A stretch of 64,000 bases of DNA, from the NCBI RefSeq assembly GCF_014203715.1, contig NZ_JACHJP010000013.1, positions 62,001 to 126,000 of the forward strand, given 5' to 3'. Under the pieces are notes generated by a model. The model did not search any database. It saw only the letters and a list, made by a program, of their open reading frames with translations, and was not told where the DNA came from. The DNA comes from Streptosporangium saharense (GTDB taxonomy: Bacteria > Actinomycetota > Actinomycetes > Streptosporangiales > Streptosporangiaceae). The position numbers and the translations under genes are program-made. Of this stretch, positions 1 through 64,000 are shown piece by piece (position 1 is the stretch's first letter; each line of letters starts with the position of its first letter).

Positions 1-1
1 G

Positions 2-514
2 GGGCTGCTGCCGTTCAGCGGTGAGGTGGTCGCCACCGAGCGGCCGACCCAGGTCAACATCGACTACCGGCCCGCCGAGTGGCGCCTGGCCGGGCGGATC
101 GTCTCGGCCTTCCAGTCGTTCCCGGTCTCCGACGTGATGACCGTGCGCAGGGAGAACGGCTACGTGGTCGTCGGCTACGTCGGCACGCCGTACCGGCTGC
201 CCGCGAGCAGTCTTGAGGTCACCGCGCTGCTGCGGGACAGGGACGGCAAGCTGCTCGGTGGCGGGAGCGCGTTCGTGGACGACGTCCGCTCGGAAAGCAC
301 GCGGCGCTTCGTCATGCACATCGAGAGCGTGCAGGACACCAGCAAGATCGCGAAGGCCGAGGTCCAGGCGCACACCTGGGGGTCGAGCAGCCGTCCCTAC
401 GAGCAGCTCGCGCTGGGCGGCAGCGTGCCGATGCACACGGTCAAGCCGACGACCGCCGCGTTCGCCAGGGACCGGGGAAGGCAGGGAATGGCCGCGGGGG
501 ACGCCAGGCCCTGA
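2..514 (+). CDS. Conserved hypothetical protein, C-terminal part only
   Basis: The reading frame is already open at the first base of the window, so the true start lies upstream; the first in-frame GTG is at 26. About 170 residues are visible. They form an acidic/basic mixed beta-rich segment with no membrane helix (…VVVGYVGTPYRLPASSLEVTALLRDRDGKLLGG…), resembling the extracytoplasmic part of actinobacterial FxLYD-type or similar beta-sandwich proteins, but I do not recognise the family with confidence. It ends just before a strong hairpin at 552-580, so it is the last gene of its transcript. No function is assigned. Confidence 0.6.
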   Translation, partial: GLLPFSGEVVATERPTQVNIDYRPAEWRLAGRIVSAFQSFPVSDVMTVRRENGYVVVGYVGTPYRLPASSLEVTALLRDRDGKLLGGGSAFVDDVRSESTRRFVMHIESVQDTSKIAKAEVQAHTWGSSSRPYEQLALGGSVPMHTVKPTTAAFARDRGRQGMAAGDARP

Positions 515-898
515 CGCCGGACTTTCAGGCATTTTTCGTCATTTCAGTGAGGGCTCCGGGTCTTTCGCAGACCCGGAGCCGCTGCTTTCCACGGCGTTTT
601 TGTGCATGCCGTACGGCATGCTTTCCTGTGCTTTTCCGGGGTTGGGAAAAGGCGAGGGAAATTCAGCGGAATTTGAGGGTAATGAAGAGTGGCCCTGATC
701 TGAGGGGCCGCGGTCTGTTCCCGATGGTTTTCGTACGGCGTGCGCCTGAGAAGAAATCCCGCCGAACGGCACCGATCACGTTATGTGTGTTACATGTGTG
801 CGAAGAGTGACTATGGGGAATCTGGAGTCAAGCGAGCTGTCATGCAGTGACACATAGCGATATACGCCGATTCTTCGGCGTTATGGGAGAGGTGAAAT
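515..898 (+). other. Intergenic region of about 380 bases
   Basis: No supportable gene. Besides the terminator it carries an 18-bp perfect palindrome (GCATGCCGTACGGCATGC, 604-621) built on the CCGTACGG core that recurs through the window. A 7-bp stem (864-870 with 875-881, loop TTCT) stands directly before the ribosome site of the next gene (GGGAGAGGTG, 885-894). Upstream of NlpC/P60 genes actinomycetes often have a ydaO/c-di-AMP riboswitch, but I could not recognise its conserved core here. Confidence 0.5.
552..580 (+). terminator. Rho-independent-type hairpin after the first gene
   Basis: A perfect 12-bp stem (GGCTCCGGGTCT at 552-563, AGACCCGGAGCC at 569-580) encloses a 5-base loop, 38 bases after the stop at 514. 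There is no long T-run, which is normal for terminators of GC-rich actinomycetes. Confidence 0.8.
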
Positions 899-2047
899 AT
901 GCACTCCGTACGCGGAAGGCGTGGTCACGTCGTCGCGGTGGTCTCCGGACTGGCATGCTGCCTGGTCGTGGGCGTGGACGCCGGTTCTGGAGCCATGGCC
1001 CAGGCCCACACCGGCCCCACGGCCCACGAGGTCGCCGAGGCGCGGTCCAAGGCCGTCGAGCGAAGTAAACAGCTGGACGCCGCCACGACCCGGCTGGACG
1101 AGGCCAGGGAGCGCCTGGGGGAACTGGTCGCCCTCAAGCGCGCGAGCACTCCTCCCGGGGAGGCGGACGAACGGCCGGACACCCCCGCGAAACACGTCGA
1201 GGCAGGGACCGCGGAGAAGCCGGACCCCCAGAAGCCGGACGTGCTGAAGCCGGGGCCGAAGCCCGTGCGGGAGCCGAAGTCGGGGCACGAGTGGGCGAGG
1301 CCGGACCTTGAGGCGGACGAGGACGAGATCCTGGTCCAGGTGTGGAACGTCGGCCCCGACGGGCAGAGCAGGACGACCATCTCCGGCTTCGGCCCCGAGG
1401 TGACCGGACAGGCGGACGAGGTCCGGCAGATCGGCCGGGAACGCGCCCGGCTCAGGACGGAGACCCAGGAGGCCCTGACCACCGCCCAGCGCCTGGTCGC
1501 CGAGCGGGAGACGGCCAAACAGGAGAAGCAGGCCAGGCGGAAGCGCGAGACGGCCAGGAAGGGGCGGTCCAGGGCGCGTGTCACGGCCCAGTCCGCCAGG
1601 GTGGCCCGGGTGCGCGCCGTACCGGCCGCACAGACCACCCAGACCGCCCAGGCGGTGCAGAGCGCGGGGGCCACGGAGCAGACGCGCGGGAACATCGTCG
1701 CGGACTGGGCGCTGACCCAGATCGACAAGCCGTACGTGTGGGCGAGCGCGGGGCCGACCGGCTACGACTGCTCGGGACTGACCATGCAGGCCTGGTCGCG
1801 GGTCGGGGTCAAGATGGACCACTGGACGGGCACCCAGTGGACCGCGGGCAGGCACGTGCCGTACGACCGGCTGCAGCGCGGTGACCTGCTCTTCTTCGGC
1901 CGTCGCACCCGCAAGCCCGACGACATCCGGCACGTGGGCATCTACGTGGGCAACGGCATGATGGTGCACGCCCCGCAGACCGGGGACGTGGTCCGGGTCG
2001 CGCCGATGTGGCGCAAGGACCTCATCGGCGCGACCCGCCCCGCCTGA
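899..2047 (+). CDS. Secreted NlpC/P60 (C40) peptidoglycan endopeptidase
   Basis: This 382-aa protein has a signal peptide (residues 1-35, basic start then a hydrophobic run), a charged coiled-coil/linker region (about 40-265, rich in E, R, K and P), and a C-terminal NlpC/P60 domain. The expected catalytic residues are present: Cys291 in YDCSGL, His345 in HVGIYVG and a third polar residue, His357, in MVHAP. Enzymes of this family cleave the D-gamma-glutamyl-meso-diaminopimelate bond in wall peptides, outside the membrane; the coiled coil resembles that of RipA/CwlO-type hydrolases. ATG 899 is favoured by the ribosome site GGGAGAGGTG ending 5 bases before it. It converges with ppa, with only 23 bases between the stops. 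Confidence 0.9.
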   Translation: MHSVRGRRGHVVAVVSGLACCLVVGVDAGSGAMAQAHTGPTAHEVAEARSKAVERSKQLDAATTRLDEARERLGELVALKRASTPPGEADERPDTPAKHVEAGTAEKPDPQKPDVLKPGPKPVREPKSGHEWARPDLEADEDEILVQVWNVGPDGQSRTTISGFGPEVTGQADEVRQIGRERARLRTETQEALTTAQRLVAERETAKQEKQARRKRETARKGRSRARVTAQSARVARVRAVPAAQTTQTAQAVQSAGATEQTRGNIVADWALTQIDKPYVWASAGPTGYDCSGLTMQAWSRVGVKMDHWTGTQWTAGRHVPYDRLQRGDLLFFGRRTRKPDDIRHVGIYVGNGMMVHAPQTGDVVRVAPMWRKDLIGATRPA

Positions 2048-2070
2048 GGGCGTGAGCCCGCGGTGGCGGA

Positions 2071-2565
2071 TCAGTGCTGGGGGGGAGCCTCCTCGGCGCG
2101 CTTGATCGACCGGGCGATCTCCTCCTCGGCCTCGACGCGGCCGACCCAGTTGGCGCCCTCGACGGACTTGCCGGGCTCAAGGTCCTTGTAGACCTCGAAG
2201 AAGTGCTGGATCTCCAGACGGTCGAACTCGGGAACGTGGTGGATGTCGCGGATGTGCTCCATCCTCGGGTCCGTCGCGGGGACGCACAGCACCTTGTCGT
2301 CACCACCCTTCTCGTCCGTCATGCGGAACATCCCGACCGCGCGGCACTTGATCAGGCACCCCGGGAAGGTCGGCTCCTGAAGCAGCACCAGAGCGTCGAG
2401 GGGGTCTCCGTCCTCGCCGAGGGTGTCCTCGATGAAGCCGTAGTCGGCGGGGTACTGCGTGGAGGTGAAGAGCATCCGGTCAAGCCTGATCCGGCCGCTC
2501 TCGTGGTCCACCTCGTACTTGTTCCGTTGCCCCTTGGGAATCTCAACGAGAACGTCGAACTCCAC
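2071..2565 (-). CDS. ppa: Inorganic pyrophosphatase, family I
   Basis: The 164-aa protein hydrolyses cytoplasmic pyrophosphate to two phosphates and so pulls DNA, RNA and aminoacyl-tRNA synthesis forward. Length and motifs are standard for the bacterial soluble hexameric enzyme: the N-terminal [13 protein letters not shown] segment, [11 protein letters not shown], and the metal-binding DGDPLDALV signature. It is divergent from dacB (about 90 bases between the starts), the usual arrangement in actinomycetes. Nothing is unusual. Confidence 0.96.
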
Positions 2566-2654
2566 CGCGTGTTCCTCCGCTCAAGCCCCCGGGCACCCCC
2601 GGATGGGCGTTAATGTCTCGTAGGCGTATCGAATGATGAGAGGTCGGCGACATA

Positions 2655-4037
2655 ATGCGGCGCGAGCGGGGGGTGGCCTTGGTCACTCTCGTCTTGCTGC
2701 AACTGTTCGTCGTCGCGGCCGGCGCTCACCTGCTCACCAGCGACTCGCTGAGGAAGAAGGCGCCCGTATCGGTCGCTTCGGTCGAGCCGCCCCCACCCGT
2801 CCCGGTCATCACCGCGGGTCCGGTGCTGGCCGCGCGGGGGAACGGACCTCTCCCTGCCAAGGGTACTTTGGCGGGAAGGCTCACCGAGGCGCTGGGTGAC
2901 CCCGCGCTCGGCGACAGCGTCGGCGCCGCGGTCGTGGACGTGGAAACCGGCGCCCTGCTGTTCGGCAGCGGCGCCGAGACGGGCGTCACGCCCGCCTCGA
3001 CGACCAAGGTCGCCACCTCCGTCGCCGCGCTGGCCTCCCTGGGCCCCGACGCCACGATCGGCACCCGCGTGGTGCGTGGCCCGACGCCCAAGACGATCGT
3101 GCTGGTCGGCGGGGGCGACCCCACGCTGAGCTCAAGGAAGATCTCCGGCGTCTATCCCCAGCCCGCCTTGCTGGCCTCCCTGGCTCTCCGTACGGCCAGG
3201 GCCCTCAAGGCGGCCGGGATCACCGCGGTGACCGTCACCTACGACGACGGCCTCTACACGGGTCCGAGGACGGCCTCGACCTGGAAGCCCGGCTACGTGC
3301 CCGAGGGCAGCGTGGCGCCGGTGACGGCGCTGATGCTCGACGAGGGCAAGGTCTCACCGGGCAGTCACCAGCGGGTCCCCGACCCGTCCCGTACGGCTTA
3401 CGCCACGTTCGTCGCGTTCCTGGGGAAGTACGGCGTGAAGGCCGTCAAGTCCGCCTCGGCCAGGGTCAACGCGCCCAAGGAGGCCCAGGAGATCGCCAGG
3501 GTCGACTCCGCGCCGGTCTACGCCCTGGTCGAACGGGCCCTGACCCTCAGCGACAACGACCTCACCGAGGCTCTGGCCAGGCAGGTGGCCCTCAAGGAGG
3601 GCAAACCGGCCTCCTTCGAGGGCGCCGCGCAGGCCGTGCTCGGGGTGCTCGGCCGGATGAAGCTCGCCCAGGGGGTGCGGGTCTTCGACGGCTGCGGTCT
3701 GTCTCCGAAGAACCGCATCGCCCCGGCCGCCCTGGCCAGGCTCGTCGCCGCGGCCTCCGCCCCGGCCAACCCCCATCTGCACTCGGTCGTCAGCGGCATG
3801 CCCGTCGCCGGGTTCACCGGCACGCTGGGCCACCGCTTCGTCAAGAACCACACCGTCTACGGCCTCGTCCGTGCCAAGACCGGCACCCTCGACGGGGTCA
3901 ACGCGCTGGCCGGGACGACCGTGACACGCGGCGGGCGCCTGGTGACCTTCGCCTTCATGGCCGACAAGGTCCCACCGGGCTGGGGCAAGGCCGAGGCGGC
4001 CCTCGACAGGCTCGCCGCCATCGTCGCCGCGAGCTGA
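2655..4037 (+). CDS. dacB: D-alanyl-D-alanine carboxypeptidase/endopeptidase, PBP4 (DacB) family
   Basis: The 460-aa penicillin-binding protein trims or cleaves peptide bridges in peptidoglycan on the outer face of the membrane. One N-terminal hydrophobic segment (about 5-26, GVALVTLVLLQLFVVAAGAH) acts as a signal or anchor. All three active-site boxes are present: S115-TTK118 (SxxK), S299-D-N301 (SxN) and K408-T-G410. The long insertion between boxes 1 and 2 is typical of class C PBP4 proteins. ATG 2655 follows GAGAGGTCGGC. The dacB, metalloprotease, tilS, hpt order is a conserved actinobacterial arrangement. Confidence 0.93.
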   Translation: MRRERGVALVTLVLLQLFVVAAGAHLLTSDSLRKKAPVSVASVEPPPPVPVITAGPVLAARGNGPLPAKGTLAGRLTEALGDPALGDSVGAAVVDVETGALLFGSGAETGVTPASTTKVATSVAALASLGPDATIGTRVVRGPTPKTIVLVGGGDPTLSSRKISGVYPQPALLASLALRTARALKAAGITAVTVTYDDGLYTGPRTASTWKPGYVPEGSVAPVTALMLDEGKVSPGSHQRVPDPSRTAYATFVAFLGKYGVKAVKSASARVNAPKEAQEIARVDSAPVYALVERALTLSDNDLTEALARQVALKEGKPASFEGAAQAVLGVLGRMKLAQGVRVFDGCGLSPKNRIAPAALARLVAAASAPANPHLHSVVSGMPVAGFTGTLGHRFVKNHTVYGLVRAKTGTLDGVNALAGTTVTRGGRLVTFAFMADKVPPGWGKAEAALDRLAAIVAAS

Positions 4038-4088
4038 TTGACGACACTGACCGCGCGGCCGGTACGGATACCACGTACGGTGGACGGT

Positions 4089-5225
4089 ATGCAGGTGATC
4101 GACTGGGACCTTGCCGTCGCGACCGGAACGCGCCTGGTGCGCCCCGGGCCGCAAGTGAGCCGAGAGGAGGCTCGCAGGGCGGTCGCCGACCTGCGGCAAC
4201 TCTCCCGAGTGGCCGAGGGACACGTTCGCGAGTTCACCCGGATCGACACCGAGACCGCGCCCGTGGCCGCGACCGTCGTCGACCGGCCCGGCTGGATCAA
4301 GGCCAACGTCGAGGGCTTCCGGGTGGTGCTCGAACCGCTGACCCAGCGGATGGCCGCCCGTAAGGAACAGACGCCCGCGATCGTGACCGCGGTCGGCTCC
4401 CGCATCACCGGGGTCGAGGTGGGCGCCGTGCTGGCCTTCCTCGCCTCGCGTGTCCTGGGGCAGTACGAGCTGTTCCTGCCCCCCGACCCCTCGGGCAGGC
4501 AGCCGGCGGGCAGGCTGACGCTGGTCGCGCCCAACATCGTCCACGCCGAGCAGGAGCTCGACGTCAACCCGCGTGACTTCCGCCTGTGGGTCTGCCTGCA
4601 CGAGGAGACCCACCGGGTGCAGTTCACCGGCGTGCCCTGGCTCAGGGAGTACGTCCGCTCCCAGATGACGGAGTTCCTGCTCGCCTCCGACATGGACCTG
4701 AGCACGCTCCTCGACCGGCTCCGCTCCGCGGCCGACGCGGTCGCCGACGCCGTCAGGGGCGGCGAGGGCAACCTGATCGACGCGATCCAGACGCCCGAGC
4801 AGAAGGAGATCCTCGACCGGCTCACCGCGGTGATGACCCTGGTCGAGGGGCACGGCGACTACGTGATGGACGCGGTCGGCCCCTCGGTCGTCCCGACCGT
4901 CGCCGACATCCGCGCCAAGTTCCAGCACCGCCGCGAGGGCGGCTCCCGACTCGACCGCACCGTCCGCAAGCTGCTCGGCGTCGACCTCAAGATGAAGCAG
5001 TACGCCGAGGGCTCGACCTTCGTCCGCACGGTCGTCGAGCAGGTCGGCATGGACGACTTCAACAAGGTCTGGACCTCCCCGGAGACGCTCCCGACCCAGG
5101 ACGAGATCAGCGACCCCGCGCGCTGGATCGCCAGGGTTGTCGGCTCCAAGGCCCTGCCCGGCGCCAACAGCACCGCTCCCGCCCCCGAGAAGCCCGAGGA
5201 GCCCGAGGAGGGCCCCGCGGCCTGA
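4089..5225 (+). CDS. Zinc-dependent metalloprotease, DUF2342 / F420-biosynthesis-associated family
   Basis: A predicted 378-aa cytoplasmic protein of the actinobacterial DUF2342 family, annotated as coenzyme F420 biosynthesis-associated because of phylogenetic co-occurrence; its substrate is not known. The zinc-site motif HEETH is at residues 171-175 (gluzincin-like HExxH), with a downstream Glu in the family fold. The frame is also open from a TTG at 4038, immediately after the dacB stop. ATG 4089 gives the usual N-terminus (MQVIDWDLAVATG…) and has GGTGGACGG upstream, so I prefer it. The last 20 residues are a Pro/Glu tail. It probably shares a transcript with dacB and tilS. Confidence 0.85.
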   Translation: MQVIDWDLAVATGTRLVRPGPQVSREEARRAVADLRQLSRVAEGHVREFTRIDTETAPVAATVVDRPGWIKANVEGFRVVLEPLTQRMAARKEQTPAIVTAVGSRITGVEVGAVLAFLASRVLGQYELFLPPDPSGRQPAGRLTLVAPNIVHAEQELDVNPRDFRLWVCLHEETHRVQFTGVPWLREYVRSQMTEFLLASDMDLSTLLDRLRSAADAVADAVRGGEGNLIDAIQTPEQKEILDRLTAVMTLVEGHGDYVMDAVGPSVVPTVADIRAKFQHRREGGSRLDRTVRKLLGVDLKMKQYAEGSTFVRTVVEQVGMDDFNKVWTSPETLPTQDEISDPARWIARVVGSKALPGANSTAPAPEKPEEPEEGPAA

Positions 5226-5276
5226 CGTGGTTGTTGAGGGGTCGCTTAGGGCCCCCGAGGCCCGCGATGGCGGACA

Positions 5277-6311
5277 ATGGCGGTCATGGGTCCGCCTCCC
5301 GCCGTCGCCGACGTCCGCCGTGCCGTACGGCTCGCGCTGGACGGCATGGCACCCGGCTCCCTCGTGCTGGTCGCCTGCAGCGGCGGCGCCGACTCGCTGG
5401 CGCTGGCCGCGGCGACCGGCTTCGTCGCGTCCCGCGCGGGGCTGCGCGCCGGACTGCTCACCGTCGATCACGACCTGCAGCCCGGCTCCGGTGACCGCGC
5501 CGCCGACCTCGTACGGCTCGCGCCCTCCCTTGGCCTGGACCCCGCGGAGGCGGTGCGCGTCCACGTCGGGACGGAGGGGGGACCCGAGGCGGCGGCCAGG
5601 CAGGCGAGATACGCCGCGCTGTCCGAGGCCGCGGAACGCCTCGGGGCAGCGGCCGTACTGCTTGGGCACACCAGGGACGACCAGGCGGAGACCGTTCTGC
5701 TCGGCTTGGCGAGGGGGAGCGGCACCCGCTCGCTGGCCGGGATGCCCGCGCGGGCCGGGCTGTACCTGAGGCCGCTGCTCGGGCTGGGTCGGCGGACGAC
5801 CGCGCGGGCCTGCGAGGGGATGGGGCTGAAGCCCTGGGACGACCCGCACAACCTCGATCCCCGCTACACCCGGGTCAGGGTCAGGACCCGGCTGCTGCCC
5901 GCCCTTGAGGACGAGCTGGGGCCCGGCGTCGCCGAGGCGCTCGCCAGGACGGCCGACCTGTGTCGGGACGACGCCGACGCCCTCGACGCGTGGGCGGGCC
6001 GGGCCTACTCCGCTGCGGCCGGGTTTGATTCAGCCCTTAGCGATATTGGCGGCGAACCGGGAGCCGTGGTGCTGGCCGTACGGGAACTGGAGGGGTTGCC
6101 TTCGGCGGTGCGGCGCAGGGTGCTGCGCAGGGCGGCGATCGAGGCCGGGGCGCCACCGGGGACGCTCGCCGCCTCCCACGTCCTCCAGGTCGACCGGCTG
6201 ATCACCGCGTGGCGGGGGCAGCGCCGCGTGGAGGTCCCCGGGGGGATTGGGGTGGTGCGCCGGTATGGCACCCTGGTGTTCGCCAGACACCCAGCAAGCC
6301 CCATCTCGTAA
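5277..6311 (+). CDS. tilS: tRNA(Ile)-lysidine synthase
   Basis: The 344-aa N-type ATP pyrophosphatase attaches lysine to C34 of the CAU-anticodon isoleucine tRNA so that it reads AUA. The PP-loop is clear near residue 37 ([11 protein letters not shown]), followed by the [10 protein letters not shown] segment and the [19 protein letters not shown] motif typical of TilS. The start may be ATG 5277 or ATG 5286, both in frame. The gene lies directly upstream of hpt, as in most actinobacteria. Confidence 0.93.
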
Positions 6312-6324
6312 GGAAAAATCCCAG

Positions 6325-6882
6325 GTGGACGCAGCCGACATGGGCAAGGACCTCGAAAGGGTCCTCATCACCGAAGAAGAGCTCCAAGCCAAGATCAAGG
6401 AGCTGGCGGGCCGCATCGACGAGGACTACGCGGGAGGGGAACTGCTGATCGTGGGCGTGCTCAAGGGCGCGGTCATGGTCATGGCCGACCTGGCGAGAGC
6501 GCTGCACCTGCCGGTCCAGATGGACTGGATGGCCGTTTCCTCCTACGGCGCGGGCACCAAGACCTCGGGCGTCGTGCGGGTGCTCAAGGACCTGGACACC
6601 GACATCGCCGGACGGCACGTGCTCGTCGTCGAGGACATCATCGACTCCGGCCTGACCCTTTCGTGGCTCGTGCACAACCTGAAGTCCCGCAACCCCGCCT
6701 CGGTGGAGATCTGCGCGGCTCTGCGCAAGCCGGACGCGGTCAAGGTGGCGCTCGACGTGAAATACATCGGATTCGACATTCCGAACGAGTTCGTGATCGG
6801 TTACGGCCTCGACTACGCAGAGCGATACCGCAATCTTCCCTTCATTGGGACCCTCGCCCCCCATGTGTATGGGGCCAGCTGA
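6325..6882 (+). CDS. hpt: Hypoxanthine phosphoribosyltransferase
   Basis: The 185-aa enzyme makes IMP (and GMP) from hypoxanthine (guanine) and PRPP in purine salvage. The PRPP-binding loop VLVVEDIIDSGLTLSWL and the flexible-loop region SSYGAGTKTSG are intact. The frame extends upstream into tilS, but GTG 6325 has AAGGA (6310-6314) at a suitable distance and gives the normal N-terminus; ATG 6340 is an alternative. Only 13 bases separate it from tilS, so the two are probably co-transcribed. Confidence 0.93.
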   Translation: MDAADMGKDLERVLITEEELQAKIKELAGRIDEDYAGGELLIVGVLKGAVMVMADLARALHLPVQMDWMAVSSYGAGTKTSGVVRVLKDLDTDIAGRHVLVVEDIIDSGLTLSWLVHNLKSRNPASVEICAALRKPDAVKVALDVKYIGFDIPNEFVIGYGLDYAERYRNLPFIGTLAPHVYGAS

Positions 6883-7029
6883 AAAAGTACGCCCTGGGCG
6901 AAGTCTGCCCCCCACGCGTGCGACATTCGCCATAGGGGAGGGGAACACACGCCTACCTGACGTACGTTGGTAGGGCAAAGCCGGTGCTGTCCGGACGGTT
7001 ACTCTGTGCGGCACACCGGTGTACCTTCG

Positions 7030-7116
7030 GACGATCGAGGAGGCGGCTTCGCCCGCCATCTCTTGATCGTCAGTTGGAGCGGTTAGGGAGACCGCGAGCC
7101 CCGGGCCTGCCCGGGG
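7030..7116 (+). promoter_or_regulatory. Structured leader upstream of ftsH
   Basis: The 284-base gap between hpt and ftsH contains two hairpins. The first has outer arms GACGATC (7030-7036) and GATCGTC (7065-7071) enclosing a further GGCGG/CCGCC helix. The second is a GC-only stem CCCCGGG/CCCGGGG within 7099-7116. No gene fits the gap. Whether this is an attenuator, a terminator of hpt or an RNA control element of ftsH cannot be decided from sequence alone. Confidence 0.5.
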
Positions 7117-7166
7117 TTGCCAGGCCATGGTCAGGAAGGGACGGGCCCGCCGGGGTTCCGCATCGG

Positions 7167-9137
7167 ATGGATCTCAAGCGATTTACACGTGGGCCACTGC
7201 TGTGGATCCTGGGCATCGTCGTGCTGCTCCTGCTCGTCACCACTATGTGGAGCAGTGACGGCAGCATCGAGAAGGCCGACACCTCGCAGGTCATCAGCTG
7301 GATCAACGAGGGCAAGGTCTCCAACGCGAAGGTCATCGACAAAGAGCAGCGCATCGAGGTCACCCTGACCGACAAGAAGCGCTACTACTCCTCGTGGGTG
7401 ACCGGCCAGGGCGTCCAGCTCGTGGACCAGCTCGAAACCGCCCAGAACGCCAAGAAGCTGCCCGGTGGTTACACCGTCGACGTGCCGAGGGACAACTTCC
7501 TTCTCGGCCTTCTGATGAGCTTCCTGCCGATCGTCTTCGTCGTGCTGTTCTTCCTGTTCATCATGAACCAGATGCAGGGCGGCGGCTCCCGGGTGATGAA
7601 CTTCGGCAAGTCGAAGGCCAAGCTCATCACCAAGGACACCCCCAAGACCACCTTCGCCGACGTCGCGGGCGCCGACGAGGCCATCGAGGAGCTCCAGGAG
7701 ATCAAGGAGTTCCTCCAGGCCCCGGCCAAGTTCCAGGCCATCGGTGCCAAGATCCCCAAGGGCGTTCTGCTTTACGGCCCGCCCGGAACCGGTAAGACCT
7801 TGCTCGCCAGGGCGGTCGCCGGTGAGGCGGGGGTCCCGTTCTACTCGATCTCCGGTTCCGACTTCGTCGAGATGTTCGTCGGTGTCGGCGCCTCCCGGGT
7901 GCGCGACCTGTTCGAGCAGGCCAAGGCGAACGCCCCCGCGATCATCTTCATCGACGAGATCGACGCGGTCGGCCGTCACCGTGGCGCCGGTCTCGGCGGC
8001 GGTCACGACGAGCGCGAGCAGACGCTGAACCAGCTCCTCGTCGAGATGGACGGCTTCGACGTCAAGGGCGGCGTCATCCTGATCGCCGCGACCAACCGGC
8101 CCGACATCCTCGACCCCGCGCTGCTGCGCCCCGGTCGTTTCGACCGTCAGGTCACCGTCGACCGTCCCGACCTTGAGGGCCGCAAGGGCATCCTCAAGGT
8201 CCACGGCAGGGGCAAGCCGTTCGCCGAGGGCGTCGACCTCGACGTCATCGCCCGCAGGACGCCCGGCTTCACCGGTGCCGACCTGGCCAACGTGATCAAC
8301 GAGGCCGCGCTGCTCACCGCCCGCGCCGACCAGAAGCTGATCACGATGGACACCCTTGAGGAGTCCATCGACCGCGTGATGGCCGGTCCCGAGCGCAAGT
8401 CCCGCGTCATGTCGGACCAGGAGAAGAAGATCATCGCGTACCACGAGGGTGGACACGCCCTCGTCGCGCACGCGCTGCCCAACTCCGACCCGGTCCACAA
8501 GATCACGATCCTGTCCCGTGGACGCGCCCTCGGTTATACGATGACGCTGCCCATGGAGGACAAGTTCCTGGCGACCCGCTCGGAGATGATGGACCAGCTC
8601 GCGATGCTGCTCGGCGGCCGCACGGCGGAGGAGCTCGTCTTCCACGAGCCCACCACCGGTGCCTCCAACGACATCGAGAAGGCCACCTCCATCGCCCGCC
8701 GCATGGTCACCGAGTACGGCATGAGCGAGCAGCTCGGCGCCCGCAAGTTCGGCACCGGCAACGCCGAGGTCTTCCTCGGCCGTGAGATGGGCCACGAGCG
8801 CGACTACTCCGAGAAGATCGCCTCCGCGATCGACGAGGAGGTCCGCCGCCTCATCGAGAGCGCGCACGACCAGGCGTGGGAGATCCTCGTCGAGTACCGC
8901 GACGTGCTCGACAACCTTGTGCTCGAACTCATGGAGAAGGAGACCCTCTCCCGCGAGCAGGTGCTGCAGATCTTCTCGCCCGTCGTGGTGAGGGAGAAGC
9001 GCCCCTCCTACTCCGGGTACGGCAAGCGCCTTCCGTCCAACCGGCCGCCCATCCTGACCCCGAAGGAGCAGTCCGGCAACGGCGCGCTCCCCGCGGGTGC
9101 CGGGCACACCGACTCCGTGCCCAGGGACGGGAACTGA
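7167..9137 (+). CDS. ftsH: ATP-dependent zinc metalloprotease FtsH
   Basis: The 656-aa hexameric membrane protease extracts and degrades misassembled membrane proteins and some regulators. Two transmembrane segments (about 10-27 and 111-131) flank an extracytoplasmic domain. They are followed by the AAA ATPase with Walker A GPPGTGKT (204-211), Walker B IIFIDEID (259-266) and a second region of homology ending in RPGRFDRQ, then the M41 protease domain with zinc ligands HEGGH (426-430). ATG 7167 gives the canonical MDLKRF… N-terminus; an in-frame extension upstream is non-coding leader. The C-terminal tail of about 40 residues is poorly conserved. It is followed 2 bases later by folE. Confidence 0.96.
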
Positions 9138-9139
9138 GT

Positions 9140-9721
9140 GTGAGCGTCAATCCCCTCAAGGTCGACTCCGAAAGGCTGGAGAAGGCCGTCCGCGAGATCC
9201 TCTTCGCTATCGGCGAGGACCCCGACCGTGACGGCCTCCAGGACACCCCGGCACGCGTCGCCCGAGCCTACGCCGAGCAGTTCGCCGGGCTCGGGCAGCG
9301 CCCCGAGGACGTCCTGACCACGGTCTTCGACGTCGACCACGACGAGATGGTGCTCGTCAGGGACATCGAGGTCTACTCGACCTGCGAGCACCACCTGGTC
9401 CCGTTCCACGGCGTCGCCCACGTCGGCTACATCCCCAACGAGAAGGGGCAGGTCACCGGCCTGTCCAAGCTCGCCCGGCTCGTTGACGTCTACGCCAGGC
9501 GCCCCCAGGTGCAGGAGCGGATGACCTCCCAGATCGCCGACGCGCTCATGAGCGTGCTGGAGCCCAGGGGCGTCATCGTCGTCATCGAGTGCGAACACCT
9601 GTGCATGACCATGCGGGGCGTCCGCAAGCCGGGTGCGAAGACGATCACCTCGGCGGTCCGCGGCGACTTCCGCAACAGCGACAAGACCCGCGCCGAAGCG
9701 ATGTCCCTCATCCTGCGCTGA
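9140..9721 (+). CDS. folE: GTP cyclohydrolase I
   Basis: The 193-aa enzyme converts GTP to 7,8-dihydroneopterin triphosphate, the first step of folate synthesis. Zinc and active-site residues are visible in [12 protein letters not shown] and in [17 protein letters not shown]. The start is GTG 9140, whose bases nearly touch the ftsH stop (TGA 9135-9137), so translation is probably coupled. In most actinomycetes folP, folB and folK follow directly. Here they are 32 kb away, starting at 42107, and folE instead ends in a strong terminator. Confidence 0.96.
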
Positions 9722-9731
9722 CCCTGCTTCA

Positions 9732-9769
9732 CCGGAGCCCCCGCCTGCGTTCACCGGCGGGGGCTCCGG
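9732..9769. terminator. Bidirectional terminator between folE and the convergent methyltransferase
   Basis: A perfect 14-bp stem (CCGGAGCCCCCGCC at 9732-9745 and GGCGGGGGCTCCGG at 9756-9769) has a 10-base loop. It lies 10 bases after folE and 8 bases beyond the stop of the minus-strand gene, so it can serve both. Confidence 0.85.
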
Positions 9770-9777
9770 CGTTTCCG

Positions 9778-10905
9778 TCAGCGCGGCAGGAGGTTGGTGG
9801 GGGCGTCCAGCCAGGGGCGGTGGTGGCCCTCGGGGGTGATGGTCAGGCCGAAGCGCTCTCGTCTGGGGTGGCCCCGCTCGATCCACCACCCATGGGCGGT
9901 CTCGACCTCGTTCCACAGGTCGCGTGGGCCACCCTGGTAGACCTGGGAGGCGCCGTGGGTGGTGTCGCCGTAGAAGAACACCGCCGCCCAGGAGCGGTCG
10001 GCCAGGCCGTACAGCCACACGGCGGGGGTGCCCTGCGCGTCGTGGCCGTAGCTGTGGACGCAGTCGGGGACCAGCAGGCCGGTCACGAACGGGGCCGTGG
10101 CGAAGGGCTCCTCGGGGAAGGCCGAGGACGCCCTGACCCTCGTCTCCGACCTGCGGGTGTCGGCGGGCCAGCTGTCTCCCGGGACGTACTCGGAGACCCT
10201 GAGTGCCGTCCGCTGGGAACGCAGCGGCATGAACCCGGCGCCGCCCACGAACGGCCCGCTCGCGCCGCCGTCCTCGGTGACCGTCAGCCGGACGACGGCC
10301 TCCTGGTGGGTGTAGCGGGTGCCCCACGGCATCACGATCACCCCACCGGGCCTGGTCTGCTCGATCCACGCCCGTGGGACGTCCCGCACGCCCGCCGTCA
10401 CGAGGATCCGGTCGTACGGCGCCCGCCCCGGGTGGCCGAGCAGGCCGTCCCCGGTGACGACCTCGGGGTTCCATCCCGCGGCGGCCAGGGACTTGCGCGC
10501 CCTGTCGGCCACGGCCCTGTCGAGCTCGACGGAGACGACGTTCGCCTCGCCGAGCCGGGCCGACAGCAGGGCGGCGCACCAGCCGGTGCCGGTGCCGATC
10601 TCCAGCACCTTCGCGCCGTCGAACACCGACAGCTCCCGGAACATCGTGGACACCACGCTCGGCGCCGAACTGGAACTGGTCCGCTGCCTGCCCGGCGCGG
10701 TCCCGGTGTGGTGGCCGTCGTCCCACTGGGTGGTGATCGGCACGTTCGTGGTGGCCCACCGCAGCCACTCGGCGGGGTCCTCGGCCCGGGAGACGGTGAG
10801 GTCACGGCCGTCGTCGAAGGGCCACATCACCTCGGGCAGGAACAGCTCCCGGGGAGCCGCCTCGAAGGCCGCTGCCCAGCCCTCCGGGAAAGTCGGGTCG
10901 GTCAT
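9778..10905 (-). CDS. PIMT-like O-methyltransferase, RiPP-maturation type
   Basis: This 375-aa protein resembles protein-L-isoaspartate O-methyltransferase in its SAM-binding half (VLEIGTGTGWCAALLSARLG, about residues 97-116) but has a long N-terminal segment and a C-terminal extension of about 150 residues ending QGGPRDLW…RFGLTITPEG. This architecture belongs to the actinobacterial group that modifies small ribosomal peptides (graspetide-, FxLD- and imiditide-associated enzymes). Its start codon overlaps the stop of the 38-aa ORF upstream (ATGA at 10902-10905). Inference: it methylates Asp side chains in that peptide, perhaps driving aspartimide formation. A paralogue with the same extension is at 30394-31542. 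Plain protein repair is the alternative, but repair enzymes lack the extension. Confidence 0.75.
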   Translation of the reverse strand: MTDPTFPEGWAAAFEAAPRELFLPEVMWPFDDGRDLTVSRAEDPAEWLRWATTNVPITTQWDDGHHTGTAPGRQRTSSSSAPSVVSTMFRELSVFDGAKVLEIGTGTGWCAALLSARLGEANVVSVELDRAVADRARKSLAAAGWNPEVVTGDGLLGHPGRAPYDRILVTAGVRDVPRAWIEQTRPGGVIVMPWGTRYTHQEAVVRLTVTEDGGASGPFVGGAGFMPLRSQRTALRVSEYVPGDSWPADTRRSETRVRASSAFPEEPFATAPFVTGLLVPDCVHSYGHDAQGTPAVWLYGLADRSWAAVFFYGDTTHGASQVYQGGPRDLWNEVETAHGWWIERGHPRRERFGLTITPEGHHRPWLDAPTNLLPR

Positions 10906-11018
10906 TTCGGCTTCTCGTGCTTTCCCGGCTCCTGTGGGGCGTCGCTGTCGGGATGCGGATCGGTGGGGATCTCGAAGGGCCTGGTGCGCGGTTCCGACTC
11001 TCCCTCGTGGTCGCCCAT
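10902..11018 (-). CDS. Small acidic peptide, candidate RiPP precursor
   Basis: A 38-codon ORF starts at ATG 11018 with a good ribosome site (GAAGGAG, 4 bases upstream) and ends in TGA overlapping the methyltransferase ATG. The peptide is rich in Asp, Glu, Pro, His and Lys, with a central RPFEIPTDPHPDSDAP stretch and a basic end (KHEKPK); it has no Cys. Size, position and translational coupling fit the precursor in two-gene precursor/PIMT clusters (imiditides, described from Nonomuraea). Asp residues in TDPHPDSD are the natural candidates for modification. The coding claim rests on the ribosome site and coupling, as the ORF is too short for codon statistics. Confidence 0.55.
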   Translation of the reverse strand: MGDHEGESEPRTRPFEIPTDPHPDSDAPQEPGKHEKPK

Positions 11019-11178
11019 GTCACTCCTTCAACCGAGGCGTCTGTTCTTTCGAGCGTAGCTTTCGAATACGTGGCGTGACGGCGACAATCCGGTGGGTCCT
11101 TTTCGCGATGGCTGGGCTGATTGTTGTTCGTCCGGCTTCGCGCTGACCAGAACCGCGCCGGGCGGGCTGATAAATGGT

Positions 11179-11214
11179 TTTACGACAATGCAAACACGTA
11201 TTTACAGTGATCGC
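11179..11214 (+). promoter_or_regulatory. Possible promoter for a leaderless SDR transcript
   Basis: TTTACG (11179-11184) and TACAGT (11203-11208) are spaced by 18 bases. The second box ends 6 bases before GTG 11215, as expected if transcription starts at the start codon. No ribosome site precedes that GTG. The tract is conspicuously AT-rich for this window. Confidence 0.35.
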
Positions 11215-11991
11215 GTGAAGAACGAACCGCGTACCTACGTCGTCACGGGCGCCGCCTCCGGCATCGGCGCCGCCACGGCCGATCTCCTCGCCGCCGGGGG
11301 CGACCGGGTGATCCGCTGTGACCTGCGCGACGCCGACGTGCTCGCCGACCTGGGCACGCGGGAGGGCCGGGAACGGCTGGCGGAAGGCGTCGCCACGGCC
11401 TCCGGTGGCGTCGTGCACGGGCTGGTGGCCGTGGCCGGGGTCGGTGGCCTGAGCCCGGCCCCCGTGCGGGTGAACTTCTTCGGCACCCTGGCCACGCTCG
11501 ACGCGGTACGGCCGCTCCTGGCCCGCTCGGAGCGGCCCCGCGCCGTCGTCGTGTCCTCGCTGGGGGCCGTCGTCGCGGCGGACGAGAACCTGACCGAGGC
11601 CTGTCTGTCGCTGGACGAGGAGGCCGCGGTCGAGGCCGCGGCCGAGATCGTCGCGGCGGGGCGCGGCCAGACCGTCTACACGTCGAGCAAACTGGCGCTC
11701 AACCGGTGGCTGCGCCGCGCCGCGGTCGGCCCCGACTGGGCGGGTGCCGGGATCCCGCTCAACGCCGTCGCCCCCGGCGTCGTGGACACCGCGACCGCCA
11801 GGAGGTTCGTCATCGACGACCCGGCCGCCCGGGAGGTGGTCGAGACCCTGATGCCGCAACCGCTGGGCTTCCCCGGCCCCGTGGAGGCCGTCGCCTCGCT
11901 GCTCGCCTGGACGGTGAGCCCCGGAAACGCGTTCATGACGGGACAGATCCTCTACGCCGACGGCGGCGCCGAGGCCCTGCTACGCCCCTAG
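11215..11991 (+). CDS. Short-chain dehydrogenase/reductase (SDR)
   Basis: A 258-aa NAD(P)-dependent oxidoreductase of the classical SDR type. It shows the nucleotide-binding TGAASGIG motif near residue 11, a catalytic Tyr/Lys pair in YTSSK, and the C-terminal FMTGQILYADGGAE segment shared with 3-alpha-hydroxysteroid dehydrogenase-like members. The usual N(N)AG motif is replaced by AVAGVGG, and the substrate is unknown. GTG 11215 (leaderless model) is preferred; ATG 11188 is in frame. Its stop overlaps that of the next, convergent gene within a shared CTAG. Confidence 0.85.
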   Translation: MKNEPRTYVVTGAASGIGAATADLLAAGGDRVIRCDLRDADVLADLGTREGRERLAEGVATASGGVVHGLVAVAGVGGLSPAPVRVNFFGTLATLDAVRPLLARSERPRAVVVSSLGAVVAADENLTEACLSLDEEAAVEAAAEIVAAGRGQTVYTSSKLALNRWLRRAAVGPDWAGAGIPLNAVAPGVVDTATARRFVIDDPAAREVVETLMPQPLGFPGPVEAVASLLAWTVSPGNAFMTGQILYADGGAEALLRP

Positions 11992-12485
11992 GAACCGGGA
12001 TACATCTCGACGGTGGCCGACGACACCTGCTGGATCGTCACCGAGCTGAGCCCGGCGACCCGCACCTCGTAGGATCCGTCCTGTGGCCCGCCGACGCAGC
12101 TGACGCGGAGCGTGTCGCTGGACGTCAGTGTGAAGACTGTGTGAAGCGGCAGATAGAGCCGGTGGCTGGTGGTCGCCGTGTTCGCCACATAGCCCCTGCC
12201 GGCGGCCGAGATGGTGCAGCTGCCGATGTACTCCTTGCCGTTCGTGCCCCCGCTGGTCCAGGGGGTGATCGCGATCTGCGCGTCGGCCCGGTACGCGCCG
12301 GGCTGCAGGGGGATCTCGAACACCGGCCGGGACTCCGTGCGGCTGAGTTTCACGTTGCCGCCGTACACCATCCGCACCGCTCCGCCCGGCTCGGACGGCT
12401 CCGCTGCCGCCACGGCCACACCCGACCCGCCGAGAAGCAACCCGGCCAGTGCCCCGACCGCCAGTAAACGCATGTTCCCGCTCAT
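11988..12485 (-). CDS. Small secreted protein of unknown function
   Basis: This 165-aa protein has a signal peptide (MRLLAVGALAGLLLGGSGVAVAAAEP, broken at the Ala-rich site) and a mature part of about 135 residues rich in Ser, Thr and Gly with two Cys (SCTISA, VSCVGG) that may form a disulfide. The frame opens further upstream, but ATG 12485 follows GGAAGGTGGAC and starts the signal peptide, so it is chosen. Beta-rich secreted proteins of this kind are common and poorly characterised in actinomycetes; I do not recognise the family. Confidence 0.7.
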   Translation of the reverse strand: MSGNMRLLAVGALAGLLLGGSGVAVAAAEPSEPGGAVRMVYGGNVKLSRTESRPVFEIPLQPGAYRADAQIAITPWTSGGTNGKEYIGSCTISAAGRGYVANTATTSHRLYLPLHTVFTLTSSDTLRVSCVGGPQDGSYEVRVAGLSSVTIQQVSSATVEMYPGS

Positions 12486-12575
12486 GTCCACCTTCCGGGA
12501 GAGGTATTCGGTGAAAGGAAATATCGTTCGCGGCGGTGGGAAACGGCTTGGAAACGAGTTGGAAGCGCCCAATGG

Positions 12576-13199
12576 TTAGTGCATCAGAAGATGGCCTCGG
12601 CGGAATCGTTCTTCTTCCAGGGGTTCGCGGAGCATGCGGCCGATTTCCCGGAAACCGGCGTCGGTGGCCAGTTTCGCGAGGTCGTCGATCGGCCATCGGT
12701 AGGCGGTCGTCACCCTGTGGTCGAACGGCGTGACCGGGTCGCCCTCCGCCTCGAAGAAGGCGAGCAGGAGGTGGCCGCCGGGCGCGAGCACCCGCCGGAA
12801 CTCGGCGAAGTACGCGGGCACCTCCCCGGGTGGGACGTGGATGATCGAGTACCACGACACGACGCCTCGGAGGTGGTCGTCGGCCAGGTCCAGGGCGTCC
12901 ATGGAGCCGACCTCGAACCGCAGGTCCGGGTAGGTCGCACGGGCGATGTCGATCATCACCGGCGACAGGTCGACGCCGGAGACGTCAACCCCCAGGTCCC
13001 GCAGGTGCGCGGTCACCAGTCCGGGACCGCAGCCAAGCTCGGCGACAGGGCCGGTGCCCCGGACGAGCTCGGCGAACGCGGCGAGCACCGCCCGGTCCAG
13101 CGGAACGTCGTCGAGCGCGTTCCGCACGAACTCGGCATAGAGAGTCGCGACGGCGTCGTAGGCGTCCGCCGTCACGTCGAGGTACGAGGAGTCGGTCAC
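12576..13199 (-). CDS. Class I SAM-dependent methyltransferase
   Basis: The 207-aa protein has a Methyltransf_11/25-type Rossmann fold. SAM-binding motif I is VAELGCGPGLVTAHLRDLG (about 52-70), with acidic loop GVDLSPVMI, a D-rich motif II and the post-motif VLAPGGHLLLAFFE. The substrate is unknown. It stands immediately beside the left end of an IS element, which sits 12 bases upstream of its start codon, so its native promoter may have been displaced. Confidence 0.8.
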   Translation of the reverse strand: MTDSSYLDVTADAYDAVATLYAEFVRNALDDVPLDRAVLAAFAELVRGTGPVAELGCGPGLVTAHLRDLGVDVSGVDLSPVMIDIARATYPDLRFEVGSMDALDLADDHLRGVVSWYSIIHVPPGEVPAYFAEFRRVLAPGGHLLLAFFEAEGDPVTPFDHRVTTAYRWPIDDLAKLATDAGFREIGRMLREPLEEERFRRGHLLMH

Positions 13200-13213
13200 A
13201 GGCGGGGACCCTA

Positions 13214-14330
13214 GGAGCTGTTTGGGGTTCGGATCATGTGGGTGAGGTGAGGAGCTTCAGCCACATGATCGAGCCTCGGAGATGGAGCCCGGCCTCATAG
13301 CTTTCCGGGGCCTTGTCGTAGCGGGTCGCCAGACCGCGCCAGGCCTTGATCTTCTGGAAGCAGCGTTCAACGGTGTTGCGCTCCTTGTAGAGGCCGGTGT
13401 CGTGACTGACGGGCCGGCCGCCCCGGCTGCCTTTCCTGCTGCGATTGACAGCCTGGTCCCTCTTCTCGGGGATGACCGCCTTGACGTGGCGTCTCCTCAG
13501 AGAGAAGCGGTTGGCGCGAGAGGAGTACGCCTTGTCCGCGGCCACTGCGGCAGGGCGGGTGCGGGGCCGCCCGACCCGGCCGGGGATGCGGATCTTGTCC
13601 AGGACAGTGATGAACCGGGGACAGTCGGCGGCCTGGCCGGGGGTGAGCACGAAGGCCAACGGCAGCCCGGCGGCATCGACGGCGGCATGGATCTTGCTGC
13701 TCAGTCCGCCTCGGGATCGGCCGAGCCCGGCAACCTTCGCGCGGGCCCTGCGGCGTCGCCGCGTGGTGGCGCGATCCTCACCCGACGTGTCCGTGCCGTC
13801 CGTGCCGTCCGTGTTGGATGTGGCCTGCGGCGCATCACCCGCAGCACCGGCGGCTGCCCCGCCAGCGGAGCCCCCTTTTCCTCGGTCAGCGCCTGTTCCA
13901 GCGCGTCCAGTGTCTCCCCGGCCACCGCCAGCCCGGCCGAGTCCTGATGCGCCCGCACGATGGTGGAGTCCACGCTGACCATCTCCAGCCCGACCTGTCC
14001 GCGTGAGGCGGCCTCGGCGATCAGCGCGTCCATCAACGCCTGGAACACCCCGGCCTTGGCCCAGCCGTTGAACCGGGAATAGACCGTGCCCCAGGGCCCG
14101 TACCGTTCCGGCACATCACGCCAGCCCGATCCGGTGCGGAAACGCCACAGGATCCCGTTGAACTGATCGCGCACGCGCCGCGGCAGCGGCCCGGTGGCCG
14201 CCACCGGCAGATGCGGCTCGATCAACACCCACTCGGCATCCGTCACATCAAAACGCGCCATGCCCGAGTTCTATCAGCAGTGGCTGGCTTGCCATCGGGC
14301 CCCACCTAGATCCGAACCCCAAACAGGCCC
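13214..14330 (-). mobile_element. IS5-family insertion sequence (1117 bp)
   Basis: The ends are inverted repeats: left GGAGCTGTTTGGGGTTCGG (13214 onward) and, on the other strand, right GGGCCTGTTTGGGGTTCGG (inward from 14330), differing at two positions. A TA dinucleotide flanks both ends (13212-13213 and 14331-14332), a plausible target duplication. It contains one transposase gene in two frames joined by a -1 slip. It is inserted between a methyltransferase gene and an ECF sigma gene without breaking either coding region. Confidence 0.85.
13234..14261 (-). CDS. IS5-family DDE transposase, expressed by -1 frameshift
   Basis: The first frame (14261 to 13701) gives the N-terminal MARFDVTDAEWVLIEPHLP region and the first catalytic Asp (SVDST). 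The second frame (to 13234) gives GGLSSKIHAAVDAAGLPLAFVLTPGQ, the second Asp region (ADKAYSS) and the Glu in KERNTVERCF. The zero-frame heptamer A-AAG-GGG lies at 13872-13878 on the minus strand, where the two open frames overlap, and a -1 slip there fuses them into about 342 residues. Both halves look intact, so this is probably an active programmed frameshift and not a decayed gene. Confidence 0.82.
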
Positions 14331-14570
14331 TAACGCTCGCGCCGGGAGCACGAGGCGGTCAGCCGATCTCGGCGAGCGTACGGCCTGGCCCGGCTTCTCC
14401 GGGTTCCCTGCCAAAGGTCGCCCGCCGTACAGGAAGCCGCTGATCGAGGAAGCGGTCGCCGGACAGGAGTCCATGTTCCACCAGGAGACGACCCCGGCCC
14501 CCGCCGAAAGAATCCTTTTTGGGCGTTGGGGCCTCTTATGGAGGATGTCTGTTCTGGAGGGGGAGATGGC

Positions 14571-15116
14571 ATGGGGCGTGGGTGGGCGAGTGAGCGGCTT
14601 ATTGAGGCCGCCCAGGGTGGGGACGCGGAGTCGATCGCCGCGGTGGTCCACGGTGCCCATCCGCATGTACGGCGGTTCGCCGAGCACCTGTGCGCGTCCC
14701 CGCAGGACGCCGAGGACGCGGCCCAGGAGGCGTTGATCGTCCTGTTCCGCAAGATCGGTTCCCTGCGGGCCTCGGCGGCGCTGGCGTCCTGGATGTTCAG
14801 GATCGTCAGGAACGAGTGCGTCCGCCGTACCCGGCGACTGCTCGACCAGCGTGGTGAGGAGATGGAGCCGGTCGCGTCGGCGGAGGAGGAGGTTCTCCGG
14901 CGTCTTGAGGCCGACCTGCTCGCGCAGGCGATCCGGGCGTTGCCCGAGGTCCAGCGGCGTGTCCTGATCATGCGTGACGTGCTGGGCTACCCGGGACGCG
15001 CGGTCGCCGGGTCACTCGGCCTGAGCGTCCCGGCGATGAAGTCCCACCTGCACCGGGCCCGCGCCGCCCTCCGGGAGAGCCTGAACGAGCGCACGCCTCC
15101 CTCCAGCTCGGCCTGA
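14571..15116 (+). CDS. ECF-type RNA polymerase sigma factor
   Basis: The 181-aa sigma-70-family factor has region 2 (SPQDAEDAAQEALIVLFRKIGSLR) and region 4 (ALPEVQRRVLIMRDVLGYPGRAVAGSLGLSVPAMKSHLHRARAALRE broken at the helix-turn-helix). Start ATG 14571 is supported by GGAGGGGGAG directly upstream; the open frame begins earlier. No anti-sigma gene is adjacent. The next gene, 33 bases on, is a peroxiredoxin, suggesting an oxidative-stress regulon controlled by other means. Confidence 0.9.
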   Translation: MGRGWASERLIEAAQGGDAESIAAVVHGAHPHVRRFAEHLCASPQDAEDAAQEALIVLFRKIGSLRASAALASWMFRIVRNECVRRTRRLLDQRGEEMEPVASAEEEVLRRLEADLLAQAIRALPEVQRRVLIMRDVLGYPGRAVAGSLGLSVPAMKSHLHRARAALRESLNERTPPSSSA

Positions 15117-15149
15117 AGTCCTGATGATCCTTCGAAGAGGAGTCCCACC

Positions 15150-15614
15150 ATGCTCGAAATCGGATCGCCCGCGCCGGAGATGGTGCTCGAAGACACCATG
15201 GGAAACACCGTCCGCCTGTCCGACTACCGGGGCAGGCACGCGGTGCTGCTCTACTTCGTGCGCGCCACGTCGTGTCCCGTCTGCAACCGGAACGTCCAGG
15301 ACCTCGTCAGGATCGGTGACGACCTGGCGGCCGACAACGTCCGCGTCCTGATCGCGGTCCCCGGGAGCCGGGAGCGGGCGGCGGCCTGGAAGGCCAGGCA
15401 GCGCGTCCCGTTCCCCGTGCTCACCGCCCGCGACGACACCCCGCACGAGATGGTCGGCCTCGGCAGGAAGGTCTTCGGCATGATGCAGCGGTCCGGCAGC
15501 GTGCTCATCGACGCCGAAGGCATCGTCCGCCACGCCCAGGGCGCCACGCTCCCCACCGGGGGCTACGACGGAAAGGCCATCAGAGCCGTCATCGGGGCGT
15601 TGTCGCCTCGGTGA
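15150..15614 (+). CDS. AhpC/TSA-family peroxiredoxin
   Basis: A 154-aa thioredoxin-fold protein with peroxidatic Cys42 and a second Cys45 in TSCPVCNRN, giving a CxxC arrangement as in BCP/AhpE-like or redoxin proteins. It should reduce peroxides or exchange disulfides in the cytoplasm, since there is no signal peptide. GAAGAGGAG precedes ATG 15150. It follows the ECF sigma gene by 33 bases, so co-expression is likely. Its 3' end overlaps the convergent WYL regulator by 26 bases. Confidence 0.88.
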   Translation: MLEIGSPAPEMVLEDTMGNTVRLSDYRGRHAVLLYFVRATSCPVCNRNVQDLVRIGDDLAADNVRVLIAVPGSRERAAAWKARQRVPFPVLTARDDTPHEMVGLGRKVFGMMQRSGSVLIDAEGIVRHAQGATLPTGGYDGKAIRAVIGALSPR

Positions 15615-16554
15615 GGCGGGCGCCGAGGGCGCGGATGTGCCGGACGAGCTCCGGTGGGTCGTGCACCTCGAAGGGGACGCCGAGGCCCGCGACCCACATG
15701 GCCAGCTCGTCGAGGGAGTTGGACCCGGTGCTGAGGAGACACGTGTCGTCGCCGGTCGGTTCGACAACCGCGATCGTCGGGGGCATCCGGGCGGCGATGA
15801 CGTCGGCCGGGGCGTGCACCGTGAACCGGCCGCGATAGCGGTACGGATTGACCGAGATCCGCTCCGCGACATATTGGACGAGGTCGGCGCCGGGCGGTTC
15901 ACGGGGCGTGAAGCGCGGGCCGTTCGGGGTGCGCAGGCGCAGCCGGTCGACGCGGAACGTGCGCCAGCCGCTCTGGCCGGTGTCCCACGCCACGAGATAC
16001 CACCGCCGCCCCGAGTTGACCAGCCGGTACGGCTCGGCGGCCCGGCGATCCTCGGTGCCGTCGTGGGAGCGGTAGTCGAACCGCAGGCTCTCCCGGTTCC
16101 GGACGGCGGCGGCGATCGCGGTGAGCACGGCCGGATCGACGGCCGAGGCGTGGTCCGTCAGCGGGACCGTGACCGACCGCAGGTCACCGACGCGGCTCCT
16201 GAGCCGGGCCGGGAGGACCTGTTCGAGCTTGGCCAGGGCCCGGACGGACGTCTCCCCGATGCCCGTCACCCCGGAGACGGCGGCGGTGCCGAGCCCGATG
16301 GCGACCGCGACGGCCTCCTCGTCGTCGAGCAGCAGCGGCGGAAGCCCGGTCCCGGCGCCGAGCCGGTAGCCGGGGGCACCCGCCGTGGCGTGCACGACGT
16401 ATCCGAGGTCGCGGAGCCGTTCGACGTCGCGGCGGACCGTGCGTGACGAGACGCCGAGCCGTACGGCCAGTTCGGTGCCCGACCAGTCTCGCGGGGTCTG
16501 CAGCAGCGACAGCAGCCGCAGCAGCCGCGCGGACGTCTCCAACATGGCGTCCAT
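15589..16554 (-). CDS. WYL-domain transcriptional regulator (YafY/DeoR-type)
   Basis: The 321-aa protein has an N-terminal winged helix (SGTELAVRLGVSSRTVRRDVERLRDLGY, about 24-51), a WYL domain with RFDYRSHDG…RLVNSGRRWYLVAWD, and a C-terminal WCX region. WYL domains bind ligands or nucleic acids and often control neighbouring genes. It is divergent from the epoxide hydrolase (starts 43 bases apart), its most likely target. Its 3' end overlaps the peroxiredoxin gene by 26 bases. Confidence 0.9.
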   Translation of the reverse strand: MDAMLETSARLLRLLSLLQTPRDWSGTELAVRLGVSSRTVRRDVERLRDLGYVVHATAGAPGYRLGAGTGLPPLLLDDEEAVAVAIGLGTAAVSGVTGIGETSVRALAKLEQVLPARLRSRVGDLRSVTVPLTDHASAVDPAVLTAIAAAVRNRESLRFDYRSHDGTEDRRAAEPYRLVNSGRRWYLVAWDTGQSGWRTFRVDRLRLRTPNGPRFTPREPPGADLVQYVAERISVNPYRYRGRFTVHAPADVIAARMPPTIAVVEPTGDDTCLLSTGSNSLDELAMWVAGLGVPFEVHDPPELVRHIRALGARLTEATTPR

Positions 16555-16597
16555 CCTAGGACCGGACCTGTCCTAACCGCTGCCTAACGTTGGGGAC

Positions 16598-17743
16598 ATG
16601 AACGACGACCCGCGCATCCACCCGTTCCGGATCGACGTCCCGCAGACCCGGCTGGACGACCTGCGTGAGCGGCTCGCGGCGACCCGCTGGCCGGACGAGC
16701 TGCCCGGGGTTGGCTGGTCCTACGGGGTCCCCGTCGGCTACGCGCGCGAACTGGCCGAGTACTGGCGCACCGGCTTCGACTGGCGTGCCGCCGAGGCACG
16801 GCTGAACGCGTTCCCGCAGTTCACGACCGACATCGACGGGCAGAACATCCACTTCGTGCACGTCCGCTCCCCCGAGCCCGACGCGCTGCCGTTGATCATC
16901 ACCCACGGCTGGCCCGGCTCGGTCGCCGAGTTCCTGAAGATCATCGGTCCGCTCACCGACCCCGTCTCGTACGGCGGCGCCCCCTCGGACGCGTTCCACC
17001 TCGTCGCCCCGTCCATCCCCGGCTTCGGCTTCTCCGGCCCCACCGTCGAGACCGGCTGGGACCTGGGACACGTCGCACGGGCCTGGGCGGAGCTGATGAA
17101 CCGCCTCGGCTATCGGCGGTACGGCGCGCAGGGCGGTGACAGCGGCGCGGTCATCTCGCCGACGCTGGGCCGTACCGCACCGGAGAACGTCGTCGGCGTG
17201 CACGTCAACGGCGGGCTCGGGTTCCCGACGGGTGACCCGGCCGAGTTCGAGGGTCTCACCCCGGAGGAACTCGCGCGTCTCGGCCAGTATCAGGACCACG
17301 ACCGGTCCGGCTACGCGATCATCCAGGCGACCCGGCCGCAGACCCTCGCGTTCGGGCTGCACGACTCACCCGCGGCGCAGCTCGCGTGGATCGTGGAGAA
17401 GTTCAAGGAGTGGACCGACCCGGCCCACGAGCTGCCCGAGGACGCGGTTGACCTCGACCAGTTGCTCACGGACGTGAGCATCTACTGGTTCACCGGGACC
17501 GCGGCCTCGTCCGCCCGCCTCTACAGGGAGGAGCAGAAGAGCTGGGGCGCGGCCGTCGAGTACTCGGCGCTGCCGCACGGCGTCGCGGTCTTCCCCGGCG
17601 ACCCCGGGGTCAGGCGGATCGCCGAACGCGAGCACAACATCACCCACTGGTCGGAGTTCGACCGCGGCGGCCACTTCGCCGCCATGGAGGCCCCCGACCT
17701 CCTGGTGGAGGACATCAGGACCTTCTTCCGCCCCCTCCGCTGA
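16598..17743 (+). CDS. Epoxide hydrolase (EHN N-terminal, alpha/beta hydrolase)
   Basis: The 381-aa protein has the eukaryotic-type epoxide hydrolase N-terminal domain ([20 protein letters not shown]) followed by an alpha/beta hydrolase core. The oxyanion motif HGWPGS is present. The presumed nucleophile is Asp181 in GGDSGAV (GGDWG in most relatives, so the Trp is replaced by Ser), and the catalytic His is probably in [10 protein letters not shown] near the end. It opens epoxides to diols by water attack. The divergent WYL regulator suggests inducible detoxification. Its last 29 bases overlap the convergent monooxygenase gene. Confidence 0.9.
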
Positions 17744-18884
17744 GCCCGTACTCCGGTAGAGGGGTTCGGCGTTCCATGGCGCCGAGGGTTCTCAGCAGGG
17801 GCAGGCGGGCGACGACGTCGCGGACGCACCGGCCGCCTTCGGTCTTGGGGACCATGAGGCGGACGTTGGGGCCGATCCGCTGTTTCGCGTCGACCAGGGG
17901 GCGGCGGGCCGCGTCGTAGCGGGCGAAGGCGACGCGGTGGCCGCCGTCCGCCGCGGCGAGTTCCCCGGCGAGAAGGTAGGCCCCGACCAGGGCCAGTTCC
18001 GCGCCCGCGCCCGAGGCGGGGGAGGCGCACCAGGCGGCGTCTCCGACGAGCGTGACGCGGCCGTTGGACCAGGAGTCCATCCGCACCTGGCCCAGGGCGT
18101 CGAAGTAGAGGTCAGGGTCGGCGAGGGCCGCGTCGAGCAGTTCCCTGGTCCGCCAGGACGACTCGCCCCCGAACGCCTCGCTGATCAGGCGCCTGTGCTC
18201 GGCGACGTCCCGGTGGTCGTAGCGCAGGGGCGCGGAACGGAACATGAAGTACGCCTTGGCCTGGGCGTGGTTGCCGGACCGGTAGATCCCGGTCATCTTG
18301 CCCGGCGTGTTGAACATCGTCACCCAGCGGTTCTCGCCGAGCGAGGCGTCGGTGTCGGCGAAGGCGAAGTAGTGGTCCTTGAACCGGATGAACCGCTCCT
18401 CGGGATCGAAGGCGAGCCGACGGATGTTGGAGTGCATGCCGTCGGCACCGACGACGAGGTCGAAGCGGCGGGCGGGCGCGTGCTCGAAGGTGACCGTCAC
18501 GCCGTCGTCGTCCTGCTCCAGGCCGAGGACGGAGTCGCCGAACAGGATCTCCGCGTCGGTCACCTCGTGGAGCAGGGCCACCAGGTCGCCGCGCATGATC
18601 TCGACGGAGGCGGGGTCCCGGGTGTCGATCCTGGCGACGGCCCGGCCGGTGGCGTCCACGAACTTCATGCCGTGGACGTCGGTGGCCAACGCGCGGATCC
18701 GCGGCAGGATGCCCATTCGCTCGGTCACCTCGATGGCGTTGCCGCGCACGTCCACCCCGTTGCCGCCGGAGCGCGGAGCCGGGGCGTGCTCGACCACGGT
18801 GGGTTCGAAGCCGTGCCGGGCCAGCCAGTGGGCCAGGGTCAGCCCGGCGATGCTCGCGCCGGAGATCAGGATGCGCTTGTTCAC
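17715..18884 (-). CDS. FAD-dependent monooxygenase (PHBH/tetracycline-hydroxylase type)
   Basis: A 389-aa class A flavoprotein with an N-terminal FAD motif ([21 protein letters not shown]), a DG motif ([15 protein letters not shown]) and a GD motif ([23 protein letters not shown] split at the helix). It probably hydroxylates an aromatic or polyketide-like compound with NADPH and O2. The frame runs further upstream, but GTG 18884 gives the Rossmann start and leaves the upstream tract for the operator. It is divergent from a TetR gene, its likely repressor. Confidence 0.87.
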
Positions 18885-18921
18885 GGGGAGCTCTTCCACG
18901 TTAGGATAAGTGAAATACACG

Positions 18922-18940
18922 TTCCATTTATTATGTGGAA
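18922..18940. promoter_or_regulatory. Inverted repeat between the monooxygenase and its TetR gene
   Basis: TTCCA (18922-18926) and TGGAA (18936-18940) are separated by an AT-rich 9-base spacer in the 68-base divergent region. Further TTCCA copies lie at 18894-18898 and 18947-18951. The position suits a TetR operator controlling both directions; this is inferred. Confidence 0.45.
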
Positions 18941-18952
18941 GGGGCATTCCAG

Positions 18953-19519
18953 TTGTCAACGCCCGCTGGAACCCGGCGCCGGGCCGACGCCGTCCGCAAC
19001 CGTCAGCTCGCCCTGGACGCCGCGACCGCGCTGATGGCCGAGCCGGACGCGTCCCTCACCGTTGAGGTCATCGCCAGGAAGGCGGGCCTGGGAGCGGCGA
19101 CCGTGGTGCGCGCCTTCGGCTGCAAGGACGCGCTGCTGGACGCCGCCGTTTCGCGCCTGCTCGATCCGGTCGTACGGCGTGCCCGCGAGCTGATCGCCGA
19201 GACCACGCCCACGCGGGCCCTGCACGTCTTCCTCCGCGAGCTGATCGCCTTCCAGGCCGCGCACCACGCCATCAACGACCAGTTGGGGGGCCTGGATCTG
19301 CCCGCCACCACGGCCCTGCGCGCCGATCTTGTCCGGGCCGTCGAGGAGATGATCGACGGGGCGCGCCACGAGGGCACGGTCCGCACCGACATCGACCCCG
19401 CCGTCACCACGACCCTGCTCGGTGAGACCGCCCTGGCGGTCGCCCGCGCCCAGCCCTCCTGCCCGGAGCTGGTCGAGGCCTACCTCACGGTCCTGCTGGA
19501 CGGCCTGCGACCCCGGTGA
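18953..19519 (+). CDS. TetR-family transcriptional regulator
   Basis: The 188-aa repressor has an N-terminal helix-turn-helix (LTVEVIARKAGLGAATVVRAFGCKDALLDAAVS, broken at the turn) and an all-helical ligand domain. The usual YxYF recognition segment is replaced by VVRAFGCKD. TTG 18953 is preferred because GGAAGGGG lies 8 bases upstream; GTG 18935 is in frame but falls inside the inverted repeat. It most likely represses the divergent FAD monooxygenase and itself. Confidence 0.85.
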   Translation: MSTPAGTRRRADAVRNRQLALDAATALMAEPDASLTVEVIARKAGLGAATVVRAFGCKDALLDAAVSRLLDPVVRRARELIAETTPTRALHVFLRELIAFQAAHHAINDQLGGLDLPATTALRADLVRAVEEMIDGARHEGTVRTDIDPAVTTTLLGETALAVARAQPSCPELVEAYLTVLLDGLRPR

Positions 19520-19586
19520 TCCAGTAGGCTTCCGGGCGATGTCCGAAAAGCCCGAACCGCAGGACCTGGACGGGTGCTGAGCGCCG

Positions 19587-20636
19587 ATGTCCCTCCAGCT
19601 ACCGCAGGCGTTGGCGGCCCCGCTCTCCTGGACCGGGGTGGCGGCGTGGCCGTACGAGATGGATGAGGATCTGCTGCGCGCTGAGGGCGCGCGGTACACG
19701 GTGGTGGCCGCGCGGCTGCGGGGTTCGGTGCGGGACACCGACGCGCACGCGAGCCAGGTGTGGCGGCACAACACCGGGGACAGCGTGGACGCCTACCGCT
19801 CGTGGATGGCGGAGAACGCGCCCGGCGACCGGGCGAACCGGCTGGCCGACGCCGCGGAGCTGGTGGGCCTCGCGCTTCTGACGGCGGCCGTGGCCGCGTT
19901 GATGTGGAAGCTGGGGGTGATAGCCCAGCTCGTCGCGCTGGTGGTCGCCGCCGCCCGGACCGTGGCCTCGCCGGGGGCTGTGGTGGCGGCCGTGGCCAGG
20001 ACCCGCCGCGCCCTGCGCGCGCTGCTCGACGACGTCGTCCACTTCCTCGCGCGCGGCGTGGTGGAGCCGATGAAGCGCGCGGTGGCGCTCCTGCGGACCG
20101 GCGCGGGCCGTCTGCGGGGTCGGCCCGCGGACTGGGACCCGCTCAGGGCCGCCGCCAACCGCGACGTGAACGTCTCGGCGATCCGGCCGCGCCCGGGTTT
20201 TCGCGGCTCACCCTTCCGCAACAGCACCCGGCCGGTGTGGCGGCGGGACGGCGAGCCCGTCTACCGGTCGGACACCCGGCATCCCGACGAGATCTTCTCC
20301 GAGGGCTTCCGGCCGAAGAACCCGCACAACACCGACCTGAACGGATACGTCGCCCACCTGGACGAGAAGGCGCGCAACTCGGCCTTCGTCAGCACCAGCT
20401 ACTCCGACAGGATTCATCTCCAGTGGCACGAGTACGGCCGCCAGGGCTGGGTGTACGACATCCGCACCCCCGGTGCCACCGGCCTCCGGCTGCCGAACTC
20501 CAGCTACGACGAGGTCGTCTTCCCCGGGGGGATCTCCCCGGAGTACGTCATGCGGGCCAGGCCGTACCGGGTGGGGCGTAAGGGTGAGGTGACGGTCGGG
20601 GAGTGGTTGGAGAATCCGCACGCGTCGCCTGGCTGA
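19587..20636 (+). CDS. ESX-type polymorphic toxin with pertussis-like ADP-ribosyltransferase domain
   Basis: This 349-aa protein has an N-terminal helical WXG/CpnT-like region (1-90), two hydrophobic stretches (about 92-126) and a C-terminal domain (about 220-335) matching the mono-ADP-ribosyltransferase pattern of pertussis toxin and scabin: Arg227 in VYRSDTR, the STS motif at 269-271 (SAFVSTSYSD) and a candidate catalytic Glu309 in YDEVVFPGGI. The residue two before Glu is Tyr and not the usual Gln/Glu, so the target class is unclear. Inference: a secreted antagonism toxin. No immunity gene is apparent next to it. Its last 89 bases are antisense to the EspC-like gene. Confidence 0.72.
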   Translation: MSLQLPQALAAPLSWTGVAAWPYEMDEDLLRAEGARYTVVAARLRGSVRDTDAHASQVWRHNTGDSVDAYRSWMAENAPGDRANRLADAAELVGLALLTAAVAALMWKLGVIAQLVALVVAAARTVASPGAVVAAVARTRRALRALLDDVVHFLARGVVEPMKRAVALLRTGAGRLRGRPADWDPLRAAANRDVNVSAIRPRPGFRGSPFRNSTRPVWRRDGEPVYRSDTRHPDEIFSEGFRPKNPHNTDLNGYVAHLDEKARNSAFVSTSYSDRIHLQWHEYGRQGWVYDIRTPGATGLRLPNSSYDEVVFPGGISPEYVMRARPYRVGRKGEVTVGEWLENPHASPG

Positions 20637-20919
20637 CGGCCTCCACGCTGAGGGTCTCGGCCCGTCGGTAGCCGGTGTCCATCTGACCCAGTGCCCGCCC
20701 TGCGTCGTCCAGGTCGGTCACGACCGACTCCAGCGACGCGGTGAGCGCGCCGAGCGTCCGTTCCAGGAGGTCGCCCAGCAGCCCGCCGACGGGTCCCGGG
20801 CCGAACACGGCCCCCGAGGTCCCGAGCGCGTGCCCGTGGGCGGCCAGGTCCTCGCCTGCGCCGCTGAGCCCGGCGGACGCCGTACGGAAACTGGGCGAGC
20901 GGACCTCCAGGGGGTTCAT
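20548..20919 (-). CDS. WXG100/EspC-like helical protein
   Basis: The 123-aa protein has two predicted helices with a Gly-rich turn (FRTASAGLSGAGEDLAAHGHALG … LLGDLLERTLGALTASLESVVTDLDDAGRAL) and a disordered Pro-rich tail. This is the pattern of ESX-associated small proteins that pair with toxins in actinobacteria. Its start overlaps the stop of the YbaB-like gene (ATGA, 20916-20919), so the two are coupled. The 3' end runs 89 bases into the toxin gene on the opposite strand, which is unusual. Confidence 0.65.
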   Translation of the reverse strand: MNPLEVRSPSFRTASAGLSGAGEDLAAHGHALGTSGAVFGPGPVGGLLGDLLERTLGALTASLESVVTDLDDAGRALGQMDTGYRRAETLSVEAVSQATRADSPTTPRPSPHPYAPPGTAWPA

Positions 20920-21308
20920 CCACGACCCTCGATCCGGCGGGCGAGCTCCTCGATCTCCCGCACGAAGTCGTTCATCTTCCGCAGCGACTCCTCCTGGACG
21001 GTGCCCAGCGTCTCCGCCAGACCCGTCACGTCAACCGCCCCGTGGCGGGCGTCGAGGTTCGAGCGCAGGTCGCCGAGCGCGGCGTTGACGGCGTGCACGA
21101 CCTGGTCGCACAGTTCCCGCAGGCCCAGCCGCATGACCCGGGGGTCGGCCTGCAACGAGGTGAGCAGGCCGTCGGGCGAGACCCTGGCGACGATCCGCCC
21201 GTCCGCCGCCGTGCCCTCGCCCCCGGGGAGCTCCTCGTCGGGCGGCCGGTCGGCCGTGTCGAGCGCCCGGCGCGCCTCCTCCAGGAACCGGTCGAAGTCC
21301 TCTGTCAT
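20916..21308 (-). CDS. YbaB/EbfC-family protein
   Basis: A 130-aa protein. The C-terminal half (GLRELCDQVVHAVNAALGDLRSNL … EESLRKMNDFVREIEELARRIEGRG) has the heptad-like pattern of YbaB/EbfC proteins. These are often found as divergent copies next to WXG100 genes in actinobacterial toxin loci. ATG 21308 is the first start outside the upstream AraC-type gene. The role is probably as a partner or chaperone of the EspC-like protein; this is inferred from context only. Confidence 0.7.
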   Translation of the reverse strand: MTEDFDRFLEEARRALDTADRPPDEELPGGEGTAADGRIVARVSPDGLLTSLQADPRVMRLGLRELCDQVVHAVNAALGDLRSNLDARHGAVDVTGLAETLGTVQEESLRKMNDFVREIEELARRIEGRG

Positions 21309-21358
21309 GAACCGCCACGGTAGGGACGGCGGCCTACAACCAGGTGAACGCGGGGCTT

Positions 21359-22336
21359 CTAGCGGAAGGAGCGGCGGTAGGCGGCCGGGGTGGTGTGCAG
21401 GGCGGTGTGGAAACGGCGCCGGAGGTTGACCGCGGAGGAGAGGCCGACGCGGGTGGCGATGGTCTCGACGGGCAGGTCGGTCTCCTCCAGCATGGCGCGG
21501 GTGGCGGCAAGGCGGCGTTCCAGCAGCCAGCGGGCGGGCGGGACGCCGAGCTGTTCGGTGAACTGGCGGGTGAGGGTGCGCGGGGAGACGCCGGAGCGGA
21601 CGGCCATGTCCTCGACGGTGACCTGGTCGGGCAGGCGCGACAGGAGCCATTCGAGCAGCGGGGCCAGGGAGTCCGGCATGGGGCCGGTGGTGGGGAGCGG
21701 AGGGTACTGACGCTGGCAGCCCTCGCGGTGCGGACCGGCCGCGAGCTGGCGGCCGATGCGCATGGCGTGGGCCGCGCCGTGCTCCTGGAGGACCTGGTGG
21801 AGGCAGAGGTCGAGGGTGGCGGCCGAGGCCCCGGCGGTGGCGACGTCGCCGTGATCGACGTAGATGACGGTGTTGTCGAGAACGACGCGGGGGTGGCGGA
21901 TGGCCAGCTCGTTGGAGAGCTCCCAGTGGACGGAGGCGCGGCGGCCGTCCAGGAGACCCAGGGCGGCGGGGACGAAGATCCCGGCGGCGACGGCGACGAT
22001 GCGCGCGCCTCGCGCGTGGGCTCGGGACACCGCGTCGAGCACGGCGGGCGAGGGAGCGAGGGTCCAGCTCCAGCCCGCGATGACCACGGTCTCGGCGTCG
22101 TCGATGGCCTCAAGGCCGTTGTCCACCTGGATGGGGGCGCCGAGGGTCGTGGGGAGAGAACCGGGATGCTCGGCGCACAGGCTGAAGCCGTAGTGCTGGG
22201 GGATGTCGGGGCCGTGATAGCCGAAGACGGCCGAGGCGGACGTCACCGGATAGAGCTCCTGCTTCGGAGCGACCAGGGCGACCACGCGATGCGAGCTGGA
22301 AGGCGTGGGGGGCGTTTCCGGGCAGTGCAGGGTCAT
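21359..22336 (-). CDS. GlxA-family transcriptional regulator (DJ-1/PfpI + AraC HTH)
   Basis: The 325-aa protein has an N-terminal DJ-1/PfpI-like domain (VVALVAPKQELYPVTSASAVFG … VVIAGW … IVAVAAGIFVPAALGLLDGRRASVHW, in pieces) and a C-terminal AraC helix-turn-helix pair (TVEDMAVRSGVSPRTLTRQFTEQLGVPPARWLLERR, then LPVETIATRVGLSSAVNLRRRF). The nucleophile-elbow Cys of DJ-1 enzymes is replaced (AAGIF), as usual in regulators. It is divergent from an MFS exporter gene with 72 bases between the starts and probably controls it. Confidence 0.9.
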   Translation of the reverse strand: MTLHCPETPPTPSSSHRVVALVAPKQELYPVTSASAVFGYHGPDIPQHYGFSLCAEHPGSLPTTLGAPIQVDNGLEAIDDAETVVIAGWSWTLAPSPAVLDAVSRAHARGARIVAVAAGIFVPAALGLLDGRRASVHWELSNELAIRHPRVVLDNTVIYVDHGDVATAGASAATLDLCLHQVLQEHGAAHAMRIGRQLAAGPHREGCQRQYPPLPTTGPMPDSLAPLLEWLLSRLPDQVTVEDMAVRSGVSPRTLTRQFTEQLGVPPARWLLERRLAATRAMLEETDLPVETIATRVGLSSAVNLRRRFHTALHTTPAAYRRSFR

Positions 22337-22408
22337 GGCGTAAATGTACCCAATGATGTCATCTGGGACACCGGCGCCCTGAGCTGGAAAAACCCAGAAT
22401 TGGGGCTT

Positions 22409-23614
22409 ATGTGGACGAGGAACTTCAGCCTCTACTTCGTTGCCCGTACGGTCTCACTGCTCGGTGACGCGATGATGCCCGTCGCCTCGGCACTGGCGAT
22501 CGGCAAAGTTTACGGGATCGCGGGCGTCGGCTACACGCTCGCGATCTGGACCACGTCGGCCGTGCTGGTCATGCTGTTCGGCGGCGTCTTCGCCGACCGG
22601 ATCGGCGCCCGGCGCCTGATGATCGCCGCGGACGTGCTCAGGGTCATCACCCAGGCGTGCGTGGCCATCGCCTTCCTGAACGGTGCCCCGCCCCTCGGCC
22701 TGCTGCTGGCGATGGCGTTCCTGTCGGGCATCGGCGCCGGGACGTTCGAACCGTGCGTCAACGGCATGGTCCCCCTGGTCGCCAAGGACCCGCAGCGGGC
22801 CAACGCGACGCTGAAGGTCGCCGAGGCGATCACCCAACTGGCGGGTCCCGCGCTGGCCGGAATCCTCATCGTCCTCACCGGGCCGGTCTTCGTCTACACG
22901 CTGGACGCCGCGACGTTCCTGGTCAGCGGGGTGTTCCTGCTGCTGGTCCGGGTCACCGTACCCAAACCGGCGCCCTCCAACGTGCTCAGCGACCTGCGCA
23001 GGGGCTGGGACGAGTTCAAGGCCCTGAACTGGATGTGGTCGGTCATCCTGGTCTGGGTGTTCTGGGGGGTCCTGGTGGTCGGGCCGTACGTGCCGCTGTC
23101 GTCGCAGGTCATCGGGGCCGACTACGGCTGGGTGATGACGGCGCTCGGCCTCGGCACAGTGATGGGCGGGCTGGTGGCGATCAGGCTCAGACCGGCCAAG
23201 CCGCTGGCGGCCGGGGCCATGGCGCTGAGCGGATACGTGGCGGCGCCGTTGACGGTCGCGCTCGGGCTGCCGCTGCCGATGCTGATGGTCGGGCACCTGC
23301 TCGGGGGATACGCGCTGGCGTTCTGGTCGGTGATGTGGTCCACCAGCGTCCAGACGCAGGTCGCGCCGGACGTGGTGAACCGGGTCAACGCCTACCAGGT
23401 GGCCGGCTCTGTCTCGGGCATGGCGGTCGGGCAGGCCATCGCCGGTCCGGTCACCACGCTGGTCGAGCCGCGCACGTTCATCCTGGGGTCGGCGCTGGTG
23501 ACGGTCGGCGTGGTGGTGGCGTTGCTGCTGATCAAGCCGGTCAGGCAGCTCGGCCGGGCCTCCCAGGAGAACGTGGTCCCGTCGATCGTGACCCCGGCCG
23601 AGACGCTGACGTAG
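22409..23614 (+). CDS. MFS transporter (DHA3/MefA-like)
   Basis: The 401-aa protein has about 12 transmembrane helices and the loop 2-3 motif GGVFADRIGARRLM characteristic of the major facilitator superfamily. It resembles macrolide-efflux/enterobactin-exporter-type members that export drugs or siderophores. The open frame continues upstream through the antisense AraC gene, but ATG 22409 starts the first helix region. Expression is likely governed by the divergent GlxA-type regulator. Confidence 0.85.
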   Translation: MWTRNFSLYFVARTVSLLGDAMMPVASALAIGKVYGIAGVGYTLAIWTTSAVLVMLFGGVFADRIGARRLMIAADVLRVITQACVAIAFLNGAPPLGLLLAMAFLSGIGAGTFEPCVNGMVPLVAKDPQRANATLKVAEAITQLAGPALAGILIVLTGPVFVYTLDAATFLVSGVFLLLVRVTVPKPAPSNVLSDLRRGWDEFKALNWMWSVILVWVFWGVLVVGPYVPLSSQVIGADYGWVMTALGLGTVMGGLVAIRLRPAKPLAAGAMALSGYVAAPLTVALGLPLPMLMVGHLLGGYALAFWSVMWSTSVQTQVAPDVVNRVNAYQVAGSVSGMAVGQAIAGPVTTLVEPRTFILGSALVTVGVVVALLLIKPVRQLGRASQENVVPSIVTPAETLT

Positions 23615-23840
23615 CGGGTCACCGCGGGCCTGGACATCGTGGTGGCGGGGGCGACGACGATGTCCAGGCTGGGGTACGGCCCGGCACGCGACACCCGAGC
23701 GATGGGCGCCGCCAGGAGGCCGTGGCTGACGTTGCCGGGCATCCGTGATGTGACTGTCGTTGTCCGTGGGGCGGCCACGGGCGGGTTGCGTCGATAAGGT
23801 TGGGGCACCGATCGCTCGACCCGGAAGGCCAAGATCTACT

Positions 23841-26800
23841 GTGGCTGATTCGTTTGTGCACCTGCATGTTCACACCGAGTACTCCATGCTGGACGGCGCA
23901 GCGAAGATCGGGAAGATGGCCGATCGGGTCAGCCAGCTCGGCATGCCCGCCATCGCGATGAGCGACCACGGCAACCTGTTCGGCAGCTACGAGTTCAACA
24001 AGAAGATCACCGGCGCCGGGATCAAGCCGATCATCGGGATCGAGGGCTACGTGAGCCCCGAGTCCCGCTTCCACAAGAAGCCCGTCTTCTGGGGGGAGCC
24101 GCACCAGCGCAGGTTCGACGAGCAGCGCGGGATCGGCGGTGACGTCTCGGCGTCAGGCACCTACCTGCACAAGACGATGTGGGCCTACAACGCCCAGGGC
24201 CTGAAGAACCTCTTCAAGATCTCTTCGCTGGCCTCGCTCGAAGGCCACATGAAGAAGTACCCCCGCATGGACGACGAGCTGTTCTCCGAGTACCACGAGG
24301 GGATCATCGCGACGACCGGCTGCCCGTCCGGCGCCGTCCAGACGCGGCTGCGGCTCGGCCAGTTCGACAAGGCCCTGGAGCACGCGGCGAAGTACCAGGA
24401 GATCTTCGGCAGGGAGAACTACTTCCTGGAGCTGATGGACCACGGGAAGATCCTCATCGAGACCTGTGTCCGCGACCAGCTCCTGGAGATCGGCAGGCGG
24501 CTCAACATCCCGCCGCTGGTCACCAACGACTCCCACTACGTCACCGAGGACCAGGCGACCGCCCACGACGCGTTGCTGTGCGTCGGCACCAACTCCCAGA
24601 TCGACGCGCCCGACCGGTTCCGCTTCTCCGGGGCCGGTTACTACATCCGGTCGGCCGAGGAGATGCGCGGCCTGGACCACGACGAGCTGTGGAAGCAGGG
24701 CTGCGACAACACCCTCCTGATCGCCGAACGGGTCGAGTCCTACGAGGAGGTGTTCGCCCACCGGGACCTCGCCGCCAAGTTCCCCGTCCCCGAAGGGGAG
24801 ACGGAGATGAGCTGGCTGCGCAAGGAGTGCGCCCGCGGCGCCGTCCGCCGGTTCGGCGACCCCGTCCCCGCCGAGGTCGTCGAGCGCATCGAGTACGAAC
24901 TCGGCGTGATCGAGACGATGGGGTTCCCCGGCTACTTCCTCGTCGTCGCCGACATCTGCCAGTACGCCCGCGACAACGGCATCTGGGTCGGCCCCGGCCG
25001 AGGCTCGGCCACCGGGTCGATGGTCGCCTACGTCACCGGCATCACCGAACTCGACCCCATCGAGCACCAGCTTCTGTTCGAGCGGTTCCTCAACCCCGAA
25101 CGCATCTCGATGCCCGACGTCGACCTGGACTTCGACGAGCGTCGGCGCGGCGACATGATCCGCTACGTCACCGAGCGGTACGGCGAGGACAACGTCTCGC
25201 TGATCATCACCTACATGACGATCAAGTCGAAGGCCGCCGTGAAGGACGCGGGCCGCGTCCTCGGTTACCCCTTCGCCGTCGGCGAGAAGATCACCAAGGC
25301 GTTCCCGCCCGCCGTCATGGGCAAGGAGATCCCGCTCACCGGCATCTTCGACAAGGACCACCCTCGGTACGCGGAGGCCAGCGAGCTTCGCAAGCTGTAC
25401 GAGGAGGACGTCGACGTCAAGAAGGTCATCGAGACCGCGCTCGGCCTTGAGGGGCTGACCCGTGGCACCGGTGTCCACGCCGCCGGTGTCATCCTGTCGT
25501 CCCAGCCGCTGGTCGACGTCATGCCGATCTTCATGCGGCAGGACGACGGCGCCCGCATCACCGGCTTCGACGGGCCGTCCAGTGAGAACATGGGCGCGCT
25601 CAAGATGGACTTCCTGGGTCTGCGCAACCTCACCGTGCTCGGTGACGCGGTCGAGAACATCAAGGCCAACCGCGGCATCGAGCTCGACATGCTCAAGGTG
25701 CCGCTGGACGACAAGAAGGCCTACGAGCTGCTGGCCGCCGGGTGGACGCTGGGCGTGTTCCAGCTCGACTCGTCCATGATGCGCGACCTCACCAAGCTGA
25801 TCGCCCCCACGGAGTTCGAGGACGTCTCGTCGATCCTGGCGCTTGGCCGTCCCGGTCCGATGGGCGCGAACGCGCACGTCAACTACGCGCTGCGCAAGGC
25901 CGGAACGCAGAAGGTCGAGCCGATCCACCCCGACCTCAAGGACGCCCTTGAGCCGATCCTCGGCAACACCTACCACCTGGTGGTCTACCAGGAGCAGGTC
26001 ATGGCCATCGCCCAGCAGCTCGCCGGTTACACCCTCGGCGGCGCCGACATCCTCCGGCGCGCGATGGGCAAGAAGAAGAAGGAGGAGATGGACAAGCAGT
26101 GGGCCACGTTCTCCTCCGGCATGGTCAGCAAGGGCTTCACCGAGGAGCACGCCAAGGCCGTCTGGGACGTCCTTGAGCCCTTCAGCTCCTACGGCTTCAA
26201 CAAGTCCCACACCGCTGGATACGGACTCGTCTCCTACTGGACCGCCTACCTGAAGGCCAACTACCCCGCCGAGTACATGGCGGCGCTGCTGACCTCGGTC
26301 GGTACGAACAAGGACCGCATGGCCATCTACCTGGCCGAATGCCGCCGGATGAAGGTCCGCGTCCTGCCGCCCTCGGTCAACGAGTCCAACCTGCGTTTCG
26401 CCGCCGTCGGCGAGGACGTCCGGTTCGGCCTCGGCGCGGTCCAGAACGTCGGTGACGGCCCGATCCAGGGGATCATCTCGGCCCGCAAGGAGTACGGGAA
26501 GTACGTCGACTTCAACGACTTCCTCACCAAGGTCCCCGTCCAGGTCTGCAACAAGCGCACGATCGAATCACTGATCAAGGCCGGGGCCTTCGACGACCTC
26601 GAACACCCGCGGTTCGGGCTCGTCATGGTCCACGAGCAGGCCATCGACTCCGTCATCGACGTCAAGAAGAAGGAGGCGATCGGACAGGACTCCCTGTTCG
26701 GCGCCTTCGAGGACTCGGGTGACGGTGACACCGCCTTCGCCGTCGTCGTCCCGACGAACGAGTGGGACAAGAAGACCAAGCTCGCCTTCGAGCGCGAGAT

Positions 26801-27434
26801 GCTCGGCCTCTATGTCTCCGACCATCCCCTCAACGGGGCCGAACGCGTCCTGGAGAAGAACCGCACCCACTCGATCGCGCAGGTCCTCAACGGCGACGCC
26901 GACCGGGAACGCGGTGAGATCAAGATCTCCGGCATCATCTCCGGCGTCGAGAAGAAGGTCACCAAGCAGGGCAACGTCTGGGCGATCCTCAAGATCGAAG
27001 ACCACGACGGCAGCCTCGAAGTCCCCTGTTTCCCCACGACCTACCAGCTCTACGGCGACAACCTCGCCCCCGACCTCGTCGTCGCGTGCACCGGCAAGAT
27101 CCGCATCCGGGAGAACGGCGAAGACGCCAGCGTCAGCTTCAACGCCGTCGCCTTCGAGTTCCTCGACATCTCCAGGGTCCCCCAGCCCGGCGACAAGGAC
27201 CCGATCATCATCTCCCTGCAGGAGAGCAGGATCGACCGCAAGCTCGTCGACGAGCTGAAGCAGATGTTCCGGACCCACCGGGGCGACACCCCGGTCCAGT
27301 TCATGGTCGAACGCCTCAACCGGCGCAAGGTCCTCGTGGAGATCGCCCCGGAGTACAAGATCAACCTCGCCAACGGCGCCTTCGCCGGAGACCTCAAGGT
27401 CCTCCTCGGTCCCAACGCCCTGGCCGACTACTGA
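23841..27434 (+). CDS. dnaE: DNA polymerase III alpha subunit
   Basis: The 1197-aa C-family replicative polymerase has an N-terminal PHP domain (FVHLHVHTEYSMLDGAAKI, SDHGNLFGSYEF), the catalytic palm with Asp residues in MPDVDLDFDERRRGDMI, fingers with FNKSHTAGYGLVSYWTAYLK, a helix-hairpin-helix region and an OB fold near 1000-1090. Length and PHP motifs fit DnaE1 and not the shorter ImuB-linked DnaE2. GTG 23841 follows GGAAGG; the frame upstream is not coding. dnaE is not normally near fol or gvp genes, so this may be a relocated or additional copy. Confidence 0.95.
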   Translation: MADSFVHLHVHTEYSMLDGAAKIGKMADRVSQLGMPAIAMSDHGNLFGSYEFNKKITGAGIKPIIGIEGYVSPESRFHKKPVFWGEPHQRRFDEQRGIGGDVSASGTYLHKTMWAYNAQGLKNLFKISSLASLEGHMKKYPRMDDELFSEYHEGIIATTGCPSGAVQTRLRLGQFDKALEHAAKYQEIFGRENYFLELMDHGKILIETCVRDQLLEIGRRLNIPPLVTNDSHYVTEDQATAHDALLCVGTNSQIDAPDRFRFSGAGYYIRSAEEMRGLDHDELWKQGCDNTLLIAERVESYEEVFAHRDLAAKFPVPEGETEMSWLRKECARGAVRRFGDPVPAEVVERIEYELGVIETMGFPGYFLVVADICQYARDNGIWVGPGRGSATGSMVAYVTGITELDPIEHQLLFERFLNPERISMPDVDLDFDERRRGDMIRYVTERYGEDNVSLIITYMTIKSKAAVKDAGRVLGYPFAVGEKITKAFPPAVMGKEIPLTGIFDKDHPRYAEASELRKLYEEDVDVKKVIETALGLEGLTRGTGVHAAGVILSSQPLVDVMPIFMRQDDGARITGFDGPSSENMGALKMDFLGLRNLTVLGDAVENIKANRGIELDMLKVPLDDKKAYELLAAGWTLGVFQLDSSMMRDLTKLIAPTEFEDVSSILALGRPGPMGANAHVNYALRKAGTQKVEPIHPDLKDALEPILGNTYHLVVYQEQVMAIAQQLAGYTLGGADILRRAMGKKKKEEMDKQWATFSSGMVSKGFTEEHAKAVWDVLEPFSSYGFNKSHTAGYGLVSYWTAYLKANYPAEYMAALLTSVGTNKDRMAIYLAECRRMKVRVLPPSVNESNLRFAAVGEDVRFGLGAVQNVGDGPIQGIISARKEYGKYVDFNDFLTKVPVQVCNKRTIESLIKAGAFDDLEHPRFGLVMVHEQAIDSVIDVKKKEAIGQDSLFGAFEDSGDGDTAFAVVVPTNEWDKKTKLAFEREMLGLYVSDHPLNGAERVLEKNRTHSIAQVLNGDADRERGEIKISGIISGVEKKVTKQGNVWAILKIEDHDGSLEVPCFPTTYQLYGDNLAPDLVVACTGKIRIRENGEDASVSFNAVAFEFLDISRVPQPGDKDPIIISLQESRIDRKLVDELKQMFRTHRGDTPVQFMVERLNRRKVLVEIAPEYKINLANGAFAGDLKVLLGPNALADY

Positions 27435-27458
27435 CCCACTCCGGCCGCTGTGGTGTTC

Positions 27459-28220
27459 TCACCGTCGGACATACACCTCGATGCCGTCGAGAATCCTCGC
27501 GAGACCGAATTCGAAGCCGTCGAGCGGGGGTTCGTCGGAGAGGAACGTCGGGTTCTCCAGCGCGTCCGCGACGGCGTTGAGGTCGCGGGAGCGGAGCTGG
27601 CCGTCCAGGAAGACGCGGACCGCGCGCACCGCCCGTTGCTGGTCGGGGTTCGCCCGGCGCAACGCGGCCGGTGTCGGGGTGTTGCGCCGCAGGTTGGCAC
27701 CGTACCGGGCGTGGCTGTCGAGGAGATAGGCGCAGTTCAGCATCTGCTGCGCCTCCATACCGGTCGGCCGGAGCACGGTGATCAGCGCGTCCAGCCAGGC
27801 CGCGTTGTGCGGGGTCAGGGAGACGGTCGTCGGCACGTCCAGCAGCCATGGGCGCGAGAGGAAGCGTTCGAACAGTCGGCGTGACCACAGCGCGGCGGCC
27901 TCTCGCCAGTCGCCGTCCGGCAGCGCGGGCGGGTCACCCCAGGCGCGGTCGGCCAGGAGCACGACGAGTTCTTCCTTGGAGCTGACGTAGCGGTACAGCG
28001 CGTTGGTGGTCACGCCGATCCGGCCGGCCACCTTCGGCAGCGAGGCGGCGGCGATGCCCTCCGCATCGGCCAGTTCCGTTGCCACCGCGATGATCTCCTC
28101 GACGCTGTGCGCCGGTTTGGGGCCGCGCCGCCCCCCGGCGTCGACGACGCCCCAGGCCGCGGCCAGGCCGGGCGGCAGCGCCTCAAGGTCGGCGTCGTCG
28201 GGGCTCTTACGTGGGGTCAT
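27459..28220 (-). CDS. TetR-family regulator with TetR_C tetracycline-type C-domain
   Basis: The 253-aa protein has a helix-turn-helix (IAAASLPKVAGRIGVTTNALYRYVSSKEELVVLLADRAWG in pieces, about 55-95) preceded by a 45-residue Pro/Asp-rich extension. ATG 28220 follows GAGAGGACACC. The ligand domain has the form seen in TetR_C_1 proteins controlling exporters or membrane proteins. An 8-bp inverted repeat sits between it and the divergent membrane-protein gene, suggesting autorepression plus control of that gene. Confidence 0.87.
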   Translation of the reverse strand: MTPRKSPDDADLEALPPGLAAAWGVVDAGGRRGPKPAHSVEEIIAVATELADAEGIAAASLPKVAGRIGVTTNALYRYVSSKEELVVLLADRAWGDPPALPDGDWREAAALWSRRLFERFLSRPWLLDVPTTVSLTPHNAAWLDALITVLRPTGMEAQQMLNCAYLLDSHARYGANLRRNTPTPAALRRANPDQQRAVRAVRVFLDGQLRSRDLNAVADALENPTFLSDEPPLDGFEFGLARILDGIEVYVRR

Positions 28221-28263
28221 GGCCGGTGTCCTCTCGAAGGTCCAAAAGAAATAGTAGACGGCA

Positions 28264-28286
28264 TGCACAGTTGTTGTTACTGTGCA
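28264..28286. promoter_or_regulatory. TetR operator candidate
   Basis: A perfect inverted repeat, TGCACAGT (28264-28271) and ACTGTGCA (28279-28286), has a 7-base spacer. It lies in the 70-base divergent gap, ending 5 bases before the + strand ATG (28291), where a bound dimer would block both promoters. Confidence 0.65.
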
Positions 28287-28290
28287 CGGC

Positions 28291-29004
28291 ATGAACACTT
28301 CATGGCATACACAGATTCAGCTCCCGGACACGGCACGCCGCTGGATCGGCCTGGCCGCGGTCCTCGGCGCCGTCTTCGCGATGGCCGAACTCCCCCTCTA
28401 CTTCGTGGTCCCCGCCTGCGACCCCCCGGCCTGCGGCGTCGAGACCGGCAGCCTCATGCCGGACTGGCTGATCCTCACCCGGACGCTCTTCAACTTCCTC
28501 GCCCTCACGATGTTCCTGGTGTTCATGACCGGCGTCCGGTTCCTGATCACGCGGGCCGACGCCCGGTTCGAATGGTTCGGCGCGGTCGCCGGTGTCGCCG
28601 GGGTGGCGTGGACGATCGTCGACATGGTCGCCAAGGGGATCGAGGGCAGCAGCGCCATCAAGGCCGTCGAGGAGATCGACCCCACCCGAACCGTCCCCAC
28701 CTACCTGCTCTACGGCGCCATCACCCACCTGATGCTGGTCGTCTTCGGCGTCGCCTTCGGATACGCGGTGCTGCGCTCCCGCGCCCTCCCTGGCTGGGTC
28801 GGCTGGTCGTCGTTCGCCGTCGCCGCCCTGCACCTGGCCGGGGTGCCGTCGATGTTCTTCGGCTTCAACTCCTCGGAGTTCTACGCCTCCAACGGCTGGG
28901 GCGCGGTCGCGATGTTCAACGGCATAGCCGCCACCTGGCTGGCAGCCGTCGGCATCGCGACCCTGCGAAGGAGAACCTCGTTGAGGTCGGCCGCCCACGC
29001 CTAA
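28291..29004 (+). CDS. Integral membrane protein of unknown function (DUF4386-like)
   Basis: This 237-aa protein has about six transmembrane helices (for example RWIGLAAVLGAVFAMAELPLY, LFNFLALTMFLVFMTGVRFL, AITHLMLVVFGVAFGYAVL) and a CDPPAC pair in the first outer loop. Its overall layout recalls DUF4386 proteins, but the match is by eye. ATG 28291 is preferred; a GTG at 28282 lies within the operator. It is regulated, by inference, by the divergent TetR protein. Confidence 0.7.
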   Translation: MNTSWHTQIQLPDTARRWIGLAAVLGAVFAMAELPLYFVVPACDPPACGVETGSLMPDWLILTRTLFNFLALTMFLVFMTGVRFLITRADARFEWFGAVAGVAGVAWTIVDMVAKGIEGSSAIKAVEEIDPTRTVPTYLLYGAITHLMLVVFGVAFGYAVLRSRALPGWVGWSSFAVAALHLAGVPSMFFGFNSSEFYASNGWGAVAMFNGIAATWLAAVGIATLRRRTSLRSAAHA

Positions 29005-29483
29005 CGCACACGCCTTGGCCATCGTGGTACGCGGGGGCGCGACGATGGCCTAGCCTCACCACCCTGAGGTACGGCCCGCAGCCTGTGGCATGTGTTCATA
29101 CTCATTCGGGCCGGAGTCGCGAACCCCTCTGCGGTCTGGGTCGCGATGGTGTGCAAGATCAGGGCGGTGCCTGCGGTTCCGTCGACTGGCTACCAAACAG
29201 GCGGGGACGGTGATCTTGCCGTTCGGTGGTTCGGCAGCGCTTGGCCGGTCTCTTCCCACGGGCATTACCTCCGTTGCGTGACGGGGCCTGTACGCCTTGA
29301 CGATCTCGCGGGGCGTGCTTTTCGGGAGCCACAGGCGGTTTCCCTCATTTCGCAGGCCGTGTCGGGCGGGAAATCTCCGGCTCGGTATGGGGGATGGCAT
29401 TGTTCCCTTCAGGTTGGTCAGCGCGAGGTTATTTTTACTGTGAGTGCTCAATTCTGGTGGTCCAGACGAGGGGGCCGACCCTG
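29005..29483. other. Intergenic region of about 480 bases before the radical SAM gene
   Basis: I find no gene I can support. A minus-strand frame (29400 to 29056) and a plus-strand frame (29092 to 29484) are open but show no recognisable domain. The lower GC around 29400-29460 (GAGGTTATTTTTACTGTGAG) suggests a promoter for the radical SAM gene. If that gene belongs to a RiPP cluster, a precursor could hide here, but I could not identify one. Confidence 0.4.
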
Positions 29484-30380
29484 ATGGAGCTGCAAGGGCG
29501 TGCTGAACACCCCGCCTCGGCACCAGCGGTAACCCGGCTTCAGCTCGAACTGACCGGACGATGCCAGCTCGCATGTCTGCACTGTTACGCCATGTCAGGA
29601 CCGACCGCCAGTCACGGCACCATGAGCGAAACGGCCTGGTTCGGAGTCCTCGACGAAGCCACAACCCTCGGCGTGAGGGCCGTCCAACTCATCGGGGGAG
29701 AACCGACTCTCAGCCCGGCCTTTGAGCCGGTCCTCCGGTACGCGGTCGGTGTGGGCCTGAAGGTCGAGGTCTACACCAACCTCTTCCACGTCAAAGAGCG
29801 GTGGTGGGAACTGTTCGGCCTCGATGGTGTGTCCCTGGCCACGAGCTACTACAGCGAAAGGCCGGAAGAGCACGACGGAATGACCACCCGCACCGGTAGC
29901 CACGCACGAACCACGGCCAATATCCGAAAGGCGCGGGCACGCGGCATCCGACTGCGCGCGGGCATGGTCGAGCTGCCGACCGGAGAGCCCACCGAAGGAA
30001 GAAACAAGCTCGCTCTTCTCGGCGTCACCGACGTCCGCAGTGACAGACTTCGAGCCATTGGCCGTACGGCTCCCAGCTCCAGGAACGCATCCGAACTCTG
30101 TGGCGCCTGCGGAAAAGGGAAGGCGGCGATCAGCCCCACAGGAGACGTTTGGCCCTGTGTCATGGCCCGATGGATGGCGGCGGGAAATGTCCTTGAACAG
30201 CCTCTGCGCAGAATCCTGCGAGGCGCTCGATGGCGGGAACTGGTGAACGGCATCCCGATCCCTATGGGTAAGAGATGCGATCCCGAACTCTGCGATCCGG
30301 TGAGAGGTGACGGTAACGACTGCGACCCCGCGTCCACGCCCGCCTGCGATCCTAAGTTCTGTGACCCCGACACCGAGTGA
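29484..30380 (+). CDS. Radical SAM protein with Cys-Asp-Pro repeat tail
   Basis: The 298-aa protein binds a [4Fe-4S] cluster through Cys27, Cys31 and Cys34 (CQLACLHCY) and has the GGEPTLSP SAM-binding motif, so it should generate the deoxyadenosyl radical. A partial SPASM-like Cys set follows (ELCGACGKG, VWPCVMARW). The last 35 residues contain five Cys-Asp-Pro units (KRCDPELCDP … DCDP … ACDPKFCDPDTE). ATG 29484 has GAGGGGG 9 bases upstream. A PIMT-like methyltransferase gene starts 13 bases after the stop. Inference: a peptide-modifying enzyme of a RiPP-like system; the repeat tail could bind extra metal or be a substrate itself. Confidence 0.82.
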   Translation: MELQGRAEHPASAPAVTRLQLELTGRCQLACLHCYAMSGPTASHGTMSETAWFGVLDEATTLGVRAVQLIGGEPTLSPAFEPVLRYAVGVGLKVEVYTNLFHVKERWWELFGLDGVSLATSYYSERPEEHDGMTTRTGSHARTTANIRKARARGIRLRAGMVELPTGEPTEGRNKLALLGVTDVRSDRLRAIGRTAPSSRNASELCGACGKGKAAISPTGDVWPCVMARWMAAGNVLEQPLRRILRGARWRELVNGIPIPMGKRCDPELCDPVRGDGNDCDPASTPACDPKFCDPDTE

Positions 30381-30393
30381 AGCCGGGCAACGC

Positions 30394-31542
30394 ATGGACT
30401 GGGAATCTCGTGCCCGTGCCCTCGCCGTGACCGCCAGCCCGCGTGGCTCGCGGTGGAGGGCGGCGATGGAGCGGACTCCACGGCATCTGCTCGTCCCGCG
30501 CTGGTGGGGGTGGGGGAGAGACGAGCAGCGGTGGGAGTTGCGAGACGGCCCTGATGCCCCTGAGCGGTGGCTGTCGGAGGCCTACCGCGACCAGACCTTG
30601 GTGACGCAGGCGGGGACGCTCCACGCCGACCACGCGACCAAGGCCGACCGTCCCGCGCAGACCATGCCGACCTCCTCATCCACCGCGCCGAGCCTGGTCG
30701 TTCGCATGCTCCAGCACGCGGACATCTACGACGGTGCCGACGTTCTCGACGTGGGAGTCGGTTCCGGGTACGGCGCGGCCCTGCTGGCGCGTTCCCTCGG
30801 CGACGACCATGTGACGAGTGTCGATGTCGACCCGTACCTGGTGGAGATCGCCGAAAGCCGCCTCGCCGACCTGGGCATGCGTCCAAGGGTTCTCGCCGTC
30901 GACGCCACGGGAGATCTGCCGGGCACCTACGACCGAATCGTCTCCATGGTCTCGGTCCCCACGATTCCGCCGAGCTGGCTGGCGGCTCTACGGCCGGAGG
31001 GCAGGTTCGTCACCACGATCGCCAACACCAGCCTGATCATCACCGCGAACAGGACCAGCGGTGGGCGCTGGGCCGCGATCGGCCGCGTGGAATGGGACCG
31101 GGCGACCTTCATGGCCACCCGGTCGGGGCCGGGATACCCGCCGGACATTCGGGGCCTGTTCGACGCGACAAGGGACCAGGACGGCGAGGAGGTGTCCCAG
31201 GGCAGATATCCGGTTCTTCAGGTGGCCTGGAACTGGGAGTTGCCCTCCATGCTCGAAGTGGTGGCTCCAGGGATCGAGCACAGCTACGAGCGGGGAGAGG
31301 ACGGCTGGCACACCGCTCGGATGGTGCACGAGGACGGCTCGTGGGCCAGGGCGACCGGCCAGGGCGACGCGCCACCTGTCGTGCATCAGGGCGGCCCGCG
31401 CCGACTGTGGTCCATCCTCGACGAGATCCGGCACAGGTGGGTCGTCGAGGGAGACCTCCCCCTGAGAGGAGCGACCGCCTATATCTCCGCCACGGGCCGC
31501 ATACGGCTGGAGCGAGGCGACTGGGTCGGACGGATCGGCTGA
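30394..31542 (+). CDS. PIMT-like O-methyltransferase with C-terminal extension (paralogue of 9778-10905)
   Basis: A 382-aa methyltransferase with SAM motif VLDVGVGSGYGAALLARSLG, upstream segment MPTSSSTAPSLVVRML, and an extension ending QGGPRRLWSILDEIRHRWV and TAYISATGRIRLERG. The layout and several motifs match the enzyme at 9778-10905 (SSSSAPSVVSTMF, QGGPRDLW), so both belong to the RiPP-associated PIMT group. It follows the radical SAM gene by 13 bases from ATG 30394; GTG 30361, overlapping that gene, is an alternative. It likely acts on the same peptide or protein as the radical SAM enzyme. Confidence 0.78.
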   Translation: MDWESRARALAVTASPRGSRWRAAMERTPRHLLVPRWWGWGRDEQRWELRDGPDAPERWLSEAYRDQTLVTQAGTLHADHATKADRPAQTMPTSSSTAPSLVVRMLQHADIYDGADVLDVGVGSGYGAALLARSLGDDHVTSVDVDPYLVEIAESRLADLGMRPRVLAVDATGDLPGTYDRIVSMVSVPTIPPSWLAALRPEGRFVTTIANTSLIITANRTSGGRWAAIGRVEWDRATFMATRSGPGYPPDIRGLFDATRDQDGEEVSQGRYPVLQVAWNWELPSMLEVVAPGIEHSYERGEDGWHTARMVHEDGSWARATGQGDAPPVVHQGGPRRLWSILDEIRHRWVVEGDLPLRGATAYISATGRIRLERGDWVGRIG

Positions 31543-31568
31543 GCCGACCACCGCGAAAACGCAACACG

Positions 31569-31607
31569 CGCAAGCCCCCGGCGCCGTGTCGGCGTCAGGG
31601 GCTTGCG
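31569..31607. terminator. Terminator copy 1 (between the methyltransferase and first DUF397 gene)
   Basis: A 10-bp perfect stem, CGCAAGCCCC (31569-31578) and GGGGCTTGCG (31598-31607), has further pairing of CCGGCGCC-like bases inside. It sits 26 bases after the + strand stop and 11 bases beyond the - strand stop, so it can act on both strands. Confidence 0.75.
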
Positions 31608-31618
31608 GGAAGAAGTGA

Positions 31619-31822
31619 TTAGGCGTCGAAGGTGCCGGTGTTCACGCGGCCGATGAACGAGCGCCACTGCGTGGGGGTGAAGGCCAGGGTCGGGCCGGAG
31701 GGGTCTTTGCTGTCGCGGACGGCGACCAGGCCGGGGAGGTTGGTGGCGACCTCAACGCAGTTACCACTTTGGTCGCTTCGGCTGCTCTTGCGGAACTTGG
31801 CGGCGGATAGGTCGGGGGACAC
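31619..31822 (-). CDS. DUF397 protein (copy 1)
   Basis: A 67-aa protein of the actinomycete DUF397 family: LSAAKFRKSSRSDQSGNCVEVATNLPGLVAVRDSKDP (in part) and the conserved end FTPTQWRSFIGRV. These small proteins are nearly always encoded beside an XRE/DUF5753 regulator and act with it, sometimes described as toxin-antitoxin-like or antagonist pairs. The start is GTG 31822. It is the downstream member of a tandem pair. Confidence 0.88.
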   Translation of the reverse strand: MSPDLSAAKFRKSSRSDQSGNCVEVATNLPGLVAVRDSKDPSGPTLAFTPTQWRSFIGRVNTGTFDA

Positions 31823-31884
31823 GGCTGTTCCTCGCCTTCGTCTGAGGGTTCCTGATTCTCACTGTGAGAGTGCCCCTCGACACG

Positions 31885-31923
31885 CGCAAGCCCCCGGCGC
31901 CGCGTCGGCGTCAGGGGCTTGCG
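31885..31923 (-). terminator. Terminator copy 2 (between the two DUF397 genes)
   Basis: It has the same 10-bp stem as copy 1: CGCAAGCCCC (31885-31894) and GGGGCTTGCG (31914-31923). It lies 11 bases after the stop of the upstream DUF397 gene and is part of the duplicated unit. Confidence 0.75.
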
Positions 31924-31934
31924 GGAAGAAGTGA

Positions 31935-32144
31935 TTAGGCGTCGAAGGCGCCGGTGTTCACGCGGCCGATGAACGAGCGCCACTGGGCGGGGGTGAAGGT
32001 CAGTACGGGGCCGGAGAGGTCCTTGCTGTCGCGGACGGCGACGACGTCAGGAAGGTTCGTCGCGACCTCAACACATGCGTTGCCGCCACCGCTCAGCCTC
32101 GACTTGCGGAACTCGGCACTCGACAGATCCGGAGACGGGGACAT
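31935..32144 (-). CDS. DUF397 protein (copy 2)
   Basis: A 69-aa DUF397 protein (LSSAEFRKSRLSGGGNACVEVATNL, in part; end FTPAQWRSFIGRVNTGAFDA). ATG 32144 is 2 bases after the stop of the XRE gene, whose final codons contain the ribosome site AAAGGAG, so translation is coupled to the regulator. This is the standard HTH-DUF397 arrangement, pointing to this copy as the original partner and copy 1 as the duplicate. Confidence 0.9.
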   Translation of the reverse strand: MSPSPDLSSAEFRKSRLSGGGNACVEVATNLPDVVAVRDSKDLSGPVLTFTPAQWRSFIGRVNTGAFDA

Positions 32145-32146
32145 GA

Positions 32147-33004
32147 CTACTCCTTTATGCACTTGGTGATCATGGCGCGACTCTCCTCGACCGGCAGCGC
32201 CAGTTCGCAAATGCGTTCAAACGCCACTTTATAGCGATCTACGTGATCAGAGCTTTCGACGTAGACGTCTCCGGCAGTGCCCTCAACGTAGGCAATGTCG
32301 AGTTCAGCGTCTTGATCGAACTCTAGGACAATGAAGGATCCTTCCAGGCCAACGTGCTCTCCGACTGCGTAAGGCAGCACTCGGACAGAGACATTGGGTC
32401 GCCGACTAGCGGTAACCAAGGCGCGTAGCTGCTCATTCATCACCTCTGCGCCACCGATCGGACGATGCAAGACGGCTTCGTCCAGCACAACACGTACTTG
32501 AGGTGCGGACGGCCTGCTCACGAGTGTCTTGCGCGCCATTCGTGCCATCACTCGTCGGTCAACTTCTTCTTCCACACCCTTGCTGGCCAGGCTTGACCGG
32601 ATGACCGCGCGGGCGTAGTCCTCGGTCTGGAGCAGGCCGGGGATGAGCTGGACGCCCCACTCACTGATGACCGCTGCCTCATCTTCCAGGCCAACATACG
32701 ATCCCACGAAGACATCCTTGTAGGACGTCCACCATCCGCGTCGTCCGGCTTCCTTGGCCAACGTGACGAGTGCTGAACGCGTTGGTTCAGAGACCGAGTA
32801 GAGGTCGCAGAGTATCGCCATATCGCCAGGAGTCGGTTTCCCCTCGCCAGTTTCCATGCGGTTCAGCTTCGACCGGGACCATCCGATCCGGGATGCCGCC
32901 TCCTCTGTGGTCCACCCGCTCTCGGCACGCAGTTGGCGTAGCTCCCTGGACAGTCGGCGCAGGCGGACAGTGCTGTGTGTCTTCATAGGTCCGGTACGCG
33001 GCAT
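32147..33004 (-). CDS. XRE-family regulator with DUF5753 domain
   Basis: The 285-aa protein has an N-terminal helix-turn-helix (LRQLRAESGWTTEEAASRIGWSRSKLNRMETGEGKPTP in pieces, about 24-60) and a C-terminal DUF5753 domain (WGVQLIPGLLQTEDYARAVI … VLDEAVLHRPIGG … VRVLPYAVGEHVGLEGSFIVLEF). Such proteins (the BldB/WhiJ-associated family in Streptomyces) influence development and secondary metabolism with DUF397 partners. ATG 33004 follows AAAGGAC; the frame extends 10 codons upstream. It could regulate the adjacent radical SAM/methyltransferase pair, but that is only an inference. Confidence 0.92.
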   Translation of the reverse strand: MPRTGPMKTHSTVRLRRLSRELRQLRAESGWTTEEAASRIGWSRSKLNRMETGEGKPTPGDMAILCDLYSVSEPTRSALVTLAKEAGRRGWWTSYKDVFVGSYVGLEDEAAVISEWGVQLIPGLLQTEDYARAVIRSSLASKGVEEEVDRRVMARMARKTLVSRPSAPQVRVVLDEAVLHRPIGGAEVMNEQLRALVTASRRPNVSVRVLPYAVGEHVGLEGSFIVLEFDQDAELDIAYVEGTAGDVYVESSDHVDRYKVAFERICELALPVEESRAMITKCIKE

Positions 33005-33201
33005 TGTTCGTCCTTTCGCGGGCAGGCACTCCAACTATTTTCAGATTCCCGTTGCCAGAGTGGGATTCCCAGACAATGATAGGGACTCCAAGGGGATGAG
33101 GCAGGGGAGGTAGCGCGATGGCCCTGTTGACCAGGAGGTCAGCGTCTACAAATCGTGCCTCTCATCCTTCGGGCAGCTTCACTTCACCCATGAGGCTAGA
33201 A

Positions 33202-33465
33202 CTACAGCTCTTCCGAACGCTGTGGATTCCAGTCTTCACGGGGACGGACATACGTACCACGACCCGAGACGGTGACCACGTAGCCGTCCTGGACCAGCTT
33301 CTTGCGGATCTTTTCCGCAGTGCCCCGAGCAATGCCGAACTCGTCCACGATCTGAACTTGGCTGGCGATGGGGTGGTTGACCTTGTATTCGCCGCGCACA
33401 ATCCGATCGCGGAGGATCTCGTAGACCTGTTCCCACACGGTCCGCGGTCCTTCGAAGTCGATCAT
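33202..33465 (-). CDS. Small GntR-type winged-helix regulator
   Basis: An 87-aa protein made of only the GntR DNA-binding domain: TVWEQVYEILRDRIVRGEYKVNHPIASQVQIVDEFGIARGTAEKIRKKLVQDGYV (in pieces), ending GRGTYVRPREDW. No ligand-binding domain is present, as in the short regulators of actinomycete integrative elements and plasmids. ATG 33465 is chosen because upstream codons overlap the leader. A large imperfect palindrome 49-74 bases upstream suggests autoregulation and control of the divergent small-gene cassette. Confidence 0.85.
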   Translation of the reverse strand: MIDFEGPRTVWEQVYEILRDRIVRGEYKVNHPIASQVQIVDEFGIARGTAEKIRKKLVQDGYVVTVSGRGTYVRPREDWNPQRSEEL

Positions 33466-33513
33466 GTGGGTGACCGTAAGGCGCTGTGGCACTGCCTTAG
33501 TTCCTGAGAGAGA

Positions 33514-33539
33514 CCATGGGGTCCTGTAGGAGCCCATGG
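33514..33539. promoter_or_regulatory. 26-bp operator candidate for the GntR regulator
   Basis: Arms CCATGGG (33514-33520) and CCCATGG (33533-33539) enclose a second dyad TCCT-GT-AGGA; 22 of 26 positions are symmetric. It is flanked by direct repeats GAGAGAGAC (33506-33514 and 33548-33556). Its place between the GntR gene and the divergent cassette suits a shared operator. Confidence 0.6.
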
Positions 33540-33650
33540 GACACCATGAGAGAGACGCTGGCTCTTTCGTATTGCCTAGCCCAGAAAAACGGACCTGCCC
33601 AACGGTTACGACGTCGGAACAGGTCCTTGATCAGGAAGGTAACTCCTGAC

Positions 33651-34502
33651 GTGAGTAAGAGTAGTGCTCCGGGCTCCGTCCCGAACACATCGAGCCGGGA
33701 CGGCTGTGGCTGCTTCGCCGGTGCCGTACCGCTGCCGATGGGGTGCGCCCGGTGTGGGCATGCCCCCTATGCCCACGGCTGTTCGCAGCAGGACGGGCAC
33801 GAGTACGTGCAGCCGTCCGGGCTCCTGATGAACGCCCGGCTTCAGGCTCGTCGTGAGTACGGCCCGCAGATTCTTCCGGCTCCTCGGCCTCCGGTGGAGG
33901 TCGCGCCCGCCGAGGTAGTTCCGCTGGTGCCCGCTCAGCGGCGGCCCGCTCCTGAGCCGGATCCTGAGCCGGAGGCGCCCGCGGTGGTTCCGGCCGCGAC
34001 CGCTGAACCGGATCTTGCGCCGGTACGGCCTTCGCCTTCTGTTCCCGGTGCTCCCCGAGCCGGGATCTCCTGGGCCAGGCTGCGCCGCCCGGGTCTCTCC
34101 CGGGGTGGGGTACGGCCCGCGACCGGTAGGTGTCGCGTGCCCCGGGCTCGTCCGACCTGTCGGCCCGGTCTCCACAGGGCTGTGCCGTACGGCATGCACC
34201 TTCTTTGTTGTCCCGCAGGGCAGGCCCGTCTGGCGATCATCTCGTCGGCCAGAGCCTCTGATCGGATCACGGAGGTCCAGATCATGCACAACACCCCCAA
34301 CGGCCCGGCGATCCCGGGCTGGAGACTGATCGTCAGCGACACGGGCCGGTACTGGGCCATCCGCAACCGGGCTTTCCCGCGCGTCGCTCTGCGGGCGGGG
34401 GTGGAACCGGCGGTGGACGCCGACACCTTCGAGGAGGTTCAGGCGGCCGTGGCTGAGCAGGAGGAGAAGGCTCGCGTCGCTGTTGAGGGGGTGGCTTCGT
34501 GA
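33651..34502 (+). CDS. Uncertain ORF: Cys-rich N-terminus, Pro-rich middle
   Basis: The frame is open from GTG 33651 to 34502 (283 codons). The first 70 codons look real: a Cys/His cluster (GCGCFAGAV, GCARCGHAPYAHGCSQQDGH) that could bind zinc, then a Pro/Ala/Glu-rich linker. Codons after about 34060 look less like coding sequence. The final 72 codons are probably a separate gene (34284-34502) in the same frame. It may be one fused protein or a short zinc protein whose end has decayed; I cannot decide from one sequence. It is divergent from the GntR gene and begins the small-gene cassette. Confidence 0.4.
   Translation: MSKSSAPGSVPNTSSRDGCGCFAGAVPLPMGCARCGHAPYAHGCSQQDGHEYVQPSGLLMNARLQARREYGPQILPAPRPPVEVAPAEVVPLVPAQRRPAPEPDPEPEAPAVVPAATAEPDLAPVRPSPSVPGAPRAGISWARLRRPGLSRGGVRPATGRCRVPRARPTCRPGLHRAVPYGMHLLCCPAGQARLAIISSARASDRITEVQIMHNTPNGPAIPGWRLIVSDTGRYWAIRNRAFPRVALRAGVEPAVDADTFEEVQAAVAEQEEKARVAVEGVAS
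34284..34502 (+). CDS. Small hypothetical protein
   Basis: A 72-aa protein starting at ATG 34284 behind a strong GGAGG (34271-34275). The sequence IPGWRLIVSDTGRYWAIRNRAFP followed by DADTFEEVQAAVAEQEE looks like a compact beta-hairpin/helix fold, similar in style to its neighbours. The stop overlaps the next start (GTGA at 34499-34502). It is typical of small cytoplasmic proteins in actinomycete accessory cassettes; the function is unknown. Confidence 0.6.
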   Translation: MHNTPNGPAIPGWRLIVSDTGRYWAIRNRAFPRVALRAGVEPAVDADTFEEVQAAVAEQEEKARVAVEGVAS

Positions 34503-34849
34503 CGGGACGGCATCGGGACGGCCAGCCGTACGCCTCGGTGTATCAGCGGGTCTGGGACGGGCCCGCACGGGCGGAGGCCGAGCGGCTTGACCAGGTGTGG
34601 GCGGACTGGACCGTGCTCTACAGCCTGGGCAAGCGCAGCTTCTACGCTGTGGCGTCCTGGGACGGCCCGCAGGTCATGGTGGTCGAGGATGCCACTTCGG
34701 AGGGGTTGGAGGAGCGGATGCAGGATGCGGAGATGGTCCGAATGCTCCAGACCACATCGCCCCCGCACGGTGGCGAGGAGCGTCCGCCCGCTGAGCCGCG
34801 CGATCGGGGCACGGCCAGGAGGCGGCGGCCGGGTGGGAGGGCGGCATGA
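34499..34849 (+). CDS. Small hypothetical protein
   Basis: A 116-aa protein (GTG 34499, overlapping the previous stop) with a central WTVLYSLGKRSFYAVASWDGPQ segment and a basic, Arg-rich tail. It shares the 'aromatic strand plus EDATSEGLEERM helix' pattern with the genes on either side, so the three small proteins may be related. The stop overlaps the next start (ATGA at 34846-34849). The function is unknown. Confidence 0.6.
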   Translation: MTGRHRDGQPYASVYQRVWDGPARAEAERLDQVWADWTVLYSLGKRSFYAVASWDGPQVMVVEDATSEGLEERMQDAEMVRMLQTTSPPHGGEERPPAEPRDRGTARRRRPGGRAA

Positions 34850-35184
34850 TGCCACTTCTCAACACGGTCCGTCCAGAGGCCGGGCTTTCAGATCGAACCT
34901 GTAACACCGTGCAAACGGCCCACCCGGGCTGGCTGGTCTTCCACAACGCGCAGTCCGGGTTGTGGAGTGCCTACCGGCACGTGCTGTCCGGCAGGCCGAC
35001 CCCCGGCGCTGTTCTGCTGGTGCGGGCCGAGTCGGCGGAGGAATTGGACCGGAAGCTGGCCGCGCAGGTGTCCCCGGTGGTGCCGCCGAGCATCCGGGCC
35101 GTGGCCGTCGCGCGTGCTCTGCAGGCTCGGGCCGTTCGGGCTGGTCAGCGGCCTGTCGGACTGCGCAGGTTGCTGCGCTCCTGA
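34846..35184 (+). CDS. Small hypothetical protein
   Basis: A 112-aa protein with HPGWLVFHNAQSGLWSAYRHVL followed by LLVRAESAEELDRKLAAQ, again a strand-rich segment then a helix, like the two preceding products. Its C-terminal end is Arg-rich. ATG 34846 overlaps the previous stop, so the three genes are translationally chained under one promoter near the GntR operator. I do not recognise a family. Confidence 0.6.
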   Translation: MMPLLNTVRPEAGLSDRTCNTVQTAHPGWLVFHNAQSGLWSAYRHVLSGRPTPGAVLLVRAESAEELDRKLAAQVSPVVPPSIRAVAVARALQARAVRAGQRPVGLRRLLRS

Positions 35185-35447
35185 GGCCGGTACGGCAGAC
35201 GGTGGAGCTCATGCCCGCCGTACCCCATGAACGTGCGGCTCAGGTTGGAGGGACCTGGGCCGCACACCTCGCAAGGCGGCTCCCACACACGCCGAGGCAC
35301 TTGGCGTGTTGGGGAAGGGGGAGCTGCCTGGCGCACCGGTCTTCCACAACGTGTGGAAGGCCGGTCCTCCTCCAGGGCGCCCGGCTCATGCTCCCCGGCT
35401 CGGGCCGGGCGCCCGCCCTCACTTCCACTCTCGGAACAGGGACGACC
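35185..35447 (+). other. Gap in the small-gene cassette with a long hairpin
   Basis: A stem of 14 positions (35335-35348 with 35352-35365, arms ACCGG-T-CTTCCACA and TGTGGAAG-G-CCGGT, one T-G pair, 3-base loop) lies here. A 74-codon frame (35227-35451) overlaps the next start by ATGA but has no good ribosome site and an unusual composition. The hairpin may terminate the first three genes or be a replication/processing site of the element. Confidence 0.45.
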
Positions 35448-35687
35448 ATGACCGAGGACGAGTACGAGCAACGCATGATCGACGTGCTTACCAGCACCCA
35501 CCCGGACTGGCGCTACGAACAGCGCGACCTGCCCGGCCTGCCCCAATGGTGGGCCACCCGCTACTGCCCGCTCCGGCCCGACCAGCGGAAGGCCGGGGCT
35601 CGGGACGTGCTGGGCCGTACCACGTTGCGCCGGTTGGCACGCGCGCTGGCGCGGCACGACGAGATCCTCCACCGACTGCGCTACTGA
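35448..35687 (+). CDS. Small hypothetical protein
   Basis: A 79-aa protein (MTEDEYEQRMIDVLTSTHPDW … LPQWWATRYCPLRPDQR … LRRLARALARHDEILHRLRY, in pieces). An N-terminal acidic helix, a Trp-rich centre and a basic C-terminal helix suggest a small globular protein, perhaps nucleic-acid associated. It lies 10 bases before the BldC-like gene and is probably co-transcribed. No family is recognised. Confidence 0.6.
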   Translation: MTEDEYEQRMIDVLTSTHPDWRYEQRDLPGLPQWWATRYCPLRPDQRKAGARDVLGRTTLRRLARALARHDEILHRLRY

Positions 35688-35697
35688 AGGAGCCCCC

Positions 35698-35916
35698 ATG
35701 CCCCCGAGCAAGGCCGTCGCCCCGGACGGCACCTTCACCACCGGCCCGGAGACCACCGACCGGCTCCTCACCCCCGGCGAGGTGGCGCACATCTTCGGTG
35801 TGGACCCCAAGACGGTCAACCGGTGGTCGCTCACCGGGAAGATCCCCTCCGTCAGGACGCCGAGCGGGCAGCGCCGCTACCGGCAGAGCGACATCAACGC
35901 CCTCATCACCGGCTGA
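35698..35916 (+). CDS. BldC/MerR-like excisionase-type DNA-binding protein
   Basis: A 72-aa protein with a winged helix of the BldC/excisionase type: LLTPGEVAHIFGVDPKTVNRWSLTGKIPSVRTPSGQRRYR (in pieces). Ribosome site GAAGGAG precedes ATG 35698. Such proteins act as developmental regulators (BldC) or as excisionase-like factors of integrative elements. Its position at the end of an accessory cassette and just upstream of the gas-vesicle operon makes either control of that operon or an element-borne role possible. Confidence 0.82.
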   Translation: MPPSKAVAPDGTFTTGPETTDRLLTPGEVAHIFGVDPKTVNRWSLTGKIPSVRTPSGQRRYRQSDINALITG

Positions 35917-36165
35917 CCCACCGCCACGAAAAGCAGGGAAAAATCAGCTTTTCACCTCCAAAACGAGATATGTCTAGTTTTTACCTATATGTGTTTCTTT
36001 GTCGTCTTCTCGGGTAGGGGGACAGCCGATTCGGAAACCAGATGCTTCCGACACGTTTAAAGCGGCAGGCGTTAGTTCTCGATGACGTCTTCCTCTCGCC
36101 GGTGGCCTATCGAGGCCCAAGGCGGACGGATCCCACGATGGAATGATCGTTTAGGGGTGGCGATC
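35917..36165 (+). promoter_or_regulatory. AT-rich promoter region of the gas-vesicle operon
   Basis: The 249 bases between the BldC-like gene and the first gvp gene contain the most AT-rich stretch seen in this window (about 35930-36010, with CTAGTTTTTACCTATATGTG). No ORF is supported. It is the only large gap before ten tightly packed genes, so the operon promoter is probably here. Confidence 0.5.
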
Positions 36166-36768
36166 GTGAAATGCGGAGTGCAGATGGCCCTGGCGGTAGG
36201 CGCAGGCTACTTCCTTGGTCGGCACCACAAGCTGAAGACGGCCCTCGTGCTGGCGGTGGCGGGCGCGACCGGCCGGCTGGGCGCGGGGAAGAGCGGCCTG
36301 TTGCAGCAGGGCCTGAAGCAGCTCGGGTCCTCCCCGGAGCTGGAGAAGCTCACCCAGAGCGTACGAGGCGAACTGCTCGACGTGGGCAAGGCCGCGGCCA
36401 GGGCGGCGGCGAGCAGGCAGATCGACTCACTGACCTCCAGGCTTCACGAACGCGCCGAGTCGTTGCGCGTCCCCGGCGGCCTCGCCGGTGAGGAGGAAGA
36501 AGAGGAAGAGGAGCGCCCACGGAAGCGCCCCACCTCGGGCCGGGGCCGTACGGCTCGCAGATCCCGCGAGGAGCCGGAGGCCGAGGAGGAGGAGTTCGAG
36601 GAGGAGGACGAGGAGGAACCGGAGGACGAGTTCGAGGAAGAAGAAGAGGAAGAGGAGGAGGAAGAAGAGGAGCGCCCGCGAAGCAGGAGCAGGACGGCGA
36701 GGAGCCGGAGCCCGCAGCGTGAGCGGGCGCCCCGGCGAGACCGCCCCGTCCGCCGAGTCCGGGGATGA
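36166..36768 (+). CDS. gvpY: Gas-vesicle-associated GvpY-like protein with acidic repeat tail
   Basis: A 200-aa protein. Residues 1-95 hold a hydrophobic segment (ALAVGAGYFLGRHHKLKTALVLAVAGATG, split here at the His pair) and an amphipathic helical region. Residues about 105-170 are nearly pure Glu runs, and the end is Arg/Ser rich. This resembles the Streptomyces gvpY product, sometimes mis-annotated as DNA primase because of its low-complexity end. GTG 36166 is chosen because AGGGG lies 8 bases upstream; ATG 36184 and earlier starts are in frame. It is the first gene of the gvp operon, 6 bases before gvpZ. Confidence 0.65.
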   Translation: MKCGVQMALAVGAGYFLGRHHKLKTALVLAVAGATGRLGAGKSGLLQQGLKQLGSSPELEKLTQSVRGELLDVGKAAARAAASRQIDSLTSRLHERAESLRVPGGLAGEEEEEEEERPRKRPTSGRGRTARRSREEPEAEEEEFEEEDEEEPEDEFEEEEEEEEEEEEERPRSRSRTARSRSPQRERAPRRDRPVRRVRG

Positions 36769-36774
36769 GACGCG

Positions 36775-37866
36775 ATGACCGAACAGACGAAGGGGACACC
36801 GGCTGGAGAGGTCACGCAGACCCTTCCCGTTGACCAACTCACCCAGGAGCTCCGCAACCTCGCCGAGGCGCTCGGCGAACGGCTCCTGGCATCCGTGACC
36901 GAGAAACTCGGCGGGCTGACCGGTCGGCTGACCGACTTCGCCGACAACGGCGACGGCGGCATCATGGGCCTCGTCGGATCGGTGGTCGGTTCCAAACATC
37001 CCGTGGCCACCGGCCTCAAGGAAATGGCGAAGTCGACGGTCGGCGGCCTGTTCCAGAAGGTCACGGGAGGCGACAAGGGGGGCAAGGGCGGCAAGGGCAA
37101 GAAGCTCAAGCTCACCAGCATCGTCGAGACACTCGACATAGGCGCCCCGTTGCGGCTCGTCTACGACCAGTGGACCCAGTTCGAGGACTTCCCCAGCTTC
37201 ACGAAGAAGGTCGAGGGGGTCCAGCAGGAGGCCGAGGAGAAGATCTCCTGGAAGGCGCAGGTCTTCTGGTCCCACCGGACCTGGGAGTCGACCATCGTCG
37301 AGCAGGTCCCCGACCGGCACATCATCTGGCGTTCCAAGGGAGCCAAGGGCTACGTCGACGGCGCCGTGTCCTTCCACTCCCTCGGTCCCGACCTGACCCG
37401 CGTCCTGCTCGTCCTGGAGTATCACCCGCAGGGCCTGTTCGAGCACACCGGCAACCTGTGGCGGGCACAGGGCAGGCGGGCACGCCTGGAGTTCAAGCAC
37501 TTCAGGCGGCACGTCATGACGCAGACGCTGCTCCACCCCGACGACATCGAGGGATGGCGCGGCGAGATCCGCGACAGCAAGGTCGTCAAGGACCACGAGA
37601 CCGCCCTGCAGGAGGAGGAAGAGGCCCAGGAACCCTCTTCGGAGGAGGAACCTTCCGAGTCTGAGGAGGAGTCTTCCGAGGAGGAGTCGCCGGAGGAAGA
37701 GGAGGAGTCCAAGCAGGCGAAGCGTCCGGTACGGCGCCGCCGCGCCGAGGCCGAGAAGTCCGAGGAGGCGGCTCCGAGGCGTCCGGCCCGACGTCGTCCC
37801 TCGGACACCGAGAAGGAGGAGGCCCCGCGCCCGGCACGACGCCGGACCGCCGCCCGGAGCACGTGA
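36775..37866 (+). CDS. gvpZ: GvpZ-like SRPBCC (polyketide cyclase/dehydrase) protein
   Basis: The 363-aa protein has an N-terminal helical region (1-105), an SRPBCC/START-like domain (about 112-260: LTSIVETLDIGAPLRLVYDQW, FEDFPSFTKKVEGVQQ, WESTIVEQVPDRHIIW, VSFHSLGPDLTRVLLVLEY) and a disordered tail (270-363) alternating Glu runs with Arg/Pro-rich patches. A cyclase/dehydrase-like gene of this kind accompanies actinomycete gvp clusters; its biochemical role is unknown. The acidic tail parallels those of the GvpY- and GvpA-like proteins here. Confidence 0.78.
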   Translation: MTEQTKGTPAGEVTQTLPVDQLTQELRNLAEALGERLLASVTEKLGGLTGRLTDFADNGDGGIMGLVGSVVGSKHPVATGLKEMAKSTVGGLFQKVTGGDKGGKGGKGKKLKLTSIVETLDIGAPLRLVYDQWTQFEDFPSFTKKVEGVQQEAEEKISWKAQVFWSHRTWESTIVEQVPDRHIIWRSKGAKGYVDGAVSFHSLGPDLTRVLLVLEYHPQGLFEHTGNLWRAQGRRARLEFKHFRRHVMTQTLLHPDDIEGWRGEIRDSKVVKDHETALQEEEEAQEPSSEEEPSESEEESSEEESPEEEEESKQAKRPVRRRRAEAEKSEEAAPRRPARRRPSDTEKEEAPRPARRRTAARST

Positions 37867-37908
37867 CGTGGAGTCCGGGAGGAGAACGCGGAGCCGGGGA
37901 GGTGGCTG

Positions 37909-38310
37909 ATGACCATCGTGCAACCTTCGGCGGGCGGAGGAGGAGGCGGATCCTCCTCGGGACTGGCCGACGTCATCGACACGATTCTCGACAAGGGCCT
38001 CGTGATTGACGCCTTCGTCAGGGTCTCGCTCGTCGGCATCGAACTCCTGACGATCGACGTCCGGGTCGTCGTGGCCAGCGTCGACACCTACCTGCGCTTC
38101 GCGGAGGCCGCGAACCGTCTCGACCTCGCGCAGACAGGGGGAAAGGGTCTGCCGGAAGTGGTGCAGGACATGACACAGGGTGTGGGCAAGGCGAAGACCA
38201 AGGGCATCGCGCAGGGGGCACTGGACGCGGCAGGGGACAAGCTGCACGACTTCCTGGGCGACGAGGAGCCCGAGGAGGAACCCCGCAGACGGCGAAGGCG
38301 GGAGGGCTGA
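37909..38310 (+). CDS. gvpA: Gas vesicle structural protein GvpA
   Basis: A 133-aa protein with the strongly conserved GvpA core at about 15-65 ([56 protein letters not shown]). GvpA polymerises into the protein ribs of the gas-filled shell. A Gly-rich N-terminus and a 60-residue C-terminal extension ending [15 protein letters not shown] make it much longer than the roughly 70-aa GvpA of cyanobacteria and haloarchaea, as in Streptomyces. GGGAGGTGG precedes ATG 37909. Confidence 0.9.
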
Positions 38311-38311
38311 G

Positions 38312-39085
38312 ATGTCCCGCTCCACAGTTCAGGAGAGCGCCTCCTACGTCTACGGCATCATGCCGGGCGACGTCGAGGTGGACCCCGAAGCCACGGGAGT
38401 CGGTGACCCACCAGCCAAGATCCGGCTCGTACGGCACGGCGACATCGCCGCCCTGACGAGTGAGATCGCGCTGGACCGGCCACTCGGCAGACCGGAGGAC
38501 CTCTTCGCCCACCAACGGCTGCTGGACGAGGCAGCCGCGGAGGTGCCGGTGCTGCCGCTGCGCTTCGGGGCGGTGGTGACCGACGACGAGGCGGTCGTCG
38601 AGGAACTGCTCGCTCCCAACCACGACGCGTTCCGCGACGCGCTGGACGACCTGGAAGGCCGGACGGAGTACATCGTCAAGGGCCGCTACGTCGAGTCGGT
38701 CGTGATCGGTGAGGTCCTCGCGGAGAACCCCGAGGCCGCCCGGCTGCGCGACGACATTCGCGGCAAACCGGAGGAGGCGACCTGGGACGCGCGGATCCGG
38801 CTCGGCGAACTCCTCGGCGAGGGCGTCGCGGCCAGGCGGGACGCCGACACCGAGGAGATCGTCGGAGCCCTCGCCCCGCTGAGCGCCGCCGTCGCCGTAC
38901 GAGAACCAACCCATGAGCAGGACGCGGTGCACGCGGCGTTCCTCATCGAGACCGACCGGCTTGAGGAGTTCGAACGGGCCGTCGAGGAGTTCGGCGAACG
39001 CTGGGCGGAACGGGTGACCGTACGGCTGCTCGGACCGCTGGCGCCGTACGACTTCGTCACGACCCCGTATCCGGAGGAGGGATGA
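38312..39085 (+). CDS. gvpF: Gas vesicle protein GvpF (GvpF/GvpL family)
   Basis: The 257-aa protein opens with SYVYGIMPGDVEV and contains the two alpha/beta domains of the family: ALTSEIALDRPLGRPEDLFAHQRLLDEAAAEVPVLPLRFGAVV (in pieces) and a C-terminal LLGPLAPYDFVT. GvpF/L proteins are minor components contacting GvpA and act as assembly chaperones. ATG 38312 follows GGAGGG one base past the gvpA stop. A second family member (40052-40834) is present. Confidence 0.9.
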   Translation: MSRSTVQESASYVYGIMPGDVEVDPEATGVGDPPAKIRLVRHGDIAALTSEIALDRPLGRPEDLFAHQRLLDEAAAEVPVLPLRFGAVVTDDEAVVEELLAPNHDAFRDALDDLEGRTEYIVKGRYVESVVIGEVLAENPEAARLRDDIRGKPEEATWDARIRLGELLGEGVAARRDADTEEIVGALAPLSAAVAVREPTHEQDAVHAAFLIETDRLEEFERAVEEFGERWAERVTVRLLGPLAPYDFVTTPYPEEG

Positions 39086-39088
39086 CGG

Positions 39089-39328
39089 ATGGACCTGTTC
39101 GGCCTGACCCTCGGCCTGCCGTTCGCTCCGATCCGTGGGCTGATCCGGCTCGCGGAGCTGATCGAGGAGCAGGTCGAGCTGGAGACGCGCAGCCCGGCCG
39201 GGGTCCGGCGCAGGCTGGAGGAGATCGAGGAGGCCAGGCGCGCCGGCCTGATGACCGAGGAGGAGGAGAAAGAGGCGGTGACGCGGATCCTCGGACAGAT
39301 GACGGCGCCCGACGGGGAGAGGGGATGA
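39089..39328 (+). CDS. gvpG: Gas vesicle protein GvpG
   Basis: A 79-aa protein typical of GvpG: hydrophobic start FGLTLGLPFAPIRGLIRLAEL, then a charged helical hairpin (IEEQVELETRSP, GVRRRLEEIEEARRAGLMTEEEE). It is a small assembly factor usually encoded directly after gvpF, as here (3 bases apart). Length is normal. Confidence 0.9.
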   Translation: MDLFGLTLGLPFAPIRGLIRLAELIEEQVELETRSPAGVRRRLEEIEEARRAGLMTEEEEKEAVTRILGQMTAPDGERG

Positions 39329-39332
39329 TCTC

Positions 39333-39674
39333 GTGCCTCCCAGGCGAAGAGAGCGGATCGTTTCCGAGGACCTCTACGACGAGGAATTCGAGGACGAATC
39401 GGGGCAGGCCCGCCTCACCGTGGCGAGCGTGGGCAAGGCCGCCGTGCGGGAGATCGCCGAGCTGACCGCGAAGGAGATCGAGGGCGTCACGTTCGTGCAG
39501 CCGAAGGAGGACGGCTGGCTGGCCGGGGTCGAGGTCGTCGAGGACCGCCGGGTCCCGTCCTCCGGCGACGTCCTGGCGCTCTACGAGGTCGAGTTGGCAG
39601 GGGAGGGAGATCTGCTGTCCTACCGCAGGACACGCCGCTACAAGCGCGGCAGGGGAGACAGTGAGGGGCCGTGA
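39333..39674 (+). CDS. gvpO: Gas vesicle protein GvpO
   Basis: A 113-aa protein. The domain at about 40-105 (VREIAELTAKEIEGVTFVQPKEDGWLAGVEVVEDRRVP in pieces, then DVLALYEVELAGEGDLLSYRR) is characteristic of GvpO, required for vesicle formation in haloarchaea. The N-terminus is acidic (EDLYDEEFEDE). GTG 39333 starts 4 bases after gvpG. In Streptomyces clusters gvpO comes before gvpA, so its place after gvpG is a rearrangement. Confidence 0.88.
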   Translation: MPPRRRERIVSEDLYDEEFEDESGQARLTVASVGKAAVREIAELTAKEIEGVTFVQPKEDGWLAGVEVVEDRRVPSSGDVLALYEVELAGEGDLLSYRRTRRYKRGRGDSEGP

Positions 39675-39675
39675 G

Positions 39676-40059
39676 ATGACCAATCCGGTACGACCCGGTT
39701 CCACGGCGCCCCAGGGCTACGGCAGCAGGTCGCTCGCCGGACGGGAGACGACCAACCTGGGCGACATCCTGGAACGCGTGCTCGACAGAGGCGTGGTGAT
39801 CGTGGGGGACATCCGCGTGAACCTGCTGGACATCGAACTGCTCACGATCAAGCTGCGCCTGCTGATCGCCTCGGTGGACACGGCCCGCGAACTGGGCATC
39901 GACTGGTGGGAGCACGATCCGTGGCTGTCCTCGAAGGATCACGACCTGATCGAGGAGAACCGCAGACTCCGCAGACGGCTGACCTCCCTTGAGGAGGGCG
40001 AACCTGGACGGATCGAGGCCGGGACGCGGTCACGTGTGGTGAGGGAGGACCGTGACTGA
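39676..40059 (+). CDS. gvpJ: Gas vesicle protein GvpJ (GvpA-like)
   Basis: A 127-aa GvpA-family minor shell protein: NLGDILERVLDRGVVIVGDIRVNLLDIELLTIKLRLLIASVDTARELG (in pieces) followed by WWEHDPWLSS and a charged helix. The extra segment after the core and the divergent core mark it as GvpJ and not GvpA; J proteins are thought to shape the conical tips. ATG 39676 lies 1 base after gvpO. The stop overlaps gvpL by 8 bases. Confidence 0.87.
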   Translation: MTNPVRPGSTAPQGYGSRSLAGRETTNLGDILERVLDRGVVIVGDIRVNLLDIELLTIKLRLLIASVDTARELGIDWWEHDPWLSSKDHDLIEENRRLRRRLTSLEEGEPGRIEAGTRSRVVREDRD

Positions 40060-40834
40060 GATCGGCACATACGTGTACGCGATCGCCCGTGACGCAGACA
40101 GTCCGGACCCGTCCGGCCTGGAGGGGGTGGCCGGGGCACCGGTGAGAACCGTCGAACAGGCCGGTCTTGTCGCCTATGTCAGCGCCGTACCGCTCGACCA
40201 GTTCGGCGAGGAGCCGCTGCGGCGCTCACTGGAGAACCTGGACTGGGTCGCGGACACCGCCCGCGCCCACCACCACGTCGTCGAGACCGTCTCCGAGGCG
40301 GTCGCGACGGCCCCCGTGCGGCTCGTCACCGTCTACACGGGCGAGGAGCAGGTGGGCGCCCTGCTGGAGCGGCGGCACGACGCCATCGCCGAGGTGCTCT
40401 CCCGCGTCGCCGGGCGCAGCGAGTGGGGCGTGAAGGCATACGCGGAACAGGTCCTCTCTCCTCCACCTTCCAGTGGGGATGACCAGGGGACCGAGAACCC
40501 GGGGACGGCCTACCTGAAACGGCGGCAGGCGAACCTGCGTGACCGGAACGACGCGTGGCGCCACGCGGTCGGCGAGGCCGAGCGGGTCAACGCCGCCCTG
40601 GCCGCCGTCGCCGTGGCGAGCAGGCGCCACCGCCCCCAGGATCCCGAACTCTCTGGGCGTGAGGAGTGGATGGTGCTCAACGGCGCTTACCTGGTCGACG
40701 ACGACCGCGCCGACGAGTTCGCCACCACCCTCGACGCCCTCCGAGGGCAGGGCCTCGACCTGGAGCTCACCGGCCCCTGGGCTCCCTACTCCTTCACCGA
40801 CATCGACCTCAATGAGGCTTCGGATGAGCTCTGA
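40052..40834 (+). CDS. gvpL: Gas vesicle protein GvpL (GvpF/GvpL family)
   Basis: The 260-aa second member of the GvpF/L family starts with GTYVYAIARDADSPD and ends LELTGPWAPYSFTDIDL. Conserved points include APVRLVTVYTGEEQV, WGVKAYAE and EWMVLNGAYLVDDDRADEF. It lies between gvpJ and gvpS, as in Streptomyces (J-L-S-K). GTG 40052 overlaps the gvpJ end. It is likely an adaptor linking A/J/S proteins during assembly. Confidence 0.89.
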   Translation: MTEIGTYVYAIARDADSPDPSGLEGVAGAPVRTVEQAGLVAYVSAVPLDQFGEEPLRRSLENLDWVADTARAHHHVVETVSEAVATAPVRLVTVYTGEEQVGALLERRHDAIAEVLSRVAGRSEWGVKAYAEQVLSPPPSSGDDQGTENPGTAYLKRRQANLRDRNDAWRHAVGEAERVNAALAAVAVASRRHRPQDPELSGREEWMVLNGAYLVDDDRADEFATTLDALRGQGLDLELTGPWAPYSFTDIDLNEASDEL

Positions 40835-41066
40835 GGTTTCCCGGGGAGCCGAACTGGCCAGGCGGGGGCGGCTGCCCCCGGAGCGGGTGGCGCTCGTCGA
40901 TCTCCTGGACCGGCTGCTGGCGGGCGGCGTCGTGGTGACGGGGGACCTCGTCCTGTCCATCGCGGACATCGATCTCGTACGGATCTCCCTCCGCGTCCTG
41001 ATCACGTCCGTCACGGAGTCAACCAAGATCGAACCGGAGAGCTTCTATGAACCGGTCTGGAAGTGA
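40824..41066 (+). CDS. gvpS: Gas vesicle protein GvpS (GvpA-like)
   Basis: An 80-aa GvpA-family protein: VALVDLLDRLLAGGVVVTGDLVLSIADIDLVRISLRVLITSV (in pieces) with a short N-terminal arm and the end SFYEPVWK. Position between gvpL and gvpK identifies it as GvpS. ATG 40824 (11 bases inside gvpL) gives the standard length; ATG 40812 is in frame. It overlaps gvpK by 20 bases. Confidence 0.87.
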   Translation: MSSEVSRGAELARRGRLPPERVALVDLLDRLLAGGVVVTGDLVLSIADIDLVRISLRVLITSVTESTKIEPESFYEPVWK

Positions 41067-41448
41067 ACCATCCACATTCGTCAGGCCGTCACCGGGGGTG
41101 GCGCGGTCAAGGGTTACGTGGCCGCGCGGGACGCGGGTGGCGTCCGGAAGACGGCCGGGGACCGTACGGCGGGACGGCTGGCGCGTCGCCACCGACCCCG
41201 AGCGGGTCGAGCGCGACCTGACGTGCCTCGTTCTCACGCTCGTCGAGCTGATCCGCCAACTTGTCGAACGGCAGAGCGTACGCCGGATGGAGCAGGGCGA
41301 CCTGTCCGACGAACAGATCGAGACGCTGGGCCTGACGCTGATGCGTCTTGAGGGGGCGATGAAGGAACTGTGCGACCACTTCGACCTGTCCCCCTCCGAC
41401 CTCAACCTCGACCTCGGCCCCTTCGGAACCCTCCTTCCCATGGACTGA
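41047..41448 (+). CDS. gvpK: Gas vesicle protein GvpK
   Basis: The 133-aa protein ends the operon. The conserved core is at about 45-130 (ATDPERVERDLTCLVLTLVELIRQLVERQSVRRMEQGDLSDEQIETLGLTLMRLEGAM in pieces, then LGPFGTLL). GvpK is a small, universally present minor vesicle protein. The N-terminal 40 residues are basic and variable. ATG 41047 overlaps gvpS; GTG 41063 is a possible alternative in another frame and is rejected. No gvpN or gvpV gene follows. Confidence 0.9.
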   Translation: MNRSGSEPSTFVRPSPGVARSRVTWPRGTRVASGRRPGTVRRDGWRVATDPERVERDLTCLVLTLVELIRQLVERQSVRRMEQGDLSDEQIETLGLTLMRLEGAMKELCDHFDLSPSDLNLDLGPFGTLLPMD

Positions 41449-41540
41449 CCCGGGCTTGTCGCGGCCTGGGTCCGCACACGGCGCCGTGCCTACGCGCTAA
41501 CTTGTGGGTGCTGTCATCTTGGTGGAGTTCATGATCTGTC

Positions 41541-41610
41541 CGGAATGTCCAAGTCGCTGAAAGTAATGATTTTCCGCCTTCTTCGCCGACAAACCCGCAG
41601 GTCACCGAGG
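41541..41610 (+). promoter_or_regulatory. Probable CRISPR leader end
   Basis: The 70 bases before the first repeat include an AT-richer stretch (CTGAAAGTAATGATTTTCC) and end in CCCGCAGGTCACCGAGG, the kind of leader junction seen next to type I-E arrays. The degenerate repeat lies at the opposite end, which supports transcription in the + direction. Confidence 0.5.
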
Positions 41611-41823
41611 GTGCTCCCCGCGCACGCGGGGATGGTCCCGGGGACGCCGGGCCCGTACGGCTCGGCCAGCCGTGCTCCTCGCGCACGCGGGGATGGTCCC
41701 ACGGTCCAGCCCGGGAAATCCTGCTCGATCTCCGTGCTCCCCGCGCACGCGGGGATGGTCCCGGGGGGACGATCCGTTGGGCGAGGCCCTGAGGGTGCTC
41801 CCCGCGCATGCGGGGATATGGGG
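41611..41823 (+). CRISPR. Short type I-E CRISPR array: 4 repeats, 3 spacers
   Basis: Repeats of 29 bases are at 41611-41639, 41672-41700, 41734-41762 and 41795-41823. They share GTGCTCCCCGCGCACG followed by CGGGGATGGTCCC, with an internal palindrome CCCCGCG/CGCGGGG. Spacers are 32, 33 and 32 bases. Repeat 2 has one C-to-T change. Repeat 4 is degenerate in its last third (ATATGGGG replaces ATGGTCCC), marking the old, distal end. Repeat size, sequence and 32-base spacers indicate type I-E (Cse). No cas gene occurs in the window, so the array depends on a distant locus or is an orphan. Confidence 0.93.
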
Positions 41824-42106
41824 CTTCATGAGGATTTCCAGCAGCTTGGAGGAAACGATGTCATCTGTTCCCGTGCCCGGGGGAAGGGGTAAGGAAAGGG
41901 CTACGGAGCCGGGGAGGGAGGGCTAGTCTCTGATCGTGCTCGGGCTGATATCGCCACACTTGCCAAGGTCCAGCATGCTCCAGCCCCTCCAGTCCGGACA
42001 CTTCGCACCTTGTGCCACCCGTCGCACAGCAGGCGGGATCACTTGTTATGGCGCAAGCCGGACCCGCGATATGGGCGAAGGGCGGACAACGCCTAGGCTT
42101 GTCCGC
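41824..42106 (+). other. Region between CRISPR array and folP
   Basis: There is no gene I can support in these 283 bases, although the folP frame is open back to 41936. It should contain the folP promoter. Nothing resembling a tRNA, attachment site or transposon end is visible at this junction, which is one boundary of the segment separating folE from folP. Confidence 0.4.
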
Positions 42107-42958
42107 ATGACTACGTGGAGTGTGCCGGGGTTGCCCGCCAAGGGCCGCTGCCTGGTGATGGGCGTGGTCAACGTCACCCCCGACTCCTTCTCGGACGGGG
42201 GCCAGTGGTTCGACGCGGCGACAGCCGTACGGCATGGGCTTGAGCTGGTGGAACAGGGCGCGGACATCGTCGATGTCGGCGGCGAGTCCACCAGGCCCGG
42301 CGCGGCGCGGGTCTCGCTCGACGAGGAGTTGGCCCGGGTCGAACCGGTCATCAGGGCGTTGAGCGGAGAAGGCGTCACGGTCAGTGTCGACACCATGCGG
42401 GCCGAGGTCGCGCAGGCGGCGGTCGAGGCGGGCGCGAAGCTCGTCAACGACGTCAGCGGCGGCCTGGCCGACCCGGAGATGCCGAGAGTGGTGGCCGCCT
42501 CGGGCGTGCCGTACGTCGTGATGCACTGGCGCGGCCACAGCCACTCGATGGACAGCCGGGCGATCTACGGTGACGTTGTGACCGAGGTGCGCGAGGAGCT
42601 GTCGAAACGGGTCGCCTCCGTGCTCGCCGAAGGGGTCGCGGAGAGTCAGATCGTGCTCGACCCCGGGATCGGCTTCTCGAAGAACTCCGACCACAACTGG
42701 GCCGTGCTCGCGGGCATCGAACAGCTCGCCGAGCTGGGCTATCCCCTGCTCATCGGAGCATCACGCAAGCGTTTTCTCGGCCGTCTGCTGGCTGACCCGG
42801 ACGGCACCCCCCGACCCTTCGGCCAGAGCGACGACGCCACGATCGCCGTGACCGCCCTCGCCGCGCAGGCGGGGGCGTGGTGCGTTCGAGTGCACGACGT
42901 ACGCCCGAACGCGGACGCCGTCCGCGTGGCCGCAGCAGTTCAGAGAGCGAGATCATGA
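42107..42958 (+). CDS. folP: Dihydropteroate synthase
   Basis: The 283-aa TIM-barrel enzyme joins p-aminobenzoate to hydroxymethyl-dihydropterin pyrophosphate; it is the sulfonamide target. Signature motifs are present: MGVVNVTPDSFSDGG, GADIVDVGGESTRPGA, LVNDVSGG, ILDPGIGFSK-like IVLDPGIGFSKN and LIGASRKRFLG. The open frame extends upstream, but ATG 42107 gives the normal N-terminus. Its stop overlaps the next start (ATGA). Confidence 0.96.
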   Translation: MTTWSVPGLPAKGRCLVMGVVNVTPDSFSDGGQWFDAATAVRHGLELVEQGADIVDVGGESTRPGAARVSLDEELARVEPVIRALSGEGVTVSVDTMRAEVAQAAVEAGAKLVNDVSGGLADPEMPRVVAASGVPYVVMHWRGHSHSMDSRAIYGDVVTEVREELSKRVASVLAEGVAESQIVLDPGIGFSKNSDHNWAVLAGIEQLAELGYPLLIGASRKRFLGRLLADPDGTPRPFGQSDDATIAVTALAAQAGAWCVRVHDVRPNADAVRVAAAVQRARS

Positions 42959-43392
42959 GCGTCGACACCACCGCCGTCGAGACGGTCAACCAGGCGTTCT
43001 ACACCGCGATCGAGAACGCCGACCTCGACCGTATGACCGAGATCTGGGCCGAGGACCTCGAAGGTGAGCAGGTGAGCTGCGTGCACCCGGGGTGGCCGAT
43101 CATCAACGGCCGCCAGGAGGTGCTGCGCTCCTGGGCACTGATCATGGCCAACACCCCCTACATCCAGTTCGTGCTGACCGACGTCAACGTCATGGTGCTC
43201 GGTGACGTGGCGATCCTCACCTGCGAGGAGAACATCCTCACCGCGGGTGACGAGGGCGACTCCAGCTTCGCGGCGGGCAAGGTCGTGGCGAGCAACACCT
43301 TCGTCAGGACGTCCGGCGGATGGCGGCTCTGGCTGCACCACGGATCTCCTGTCTTGCAGGGCGAGGACGACGAGGAGGAGGAAGCCGCGTGA
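42955..43392 (+). CDS. NTF2/SnoaL-like protein of the folate operon
   Basis: A 145-aa protein with the cone-shaped NTF2-like fold (VNQAFYTAIENADLDRMTEIWAEDL … CVHPGWPIINGRQEVLRSWALIM … VRTSGGWRLWLHHGSPVL, in pieces) and an acidic tail. A gene of this type sits between folP and folB in many actinomycetes; no reaction is established. It overlaps folP and folB by ATGA/GTGA junctions, so all are one translational chain. Confidence 0.87.
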   Translation: MSVDTTAVETVNQAFYTAIENADLDRMTEIWAEDLEGEQVSCVHPGWPIINGRQEVLRSWALIMANTPYIQFVLTDVNVMVLGDVAILTCEENILTAGDEGDSSFAAGKVVASNTFVRTSGGWRLWLHHGSPVLQGEDDEEEEAA

Positions 43393-43751
43393 CGGACCGG
43401 ATCAGCGTCAGGGGCCTGAGGGTGCGGGGGCGCCACGGTGTGCTGGCCGCCGAGCGGGAGCTCGGCCAGGAATTCGTGGTGGACGTCACACTCCTCCTCG
43501 ACACCGCCCCGGCCGCCGCCGGCGACGACCTCGCCAAGACCGTTGATTACGGAGAGCTCGCCCAGGACCTGGTGAAGGTCGTCGAGGGCGAGCCGGTGAA
43601 CCTGATCGAGACGCTGGCCCAGCGCCTGGCGGACGTCTGCCTGGCCCGTGAGCTGGTGCTCTCCGCCGAGGTGAGCGTGCACAAACCCGCCGCCCCCATC
43701 CCGTTGCCGTTCGACGACGTGGTTGTGACGATCAACAGGAGCCGCTCATGA
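43389..43751 (+). CDS. folB: Dihydroneopterin aldolase
   Basis: The 120-aa enzyme cleaves dihydroneopterin to 6-hydroxymethyl-dihydropterin and glycolaldehyde. Conserved segments are present: ISVRGLRVRGRHGVLAAERE, LGQEFVVDVTL, VDYGELA (in TVDYGELAQ), the active-site NLIETLAQRLAD and SVHKPAAPIP with the catalytic Lys. GTG 43389 overlaps the previous stop; its own stop overlaps folK. Confidence 0.95.
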   Translation: MTDRISVRGLRVRGRHGVLAAERELGQEFVVDVTLLLDTAPAAAGDDLAKTVDYGELAQDLVKVVEGEPVNLIETLAQRLADVCLARELVLSAEVSVHKPAAPIPLPFDDVVVTINRSRS

Positions 43752-44245
43752 AGGTCGTGCTGGCCCTCGGAAGCAATCTGGGCGACCGTTTCGACACGCT
43801 TCAGGGCGCGCTCGACGCGCTGTTCGACTCCTCGGAACTGGAGTTCGTCGAGGTCTCCCCGGTCTACGAGACCGACCCGGTCGGGGGTCCCGAGCAGGGG
43901 CCGTACCTCAACGCCGTGGTGATCGCCTCCAGCAGCCTGGAGCCCATGGCGCTCCTCGAACGTGCTCTGAGCGCGGAGAACGCCTTCGGCAGGGTCCGCG
44001 AGATGCGCTGGGGCCCGCGCACCCTGGACGTCGACCTGATCACGGTCGGAGACCTCGTCTCCGACGACCCCGAGCTGACACTGCCGCACCCCAGGGCGCA
44101 CGAGCGCGCCTTCGTGCTGGTCCCCTGGTCCCGGATCGACCCGGACGCCGCACTTGGCGGGCGTCCGATCACGGAGCTGCTCGCCGACCTCGACCAGTCT
44201 TATGTACGGCTTCGCCCCGACCTGACCCTCCAGAGGCCGGAGTGA
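43748..44245 (+). CDS. folK: HPPK, 2-amino-4-hydroxy-6-hydroxymethyldihydropteridine diphosphokinase
   Basis: The 165-aa kinase transfers pyrophosphate from ATP to hydroxymethyl-dihydropterin, giving the folP substrate. Motifs ALGSNLGDR at the start, VSPVYETDPVGGPEQGPYLNAVV (in pieces), RWGPRTLDVDLI and LPHPRAHERAFVLVPW are complete. ATG 43748 overlaps the folB stop; GTG 44242 of the next gene overlaps its own stop. Confidence 0.96.
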   Translation: MKVVLALGSNLGDRFDTLQGALDALFDSSELEFVEVSPVYETDPVGGPEQGPYLNAVVIASSSLEPMALLERALSAENAFGRVREMRWGPRTLDVDLITVGDLVSDDPELTLPHPRAHERAFVLVPWSRIDPDAALGGRPITELLADLDQSYVRLRPDLTLQRPE

Positions 44246-44691
44246 AGCCGAGCCGCCCGGGCGTGCTCGTCGGTGTCTTCATCGTGTGCGCGATCCTGTC
44301 GTGGGCGCTGCTGAAGCCGCTCTACTCGTCCCTGCCGAGGGTGCCGTGGACGGCGATCCCCACGGTGCTGCTGCTGGCGCTCGGCGAGGCCTACAGCGGG
44401 TGGATGACCCGGGCGAGGATCGAACGCAGACCCGGCACCAAGCCCGTCGAACCACTCGCGGTCGCCCGCCTCGCGGCCCTGGCCAAGGCGTCGGCGTACG
44501 CGGGAGCGGTCTTCGGCGGCATGTTCGCCGGATTCACCCTCTACACCGCCGAACTCCTGGAACAGGAAACCCCCCGCCAGGACTTCCTGATCGCAGGCGG
44601 CTCATTCATCTCCTGCGTCCTCCTGATCCTCGCCGCCCTCTACCTCGAACACTGCTGCAAGGTGCCGAAGGACTCAGAAGAGGAGAGGTAG
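44242..44691 (+). CDS. DUF3180 membrane protein
   Basis: A 149-aa protein with four transmembrane helices (VGVFIVCAILSWALL, WTAIPTVLLLALGEAYSGW, AYAGAVFGGMFAGFTLYTAEL, FLIAGGSFISCVLLILAALYL). DUF3180 proteins follow folK in most actinomycetes; the function is unknown. GTG 44242 overlaps the folK stop. It ends the folate chain and is followed by repeat elements. Confidence 0.9.
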   Translation: MKPSRPGVLVGVFIVCAILSWALLKPLYSSLPRVPWTAIPTVLLLALGEAYSGWMTRARIERRPGTKPVEPLAVARLAALAKASAYAGAVFGGMFAGFTLYTAELLEQETPRQDFLIAGGSFISCVLLILAALYLEHCCKVPKDSEEER

Positions 44692-44738
44692 TTTTTGCGC
44701 CGCCTGCAGTGCTTTTTTGCGACGCCTGCGGCGTCGCG

Positions 44739-44827
44739 GGCTTGGGCGCCTGAAGTCGGCTCTTTCCCTCGTCGTTCGTCCGCTTCGCTCCCTCACTCCT
44801 CAGTCCAATCGCCGACGCGCCCAAGCC
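44739..44827 (+). repeat. 89-bp inverted-repeat-bounded element, copy 1
   Basis: It is bounded by GGCTTGGGCGC (44739-44749) and GCGCCCAAGCC (44817-44827), a perfect 11-bp terminal inverted repeat. The interior contains CTTTCCCTCGTCGTTCGTCC and CCTCAGTCCAATCGCCGACG. It is preceded by a small dyad GACGC/GCGTC (44721-44735). It lies in the gap after the DUF3180 gene. Near-identical copies occur at 45848-45936 and, inverted, at 47638-47727. Confidence 0.8.
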
Positions 44828-44922
44828 GGACACTCCTCACGCACGGCGCCGGTACCCCAAACCCTTCACTCTGGGCGCCGGGGGAGTCTGAAGCCTTTCA
44901 GGGGTGATGGGCGTTTTCGGTG

Positions 44923-45810
44923 TCACCAGGGGCGTTTGTCGGTTGGGGGTGGGTTGATGGTGTCGCCGTCCCAGCCCAGGCGGTGGTCTAGGGGGATTTC
45001 CATGATCTCAAGTTCTTCGTCGGCCAGGAGCGCCGTGACGCACTCCGCGCTGCCGCCGATGTAGGTGGACATCAGGTCCACGTCGGTGGCGACGCACCAG
45101 GCGCGGTCCTGCGGCCACCACAGGCTGGCGTACCGGCCCCACCACGAGATGTCGGAGAACGAGGTGGTCGCGGCCCGCAGCGGTCCCTCCAGGAGCAGCA
45201 TCGACCGCGCGGGCATCTCGACCCTGGGGATCTCCTCATCCTCCACAGGGAGATTGAGGTCGCCGAAGCCCTCCCAGACGGCGAACCAGCACTGTTCAGG
45301 GGTGGTGGTGTGCGGGGCGAGCAGGTGGGCCAGCCGGGTGACCTGCCGCAGCGGCAGCGTCCCCTCCTCGGGCGGACGGTTCCAGATGCCCGGCTGCTCG
45401 TCATTGAAGAAGCTCCACGAACCGGTGACGTACGGCCACTGCATCCCGGGATGGGGAACACGCCCGTTGGCAAGGGCCACCTCCCGCCAGGAGATCTCCT
45501 GCTCGACGCCGTCCACGGTCTTGAGCGGCGGATGGAACAGCCGAACATAGGCCGCGAAGACCGGCGGCAACATGCACCCCACGGTGTTCTCGTTGAAGGA
45601 GAGCGCGGCGGAAACGGCCCAGTCGGCGGGCCGTACATCGGTGCACAGGGTCAGCTCACCGACGGTGAAAGGCTCGCTGTACCCCTTCGCGTCACCCGGC
45701 AGCTTCGGAGCCTTGGGCGCGATCCCGGGCCGAGGCTGTATCGCTTCTGTGCCGCCTTCGGCGTCGCGGGCTTGGGCGCCTGCGAGGCGGTCTCTTCCCT
45801 CGTCGTTCAT
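44923..45810 (-). CDS. Conserved actinobacterial protein of unknown function, N-terminus altered by repeats
   Basis: The recognisable part (about 250 residues: YVRLFHPPLKTVDGVEQEIS … QWPYVTGSWSFFNDEQPGIW … TPEQCWFAVWEGFGDL … YIGGSAECVTALLADEELE) is a soluble protein seen in many actinomycetes without known function. The frame continues upstream to GTG 45948 through two copies of the inverted-repeat element, so repeat sequence is read as protein (…EGAKRTNDEGKSRPGAPKP…). ATG 45810, with AAAGGGG upstream, still includes part of a repeat. The native start is uncertain and may lie near 45700. Confidence 0.65.
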   Translation of the reverse strand: MNDEGRDRLAGAQARDAEGGTEAIQPRPGIAPKAPKLPGDAKGYSEPFTVGELTLCTDVRPADWAVSAALSFNENTVGCMLPPVFAAYVRLFHPPLKTVDGVEQEISWREVALANGRVPHPGMQWPYVTGSWSFFNDEQPGIWNRPPEEGTLPLRQVTRLAHLLAPHTTTPEQCWFAVWEGFGDLNLPVEDEEIPRVEMPARSMLLLEGPLRAATTSFSDISWWGRYASLWWPQDRAWCVATDVDLMSTYIGGSAECVTALLADEELEIMEIPLDHRLGWDGDTINPPPTDKRPW

Positions 45811-45936
45811 CCGCTCTGCCCCTTTGCTCCGCCTGGCGGCGTCGCGGGGCTTGGGCGCCCCGGGTCGGCTCTTTCCCTCGTCGTTCGTCCGCTTCGCTCC
45901 CTCTCTCCTCAGTCCAATCGCCGACGCGCCCAAGCC
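45769..45936 (+). repeat. Inverted-repeat element, copies 2 (partial) and 3 (complete)
   Basis: Copy 2 begins with GGCTTGGGCGC at 45769 and is truncated near 45840. Copy 3 is complete, 45848 (GGCTTGGGCGC) to 45936 (GCGCCCAAGCC), 89 bp. Both are preceded by a GGCGTCGCG motif as in copy 1. They lie inside, and in frame with, the upstream part of the hypothetical minus-strand gene. Confidence 0.8.
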
Positions 45937-45965
45937 GAAACTCTTCACGCGCGGCGTCGGGACGC

Positions 45966-47213
45966 TCAGTCAAACTCTGCACTCCGGACATCCTTGGTAT
46001 CCAAGGCTTTTTCACCCGGCGCCTTTGTGGGAGCCGATTTCGCGGTGGGGATGAGGAACGCGAAAAAGGCTGTCGCCAGGGCCGCTGTGGGTGGGATGAG
46101 GAAGGCGGCGGGGGTGTGGAAGTGGTCGATCACCGCGCCTGCGAGGGCGCCGCCCAGGGCGTAGCCGCCGAGGAGGAAGGAGGTGGTCCAGGCGATGGCC
46201 TCGGAGAGGCGGGAGGTGGGCGTCAGCCGTTCGACCAGGGTGAAGGCCGCGATCGTGGCGGGGGCGGCGGTGAACGCGAGCAGGGTCACGGCCACGCCGA
46301 CCAGGATGACCGCCCCAGAGGGGACGGTGGCCGCCAGGGGAAGACAGACGCTGAGGGCCGCCGTGGCCAGGGCGGCGAGCCGTACCAGACGGTGGGGAGG
46401 GAGGGCGACGGCGCCGACGACCAGCGCGGCCAGGACCGAGGCCGCCGCCACGGCGCCGAGCACCAGGCCGCTCAGCCCTGGCGCCCCCTGCTCCGAGCAG
46501 AACGCGACGACCGTGACGTTGACGCTCCCGGACAGGAGGCCAAGCCCGGCCGAGGTGAGACAGACCGGCCCAAGCCGTGACACCCTCAGGGGGTCACCTG
46601 CCCGTTGTCCCCGGGGTTTGGGGGATGGTTGTGTACGGCGCTGCACCGCGAACAGCGTCGTCCCGGCGAAGCCGCAGCCGATCGCCACGACGAGACCCAC
46701 CAGCGGGGAGAAGGCGGTGGCCAGGAGGGTGGCCAGGGGTGGGCCGAAGACCGCGCAGAGGTCCTCGACCAGCGACTCAAGGGCGTAGGCGGCCCGCAGC
46801 TCTGGCCGGTCCCCGAGCAGCGCGCTCCACCTGGCCCGCGCGTAGGCCCCGACCAGCGGTGAGGTGGCGCCACCCGCCGCCGCGCACAGTTGCGGGAACG
46901 GCGAGGGAAGGTCCGAGGTCACCGCGAGCACCATCGCGACCTTGGCGGCCAGGTTCACCAGGGAGAGCGGCAGCAGTACGGCCCGCTGCCCGTGCCGGTC
47001 GACCAACCGTGCCTGGAAGGGACTGACGACGGCGGCGAGAAAGACATAGGCGGCGGTGACCTGCCCGGCCAGCGCGTACGACCCCCGCTCCGCGAACAGC
47101 AGCAGGATCAGACTCAGCCCCATCATCGAGGCCGGCACCCTGGCCAACAGCCCCGCCCCACTGAAGGCGAGAGCCCCAGGCAGAGCCAGAATCGTCCGGT
47201 ACGGCGCCAGCAA
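45966..47213 (-). CDS. MFS transporter
   Basis: The 415-aa protein has about 12 transmembrane helices, with motif SPFQARLVDRHGQRAVLLP in the 2-3 loop typical of the major facilitator superfamily and a charged C-terminal tail. The substrate is unknown. TTG 47213 is supported by GGGAGGGGCC immediately upstream and by the hydrophobic first helix. The gene is framed on both sides by the dispersed repeats, and its 3' end lies 18 bases from the upstream limit of the neighbouring hypothetical frame. Confidence 0.85.
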   Translation of the reverse strand: MLAPYRTILALPGALAFSGAGLLARVPASMMGLSLILLLFAERGSYALAGQVTAAYVFLAAVVSPFQARLVDRHGQRAVLLPLSLVNLAAKVAMVLAVTSDLPSPFPQLCAAAGGATSPLVGAYARARWSALLGDRPELRAAYALESLVEDLCAVFGPPLATLLATAFSPLVGLVVAIGCGFAGTTLFAVQRRTQPSPKPRGQRAGDPLRVSRLGPVCLTSAGLGLLSGSVNVTVVAFCSEQGAPGLSGLVLGAVAAASVLAALVVGAVALPPHRLVRLAALATAALSVCLPLAATVPSGAVILVGVAVTLLAFTAAPATIAAFTLVERLTPTSRLSEAIAWTTSFLLGGYALGGALAGAVIDHFHTPAAFLIPPTAALATAFFAFLIPTAKSAPTKAPGEKALDTKDVRSAEFD

Positions 47214-47342
47214 GGCCCCTCCCGCGTCATATGGATCTTCGATCCTACGTAGGGACGGTCCTTCCGGTTCGAAACCGGATCACGGGTTCGGGGGGTTAGG
47301 TCCTGTTTCGACGTCCGGTAGACGAGTCGATCGACCAAGGGC

Positions 47343-47595
47343 GATCAGTACCGAAGACCACACCATCCAGGAAGCCCAGCCCGAACCCATCGTCGATGAG
47401 GGGGTCGGGGTTATCGGCGCCAAGCGTGAAGGGTTTCGGCTTGAGCGCGTCGGTCTCCGGACTGAGGGTGATCAGTACCGAAGACCACGCCATTCGGGAA
47501 AACCGCCCGAACCCATCGTCGATGAAGGGGTCGGAGTTATCGGCGCCAAGCGTGAGGAGTTTCCGCTTGTGCTTTACCGGCGCCAAGTGTGAGGA
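47343..47595 (+). repeat. 127-bp tandem duplication
   Basis: A unit starting GATCAGTACCGAAGACCAC at 47343 recurs at 47470. Both contain CCCGAACCCATCGTCGATG and TTATCGGCGCCAAGCGTGA. The unit ends in a degenerate version of the inverted-repeat element (GAGCGCGTCGG … GGACTGAGG). No coding sense is evident, although short frames run through both units. Confidence 0.8.
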
Positions 47596-47600
47596 GTGTC

Positions 47601-47808
47601 GGCTTGGGCGCGTCGGCGATTGGACTGAGGAGTGACCGGCTTGGGCGCGTCGGTGAGCTGGACTGAGGAGTGACGGAGCGCAGCGGAGGAACGACGAGGG
47701 AAGTCACCGACTCAGGGCGCCCAAGCCCCGCGATGCCGCCAGGCGTCGCAAAGAGGCAGGGCAGCGGATGAGCGACGAGGGAAAGAGCCGACTTGAGGCG
47801 CCCAAGCC
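47601..47808 (-). repeat. Inverted-repeat element, copies 4 and 5 (opposite orientation)
   Basis: A complete copy spans 47638 (GGCTTGGGCGC) to 47727 (GCGCCCAAGCC), 90 bp. A solo end GGCTTGGGCGC lies at 47601-47611 with CGGCGATTGGACTGAGGAG after it. A further variant ends at GCGCCCAAGCC 47798-47808, followed by a GC hairpin CGCCGCC/GGCGGCG before the TetR stop. With copies 1-3 this brackets the 45.0-47.2 kb gene pair. Confidence 0.78.
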
Positions 47809-47829
47809 CGCGCCGCCGCAGGCGGCGCT

Positions 47830-48414
47830 TTAGAAAGGGGCCTCCATGTGATCAAGCACCTGTTTCATCACTTCGTGGAGGGGGCGGGGTTCCTGTTCGT
47901 CGGTCCACATGTGGGTGGCGATGCGGAGGGCGACGAGGAAGCCCGCCGCCAGGACGCGGGGCCGTACCGGATCGGCTGTGCCGTCGCGGTCGGTGATGGC
48001 CTGGACCAGCTCGCGTTCCAGGGCCGCGTGGTTGGCGAGTTGCCTGGCCAGCAGGGCGGGGTGGCGTTTGGCGAGGCGGGCGCGCACCGCCCAGGCGACC
48101 TCGGGTTCGCCGAGCTCGCCATAGAGGTCTCGTACGGCTCCGCGCAGCGCCTGCCAGGCGGGTTCCTCGGGAGGCCGGGAGCGGACGCGTTCGACGAGGA
48201 GCCTGATGCGCTGCTCGTCGCCGTACAGGAGGGCGTCCTCCTTGCCGGCGAAGTAGTTGGAGAAGGTCCGCCGGGAGATGTTGGCGGCGTCGGCGATGGC
48301 CTCGACGGTGACGTTGTCCAGGCCGTGTTCGGCGCACAGCCGTAACGCGGCCTCGTGGACGGCCTGCCGGGTCTCGGCCTTCTTGCGCTCGCGCAGTCCT
48401 GCGGTGCTCTCCAT
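47830..48414 (-). CDS. TetR-family regulator
   Basis: A 194-aa repressor with a classical N-terminal helix-turn-helix (LDNVTVEAIADAANISRRTFSNYFAGKEDALLYGD in pieces, about 32-66) and a helical C-domain like AcrR/BM3R1-type efflux regulators. It is divergent from a 14-TM drug exporter (135 bases between the starts), whose expression it most likely represses. Confidence 0.92.
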   Translation of the reverse strand: MESTAGLRERKKAETRQAVHEAALRLCAEHGLDNVTVEAIADAANISRRTFSNYFAGKEDALLYGDEQRIRLLVERVRSRPPEEPAWQALRGAVRDLYGELGEPEVAWAVRARLAKRHPALLARQLANHAALERELVQAITDRDGTADPVRPRVLAAGFLVALRIATHMWTDEQEPRPLHEVMKQVLDHMEAPF

Positions 48415-48443
48415 GGCACCAGTATCTTACTCTCCGGGAAGAG

Positions 48444-48475
48444 ATGCCCAGTGCGCAAACTTTCCCAGTGGGCAT
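48444..48475. promoter_or_regulatory. Operator candidate between TetR gene and DHA2 exporter
   Basis: Inverted arms ATGCCCA (48444-48450) and TGGGCAT (48469-48475) are 18 bases apart, with CCCAGTG also occurring as a direct repeat within. The site is central in the divergent gap. Confidence 0.5.
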
Positions 48476-48549
48476 GTATGGTGTCACGGTCATCCCGTTT
48501 CCCCCGCTTTGGAGGTGTGCGCGTGGGCGCCCACACAGAGACCGCTCGA

Positions 48550-50079
48550 ATGAGCCATCGTCAGATCCTGGAGGCGTTGAGCGGTCTGCTGCTCGTCCTG
48601 TTCGTCGCGATGATCAGCAGCACGATCGTGTCCGTGGCGCTTCCGCAGATCATCGGCGCGCTCAACGGCACCCAGTCGCAGTACACGTGGGTGGTCACGG
48701 CCTCGCTGCTCGCCTCGACGGCCTCGACGCCGATCTGGGGGAAGCTCGCCGACCTGTTCAGCAAGAAACTGCTGCTGCAGGTCTCCATCGTCATCTTCAT
48801 GGTCAGCTCGCTGGCCTGCGGGTTCGCGCAGAACACCGCCCAGCTCATCGCCTTCCGCGCCGTGCAGGGCCTGGGCATGGGCGCGTTGCAGGTCCTGGTG
48901 CAGGTCATCATCGCCGCGATGATCAGCCCCAAGGAGCGAGGACGCTACAACGGCTACCTCGGCGGTGTCATGGCCGTGGCGACCGTGGCCGGGCCGCTGC
49001 TCGGCGGCCTGATCGCCGACACCTCCTGGCTCGGCTGGCGCTGGTGCTTCTTCGTGGCGGTGCCGTTCACCGTGGTCGCCTTCGCCCTGCTGCACAAGAC
49101 GCTGCGCGTGGTGACCGTGCGCCGTACCGACGTGAAGATCGACTACGCGGGCGCCACGCTGATCGCCGCCGGGGTCAGCGTCCTGCTGATCTGGGTCACC
49201 TTCGTCGGCAACTCCTTCGACTGGCTGTCCTGGCAGACCGCGGCCATGGCCGGGGGCGGCGTGCTGCTCCTGGTGCTGGCCACCCTGGTCGAGTCACGCG
49301 TCGCCGAGCCGGTCGTTCCGCTGAGGATCATTCGTCGTCGCACCCCGGCCCTGGCCATCCTGGCGAGCCTCGCGGTCGGCATGGCCATGTTCGGCGGCGC
49401 GGTCTTCCTGGGGCAGTACTTCCAGATCGGCCGTGGCTACAGCCCGACCGAGGCGGGGCTGCTCACGATCCCCATGATGCTCGGTGTGCTGGTCTCCTCG
49501 ACCGTCTCCGGGCGGATGATCTCCAAGAGTGGGCACGTCAAGCCGTACATCGTGACCGGGGCGATCGTGCTCACGATCGGGTTCCTCGTGCTGTCCACGA
49601 TGGACCACCAGACCTCACTGCTGATCATCGCCGCCGCCATGGTGCTGGTCGGCGCCGGGGTCGGCATGTCGATGCAGAACCTCGTGCTGGCCATCCAGAA
49701 CACCGTCTCGCTGAGCGAACTGGGCGCGGCCAGCGGCGCGATCACCTTCTTCCGCTCCCTCGGCGGCACCATCGGCGTCTCGGTCCTCGGCGCCGTCCTG
49801 GCCAACCAGGTCGCGACCGGCATCGCCGAGGGCCTGGCCAAGGCCGGGATCACGACCCCGGCCACCGGGGGCGGACGCAGCACCCTCAACATCCAGGCCC
49901 TGCCTGAGCCGATCAAGGAGATCGTCCGTGCGGCGTACGGCGACGCCACCGGCCACATCTTCCTCGTCTCCGCCGCGGTCGCCCTGGTCGGCGTCGTCGC
50001 CGCCCTGTTCCTCAAGCCCATCAGGCTGCGCGACAGCGTGGACCTGCCCGCCGAGAAGGAGGCCGTGGCGGCGGGTTAG
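48550..50079 (+). CDS. DHA2-family (EmrB/QacA) MFS multidrug exporter
   Basis: The 509-aa protein has 14 predicted transmembrane helices. Motifs include TASLLASTASTPIWGKLADLF (loop 2-3), LQVSIVIFMVSSLACGFAQN, and the helix 5 motif GPLLGGLIAD characteristic of drug:proton antiporters. ATG 48550 begins MSHRQILEALSGLLLVLF; an upstream GTG (48523) is in frame. It is likely induced by its substrate through the divergent TetR protein. Its stop overlaps the convergent acyltransferase stop (TTAG). Confidence 0.92.
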   Translation: MSHRQILEALSGLLLVLFVAMISSTIVSVALPQIIGALNGTQSQYTWVVTASLLASTASTPIWGKLADLFSKKLLLQVSIVIFMVSSLACGFAQNTAQLIAFRAVQGLGMGALQVLVQVIIAAMISPKERGRYNGYLGGVMAVATVAGPLLGGLIADTSWLGWRWCFFVAVPFTVVAFALLHKTLRVVTVRRTDVKIDYAGATLIAAGVSVLLIWVTFVGNSFDWLSWQTAAMAGGGVLLLVLATLVESRVAEPVVPLRIIRRRTPALAILASLAVGMAMFGGAVFLGQYFQIGRGYSPTEAGLLTIPMMLGVLVSSTVSGRMISKSGHVKPYIVTGAIVLTIGFLVLSTMDHQTSLLIIAAAMVLVGAGVGMSMQNLVLAIQNTVSLSELGAASGAITFFRSLGGTIGVSVLGAVLANQVATGIAEGLAKAGITTPATGGGRSTLNIQALPEPIKEIVRAAYGDATGHIFLVSAAVALVGVVAALFLKPIRLRDSVDLPAEKEAVAAG

Positions 50080-51185
50080 GCCGCCGAGTTCCTGCGGCCG
50101 AAGATCAACAGGAACGGGATCGTGCACAGTAGCGGTCCGGCTATCGCCAGGGGGCGTTCCAGCCACCAGATCAGGGTTGGGGGGACCTGGCTGCCGGGTG
50201 GGGAGCCGGTCAGGCCCCAGAAGACGCCGTTCAGGATCGCCATGCCGGTGGTGTGGAACAGGAAGAGCTGAAGCGCGAAGCGGTTGATCGTGGTGTTGAC
50301 CCACTGCCAGCGGGGCCGTTCCAGCAAGCGTTCCATCGCGGGCCGCAGCACCTCGACCAGGCCGATCTGGAAGACCAGCAGGGCCACGATGACGAAGGTC
50401 GGGGGCGCCATGTTCGACAGCTTGTCGCCGGGCACCCCGACCATCGAGCCCGGGTAGATGCCCGAGTAGACCAGGCCGACCAGGGAGAACAGGCCCGTCC
50501 ACAGGGTCGCGACGTCCAGTCTTCTGGGCATCGCGACCATCCGGTCGTAGAAGAACCCGGCCTGGTGGGCCAGGCCCCAGACGATGACCATGTTGAGCCA
50601 GCCGATCGCCTCAAGGCCGTACCGCAGCCGCAGCACGTCGACCACCAGCGCCGCGCCGCCCAGCCAGATGAGCACGAGCACGTCGAAGCGCTGATGCAGC
50701 CACAGCATCACCGGCAGCAGGGCAACCAGCATCAGGTAGACGCCGATGAACCACAGCGGGCTCAGCACCAGGAGTACGGCCCTGCCGATCCACGGCACGT
50801 CGAAGATCCACCAGATGACCGCACCGAAGACGAGCCACGCGAAGGACAGCGCAAGCGCCGGGATCGCCAGGGCCCGGATGCGCCGCCACACGAAGGCGCC
50901 GATGCCGACCCCGCGCTCACAGGCGCGGTTCCACGACATCAGGTGGACGTATCCACCCACGTAGAAGAAGAGCGGCAGCACCTGGAACAGCCAGGTGAGA
51001 ATCCACAGACCCGAGGTGAAGCCGAGAGGGCTCGTCGGGGAGGGCCCGTCGGGACCCCACTGCAGGATCGTGAACGCCCAGTGCCAGACCACGACGACGA
51101 TCAGGCTGACCGCGCGGAGCCAGTCGACGTACTTGTCCCGCTTCGGGCCGTCGGTGCGGGACGTGGCGTCCACGCGCTCGCTCAT
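50076..51185 (-). CDS. Acyltransferase-3 family membrane protein
   Basis: The 369-aa protein has about ten transmembrane helices. The first (YVDWLRAVSLIVVVVWHWAF) carries the DxxR and His residues conserved in acyltransferase-3 enzymes, which O-acylate sugars, lipids or antibiotics at the membrane. The acceptor is unknown. It ends in a 4-base stop overlap with the exporter gene, and its start is 10 bases from the nuoD stop, so it may be co-transcribed with nuoD. Confidence 0.87.
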   Translation of the reverse strand: MSERVDATSRTDGPKRDKYVDWLRAVSLIVVVVWHWAFTILQWGPDGPSPTSPLGFTSGLWILTWLFQVLPLFFYVGGYVHLMSWNRACERGVGIGAFVWRRIRALAIPALALSFAWLVFGAVIWWIFDVPWIGRAVLLVLSPLWFIGVYLMLVALLPVMLWLHQRFDVLVLIWLGGAALVVDVLRLRYGLEAIGWLNMVIVWGLAHQAGFFYDRMVAMPRRLDVATLWTGLFSLVGLVYSGIYPGSMVGVPGDKLSNMAPPTFVIVALLVFQIGLVEVLRPAMERLLERPRWQWVNTTINRFALQLFLFHTTGMAILNGVFWGLTGSPPGSQVPPTLIWWLERPLAIAGPLLCTIPFLLIFGRRNSAA

Positions 51186-51194
51186 GTGCCCCCT

Positions 51195-52361
51195 CTACTT
51201 GTCGATGTCGCCGACCACGAAGAACATCGACCCCAGAATGGCCACCATGTCGGAAACCAGGTGGCCGGGCAACATCTCCCTCAGCACCTGGACGTTGTTG
51301 TAGGAGGCGGAGCGGAGCTTCAGCCGCCAGGGGGTCTTCTCGCCACGAGAGACCAGATAGTAGCCGTTGATGCCGAGGGGGTTCTCCGTCCAGGCGTAGG
51401 TGTGGCCCTCGGGGACCTTCAGCACCTTGGGCAGCCGCTGGTTGATCGGCCCCCTCGGCAGGGACCGTAGCCGCTCCACGCAGGCGTCGGCCAGGTCGAG
51501 GGAGACCCGGACCTGTTCGAGCAGCACCTCGAAGCGCGCGTTGCAGTCACCGGCCGAGCGGGTCACCACCTTGACCGGCAGTTCCCCGTAGGCGAGATAG
51601 GGGTCGTCCCTGCGCAGGTCGAGGGCCACCCCGGAGGCACGGGCGATGGGGCCGCTCACGCCGTACTGCATGATCGTCTCGCGGTCCAGCACACCGACGC
51701 CGACCGTGCGGGCCAGGAAGATCTCGTTGCCGGTGAGCAGGTTCTCGATGTCGGGCAGGCGGCGCCGTACGTCCGTGACGGCCTGGGTCACCCGGTCGAG
51801 CCAGCCGTACGGCAGGTCCTCCTTGAGGCCGCCGACCCGGTTGAACATGTAGTGCATCCGGCCGCCGGAGATCTCCTCCATCACGGCCTGGAGGGTCTCG
51901 CGCTCGCGGAAGGCGTAGAAGACCGGGGTGATCGCGCCCAGTTCGAGGGGGTAGGAGCCGAGGAACATCAGGTGGCTGAGCACCCGGTTCAGCTCGGCCA
52001 TCAGCGTGCGCGCCCACACGGCCCTGACCGGCACCTCCATGCCGAGCATCCGCTCGACCGCGAGCACGACGCCCAGCTCGTTGGCGAACGCGGACAGCCA
52101 GTCGTGCCGGTTGGCCAGCACGATGATCTGCCGGTAGTCCCTGACCTCGAACAGCTTCTCCGCGCCCCGGTGCATGTAGCCGACGATCGGCTCGGCGGCG
52201 CTGATGCGCTCGCCGTCCAGCGTCAGGCGCAGCCGCAGCACGCCGTGGGTCGAGGGGTGCTGCGGGCCGATGTTCAGGACCATGTCCTCGGTGGCCAGTT
52301 CCTTGCCGGTCGCCGCCGCTCCCGCCCCGATCCCCACGTTCACTTCCCGGGGCTCAGTCAT
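51195..52361 (-). CDS. nuoD: NADH-quinone oxidoreductase subunit D (solitary)
   Basis: The 388-aa protein is homologous to the 49-kDa quinone-site subunit of complex [46 protein letters not shown], and [13 protein letters not shown] at the end. No other nuo gene is near, so this is a lone copy separate from the main nuo operon, as also known in Streptomyces. It may act in an alternative complex or be a paralogue. ATG 52361 has GGGG just upstream; ATG 52370 is in frame. It lies downstream of the riboswitch-controlled aminotransferase, 18 bases away. Confidence 0.9.
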
Positions 52362-52379
52362 AGGCCCCATGCTGTCACG

Positions 52380-53681
52380 TCAGCGGCGCGTGACGAGATC
52401 CCGCAGAGCCCCGATCAGACGGTCCACGTGCTCGGTCGTGCTGCCGATGCCGATGGAGGCGCGCACCGCGGAGGCGGTGACGTCGTCGCAGCCGCCGTCC
52501 TTGGCGCCGAGCAGATGCCTGACGAAGGGGTGGGCGCAGAACTTGCCGTCCCGCACGCCGATGCCGTACTCACCGGACAGCGCCTCGGCCACCTCGCGGG
52601 CCGTGAAGCCGTCCACAACGAAGGAGACGATGCCGACGCGGGCGTGGTCGGGACCCCACAGGGACAGCTCGTGCACGCCCTCGATGTCGGCAAGACCGGC
52701 GCGAAGGCGGGTGAGCAGGCGCTCCTCCTCGCGCACCAGCACGTCCCAGCCGGTCGCGCTCAGCGCGTCGCAGGCGGCGGCAAGCGCGATGGCGCCCAGG
52801 ACGTTCGGCGTGCCGGCCTCGTGGCGGGCCTCGGGGTCGTCGTGCCAGTCGGTGCCCTCGTCCTCGACGGCCTTGACCGCCCCGCCGCCACGGAGGTACG
52901 GCTCGGCGACCGTGAGCCAGTCGGCGCGGCCGATCAGGGCGCCGGTGCCGAAGGGGGCGTAGAGCTTGTGGCCGGAGAAGACCACGTAGTCCAGGTCGAG
53001 CGCGGTCAGGTTGAGGCGGCGGTGCGGGACGAGCTGGGCGGCGTCAACGAGGACGCGGGCGCCGTGCCGGTGGGCGATGTGGGCCAGCGCGGCGATCGGC
53101 CACAGCTCGCCGGTCACGTTGGAGGCGGCGGTGACGACCAGCAGCTTGGGGCCGTCGATCGCGGCTAGCGCCTCGTCGGCGGCGCGGACGGCCTCACCGG
53201 GGAAGGCCGGGGCGGGCAGCCGTACGACATCGGTCCAGGGCAGCAGCGAGGCGTGGTGCTCGGTCTCGAAGACCACGACGGTGGTCCCCGTGGGCAGGCT
53301 GCGGGCGAGCAGGTTGGTGGCGTCCGTGGTGTTCCTGGTGAAGATCACCGCGTCGTCGGGACGGGCGCCGACGAAGGCCCGCACGGTGTGCCTGGCCTGC
53401 TCGTAGCGGGCGGTGGTCAGCTGGGAGGCGTATCCGGCGCCACGGTGGACGCTGGAGTAGGCCGGGAGCGCGGCGGCCACGGCGGCGCTCACCGGCTCAA
53501 GACAGGGGGCGCTCGCGGCGTAGTCGAGGTTGGCGTACGGCACGAGCCTGCCGCCCTTGACGGGCACCTCAAGGTCGGCGCCGAGGACGGCGGGGATCGG
53601 CCGGTCGTCCGAGACGCGGGTCGCGGGGACGCTCACGGTCTCGGTCGCGGCGGCGGAGGTGAAGATCGTCAGTGCGGACAC
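52380..53681 (-). CDS. Class-V PLP aminotransferase (cysteine-desulfurase-like)
   Basis: The 433-aa PLP enzyme is of the SufS/isopenicillin-N-epimerase-like group: YLDYAA-like YANLDYAASAPCLEP, YSSVHRGAGYASQLT, VIFTRNTTDATNLLA, and the Schiff-base lysine in VVFSGHKLYAPFGTGALIG. It may release sulfur from cysteine or act on another amino acid. GTG 53681 lies behind AAGGAG at the end of a SAM-IV-type riboswitch, so expression should fall when SAM is plentiful, placing it in sulfur/methionine metabolism. nuoD follows in the same direction. Confidence 0.9.
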   Translation of the reverse strand: MSALTIFTSAAATETVSVPATRVSDDRPIPAVLGADLEVPVKGGRLVPYANLDYAASAPCLEPVSAAVAAALPAYSSVHRGAGYASQLTTARYEQARHTVRAFVGARPDDAVIFTRNTTDATNLLARSLPTGTTVVVFETEHHASLLPWTDVVRLPAPAFPGEAVRAADEALAAIDGPKLLVVTAASNVTGELWPIAALAHIAHRHGARVLVDAAQLVPHRRLNLTALDLDYVVFSGHKLYAPFGTGALIGRADWLTVAEPYLRGGGAVKAVEDEGTDWHDDPEARHEAGTPNVLGAIALAAACDALSATGWDVLVREEERLLTRLRAGLADIEGVHELSLWGPDHARVGIVSFVVDGFTAREVAEALSGEYGIGVRDGKFCAHPFVRHLLGAKDGGCDDVTASAVRASIGIGSTTEHVDRLIGALRDLVTRR

Positions 53682-53697
53682 GCCAGCTCTCCTTGGA

Positions 53698-53842
53698 GGT
53701 CATCGGACCCCAAGCCATGGCGTTGGTGCCCGCGCTTGTCCGGCACACCTCGTGCCGGACCAGGTCCTCACCCGGGGCACCCCGCCGCGGACGCGAGGGT
53801 TGCCGGCCAGCTAGCCGGGGCTTGTCGCTGGCACTCATGACC
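53698..53842 (-). ncRNA. SAM-IV-type riboswitch
   Basis: Read on the minus strand, the closing stem P1 pairs GGTCAT (53842-53837) with ATGACC (53703-53698). Inside are the family landmarks GAGTGCCAGCGACAAGCCCC, GGCTAGCTGGCCGGCAACC, and GGGGTGCCCCGGGTGA, in the order of the actinomycete SAM-IV aptamer, followed by a second stem-loop (GTCCGGCAC/GTGCCGGAC) and the pseudoknot-prone GGCTTGGGGTCC. The ribosome site AAGGAG is immediately 3' of P1, suggesting translational control of the aminotransferase. The sequence match is by memory of the family consensus, not by a covariance model. Confidence 0.85.
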
Positions 53843-53981
53843 TACGAACCGGACTATACCCACACAGAGACGGTGCTTGGCAAGCCCGGGATTTCGGCAG
53901 TGATTCCAAGGAACTTACGGTTCCACCCGATCGTCTGGAGCTGTGACCGGAAACGTCCCACCCGACACTGGAGGAATCACG

Positions 53982-54716
53982 ATGGACTGGGTGGCCGACC
54001 CGGCGAGCTGGATAGGTCTGCTCACGCTGATCGCTCTGGAGATCGTGCTGGGCATCGACAACATCATCTTCATCTCGATCCTGGCCGGGAAGCTCCCACC
54101 CGAGCAGCGTGACAACGCCCGCAAGCTGGGCCTGCTGGCCGCCCTGGTCAGCCGCCTCGCGCTGCTGCTCGCCCTGTCCTGGGTGGTACGGCTCACCGCC
54201 CCACTCTTCGAGATCTTCGGGCACGAGATATCGGGGCGCGATCTGATCCTGATCCTTGGCGGGCTGTTCCTGCTGGTCAAGAGCGTCCACGAGATCCACA
54301 GCCACACCGAGGACGACGGGGGTCACTCCGGCGGCCGGGCGGTGGCGGCCTCCTTCGGCATGGTGATCCTGCAGATCATGATCCTGGACATCGTGTTCTC
54401 CCTCGACTCGGTGATCACCGCGGTCGGCATGGTGGACGAACTGGCCATCATGGTCATCGCGGTCATCGTCGCGGTCGTGGTGATGCTCTTCGCCTCGGGG
54501 CCGATCAGCCGTTTCGTGGACAAGCATCCGACGATCAAGATGCTGGCGCTGTCGTTCCTGGTGCTGATCGGCGTCGTGCTGATCGCGGAGGGTTTCGGAC
54601 AGCACATCTCCAAGGGCTACATCTACTTCGCGATGGCGTTCTCGCTGGTGGTCGAACTGCTCAACATCCGAGCCCGCCGCCGTTCCAAGGCAGTCGCGAA
54701 GACCCCGGAGTCCTAG
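53982..54716 (+). CDS. TerC-family integral membrane protein
   Basis: The 244-aa protein has 7 transmembrane helices and the paired acidic motifs LGIDNIIFISILAGKLP and LDIVFSLDSVITAVGMV. TerC proteins (tellurite-resistance or Alx-like) export manganese and protect metalloenzymes as they are secreted. A loop rich in His/Asp (IHSHTEDDGGH) may bind metal. ATG 53982 follows GGAGGAA. There is no mntP/yybP riboswitch recognisable in the 140-base gap. Confidence 0.92.
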   Translation: MDWVADPASWIGLLTLIALEIVLGIDNIIFISILAGKLPPEQRDNARKLGLLAALVSRLALLLALSWVVRLTAPLFEIFGHEISGRDLILILGGLFLLVKSVHEIHSHTEDDGGHSGGRAVAASFGMVILQIMILDIVFSLDSVITAVGMVDELAIMVIAVIVAVVVMLFASGPISRFVDKHPTIKMLALSFLVLIGVVLIAEGFGQHISKGYIYFAMAFSLVVELLNIRARRRSKAVAKTPES

Positions 54717-54725
54717 CATGGGTAT

Positions 54726-55922
54726 GTGCGCTTTGACCCCTGGAGTCCGGAATTCGTCGCCCACCCCTATGACGCCTACGCCGAGCTGAGACAGCGGCCG
54801 GTCACCTTCTTCGAGCCGACGGGCCAGTGGCTGGTCGCCAGGCACGCCGACGTCAACGCGCTGCTGCGCGATCGTCGGCTCGGCCGGTCCTACCTGCACG
54901 TGGCCACGCACACCGAGTTCGGCAGACCGGAGGACCCGGCCTTCCTCGACCCGTTCTGGCGGGTGATCAGGGCCGGGATGCTCGACGTCGAACCGCCCGT
55001 CCACACCCGGCTGCGCCGTCTGGTCTCCCGGGCGTTCACCCCGCGCATGGTCGAGGCGCTACGGCCCAAGGTCGCCGCGATCGCCACCGGGCTGGTCGAG
55101 GACTTCGTGGCGCGCGGCGGCGGCGACCTCGTCGCGGAGGTCGCAGAACCGCTCCCGGTGACCGTGATCGCCGAGATGCTCGGCGTGCCCGAGGCGGACC
55201 GGCACCTGCTGCGGCCCTGGTCAGCCGACATCTGCGGGATGTACGAGCTCAACCCGTCGGTCGAGACGCAGCGCACCGCCGTACGGGCGGCCGAGGAGTT
55301 CTCCGGCTACCTGTCCGAGCTGGCCCGCGCCCGCAGGGCCGACCCCGGCGACGACCTGATCAGCGCCCTGGCCCTGGTCGCGGACGGCGGCGACACCCTG
55401 ACCGAGGAGGAGCTGGTCGGTACCTGCGTGCTGCTGCTCAACGCGGGCCACGAGGCGACCGTCAACGTCACCGGCATCGGCTGGTGGTCGCTGTTCCGCA
55501 ACCCGGCCGAGCTGGAACGGCTGCGCGCCGACCACGGCCTGCTGCCCACGGCGATCGAGGAGCTGATGCGCTGGGACACCCCGCTACAGATGTTCGAACG
55601 CTGGGTCCTTGAGGACATCTCGGTCGGCGGGGTGGACATCCCGCGGGGCGCCGAGGTCGCGCTGCTGTTCGGCTCGGCCAACCGGGACCCCGAGGTGTTC
55701 GCCGAGCCCGACCGCCTTGACCTGGGCCGCAGGGAGAACCCGCACATCTCCTTCGGGGCGGGCATCCACTTCTGCCTGGGCGCCCCGCTGGCCAGGATCG
55801 AGCTGGCCGAGTCGTTCGGCGCCCTGCTGCGCCTCGCCCCCCGGCTGGAACTCGCCGCCGAACCCACCTGGAGGCCCGGCTACGTCATCCGGGGCCTGAC
55901 GGCACTGGAGGTCCGGGTCTGA
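54726..55922 (+). CDS. Cytochrome P450
   Basis: A 398-aa bacterial class I P450. It shows the I-helix motif LLNAGHEATVN (Glu replaces the more common Asp before Thr-like positions), the ExxR motif in IEELMRWDT, and the heme loop FGAGIHFCLGAPLARIEL with the axial Cys350. It needs separate ferredoxin and reductase, not encoded nearby. The substrate is unknown; the closest context (TerC, SDR) gives no pathway. GTG 54726 is 9 bases after terC. Confidence 0.93.
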   Translation: MRFDPWSPEFVAHPYDAYAELRQRPVTFFEPTGQWLVARHADVNALLRDRRLGRSYLHVATHTEFGRPEDPAFLDPFWRVIRAGMLDVEPPVHTRLRRLVSRAFTPRMVEALRPKVAAIATGLVEDFVARGGGDLVAEVAEPLPVTVIAEMLGVPEADRHLLRPWSADICGMYELNPSVETQRTAVRAAEEFSGYLSELARARRADPGDDLISALALVADGGDTLTEEELVGTCVLLLNAGHEATVNVTGIGWWSLFRNPAELERLRADHGLLPTAIEELMRWDTPLQMFERWVLEDISVGGVDIPRGAEVALLFGSANRDPEVFAEPDRLDLGRRENPHISFGAGIHFCLGAPLARIELAESFGALLRLAPRLELAAEPTWRPGYVIRGLTALEVRV

Positions 55923-55926
55923 TCTT

Positions 55927-56040
55927 GCCGTACGGCCCGGCCGCCACACCGCTCTGGCATCTGCCTGCCGTACGGCGCCAATCGCCTGGCCGCTCACGGT
56001 CGCCTGCCGTACGGCGCCAAGGCACTGCGCGCCGTACGGC
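55927..56040. repeat. Cluster of four GCCGTACGGC palindromes
   Basis: The 10-bp palindrome occurs at 55927-55936, 55967-55976, 56006-56015 and 56031-56040. The middle two sit in a 19-bp direct repeat (GCCTGCCGTACGGCGCCAA at 55963 and 56002). They fill the 136-base gap between the convergent P450 and SDR genes. Each could form a short hairpin, so a terminator role is possible. The same core occurs singly at many places in the window (for example 604-621 and near 34185). Confidence 0.75.
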
Positions 56041-56058
56041 ATCGCGTTTCGGTAGATG

Positions 56059-57063
56059 TCAGGACAAACCGGTCAGCACCTTCGCCTCCTTGGCCGGGTC
56101 GAGGCCGACCGAGGGGCGGTCCGCCCTGAGGGCCGGGTCGCCCTCAGCCTGGAGCCAGGCCCAGGTGTCGGCGACCGTCTCCCGGACCGGGCGGCAGACG
56201 AGGCCCGCCGCGTGGGCGGCCGAGACGTCCCCGTCGTGCAGGCCCTCCTCCTCGCCGCCCTCGGGCAGCCAGACCGGCAGCTCGGTCCACGCGGCGATCT
56301 CCGCCTCGGCGATCACCTCGTCGGGGGCCCAGACCAGCTCGGCGTCGGAGCCGGTCACCCTGATGATCTCGTCGAGCAGCTCGCCCATGGTGGCGTGCCC
56401 GGGGTGGCTTACCGTGTTGAAGGCGCCGCCGACGCCCCGCTGCGCCGCGCCGAGCATCCAGACCGCGATGTCCCTGGCGTCGATGTACTGCAGCGGACGG
56501 TCCGGCCTGCCCGGTGCCAGCACCCGGCCGCCCCGCTCGACGCGGCGCAGCCACCAGGGCAGCCGCCCGATGTTCTCGTAGGGGCCGAGGACCAGTCCGG
56601 CGCGGGCGAGCAGGGCGTTCTCCCCGAAGACACGCAGGACGGCCAGTTCGCCACCGCGCTTGGCCTGCGCGTAGTCGTCGGAGACCTCGGAGTCGGGGTC
56701 GCCCTCGACCACCGGGGCGCTCTCGTCGGCCCCCGGCGGGAACGGCCAGCTGTAGACCGATCTGCTCGACACGTATCCGTAGTGGCCGACCCGCCCGGAG
56801 AGCAGCCCGCACGCGTCGCCGATCACCTTGGGAGCCCCGCTCCAGGTGTCGATAACCGCGTCCCACTCACGCCCGTCCAGGGCCGCGCGCAGCGCCTCGG
56901 CGTCCGTCCTGTCCGCGACGAGCGGCTCGACGGCCGCCGCCACCGCCTCGGGGAGGGGGCTCCTGCCCCGGTTGACCAGGGTGATCTCGTCACCCCGTCG
57001 AACCGCCTCCTCCACGACGGCCCTGCCGACGAAGTGCGTCCCACCCAGCACAAGAAGTCTCAT
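56059..57063 (-). CDS. NAD(P)-dependent epimerase/reductase (atypical extended SDR)
   Basis: A 334-aa protein with the N-terminal Rossmann motif LVLGGTHFVGRAVVEEAVRRG and YVSSRSVY; the Tyr…Lys pair (YAQAKRGGE) is intact. The family includes NAD-dependent epimerases and chloroplast RNA-binding-like reductases in actinomycetes. The substrate is unknown. The C-terminus (ETVADTWAWLQAEGDPALR) is typical of this group. It converges with the P450 gene across the palindrome cluster. Confidence 0.88.
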   Translation of the reverse strand: MRLLVLGGTHFVGRAVVEEAVRRGDEITLVNRGRSPLPEAVAAAVEPLVADRTDAEALRAALDGREWDAVIDTWSGAPKVIGDACGLLSGRVGHYGYVSSRSVYSWPFPPGADESAPVVEGDPDSEVSDDYAQAKRGGELAVLRVFGENALLARAGLVLGPYENIGRLPWWLRRVERGGRVLAPGRPDRPLQYIDARDIAVWMLGAAQRGVGGAFNTVSHPGHATMGELLDEIIRVTGSDAELVWAPDEVIAEAEIAAWTELPVWLPEGGEEEGLHDGDVSAAHAAGLVCRPVRETVADTWAWLQAEGDPALRADRPSVGLDPAKEAKVLTGLS

Positions 57064-57127
57064 ACGCCCATCCTCACCACGTCGGCCCCGTCACCCCAGC
57101 GAATTCACCACGGGCTTAGCCGTACGG

Positions 57128-58132
57128 TCAGGGCCGTGACTGGCGCAGCCACCCGAAGGCGCCGAGGCCGTGGGGGGAGATCAGCTCCGCCTCAAGGGAG
57201 GCCCGTGACAGGGCGCGCAGATAGCCCGCGGGGTCCCTGCCCGCCAGGTCGAGGGGCGGGCGGGCGCCGGTGACGCCCAGGGCGCGCAGGGCCTCCCGCT
57301 GGGTGGTCAGCGTCGTCGCGACCGCCCCCGCCCGCTCGCCCGCCGCGGCGCAGGCGTCGAGCGCGACGTGCGCGGTGATGTCGCACGACCCGTCGGGCAC
57401 CGGCGCCACGAGCGCGCCGTCGCGGTAACCGGCCAGCGAACCGTACGGCGGGCGGGCGCCCAGCCGGTGCGCGTAGTCCACGGCGACGGCCAGGCCGTGC
57501 GCGAGCCGTACGACGACCGAGGCCCAGGCGTCGTCGCGGGGCCTGCCGATCTCGGCGCGCTCGCCGGTCCCACCGAGCGGCCACCAGCGGTCGAGCCAGG
57601 CCAGGTCGGCCTCCTCGGGACGGTCGCCGAGCCGTTCCGCGCCGTCCGAGGGATCGACCATGACCAGCCGGGGACCGTCGGGCGTCCGCTCGACCACGTC
57701 GAGCGGAACGTTGTCCAGCCACTCGTTGGCGATCACCAGCCCGGTGACCCCCTCGGGAACCGTGTCCGCCCAGCCGATCTCCTCGGGCAGCCCAGGAGGC
57801 CGGGGAGCGAGGTCCACGCAAGTCACCCGGAGCCGGGAACGCAGCTCGGGCGGCGCCAGGGCCAGCACGTCCGCCGCCAAAGCGCCCTCGCCCGCGCCGA
57901 CGTCCACCAGATCCACCATCTCGTACGGCCCGGCCGCCAGCCCGGCCAGTTCCCGCAGCACGGCCCCCGCCAGAACGGTCGAGGCGCCCACCGAGGTACG
58001 GAAGTGACGGGAAGGACGTTCGCGCAGGTAGAAGCCGTTTTCGCCGTAGAGCGCCCGCTGTGTCGCGGCGCGCCAGGTGAGCCACACGCTCCCCGACGGT
58101 ACAGGGGCGCCCCCGGCGCGGAGAAAGCGCAC
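57128..58132 (-). CDS. MidA/NDUFAF7-type SAM-dependent methyltransferase (DUF185)
   Basis: The 334-aa protein has MVDLVDVGAGEGALAADVLALAP as SAM motif I and GLVIANEWLDNVPLDVVER, the family hallmark. In mitochondria MidA methylates an arginine of complex I subunit NDUFS2, the homologue of NuoD, so the solitary nuoD at 51195 is a conceivable partner. In actinomycetes the gene commonly stands near nuoD and panC, as here. It is divergent from the DUF2520 gene. Confidence 0.87.
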   Translation of the reverse strand: MRFLRAGGAPVPSGSVWLTWRAATQRALYGENGFYLRERPSRHFRTSVGASTVLAGAVLRELAGLAAGPYEMVDLVDVGAGEGALAADVLALAPPELRSRLRVTCVDLAPRPPGLPEEIGWADTVPEGVTGLVIANEWLDNVPLDVVERTPDGPRLVMVDPSDGAERLGDRPEEADLAWLDRWWPLGGTGERAEIGRPRDDAWASVVVRLAHGLAVAVDYAHRLGARPPYGSLAGYRDGALVAPVPDGSCDITAHVALDACAAAGERAGAVATTLTTQREALRALGVTGARPPLDLAGRDPAGYLRALSRASLEAELISPHGLGAFGWLRQSRP

Positions 58133-58284
58133 GACAGGAGGGGAAAAGCGACCGGAGGCGGGGCAGACCTGGGACAGGACCGCCGCCGCTTTCGGACACG
58201 TGCCTTCGCGTAGCCCGGCGGGGAAGGCCCGTTACGCTGGTCAACTGGGCATGGAGCCCCAATCTTGTCGAAGGACGGGACGTC

Positions 58285-59175
58285 ATGGACGCAGTCGATC
58301 GCCCGGCGCGGCTGGCCGTCGGAGTGATTGGAGCAGGCCGGGTCGGCTCGGCGCTCGGCGCCGCGCTGGCACGTGCCGGTCACCGGGTCGTCGCGGCCAG
58401 CGGCGTCTCCGACTCCTCCAGGGAACGGGCCGTCGAACGGCTCGGTGTCACACCGACCAGGCCCGAGGACGTGGTCGCCAAGTCGGACCTCATCCTCATG
58501 ACGGTCCCCGACGACGTCCTGCCGGACCTGGTCTCCGGGCTGGCGGGCACCGGCGCCGCCCTGCAGGGCAAGCTCGTCGCCCACACCAGCGGCGCGTACG
58601 GCCTGGCCGTGCTCAACCCCGCGATCAAGGCCGGGTCCCTCCCGCTGGCCCTGCACCCGGTGATGACCTTCACCGGCAAGGACGACGACCTGCGTCGTCT
58701 CACCGGCATCTCGTACGGCGTGACGGCCCCCGACATGCTTCGTCCGGTGGCCGAGGCGCTGGTCATCGAGATGGAGGGGGAGCCGGTCTGGATCGCCGAC
58801 GACGACAGGCCGCTCTACCACGCGGCTCTCGCGGGCGCCGCCAACCACATGGTCACGCTCGTCGCCGAGTCCTCCGAGCTGCTCGAACGCGTCGGCGTCG
58901 AGCAGCCGGGCCGGATGCTCGGGCCACTGCTGGGCGCGGCGCTGGAGAACGTGCTGCGGCTCGGCATCGCCGGGCTGACCGGCCCCGTGGTGCGCGGCGA
59001 CGCCGGGACGGTCCGCAAGCACGTGGACGCCCTGATCCTCGCGGCACCCGAGGCGGCCGACGCCTACGTGGCCCTCGCTAGGCTCACCGCGGACCGCGCT
59101 CTGGCGGCCGGGCTGCTCAAGCCAGAGGCCGCCGAGCGTCTCCTCGACGCCCTGGGAGGAAACATATGGACGTGA
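58285..59175 (+). CDS. Rossmann-like/DUF2520 oxidoreductase
   Basis: The 296-aa protein has an N-terminal NAD(P) motif [21 protein letters not shown], a middle [11 protein letters not shown] region, and a C-terminal helical DUF2520 domain ([27 protein letters not shown] in pieces). It resembles ketopantoate reductase and ProC in fold, and in actinobacteria it is nearly always directly before panC. It has therefore been suspected to supply pantoate, though this is not proven. The coding end overlaps panC by 10 bases. Confidence 0.9.
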
Positions 59176-60011
59176 TCGTGGCCGGTGACCGCGCCGGGCT
59201 GGTCAAGGCGAGGCACAGCCTGGGGATCGGCCCTTCTGGGGCGACGCTGGCGCTGGTGCCGACCATGGGGGCGCTGCACGAGGGGCACCGCTCGCTGATC
59301 CGGTCGGCCCGGGAGCAGGCCGACCACGTCGCGGTGAGCATCTTCGTCAACCCCCTCCAGTTCGGGCCGAACGAGGATTTTTCCCGTTATCCACGGACAT
59401 TTGATGTCGACCTGGAGATTTGCGCCGACGAGGGCGTGAGCATCGTCTTCGCCCCCTCCGCCGACGACATGTACGCCCAGGACCGCCAGGTCTCGGTCTC
59501 CGCGGGGCGGATGGGCACGATCGTCGAGGGGGCCTTCAGACCCGGCCACTTCGACGGCGTGCTGACCGTGGTGCTCAAGCTGTTCAACCTGGTCCAGCCG
59601 GACATCGCGGTCTTCGGGCGCAAGGACGCCCAGCAGCTCGCCATGATCCGCCGGATGGTCGCCGACCTCGACGTGCCGGTCTCCGTGGTCGGCGCGCCGA
59701 CCGTGCGTGAGGCGGACGGCCTGGCGCTGTCCAGCAGGAACCGCTACCTGTCCCCGCACGAGCGGCACACCGCGCTCGCCCTGTCCCGTGCCCTGTTCGC
59801 CGGGGCGCGGGGCCGTACGCCCGCCGAGATCCTGGGGCAGGCGCGGGCCGTGCTGGACGCCGAGCCCGGGGTCGCGCTCGACTATCTGGTGCTGGTCGAT
59901 CCGGCGACCTTCACCGAGGCCGAGAACGGTTACCAGGGCGAGGCCGTCCTCGCCGTCGCCGCCAGGGTCGGCGCGACCCGGCTCATCGACAACGTCGCGA
60001 TCACTCTTTAG
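59166..60011 (+). CDS. panC: Pantoate-beta-alanine ligase (pantothenate synthetase)
   Basis: The 281-aa enzyme condenses pantoate and beta-alanine with ATP to pantothenate. It has the HIGH-type motif [42 protein letters not shown] and [15 protein letters not shown] 59166 lies within the end of the DUF2520 gene behind GGAGGAAAC. Together with panD (63328) it forms the beta-alanine branch of CoA synthesis, interrupted here by three genes. The stop overlaps the convergent AsnC gene. Confidence 0.95.
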
Positions 60012-60978
60012 GCACGGCCATGCGTTTGGCGTAGCCGGTCACCGGCACGCTCTCCAGACGCTGCACGCCGGGAAGGGCCCCGACCCTGCCGGTGAGATAG
60101 TCGTAGAGCGCGTCGATGTCCCGGCAGACCACGTAGGCCAGCACGTTGGCCTGCCCGGTCATCGCGGCGACGAAGGCGATCTCCACGTCCCCCGACAACG
60201 CCTCGGCGACCTCGGGAACCCGCCCGGGAGAGACCGTCAGCCACATCATGCACTCGGTGGTGTAGCCGAAGAGCCTGGGGTCGGTCTCGACGCTGAACAG
60301 CAACGCGCGGGTACGGCGCAGCTCGGTGAGGCGGCGCCGTACGACCGACTCCGACCAGCCGACGGCCTGCGCCAGGCTCGCGCACGAGGTCCTGCCGTCG
60401 ACGGCGAGCGCGGGGAGCAGCCGCCGGTCCAGGTCGGTGAGCCCGTCCCACGCTACGGCCCCGCCGTACGAGGGGCGCAGGGCGGCGGCCTGCTCCCGGG
60501 TGAGCGCACTGGCGCGGGCCCGCCAGCCGGACTCGTGGTCGGAGAAGTCACGCAGCACCCGCTGCGCCCCGACCGAGACGACACGCGGGGTGCGGGTCAG
60601 CCGTTCGAGCAGGACGGGGCCGTCGCCGGACCGCTCCGCAGTGCGCACGAGGCAGGAGATCTCGCTGCCGCCCGACAGCAGCGTCACCCACGAGGTGTCG
60701 GGGCGCCTGGCCAGCGCGGCACCCACGGCCCTGGCGGCGTCGGGCAGGCATCTGAGGCGCACGAACCACTCGGCGTGGCCGGTCCTGCGGCCGTCGGGGA
60801 AGCCCAGCACCCGGACCGCACCCAGCGCGCTCAGCCGGGCGTAGCGGCGGGCCACCGTACGGTCCGCCACGCCCAGGACACCGGCGATCTGGCTGAACGG
60901 CGCGCGGCCGTCAACCTGGAGGGCGTGCAACAGTTGTCGATCGAGATCGTCGAGCGTGACCGGATCCACCCGAACCAC
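60001..60978 (-). CDS. Lrp/AsnC-family regulator with two DNA-binding/ligand units
   Basis: The 325-aa protein is about twice the usual Lrp length: two helix-turn-helix regions ([41 protein letters not shown] in pieces, and [40 protein letters not shown]) and two RAM-like domains. Such fused AsnC proteins are common in actinomycetes. The divergent VOC-protein gene (75 bases away) is the likely target. Its 3' end overlaps panC by 11 bases. Confidence 0.9.
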
Positions 60979-61053
60979 GGTAACCGACGTCGGAAAACGG
61001 CGTTAACCCCACTTTTCCTGGCCTGTCGCCGGGGTGCCGGGGAGGCTTCCGGC

Positions 61054-61923
61054 ATGGCTTACGACATCGACTACATCGACCACCCGGGCATCCTGACGCG
61101 TGACCTGGACGGCCTGGAGAAGCGCTACCAGGAGCTGGGCTTCACGCTCAGCCCCAGGTCACGGCACATGCTCAACGACCGTCCCGGCGCCCCGCTGGTG
61201 CCCACCTGCACCGCGAACCGGTGCGCGCTGTTCGGCGAGTCCTACATCGAGCTGCTCGGCATCGTGGACGAGTCGGCGCCCGACCCCTGGCGGGCCAAGC
61301 AGATGGCCGCCAGGGAGGGGTTCCGCATCCTCCAGCTCGGCGGCGACGTCGAGGCGGCCTCCCCGAGGCTCCAGGAGGCCGGGCTGTCCGGCTCCGGGGT
61401 GCTCGCCCTCGAACGGGATGTGGAGACCGAGGAGGGAACCAGGACGATGCGGGCGCTCAGCGTCCACATGGACCCCCGGGTCGTCACCGAGGGCTATCTC
61501 GGCGTCGCCCAGCACCTGACGCCCGGCTACGTCCACCAGCCGCGCTATCTCACCCACCCCAACGGGGCGCTGCGCGTCGGCGGCGTGCTGGTCGTGATCG
61601 CCGACGCCGACCACGAGGCCGTCGTCGCCCGCTACGAGCGTCTCCTGGACAGGACCGCGACCCGCGAGGGCGTGCGGACCGTGCTGACGCTGCGGGCGGG
61701 ACGCATCGAGATCGTCCGCGCCTCCGACGCCGAGGAGGTCCTGCCCGGCGAGCCCGCCCCCGCCGCGTCGTATCTCGCCGCCATGAACATCGTGGTCGCC
61801 GACCTCGACGCGGCCAGGGACCTCATCGAGGGCAACGGCGTCGTCACCCGCCCGCTGGGGGACGGCTTCCTGGTCTCGGCCAGGGACGCCTACGGCGCGA
61901 GCCTGGTCTTCACCGCGTCATGA
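61054..61923 (+). CDS. VOC (glyoxalase-like) protein
   Basis: The 289-aa protein starts with YDIDYIDHPGILTRDLDGLEKRYQELGF (in pieces), a Glyoxalase_3-type domain with conserved His and Glu positions (NRCALFGESYIELLGI), and a second VOC-like half near 170-289. These proteins bind a metal and may be dioxygenases, isomerases or resistance proteins. ATG 61054 follows GGGGAGG. Its stop overlaps the esterase start by ATGA, so the pair forms a coupled operon, probably under the AsnC regulator. Confidence 0.85.
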   Translation: MAYDIDYIDHPGILTRDLDGLEKRYQELGFTLSPRSRHMLNDRPGAPLVPTCTANRCALFGESYIELLGIVDESAPDPWRAKQMAAREGFRILQLGGDVEAASPRLQEAGLSGSGVLALERDVETEEGTRTMRALSVHMDPRVVTEGYLGVAQHLTPGYVHQPRYLTHPNGALRVGGVLVVIADADHEAVVARYERLLDRTATREGVRTVLTLRAGRIEIVRASDAEEVLPGEPAPAASYLAAMNIVVADLDAARDLIEGNGVVTRPLGDGFLVSARDAYGASLVFTAS

Positions 61924-63245
61924 TCGTCGACACGGCTTCGGGGCTGGTGCGCGGCCGGATTTTTGGGGATATATCGGCTTTTCTCGGTATCCCATATGCG
62001 GTCGCGGAGCGGTTCGCCAGGCCCCGCCCCGCACCGGCGTGGCCGGGGGTCCTCGACGCGACCGCGCCCGGCCCCGCCGCGCCCCAGACCCCCTCGCGGC
62101 TCGAACGCGTGATGGGTCCCATGGCGCCGCTGGAGCAGGCGGAGGACTGCCTGTCCCTCAACGTCTGGGCACCCCGCGACGCACGGTCGCTGCCCGTCCT
62201 GGTGTTCCTGCACGGCGGCGGCTACTCCAGCGGCTCTGGCGGCCTGCCCTGGTACGGCGGCGCCCACCTGGCCGGGCACGGTGACATCGTCGTCGTCACG
62301 GTCAACTACCGGCTCGGCGCCCTGGGCTTCCTGTGCCTGCCGGGGGTCAGCGAGGGCAACCTGGGCCTGCGGGACAAGGTCGAGGCCCTGCGCTGGGTCC
62401 GGGAGAACATCGCCGCGTTCGGCGGCGACCCCGGGGCGGTGACGGTGGCGGGGCAGTCGGGGGGCGCCTTCTCCACCCTCTGCCTGCTGTCGGGGAACGC
62501 CGCGGACGGGCTGTTCACCAGGGCGATCCTGCAGAGCGCGCCGCTGGGGATGGCCCCGAGGACGCCGGAGCGGGCCGCCGAGATCGGCGCCCTCCTGCTG
62601 GAGGAGCTGGGGTCGCGGGATCCCAGGGAGGCACCCGTGGCCGACCTGCTGGCAGCGCAGACGAGGGTGGCGCTGCGGGCGGGCCGTCCCCTCGATCCCG
62701 AGCCGCCCTTCCACCTGGTGGCGGACGGTGAGCTGGTCGCCGCCGACCCCGTCACGACCGTGGCCGAGAACGGGACGAAGGGCGTCAGCCTGGTCATCGG
62801 CACCACCCGCGATGAGACCGAGGCGTTCTACGCGCTCGACGACCGGGTAGCGGCACTCGGCCCCGAGCACCTCGCCGCGCTCGCGCAGGAGCGCTTCGGC
62901 GACCCCTCACGGGCCGAGGGACGCACGGCCTCCGAGCTCGTGACGGAGCACATGTTCGACGAGCCGACCCGGCGCCTGACCGGCGCGCTCGCCGACCCCG
63001 TGTGGGTCTACCGGTTCGACTGGCACCCCGAGGGCAGCCCGTACGGCGCCTGCCACTGCCTGGAGCTGCCCTTCCTGCTCGGCGACCCCCAGGCGTGGCG
63101 GGACGCCCCGATGCTCGCCGGTCAGCCGCCGCCCGAGGCGCTGGCCACCAAGGTCAGGACGGCCTGGACGGATTTCGTACGGCACGGCGACCCCGGCTGG
63201 GCACCGTACCCCACGGTTCATCACTTTGTCGGGGAGGAGGTCTGA
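61920..63245 (+). CDS. Type-B carboxylesterase
   Basis: A 441-aa alpha/beta hydrolase: oxyanion loop [26 protein letters not shown], catalytic Ser180 in VAGQSGGAF, an acidic residue in [11 protein letters not shown] and the catalytic His in [14 protein letters not shown]. It is shorter than typical 500-aa type-B esterases, being trimmed in the C-terminal lid. There is no signal peptide, so it acts in the cytoplasm. It is coupled to the VOC gene (ATGA overlap), suggesting the two degrade or detoxify the same ester-containing compound. Confidence 0.9.
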
Positions 63246-63327
63246 GGGGCTTTGCGTGGCGTCGGATATATTCCGCGCAGGCGCGCACGCCGCCCGGCGG
63301 CGCGACCGAGCGAGAGGTGATCGACGC

Positions 63328-63750
63328 ATGCTCCGCACCATGCTCACGTCCAAGATCCACCGGGCCACCGTCACCCAGGCCGACCTGCACTACGTGGGAT
63401 CGGTGACCATCGACGAGGACCTGCTCGACGCGGCCGGCCTGCTCCCCGGCGAGCAGGTCCACATCGTGGACATCGACAACGGCGCGAGGCTGGTGACCTA
63501 CACGATCTCGGGCCCCAGGGGCTCGGGGATCATCGGCATCAACGGCGCCGCCGCCCGCCTCGTCCAGCCCGGCGACCTGGTGATCATCATCGGGTACGGC
63601 CAGCTCGAAGACGCCGAGGCCAGGACCTTCCTGCCCAGGATCGTGCACGTGGACCGGGACAACCGCGTCGTCGATCTCGGCAACGACCCCGCCGAAGCCC
63701 CCGAAGGACTGCTGCGCGGGGACGAACTGCACGGGGCGACCGTAGGGTAG
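63328..63750 (+). CDS. panD: Aspartate 1-decarboxylase (pyruvoyl enzyme, proenzyme)
   Basis: The 140-aa proenzyme makes beta-alanine for panC. Self-cleavage occurs at Gly24-Ser25 ([13 protein letters not shown]), Ser25 becoming the pyruvoyl group; the [20 protein letters not shown] segment is conserved. ATG 63328 follows GCGAGAGGTG. It is separated from panC by an AsnC regulator and the VOC/esterase pair, though the genes are often adjacent. Confidence 0.95.
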
Positions 63751-63809
63751 GCCCTACCACCGGTTGGGTGGCTCGCTGGCTCGTTCCCGGAATGTCCGAA
63801 TTCATAGCG

Positions 63810-63821
63810 TTGCATGTGCAA
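63810..63821. promoter_or_regulatory. Palindrome upstream of the ABC ATPase gene
   Basis: TTGCATGTGCAA (arms TTGCA/TGCAA around TG) lies 30 bases before the GTG start at 63851, and GAATTC occurs on either side (63799-63804 and 63827-63832). It may be an operator, with no regulator visible in the window. Confidence 0.4.
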
Positions 63822-63850
63822 AGCAGGAATTCGAAGACGGGGGACGACAG

Positions 63851-64000
63851 GTGGCGACGCACGCGGTGCGCCTCAACGCGGTGACCAAGACGTACGGCAG
63901 GAAGGTGCACGCGCTACGCGGCGTCACGGTCGATCTGCCCCAGGGTGGCTTCACCGCCGTCATGGGGCCGTCGGGCTCGGGCAAGAGCACCTTCCTGCAC
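63851..64000 (+). CDS. ABC transporter ATP-binding protein, N-terminal part
   Basis: Fifty codons are visible before the window ends. They show the start of a LolD/MacB-type ATPase: [20 protein letters not shown] and Walker [10 protein letters not shown] at 38-46. GTG 63851 has GGGGGAC upstream. The signature and Walker B motifs and any permease lie beyond the window, so only the ATPase identity is supported. Confidence 0.9.

Follow-up and report, generated by a model that had tools for sequence, protein, structure and literature searches.

The DNA analyzed here, referred to as the window, is a stretch of 64,000 nt from Streptosporangium saharense. Two overlapping genes on its minus strand are the subject of this work. 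The first is a 38-codon open reading frame (ORF) whose ATG at 11018 and stop at 10902 were read from the window sequence, and the second encodes a methyltransferase. An earlier note on this DNA had claimed a good ribosome site for the small ORF and an ATGA overlap between the two genes, and its coordinates prove to be right. The ORF is preceded by GAAGGAGTGAC-ATG, in which 4 nt separate AAGGAG from the start codon, and its end overlaps the start of the methyltransferase gene by ATGA (11018-10902 versus 10905-9778, both on the minus strand). The translated peptide, MGDHEGESEPRTRPFEIPTDPHPDSDAPQEPGKHEKPK, carries eight Pro, four Asp, and three Gly among its 38 residues and no Cys, as the note had also stated. 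Further upstream, a TACGCT hexamer resembles a -10 element and sits close to the place where paralogous pairs carry an upstream element that is described below; around this hexamer, the remainder of the element is not kept at the window pair. The features of the pair are the following.

10902-11018, minus strand: candidate imiditide/type I pamtide precursor of 38 aa, with conserved termini MGDHEG and GKHEKP
11023-11028, minus strand: Shine-Dalgarno sequence AAGGAG, 4 nt ahead of the peptide ATG, read directly from the sequence
11052-11057, minus strand: TACGCT, a possible -10-like hexamer close to the place of the paralogs' upstream element (leave-one-out score -0.3)
9778-10905, minus strand: PIMT-like L-aspartyl O-methyltransferase (PAMT) of 375 aa with a C-terminal RiPP-type domain, assigned from PF01135, TIGR04188, and the predicted fold

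The enzyme matches the PCMT family PF01135 at 5.2e-30 over residues 77-230, and a C-terminal extension lies beyond this match. Its best NCBIfam match is TIGR04188, with a score of 308.6 bits that is under the curated cut-off of 380. Residues 341-347 read WIERGHP, an instance of WXXXGXP, which the available text of PMC13001092 gives as the motif of RiPP PAMTs; across 21 aligned enzymes, W341 and P347 are invariant and G345 is nearly so. The best of five AlphaFold models, obtained with 21 sequences, has a pLDDT of 86.8, and the others range from 57.8 to 81.6. The predicted fold comprises a PIMT core and an extra C-terminal domain. The strand and helix order of this domain (E251, H270, E282, E294, E306, E321, and H330) agrees with the beta-alpha-beta4-alpha order that has been published for PAMTs and is seen in 1DL5, and two strands follow (E352 and E362). 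The best PDB match of the predicted enzyme is 1dl5, the T. maritima PIMT with a C-terminal domain, which aligns loosely over 365 columns (TM-score 0.52-0.61, rmsd above 7); the other PIMTs among the PDB matches align with the model over 150-244 columns. The prior description of a PIMT-like enzyme with a RiPP-type C-terminal extension is thus in keeping with PF01135, WIERGHP, and the predicted 1dl5-like domain.

Copy Number and Conservation of the Pair

A search of the source genome (8.5 Mb on 26 contigs) found nine enzymes of the window clade, with 62-100% identity to the window enzyme. Ahead of each of the nine lies a peptide of one kind, with the pattern MGDHEG...D...GKHEKP. S. violaceochromogenes (G008) has four clade pairs, including one with a disturbed enzyme start (L045), together with a truncated one (L046), and S. 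carneum (G006) has two pairs. Start and stop overlap by 4 nt in 13 of the 15 pairs in these three species and by 1 nt in L032, while L045 has neither arrangement. Because the genes overlap in this way, their translation may well be coupled. Two extra peptides are found in the source genome. One is an orphan, MGKHEGKPVEEKDFVPSLTRQQADPRTRPGKHEKPEQEQEQ, at about 5128-5250 of locus L070 (contig 15, 57127), with no PAMT adjoining and downstream of a gene labeled by eye as TetR-like. The other accompanies a tandem duplicate that has decayed (L071, about 2528-2900; contig 9, 143027), in which the middle of the peptide is partly missing and the enzyme broken.

By peptide search at E ≤ 0.01, no such peptide was found in 13 of the 16 genus genomes, and its function is therefore dispensable. 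A search with a peptide model found it in at least 13 of 297 family genomes, a lower bound given that 25 candidates were scored per genome. In an enzyme tree of 68 rows, built from matches of 200 bits or more and without the loci that the peptide searches had supplied, the 15 Streptosporangium enzymes form one clade (support 100/99). The enzymes of the three genomes interleave inside this clade, and the expansion therefore predates these species or was exchanged between them. Loci L048 and L045 have a nearly identical peptide type (MGEHEG.RHPKP) and enzymes from different subclades, a mismatch that may reflect the swapping of precursor genes among pairs. When 132 ORFs from 17 stretches (16 fetched loci and the window region) were compared all against all, no family except the enzyme occurred in more than three stretches, so the unit appears to consist of just these two genes. 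The single neighbor family found in three stretches resembles a helix-turn-helix protein by eye. Additionally, neither proteases nor exporters turn up as a recurring family next to the pairs in the 17 stretches, and the product may therefore remain intracellular or use general machinery.

Alignment of 15 peptides reveals constant ends and a variable middle. The pN/pS ratio is 0.21 at the N-terminus, 0.77 in the middle, and 0.28 at the C-terminus, as calculated from Nei-Gojobori counts summed over pairs that are not independent of one another. N-terminal differences among the 15 peptides at codon positions 1, 2, and 3 amount to 0.11, 0.15, and 0.53. The ratios at the two ends are the pattern of a coding gene, which answers the synonymous/nonsynonymous comparison proposed in the earlier note, and they indicate that purifying selection acts on both ends of the peptide. 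A broader alignment of 17 peptides, without those of L005, L010, and L012 and the second peptide of L047, has Asp in 16 sequences at the D26 column, six residues ahead of a conserved Gly, and contains no conserved Thr/Ser column. In the L032 peptide, the Asp sits two positions closer to the N-terminus and lines up with D24 of the window peptide. The conserved column makes D26 the candidate for the modified Asp of the window peptide, with D24 as the alternative. In a related pair (L005, and also L072), the peptide MAKHEGPPKDMPKPPPPPPPPPGRHEK has no Asp at the conserved place.

The earlier note had further proposed to look for the small ORF ahead of orthologous methyltransferases, and it is indeed conserved there. 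The rule required a small ORF that lies at the enzyme start and has M.{0,3}[KRDEQST]H at its N-terminus. Such an ORF was found for 14 of 15 enzymes at 59% identity or above, 14 of 20 at 48-58%, 24 of 45 at 40-47%, and 5 of 23 below 40%, with the lower tiers partly biased because some loci were fetched via the peptide itself. The same rule was satisfied at 39 of 1575 control places. The sole miss in the top tier is the L045 locus, where the peptide is present and no enzyme start overlaps it. Among the 24, the reading counted for L126 is wrong and another reading is likely right. Matches that fall short of the query's first 25 residues, that of L046 among them, matches less than 350 nt from a locus end, and duplicates were excluded from the count.

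Class Assignment and Competing Explanations

Two-gene clusters of a precursor and a PAMT have been named pamtides and number more than 1,500 in the available text of PMC10787088. According to the same text, type I precursors are about 45 aa long, rich in Gly, Pro, and Asp, and contain a conserved Asp, and their ends mostly carry conserved acidic/basic residues; the accessible part of PMC13001092 equates type I pamtides with imiditides. By description, the window pair is like NmaA-NmaM of Nonomuraea maritima and SpaA-SpaM of Streptomyces sparsogenes, which consist of a precursor and a PAMT with a C-terminal domain and WXXXGXP. SpaM yields products of +14 and -18 Da on SpaA (PMC10787088, available text). 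At the window, a small precursor and a PAMT stand with no other class-defining RiPP enzyme, and neither an ATP-grasp protein nor a RiPP maturase other than the PAMT was found among the seven window proteins scanned. The window peptide shares with imiditide precursors, as they appear in the available parts of PMC10787088 and PMC13001092, its short length, its Pro/Asp-rich and Cys-free composition, a conserved Asp, an acidic N-terminus (MGDHEG), and a basic C-terminus (GKHEKP). It has only 3 Gly in 38 residues, in contrast to the published mean of 17.3% for type I. Also unlike NmaA-NmaM and SpaA-SpaM, the cassette exists as nine dispersed copies and an orphan in one genome, and the window enzyme is without the ~20 N-terminal residues that most paralogs have.

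Type II pamtides, or cysimiditides, such as FcaA-FcaM of Frankia casuarinae, have the same two-gene layout and a related PAMT. Their MGKH-type N-terminus is present in relatives L139, L143, and L144. In addition, residues 19-26 of the L139 peptide, whose related enzyme is in the same tree, read ITVTSDGK, which is the FcaA fragment given in the available text of PMC10787088. Type II precursors possess CxxCxGxG zinc motifs, two around the Asp, whereas the window peptide has no Cys.

From the observed layout, conservation, enzyme family, predicted fold, and copy number, we consider it very probable that the window pair is a two-gene imiditide/type I pamtide cassette. This class membership is proposed because the pair has the sequence features discussed above and because relatives in the tree carry type II precursors. 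The pair would add a member to a RiPP class that has already been described. The imiditide-type precursor/PIMT reading put forward in the earlier note likewise holds up, as far as sequence can tell, on layout, conservation, enzyme domain, and WXXXGXP. Against it stands the related L005 peptide, in which Asp is absent from the expected place.

The steps given for the family in the available text of PMC10787088 and PMC13001092 are methylation of Asp, spontaneous formation of an aspartimide, and hydrolysis to isoAsp/Asp, and recognition of the linear precursor is described there as charge-based. Family membership and the gene overlap suggest the chemistry, the modified residue, the binding mode, and the coupled translation of the window pair. 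The 38-aa peptide would serve as the ribosomal precursor, translated just ahead of the enzyme by way of the ATGA overlap. The PAMT would then bind the linear peptide, probably by its charged ends (the acidic/His N-terminus MGDHEG and the basic C-terminus GKHEKPK), and would methylate one Asp side chain, either D26 as the alignment column predicts or D24. The methyl ester would close spontaneously to an aspartimide, with subsequent hydrolysis to isoAsp or Asp. Duplication and dispersal of the cassette would have led to the nine pairs, with ends kept constant and middles diversified, and the orphan precursor may be modified in trans.

A different account accepts the pair as a pamtide cassette by descent but holds that the window copy is decaying and that the functional copies are elsewhere in the genome. 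The window enzyme begins ~20 residues later than most of its paralogs, no in-frame alternative start exists to restore them, and its branch is the longest of its clade (0.32). Since this N-terminal stretch and the upstream element, of which only a weak trace is left, are missing and the branch is so long, the window copy may have reduced activity or poor expression. There are precedents for decay in the broken sister on contig 9 and in the truncated L046 of another species. The window copy nevertheless retains an open frame, an intact precursor, and a strong ribosome site. From residue 10 on, its enzyme is changed at 2 of 133 residues that are invariant in 14 close paralogs, which is inside the range of 0-5 seen in the paralogs. 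P0002, the nearest listed homolog (75% identity), is annotated as equally short, though its start is possibly wrong. Taken together, we judge decay of the window copy to be rather unlikely.

There is much less to be said for a small ORF that is a mere leader for translational coupling or regulation, followed by an ordinary protein-repair PIMT. The 4-nt overlap would couple translation, and the core of the enzyme is PCMT, both as a leader would have it. However, amino acids are conserved at both ends of the peptide despite high synonymous change, a free-standing peptide copy exists without an adjoining enzyme, and the pair is scattered over nine places. The C-terminal domain, moreover, is not covered by the structure-known PIMTs matched, that of T. 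maritima excepted. We regard the leader explanation as very improbable.

Group 13 graspetide PAMTs (TIGR04188) belong to the same enzyme family as the window enzyme, and the source genome carries three ATP-grasp maturase-like genes, on contigs 5 (L228), 10 (L229), and 16. These genes score 219-257 bits, under the TIGR04187 cut-off of 350, and they are found on contigs free of pairs or at a distance; even the nearest is ~340 kb away from the closest of the nine pairs. An ATP-grasp partner for the pairs is unlikely, and the earlier statement that the window pair has none agrees with the scan of the seven window proteins. That a distant ATP-grasp ligase cross-links the peptide first and the PAMT acts on the ring only, as the best NCBIfam match might suggest, is hardly credible against a TIGR04188 score under its cut-off, the lack of an adjacent ligase, precursors with no conserved Thr/Ser, and an enzyme tree populated by two-gene pamtide relatives.

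A Second PAMT Operon and a Shared Upstream Element

The pair read here as an imiditide/type I pamtide cassette lies within ~32 kb flanked by two stretches that we take to be folE and folP, with the plus-strand folE beyond the end of the enzyme. The other neighbor of the pair is a short-chain dehydrogenase, and neither neighbor looks like a RiPP gene. The same 32 kb holds a second PAMT system, and its features are listed here.

9729-41934, no strand assigned: ~32 kb between folE and folP that contain both PAMT systems
29422-29449, plus strand: 28-nt upstream element ahead of the radical-SAM/PAMT operon, shared with pamtide pairs
29484-30380, plus strand: radical-SAM protein with a tail of Cys-x-Pro repeats bearing DGNDC, a possible fused PAMT substrate (presumed start; the ORF is open from 29394)
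30394-31542, plus strand: the other PAMT of the window, 17 nt downstream of the radical-SAM coding sequence

A search of 15 other Streptosporangium genomes placed folE and folP inside one 3.6-kb locus in all 15, as opposed to ~32 kb apart here. The intervening stretch contains the window pair, the radical-SAM/PAMT operon, a two-ORF transposase, DNA polymerase III alpha, and gas-vesicle genes. The 32 kb were also considered as a mobile element. The window contains no tRNA, and a comparison of the two ends of the 32 kb (85 nt with 360 nt) showed no exact direct repeat with a length of at least 9 bases. With neither of these, and with DNA polymerase III alpha and gas-vesicle genes inside, a rearrangement is as likely as an insertion. 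The transposase is of IS4/5 type, with its DUF4096 and DDE parts in two ORFs at 13234-14261 on the minus strand, near the pair. Elsewhere in the window, a protein with a C-terminal Scabin-like domain (PF22596) is encoded at 19587-20636 on the plus strand.

The 28-nt element, CGCGAGGTTACNNTNACCGNGAGNGCTC, lies ~30-65 nt ahead of the start codon. With up to three mismatches, it has six sites in the source genome and one in G008, for 7 in total among the 16 genomes searched; there was no site elsewhere in these genomes, including the 13 that are peptide-free, and a reversed control gave 0 matches. Six of the seven stand in front of pamtide peptides, namely those of four of the nine pairs in the source genome, the orphan, and one G008 pair (L152, L153, L154, L156, L157, and L227). 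The seventh, at 29422, precedes the radical-SAM/PAMT operon, with its TA 54 nt before the ATG at 29484, a spacing of 51-56 in most pairs. The pattern was composed from these very sites, which makes their count true by construction and leaves as informative only its absence elsewhere and its occurrence at the radical-SAM gene, which is non-homologous. The window pair is without the element, and so is L041, the second radical-SAM/PAMT operon of the genome. Direct comparison of the operon upstream sequence with six upstream sequences gave 45, 41, 42, 40, 32, and 40 matches of 66, where random comparisons reached maxima of 31-33. The best of these is the contig-9 pair at 45/66, where the top of 20,000 random window places reached 33, and the orphan upstream at 32/66 is not above chance. 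A genome-wide regulon behind the element was considered and is not supported, since every one of the 7 sites in the 16 genomes belongs to a PAMT system. A second, shorter pattern matched pairs only at up to two mismatches, and its 16 matches at three mismatches do not greatly exceed the 9 of the control. A position weight matrix was set aside for counting because it was unspecific, with many high scores in the AT-rich loci L083 and L082 and one GC-rich off-site place in L093 that scored 19.6 versus 20.0 for the radical-SAM site.

The second PAMT of the window sits in an operon like the 249 radical-SAM/PAMT two-gene clusters of Kim and colleagues, for which the available text of PMC10787088 reports that no precursor was found. 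The operon differs from the pamtide pairs in having no separate peptide gene, and the upstream element is common to both. Among 31 loci examined from the 42 matches listed, D[GS]xDC is present in the radical-SAM tail at 14 of the 18 whose PAMT is close. It is absent from all 5 whose PAMT is distant or weak and from all 8 that have none. The exceptions with a close PAMT are L163, L165, L169, and L187, the last with a frame that seems broken. Because D[GS]xDC tracks a close PAMT in this manner, we propose a fused substrate, and the sequences suggest that the radical-SAM tail plays this role in clusters reported without one. Kinship could explain part of the correlation, as the PAMT-free loci may be one clade. 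The available portions of PMC11285071 and PMC8939145 contain no such fused-tail proposal. A larger joint proposal is that the Cys-x-Pro tail with D[GS]xDC is a fused precursor aspartimidylated by the PAMT and that the operon, several of the nine cassettes, and the orphan are co-regulated by one cassette-borne promoter element. We offer this combination tentatively, as a possibility that is more doubtful than probable.

Implications for PAMT Substrates

If the joint proposal is true, the PAMT substrates in these actinobacteria would include more than free peptides. The DGNDC tail of the neighboring operon is a directly testable candidate substrate for the clusters that lack one. The role of peptides with aspartimide or isoAsp is described as unknown in the available text of PMC10787088 and PMC13001092. 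The nine diversified pairs, the orphan, and the shared element of S. saharense form a natural library in which to study the function of the conserved ends, the choice of Asp, and whether several precursors can share an enzyme.
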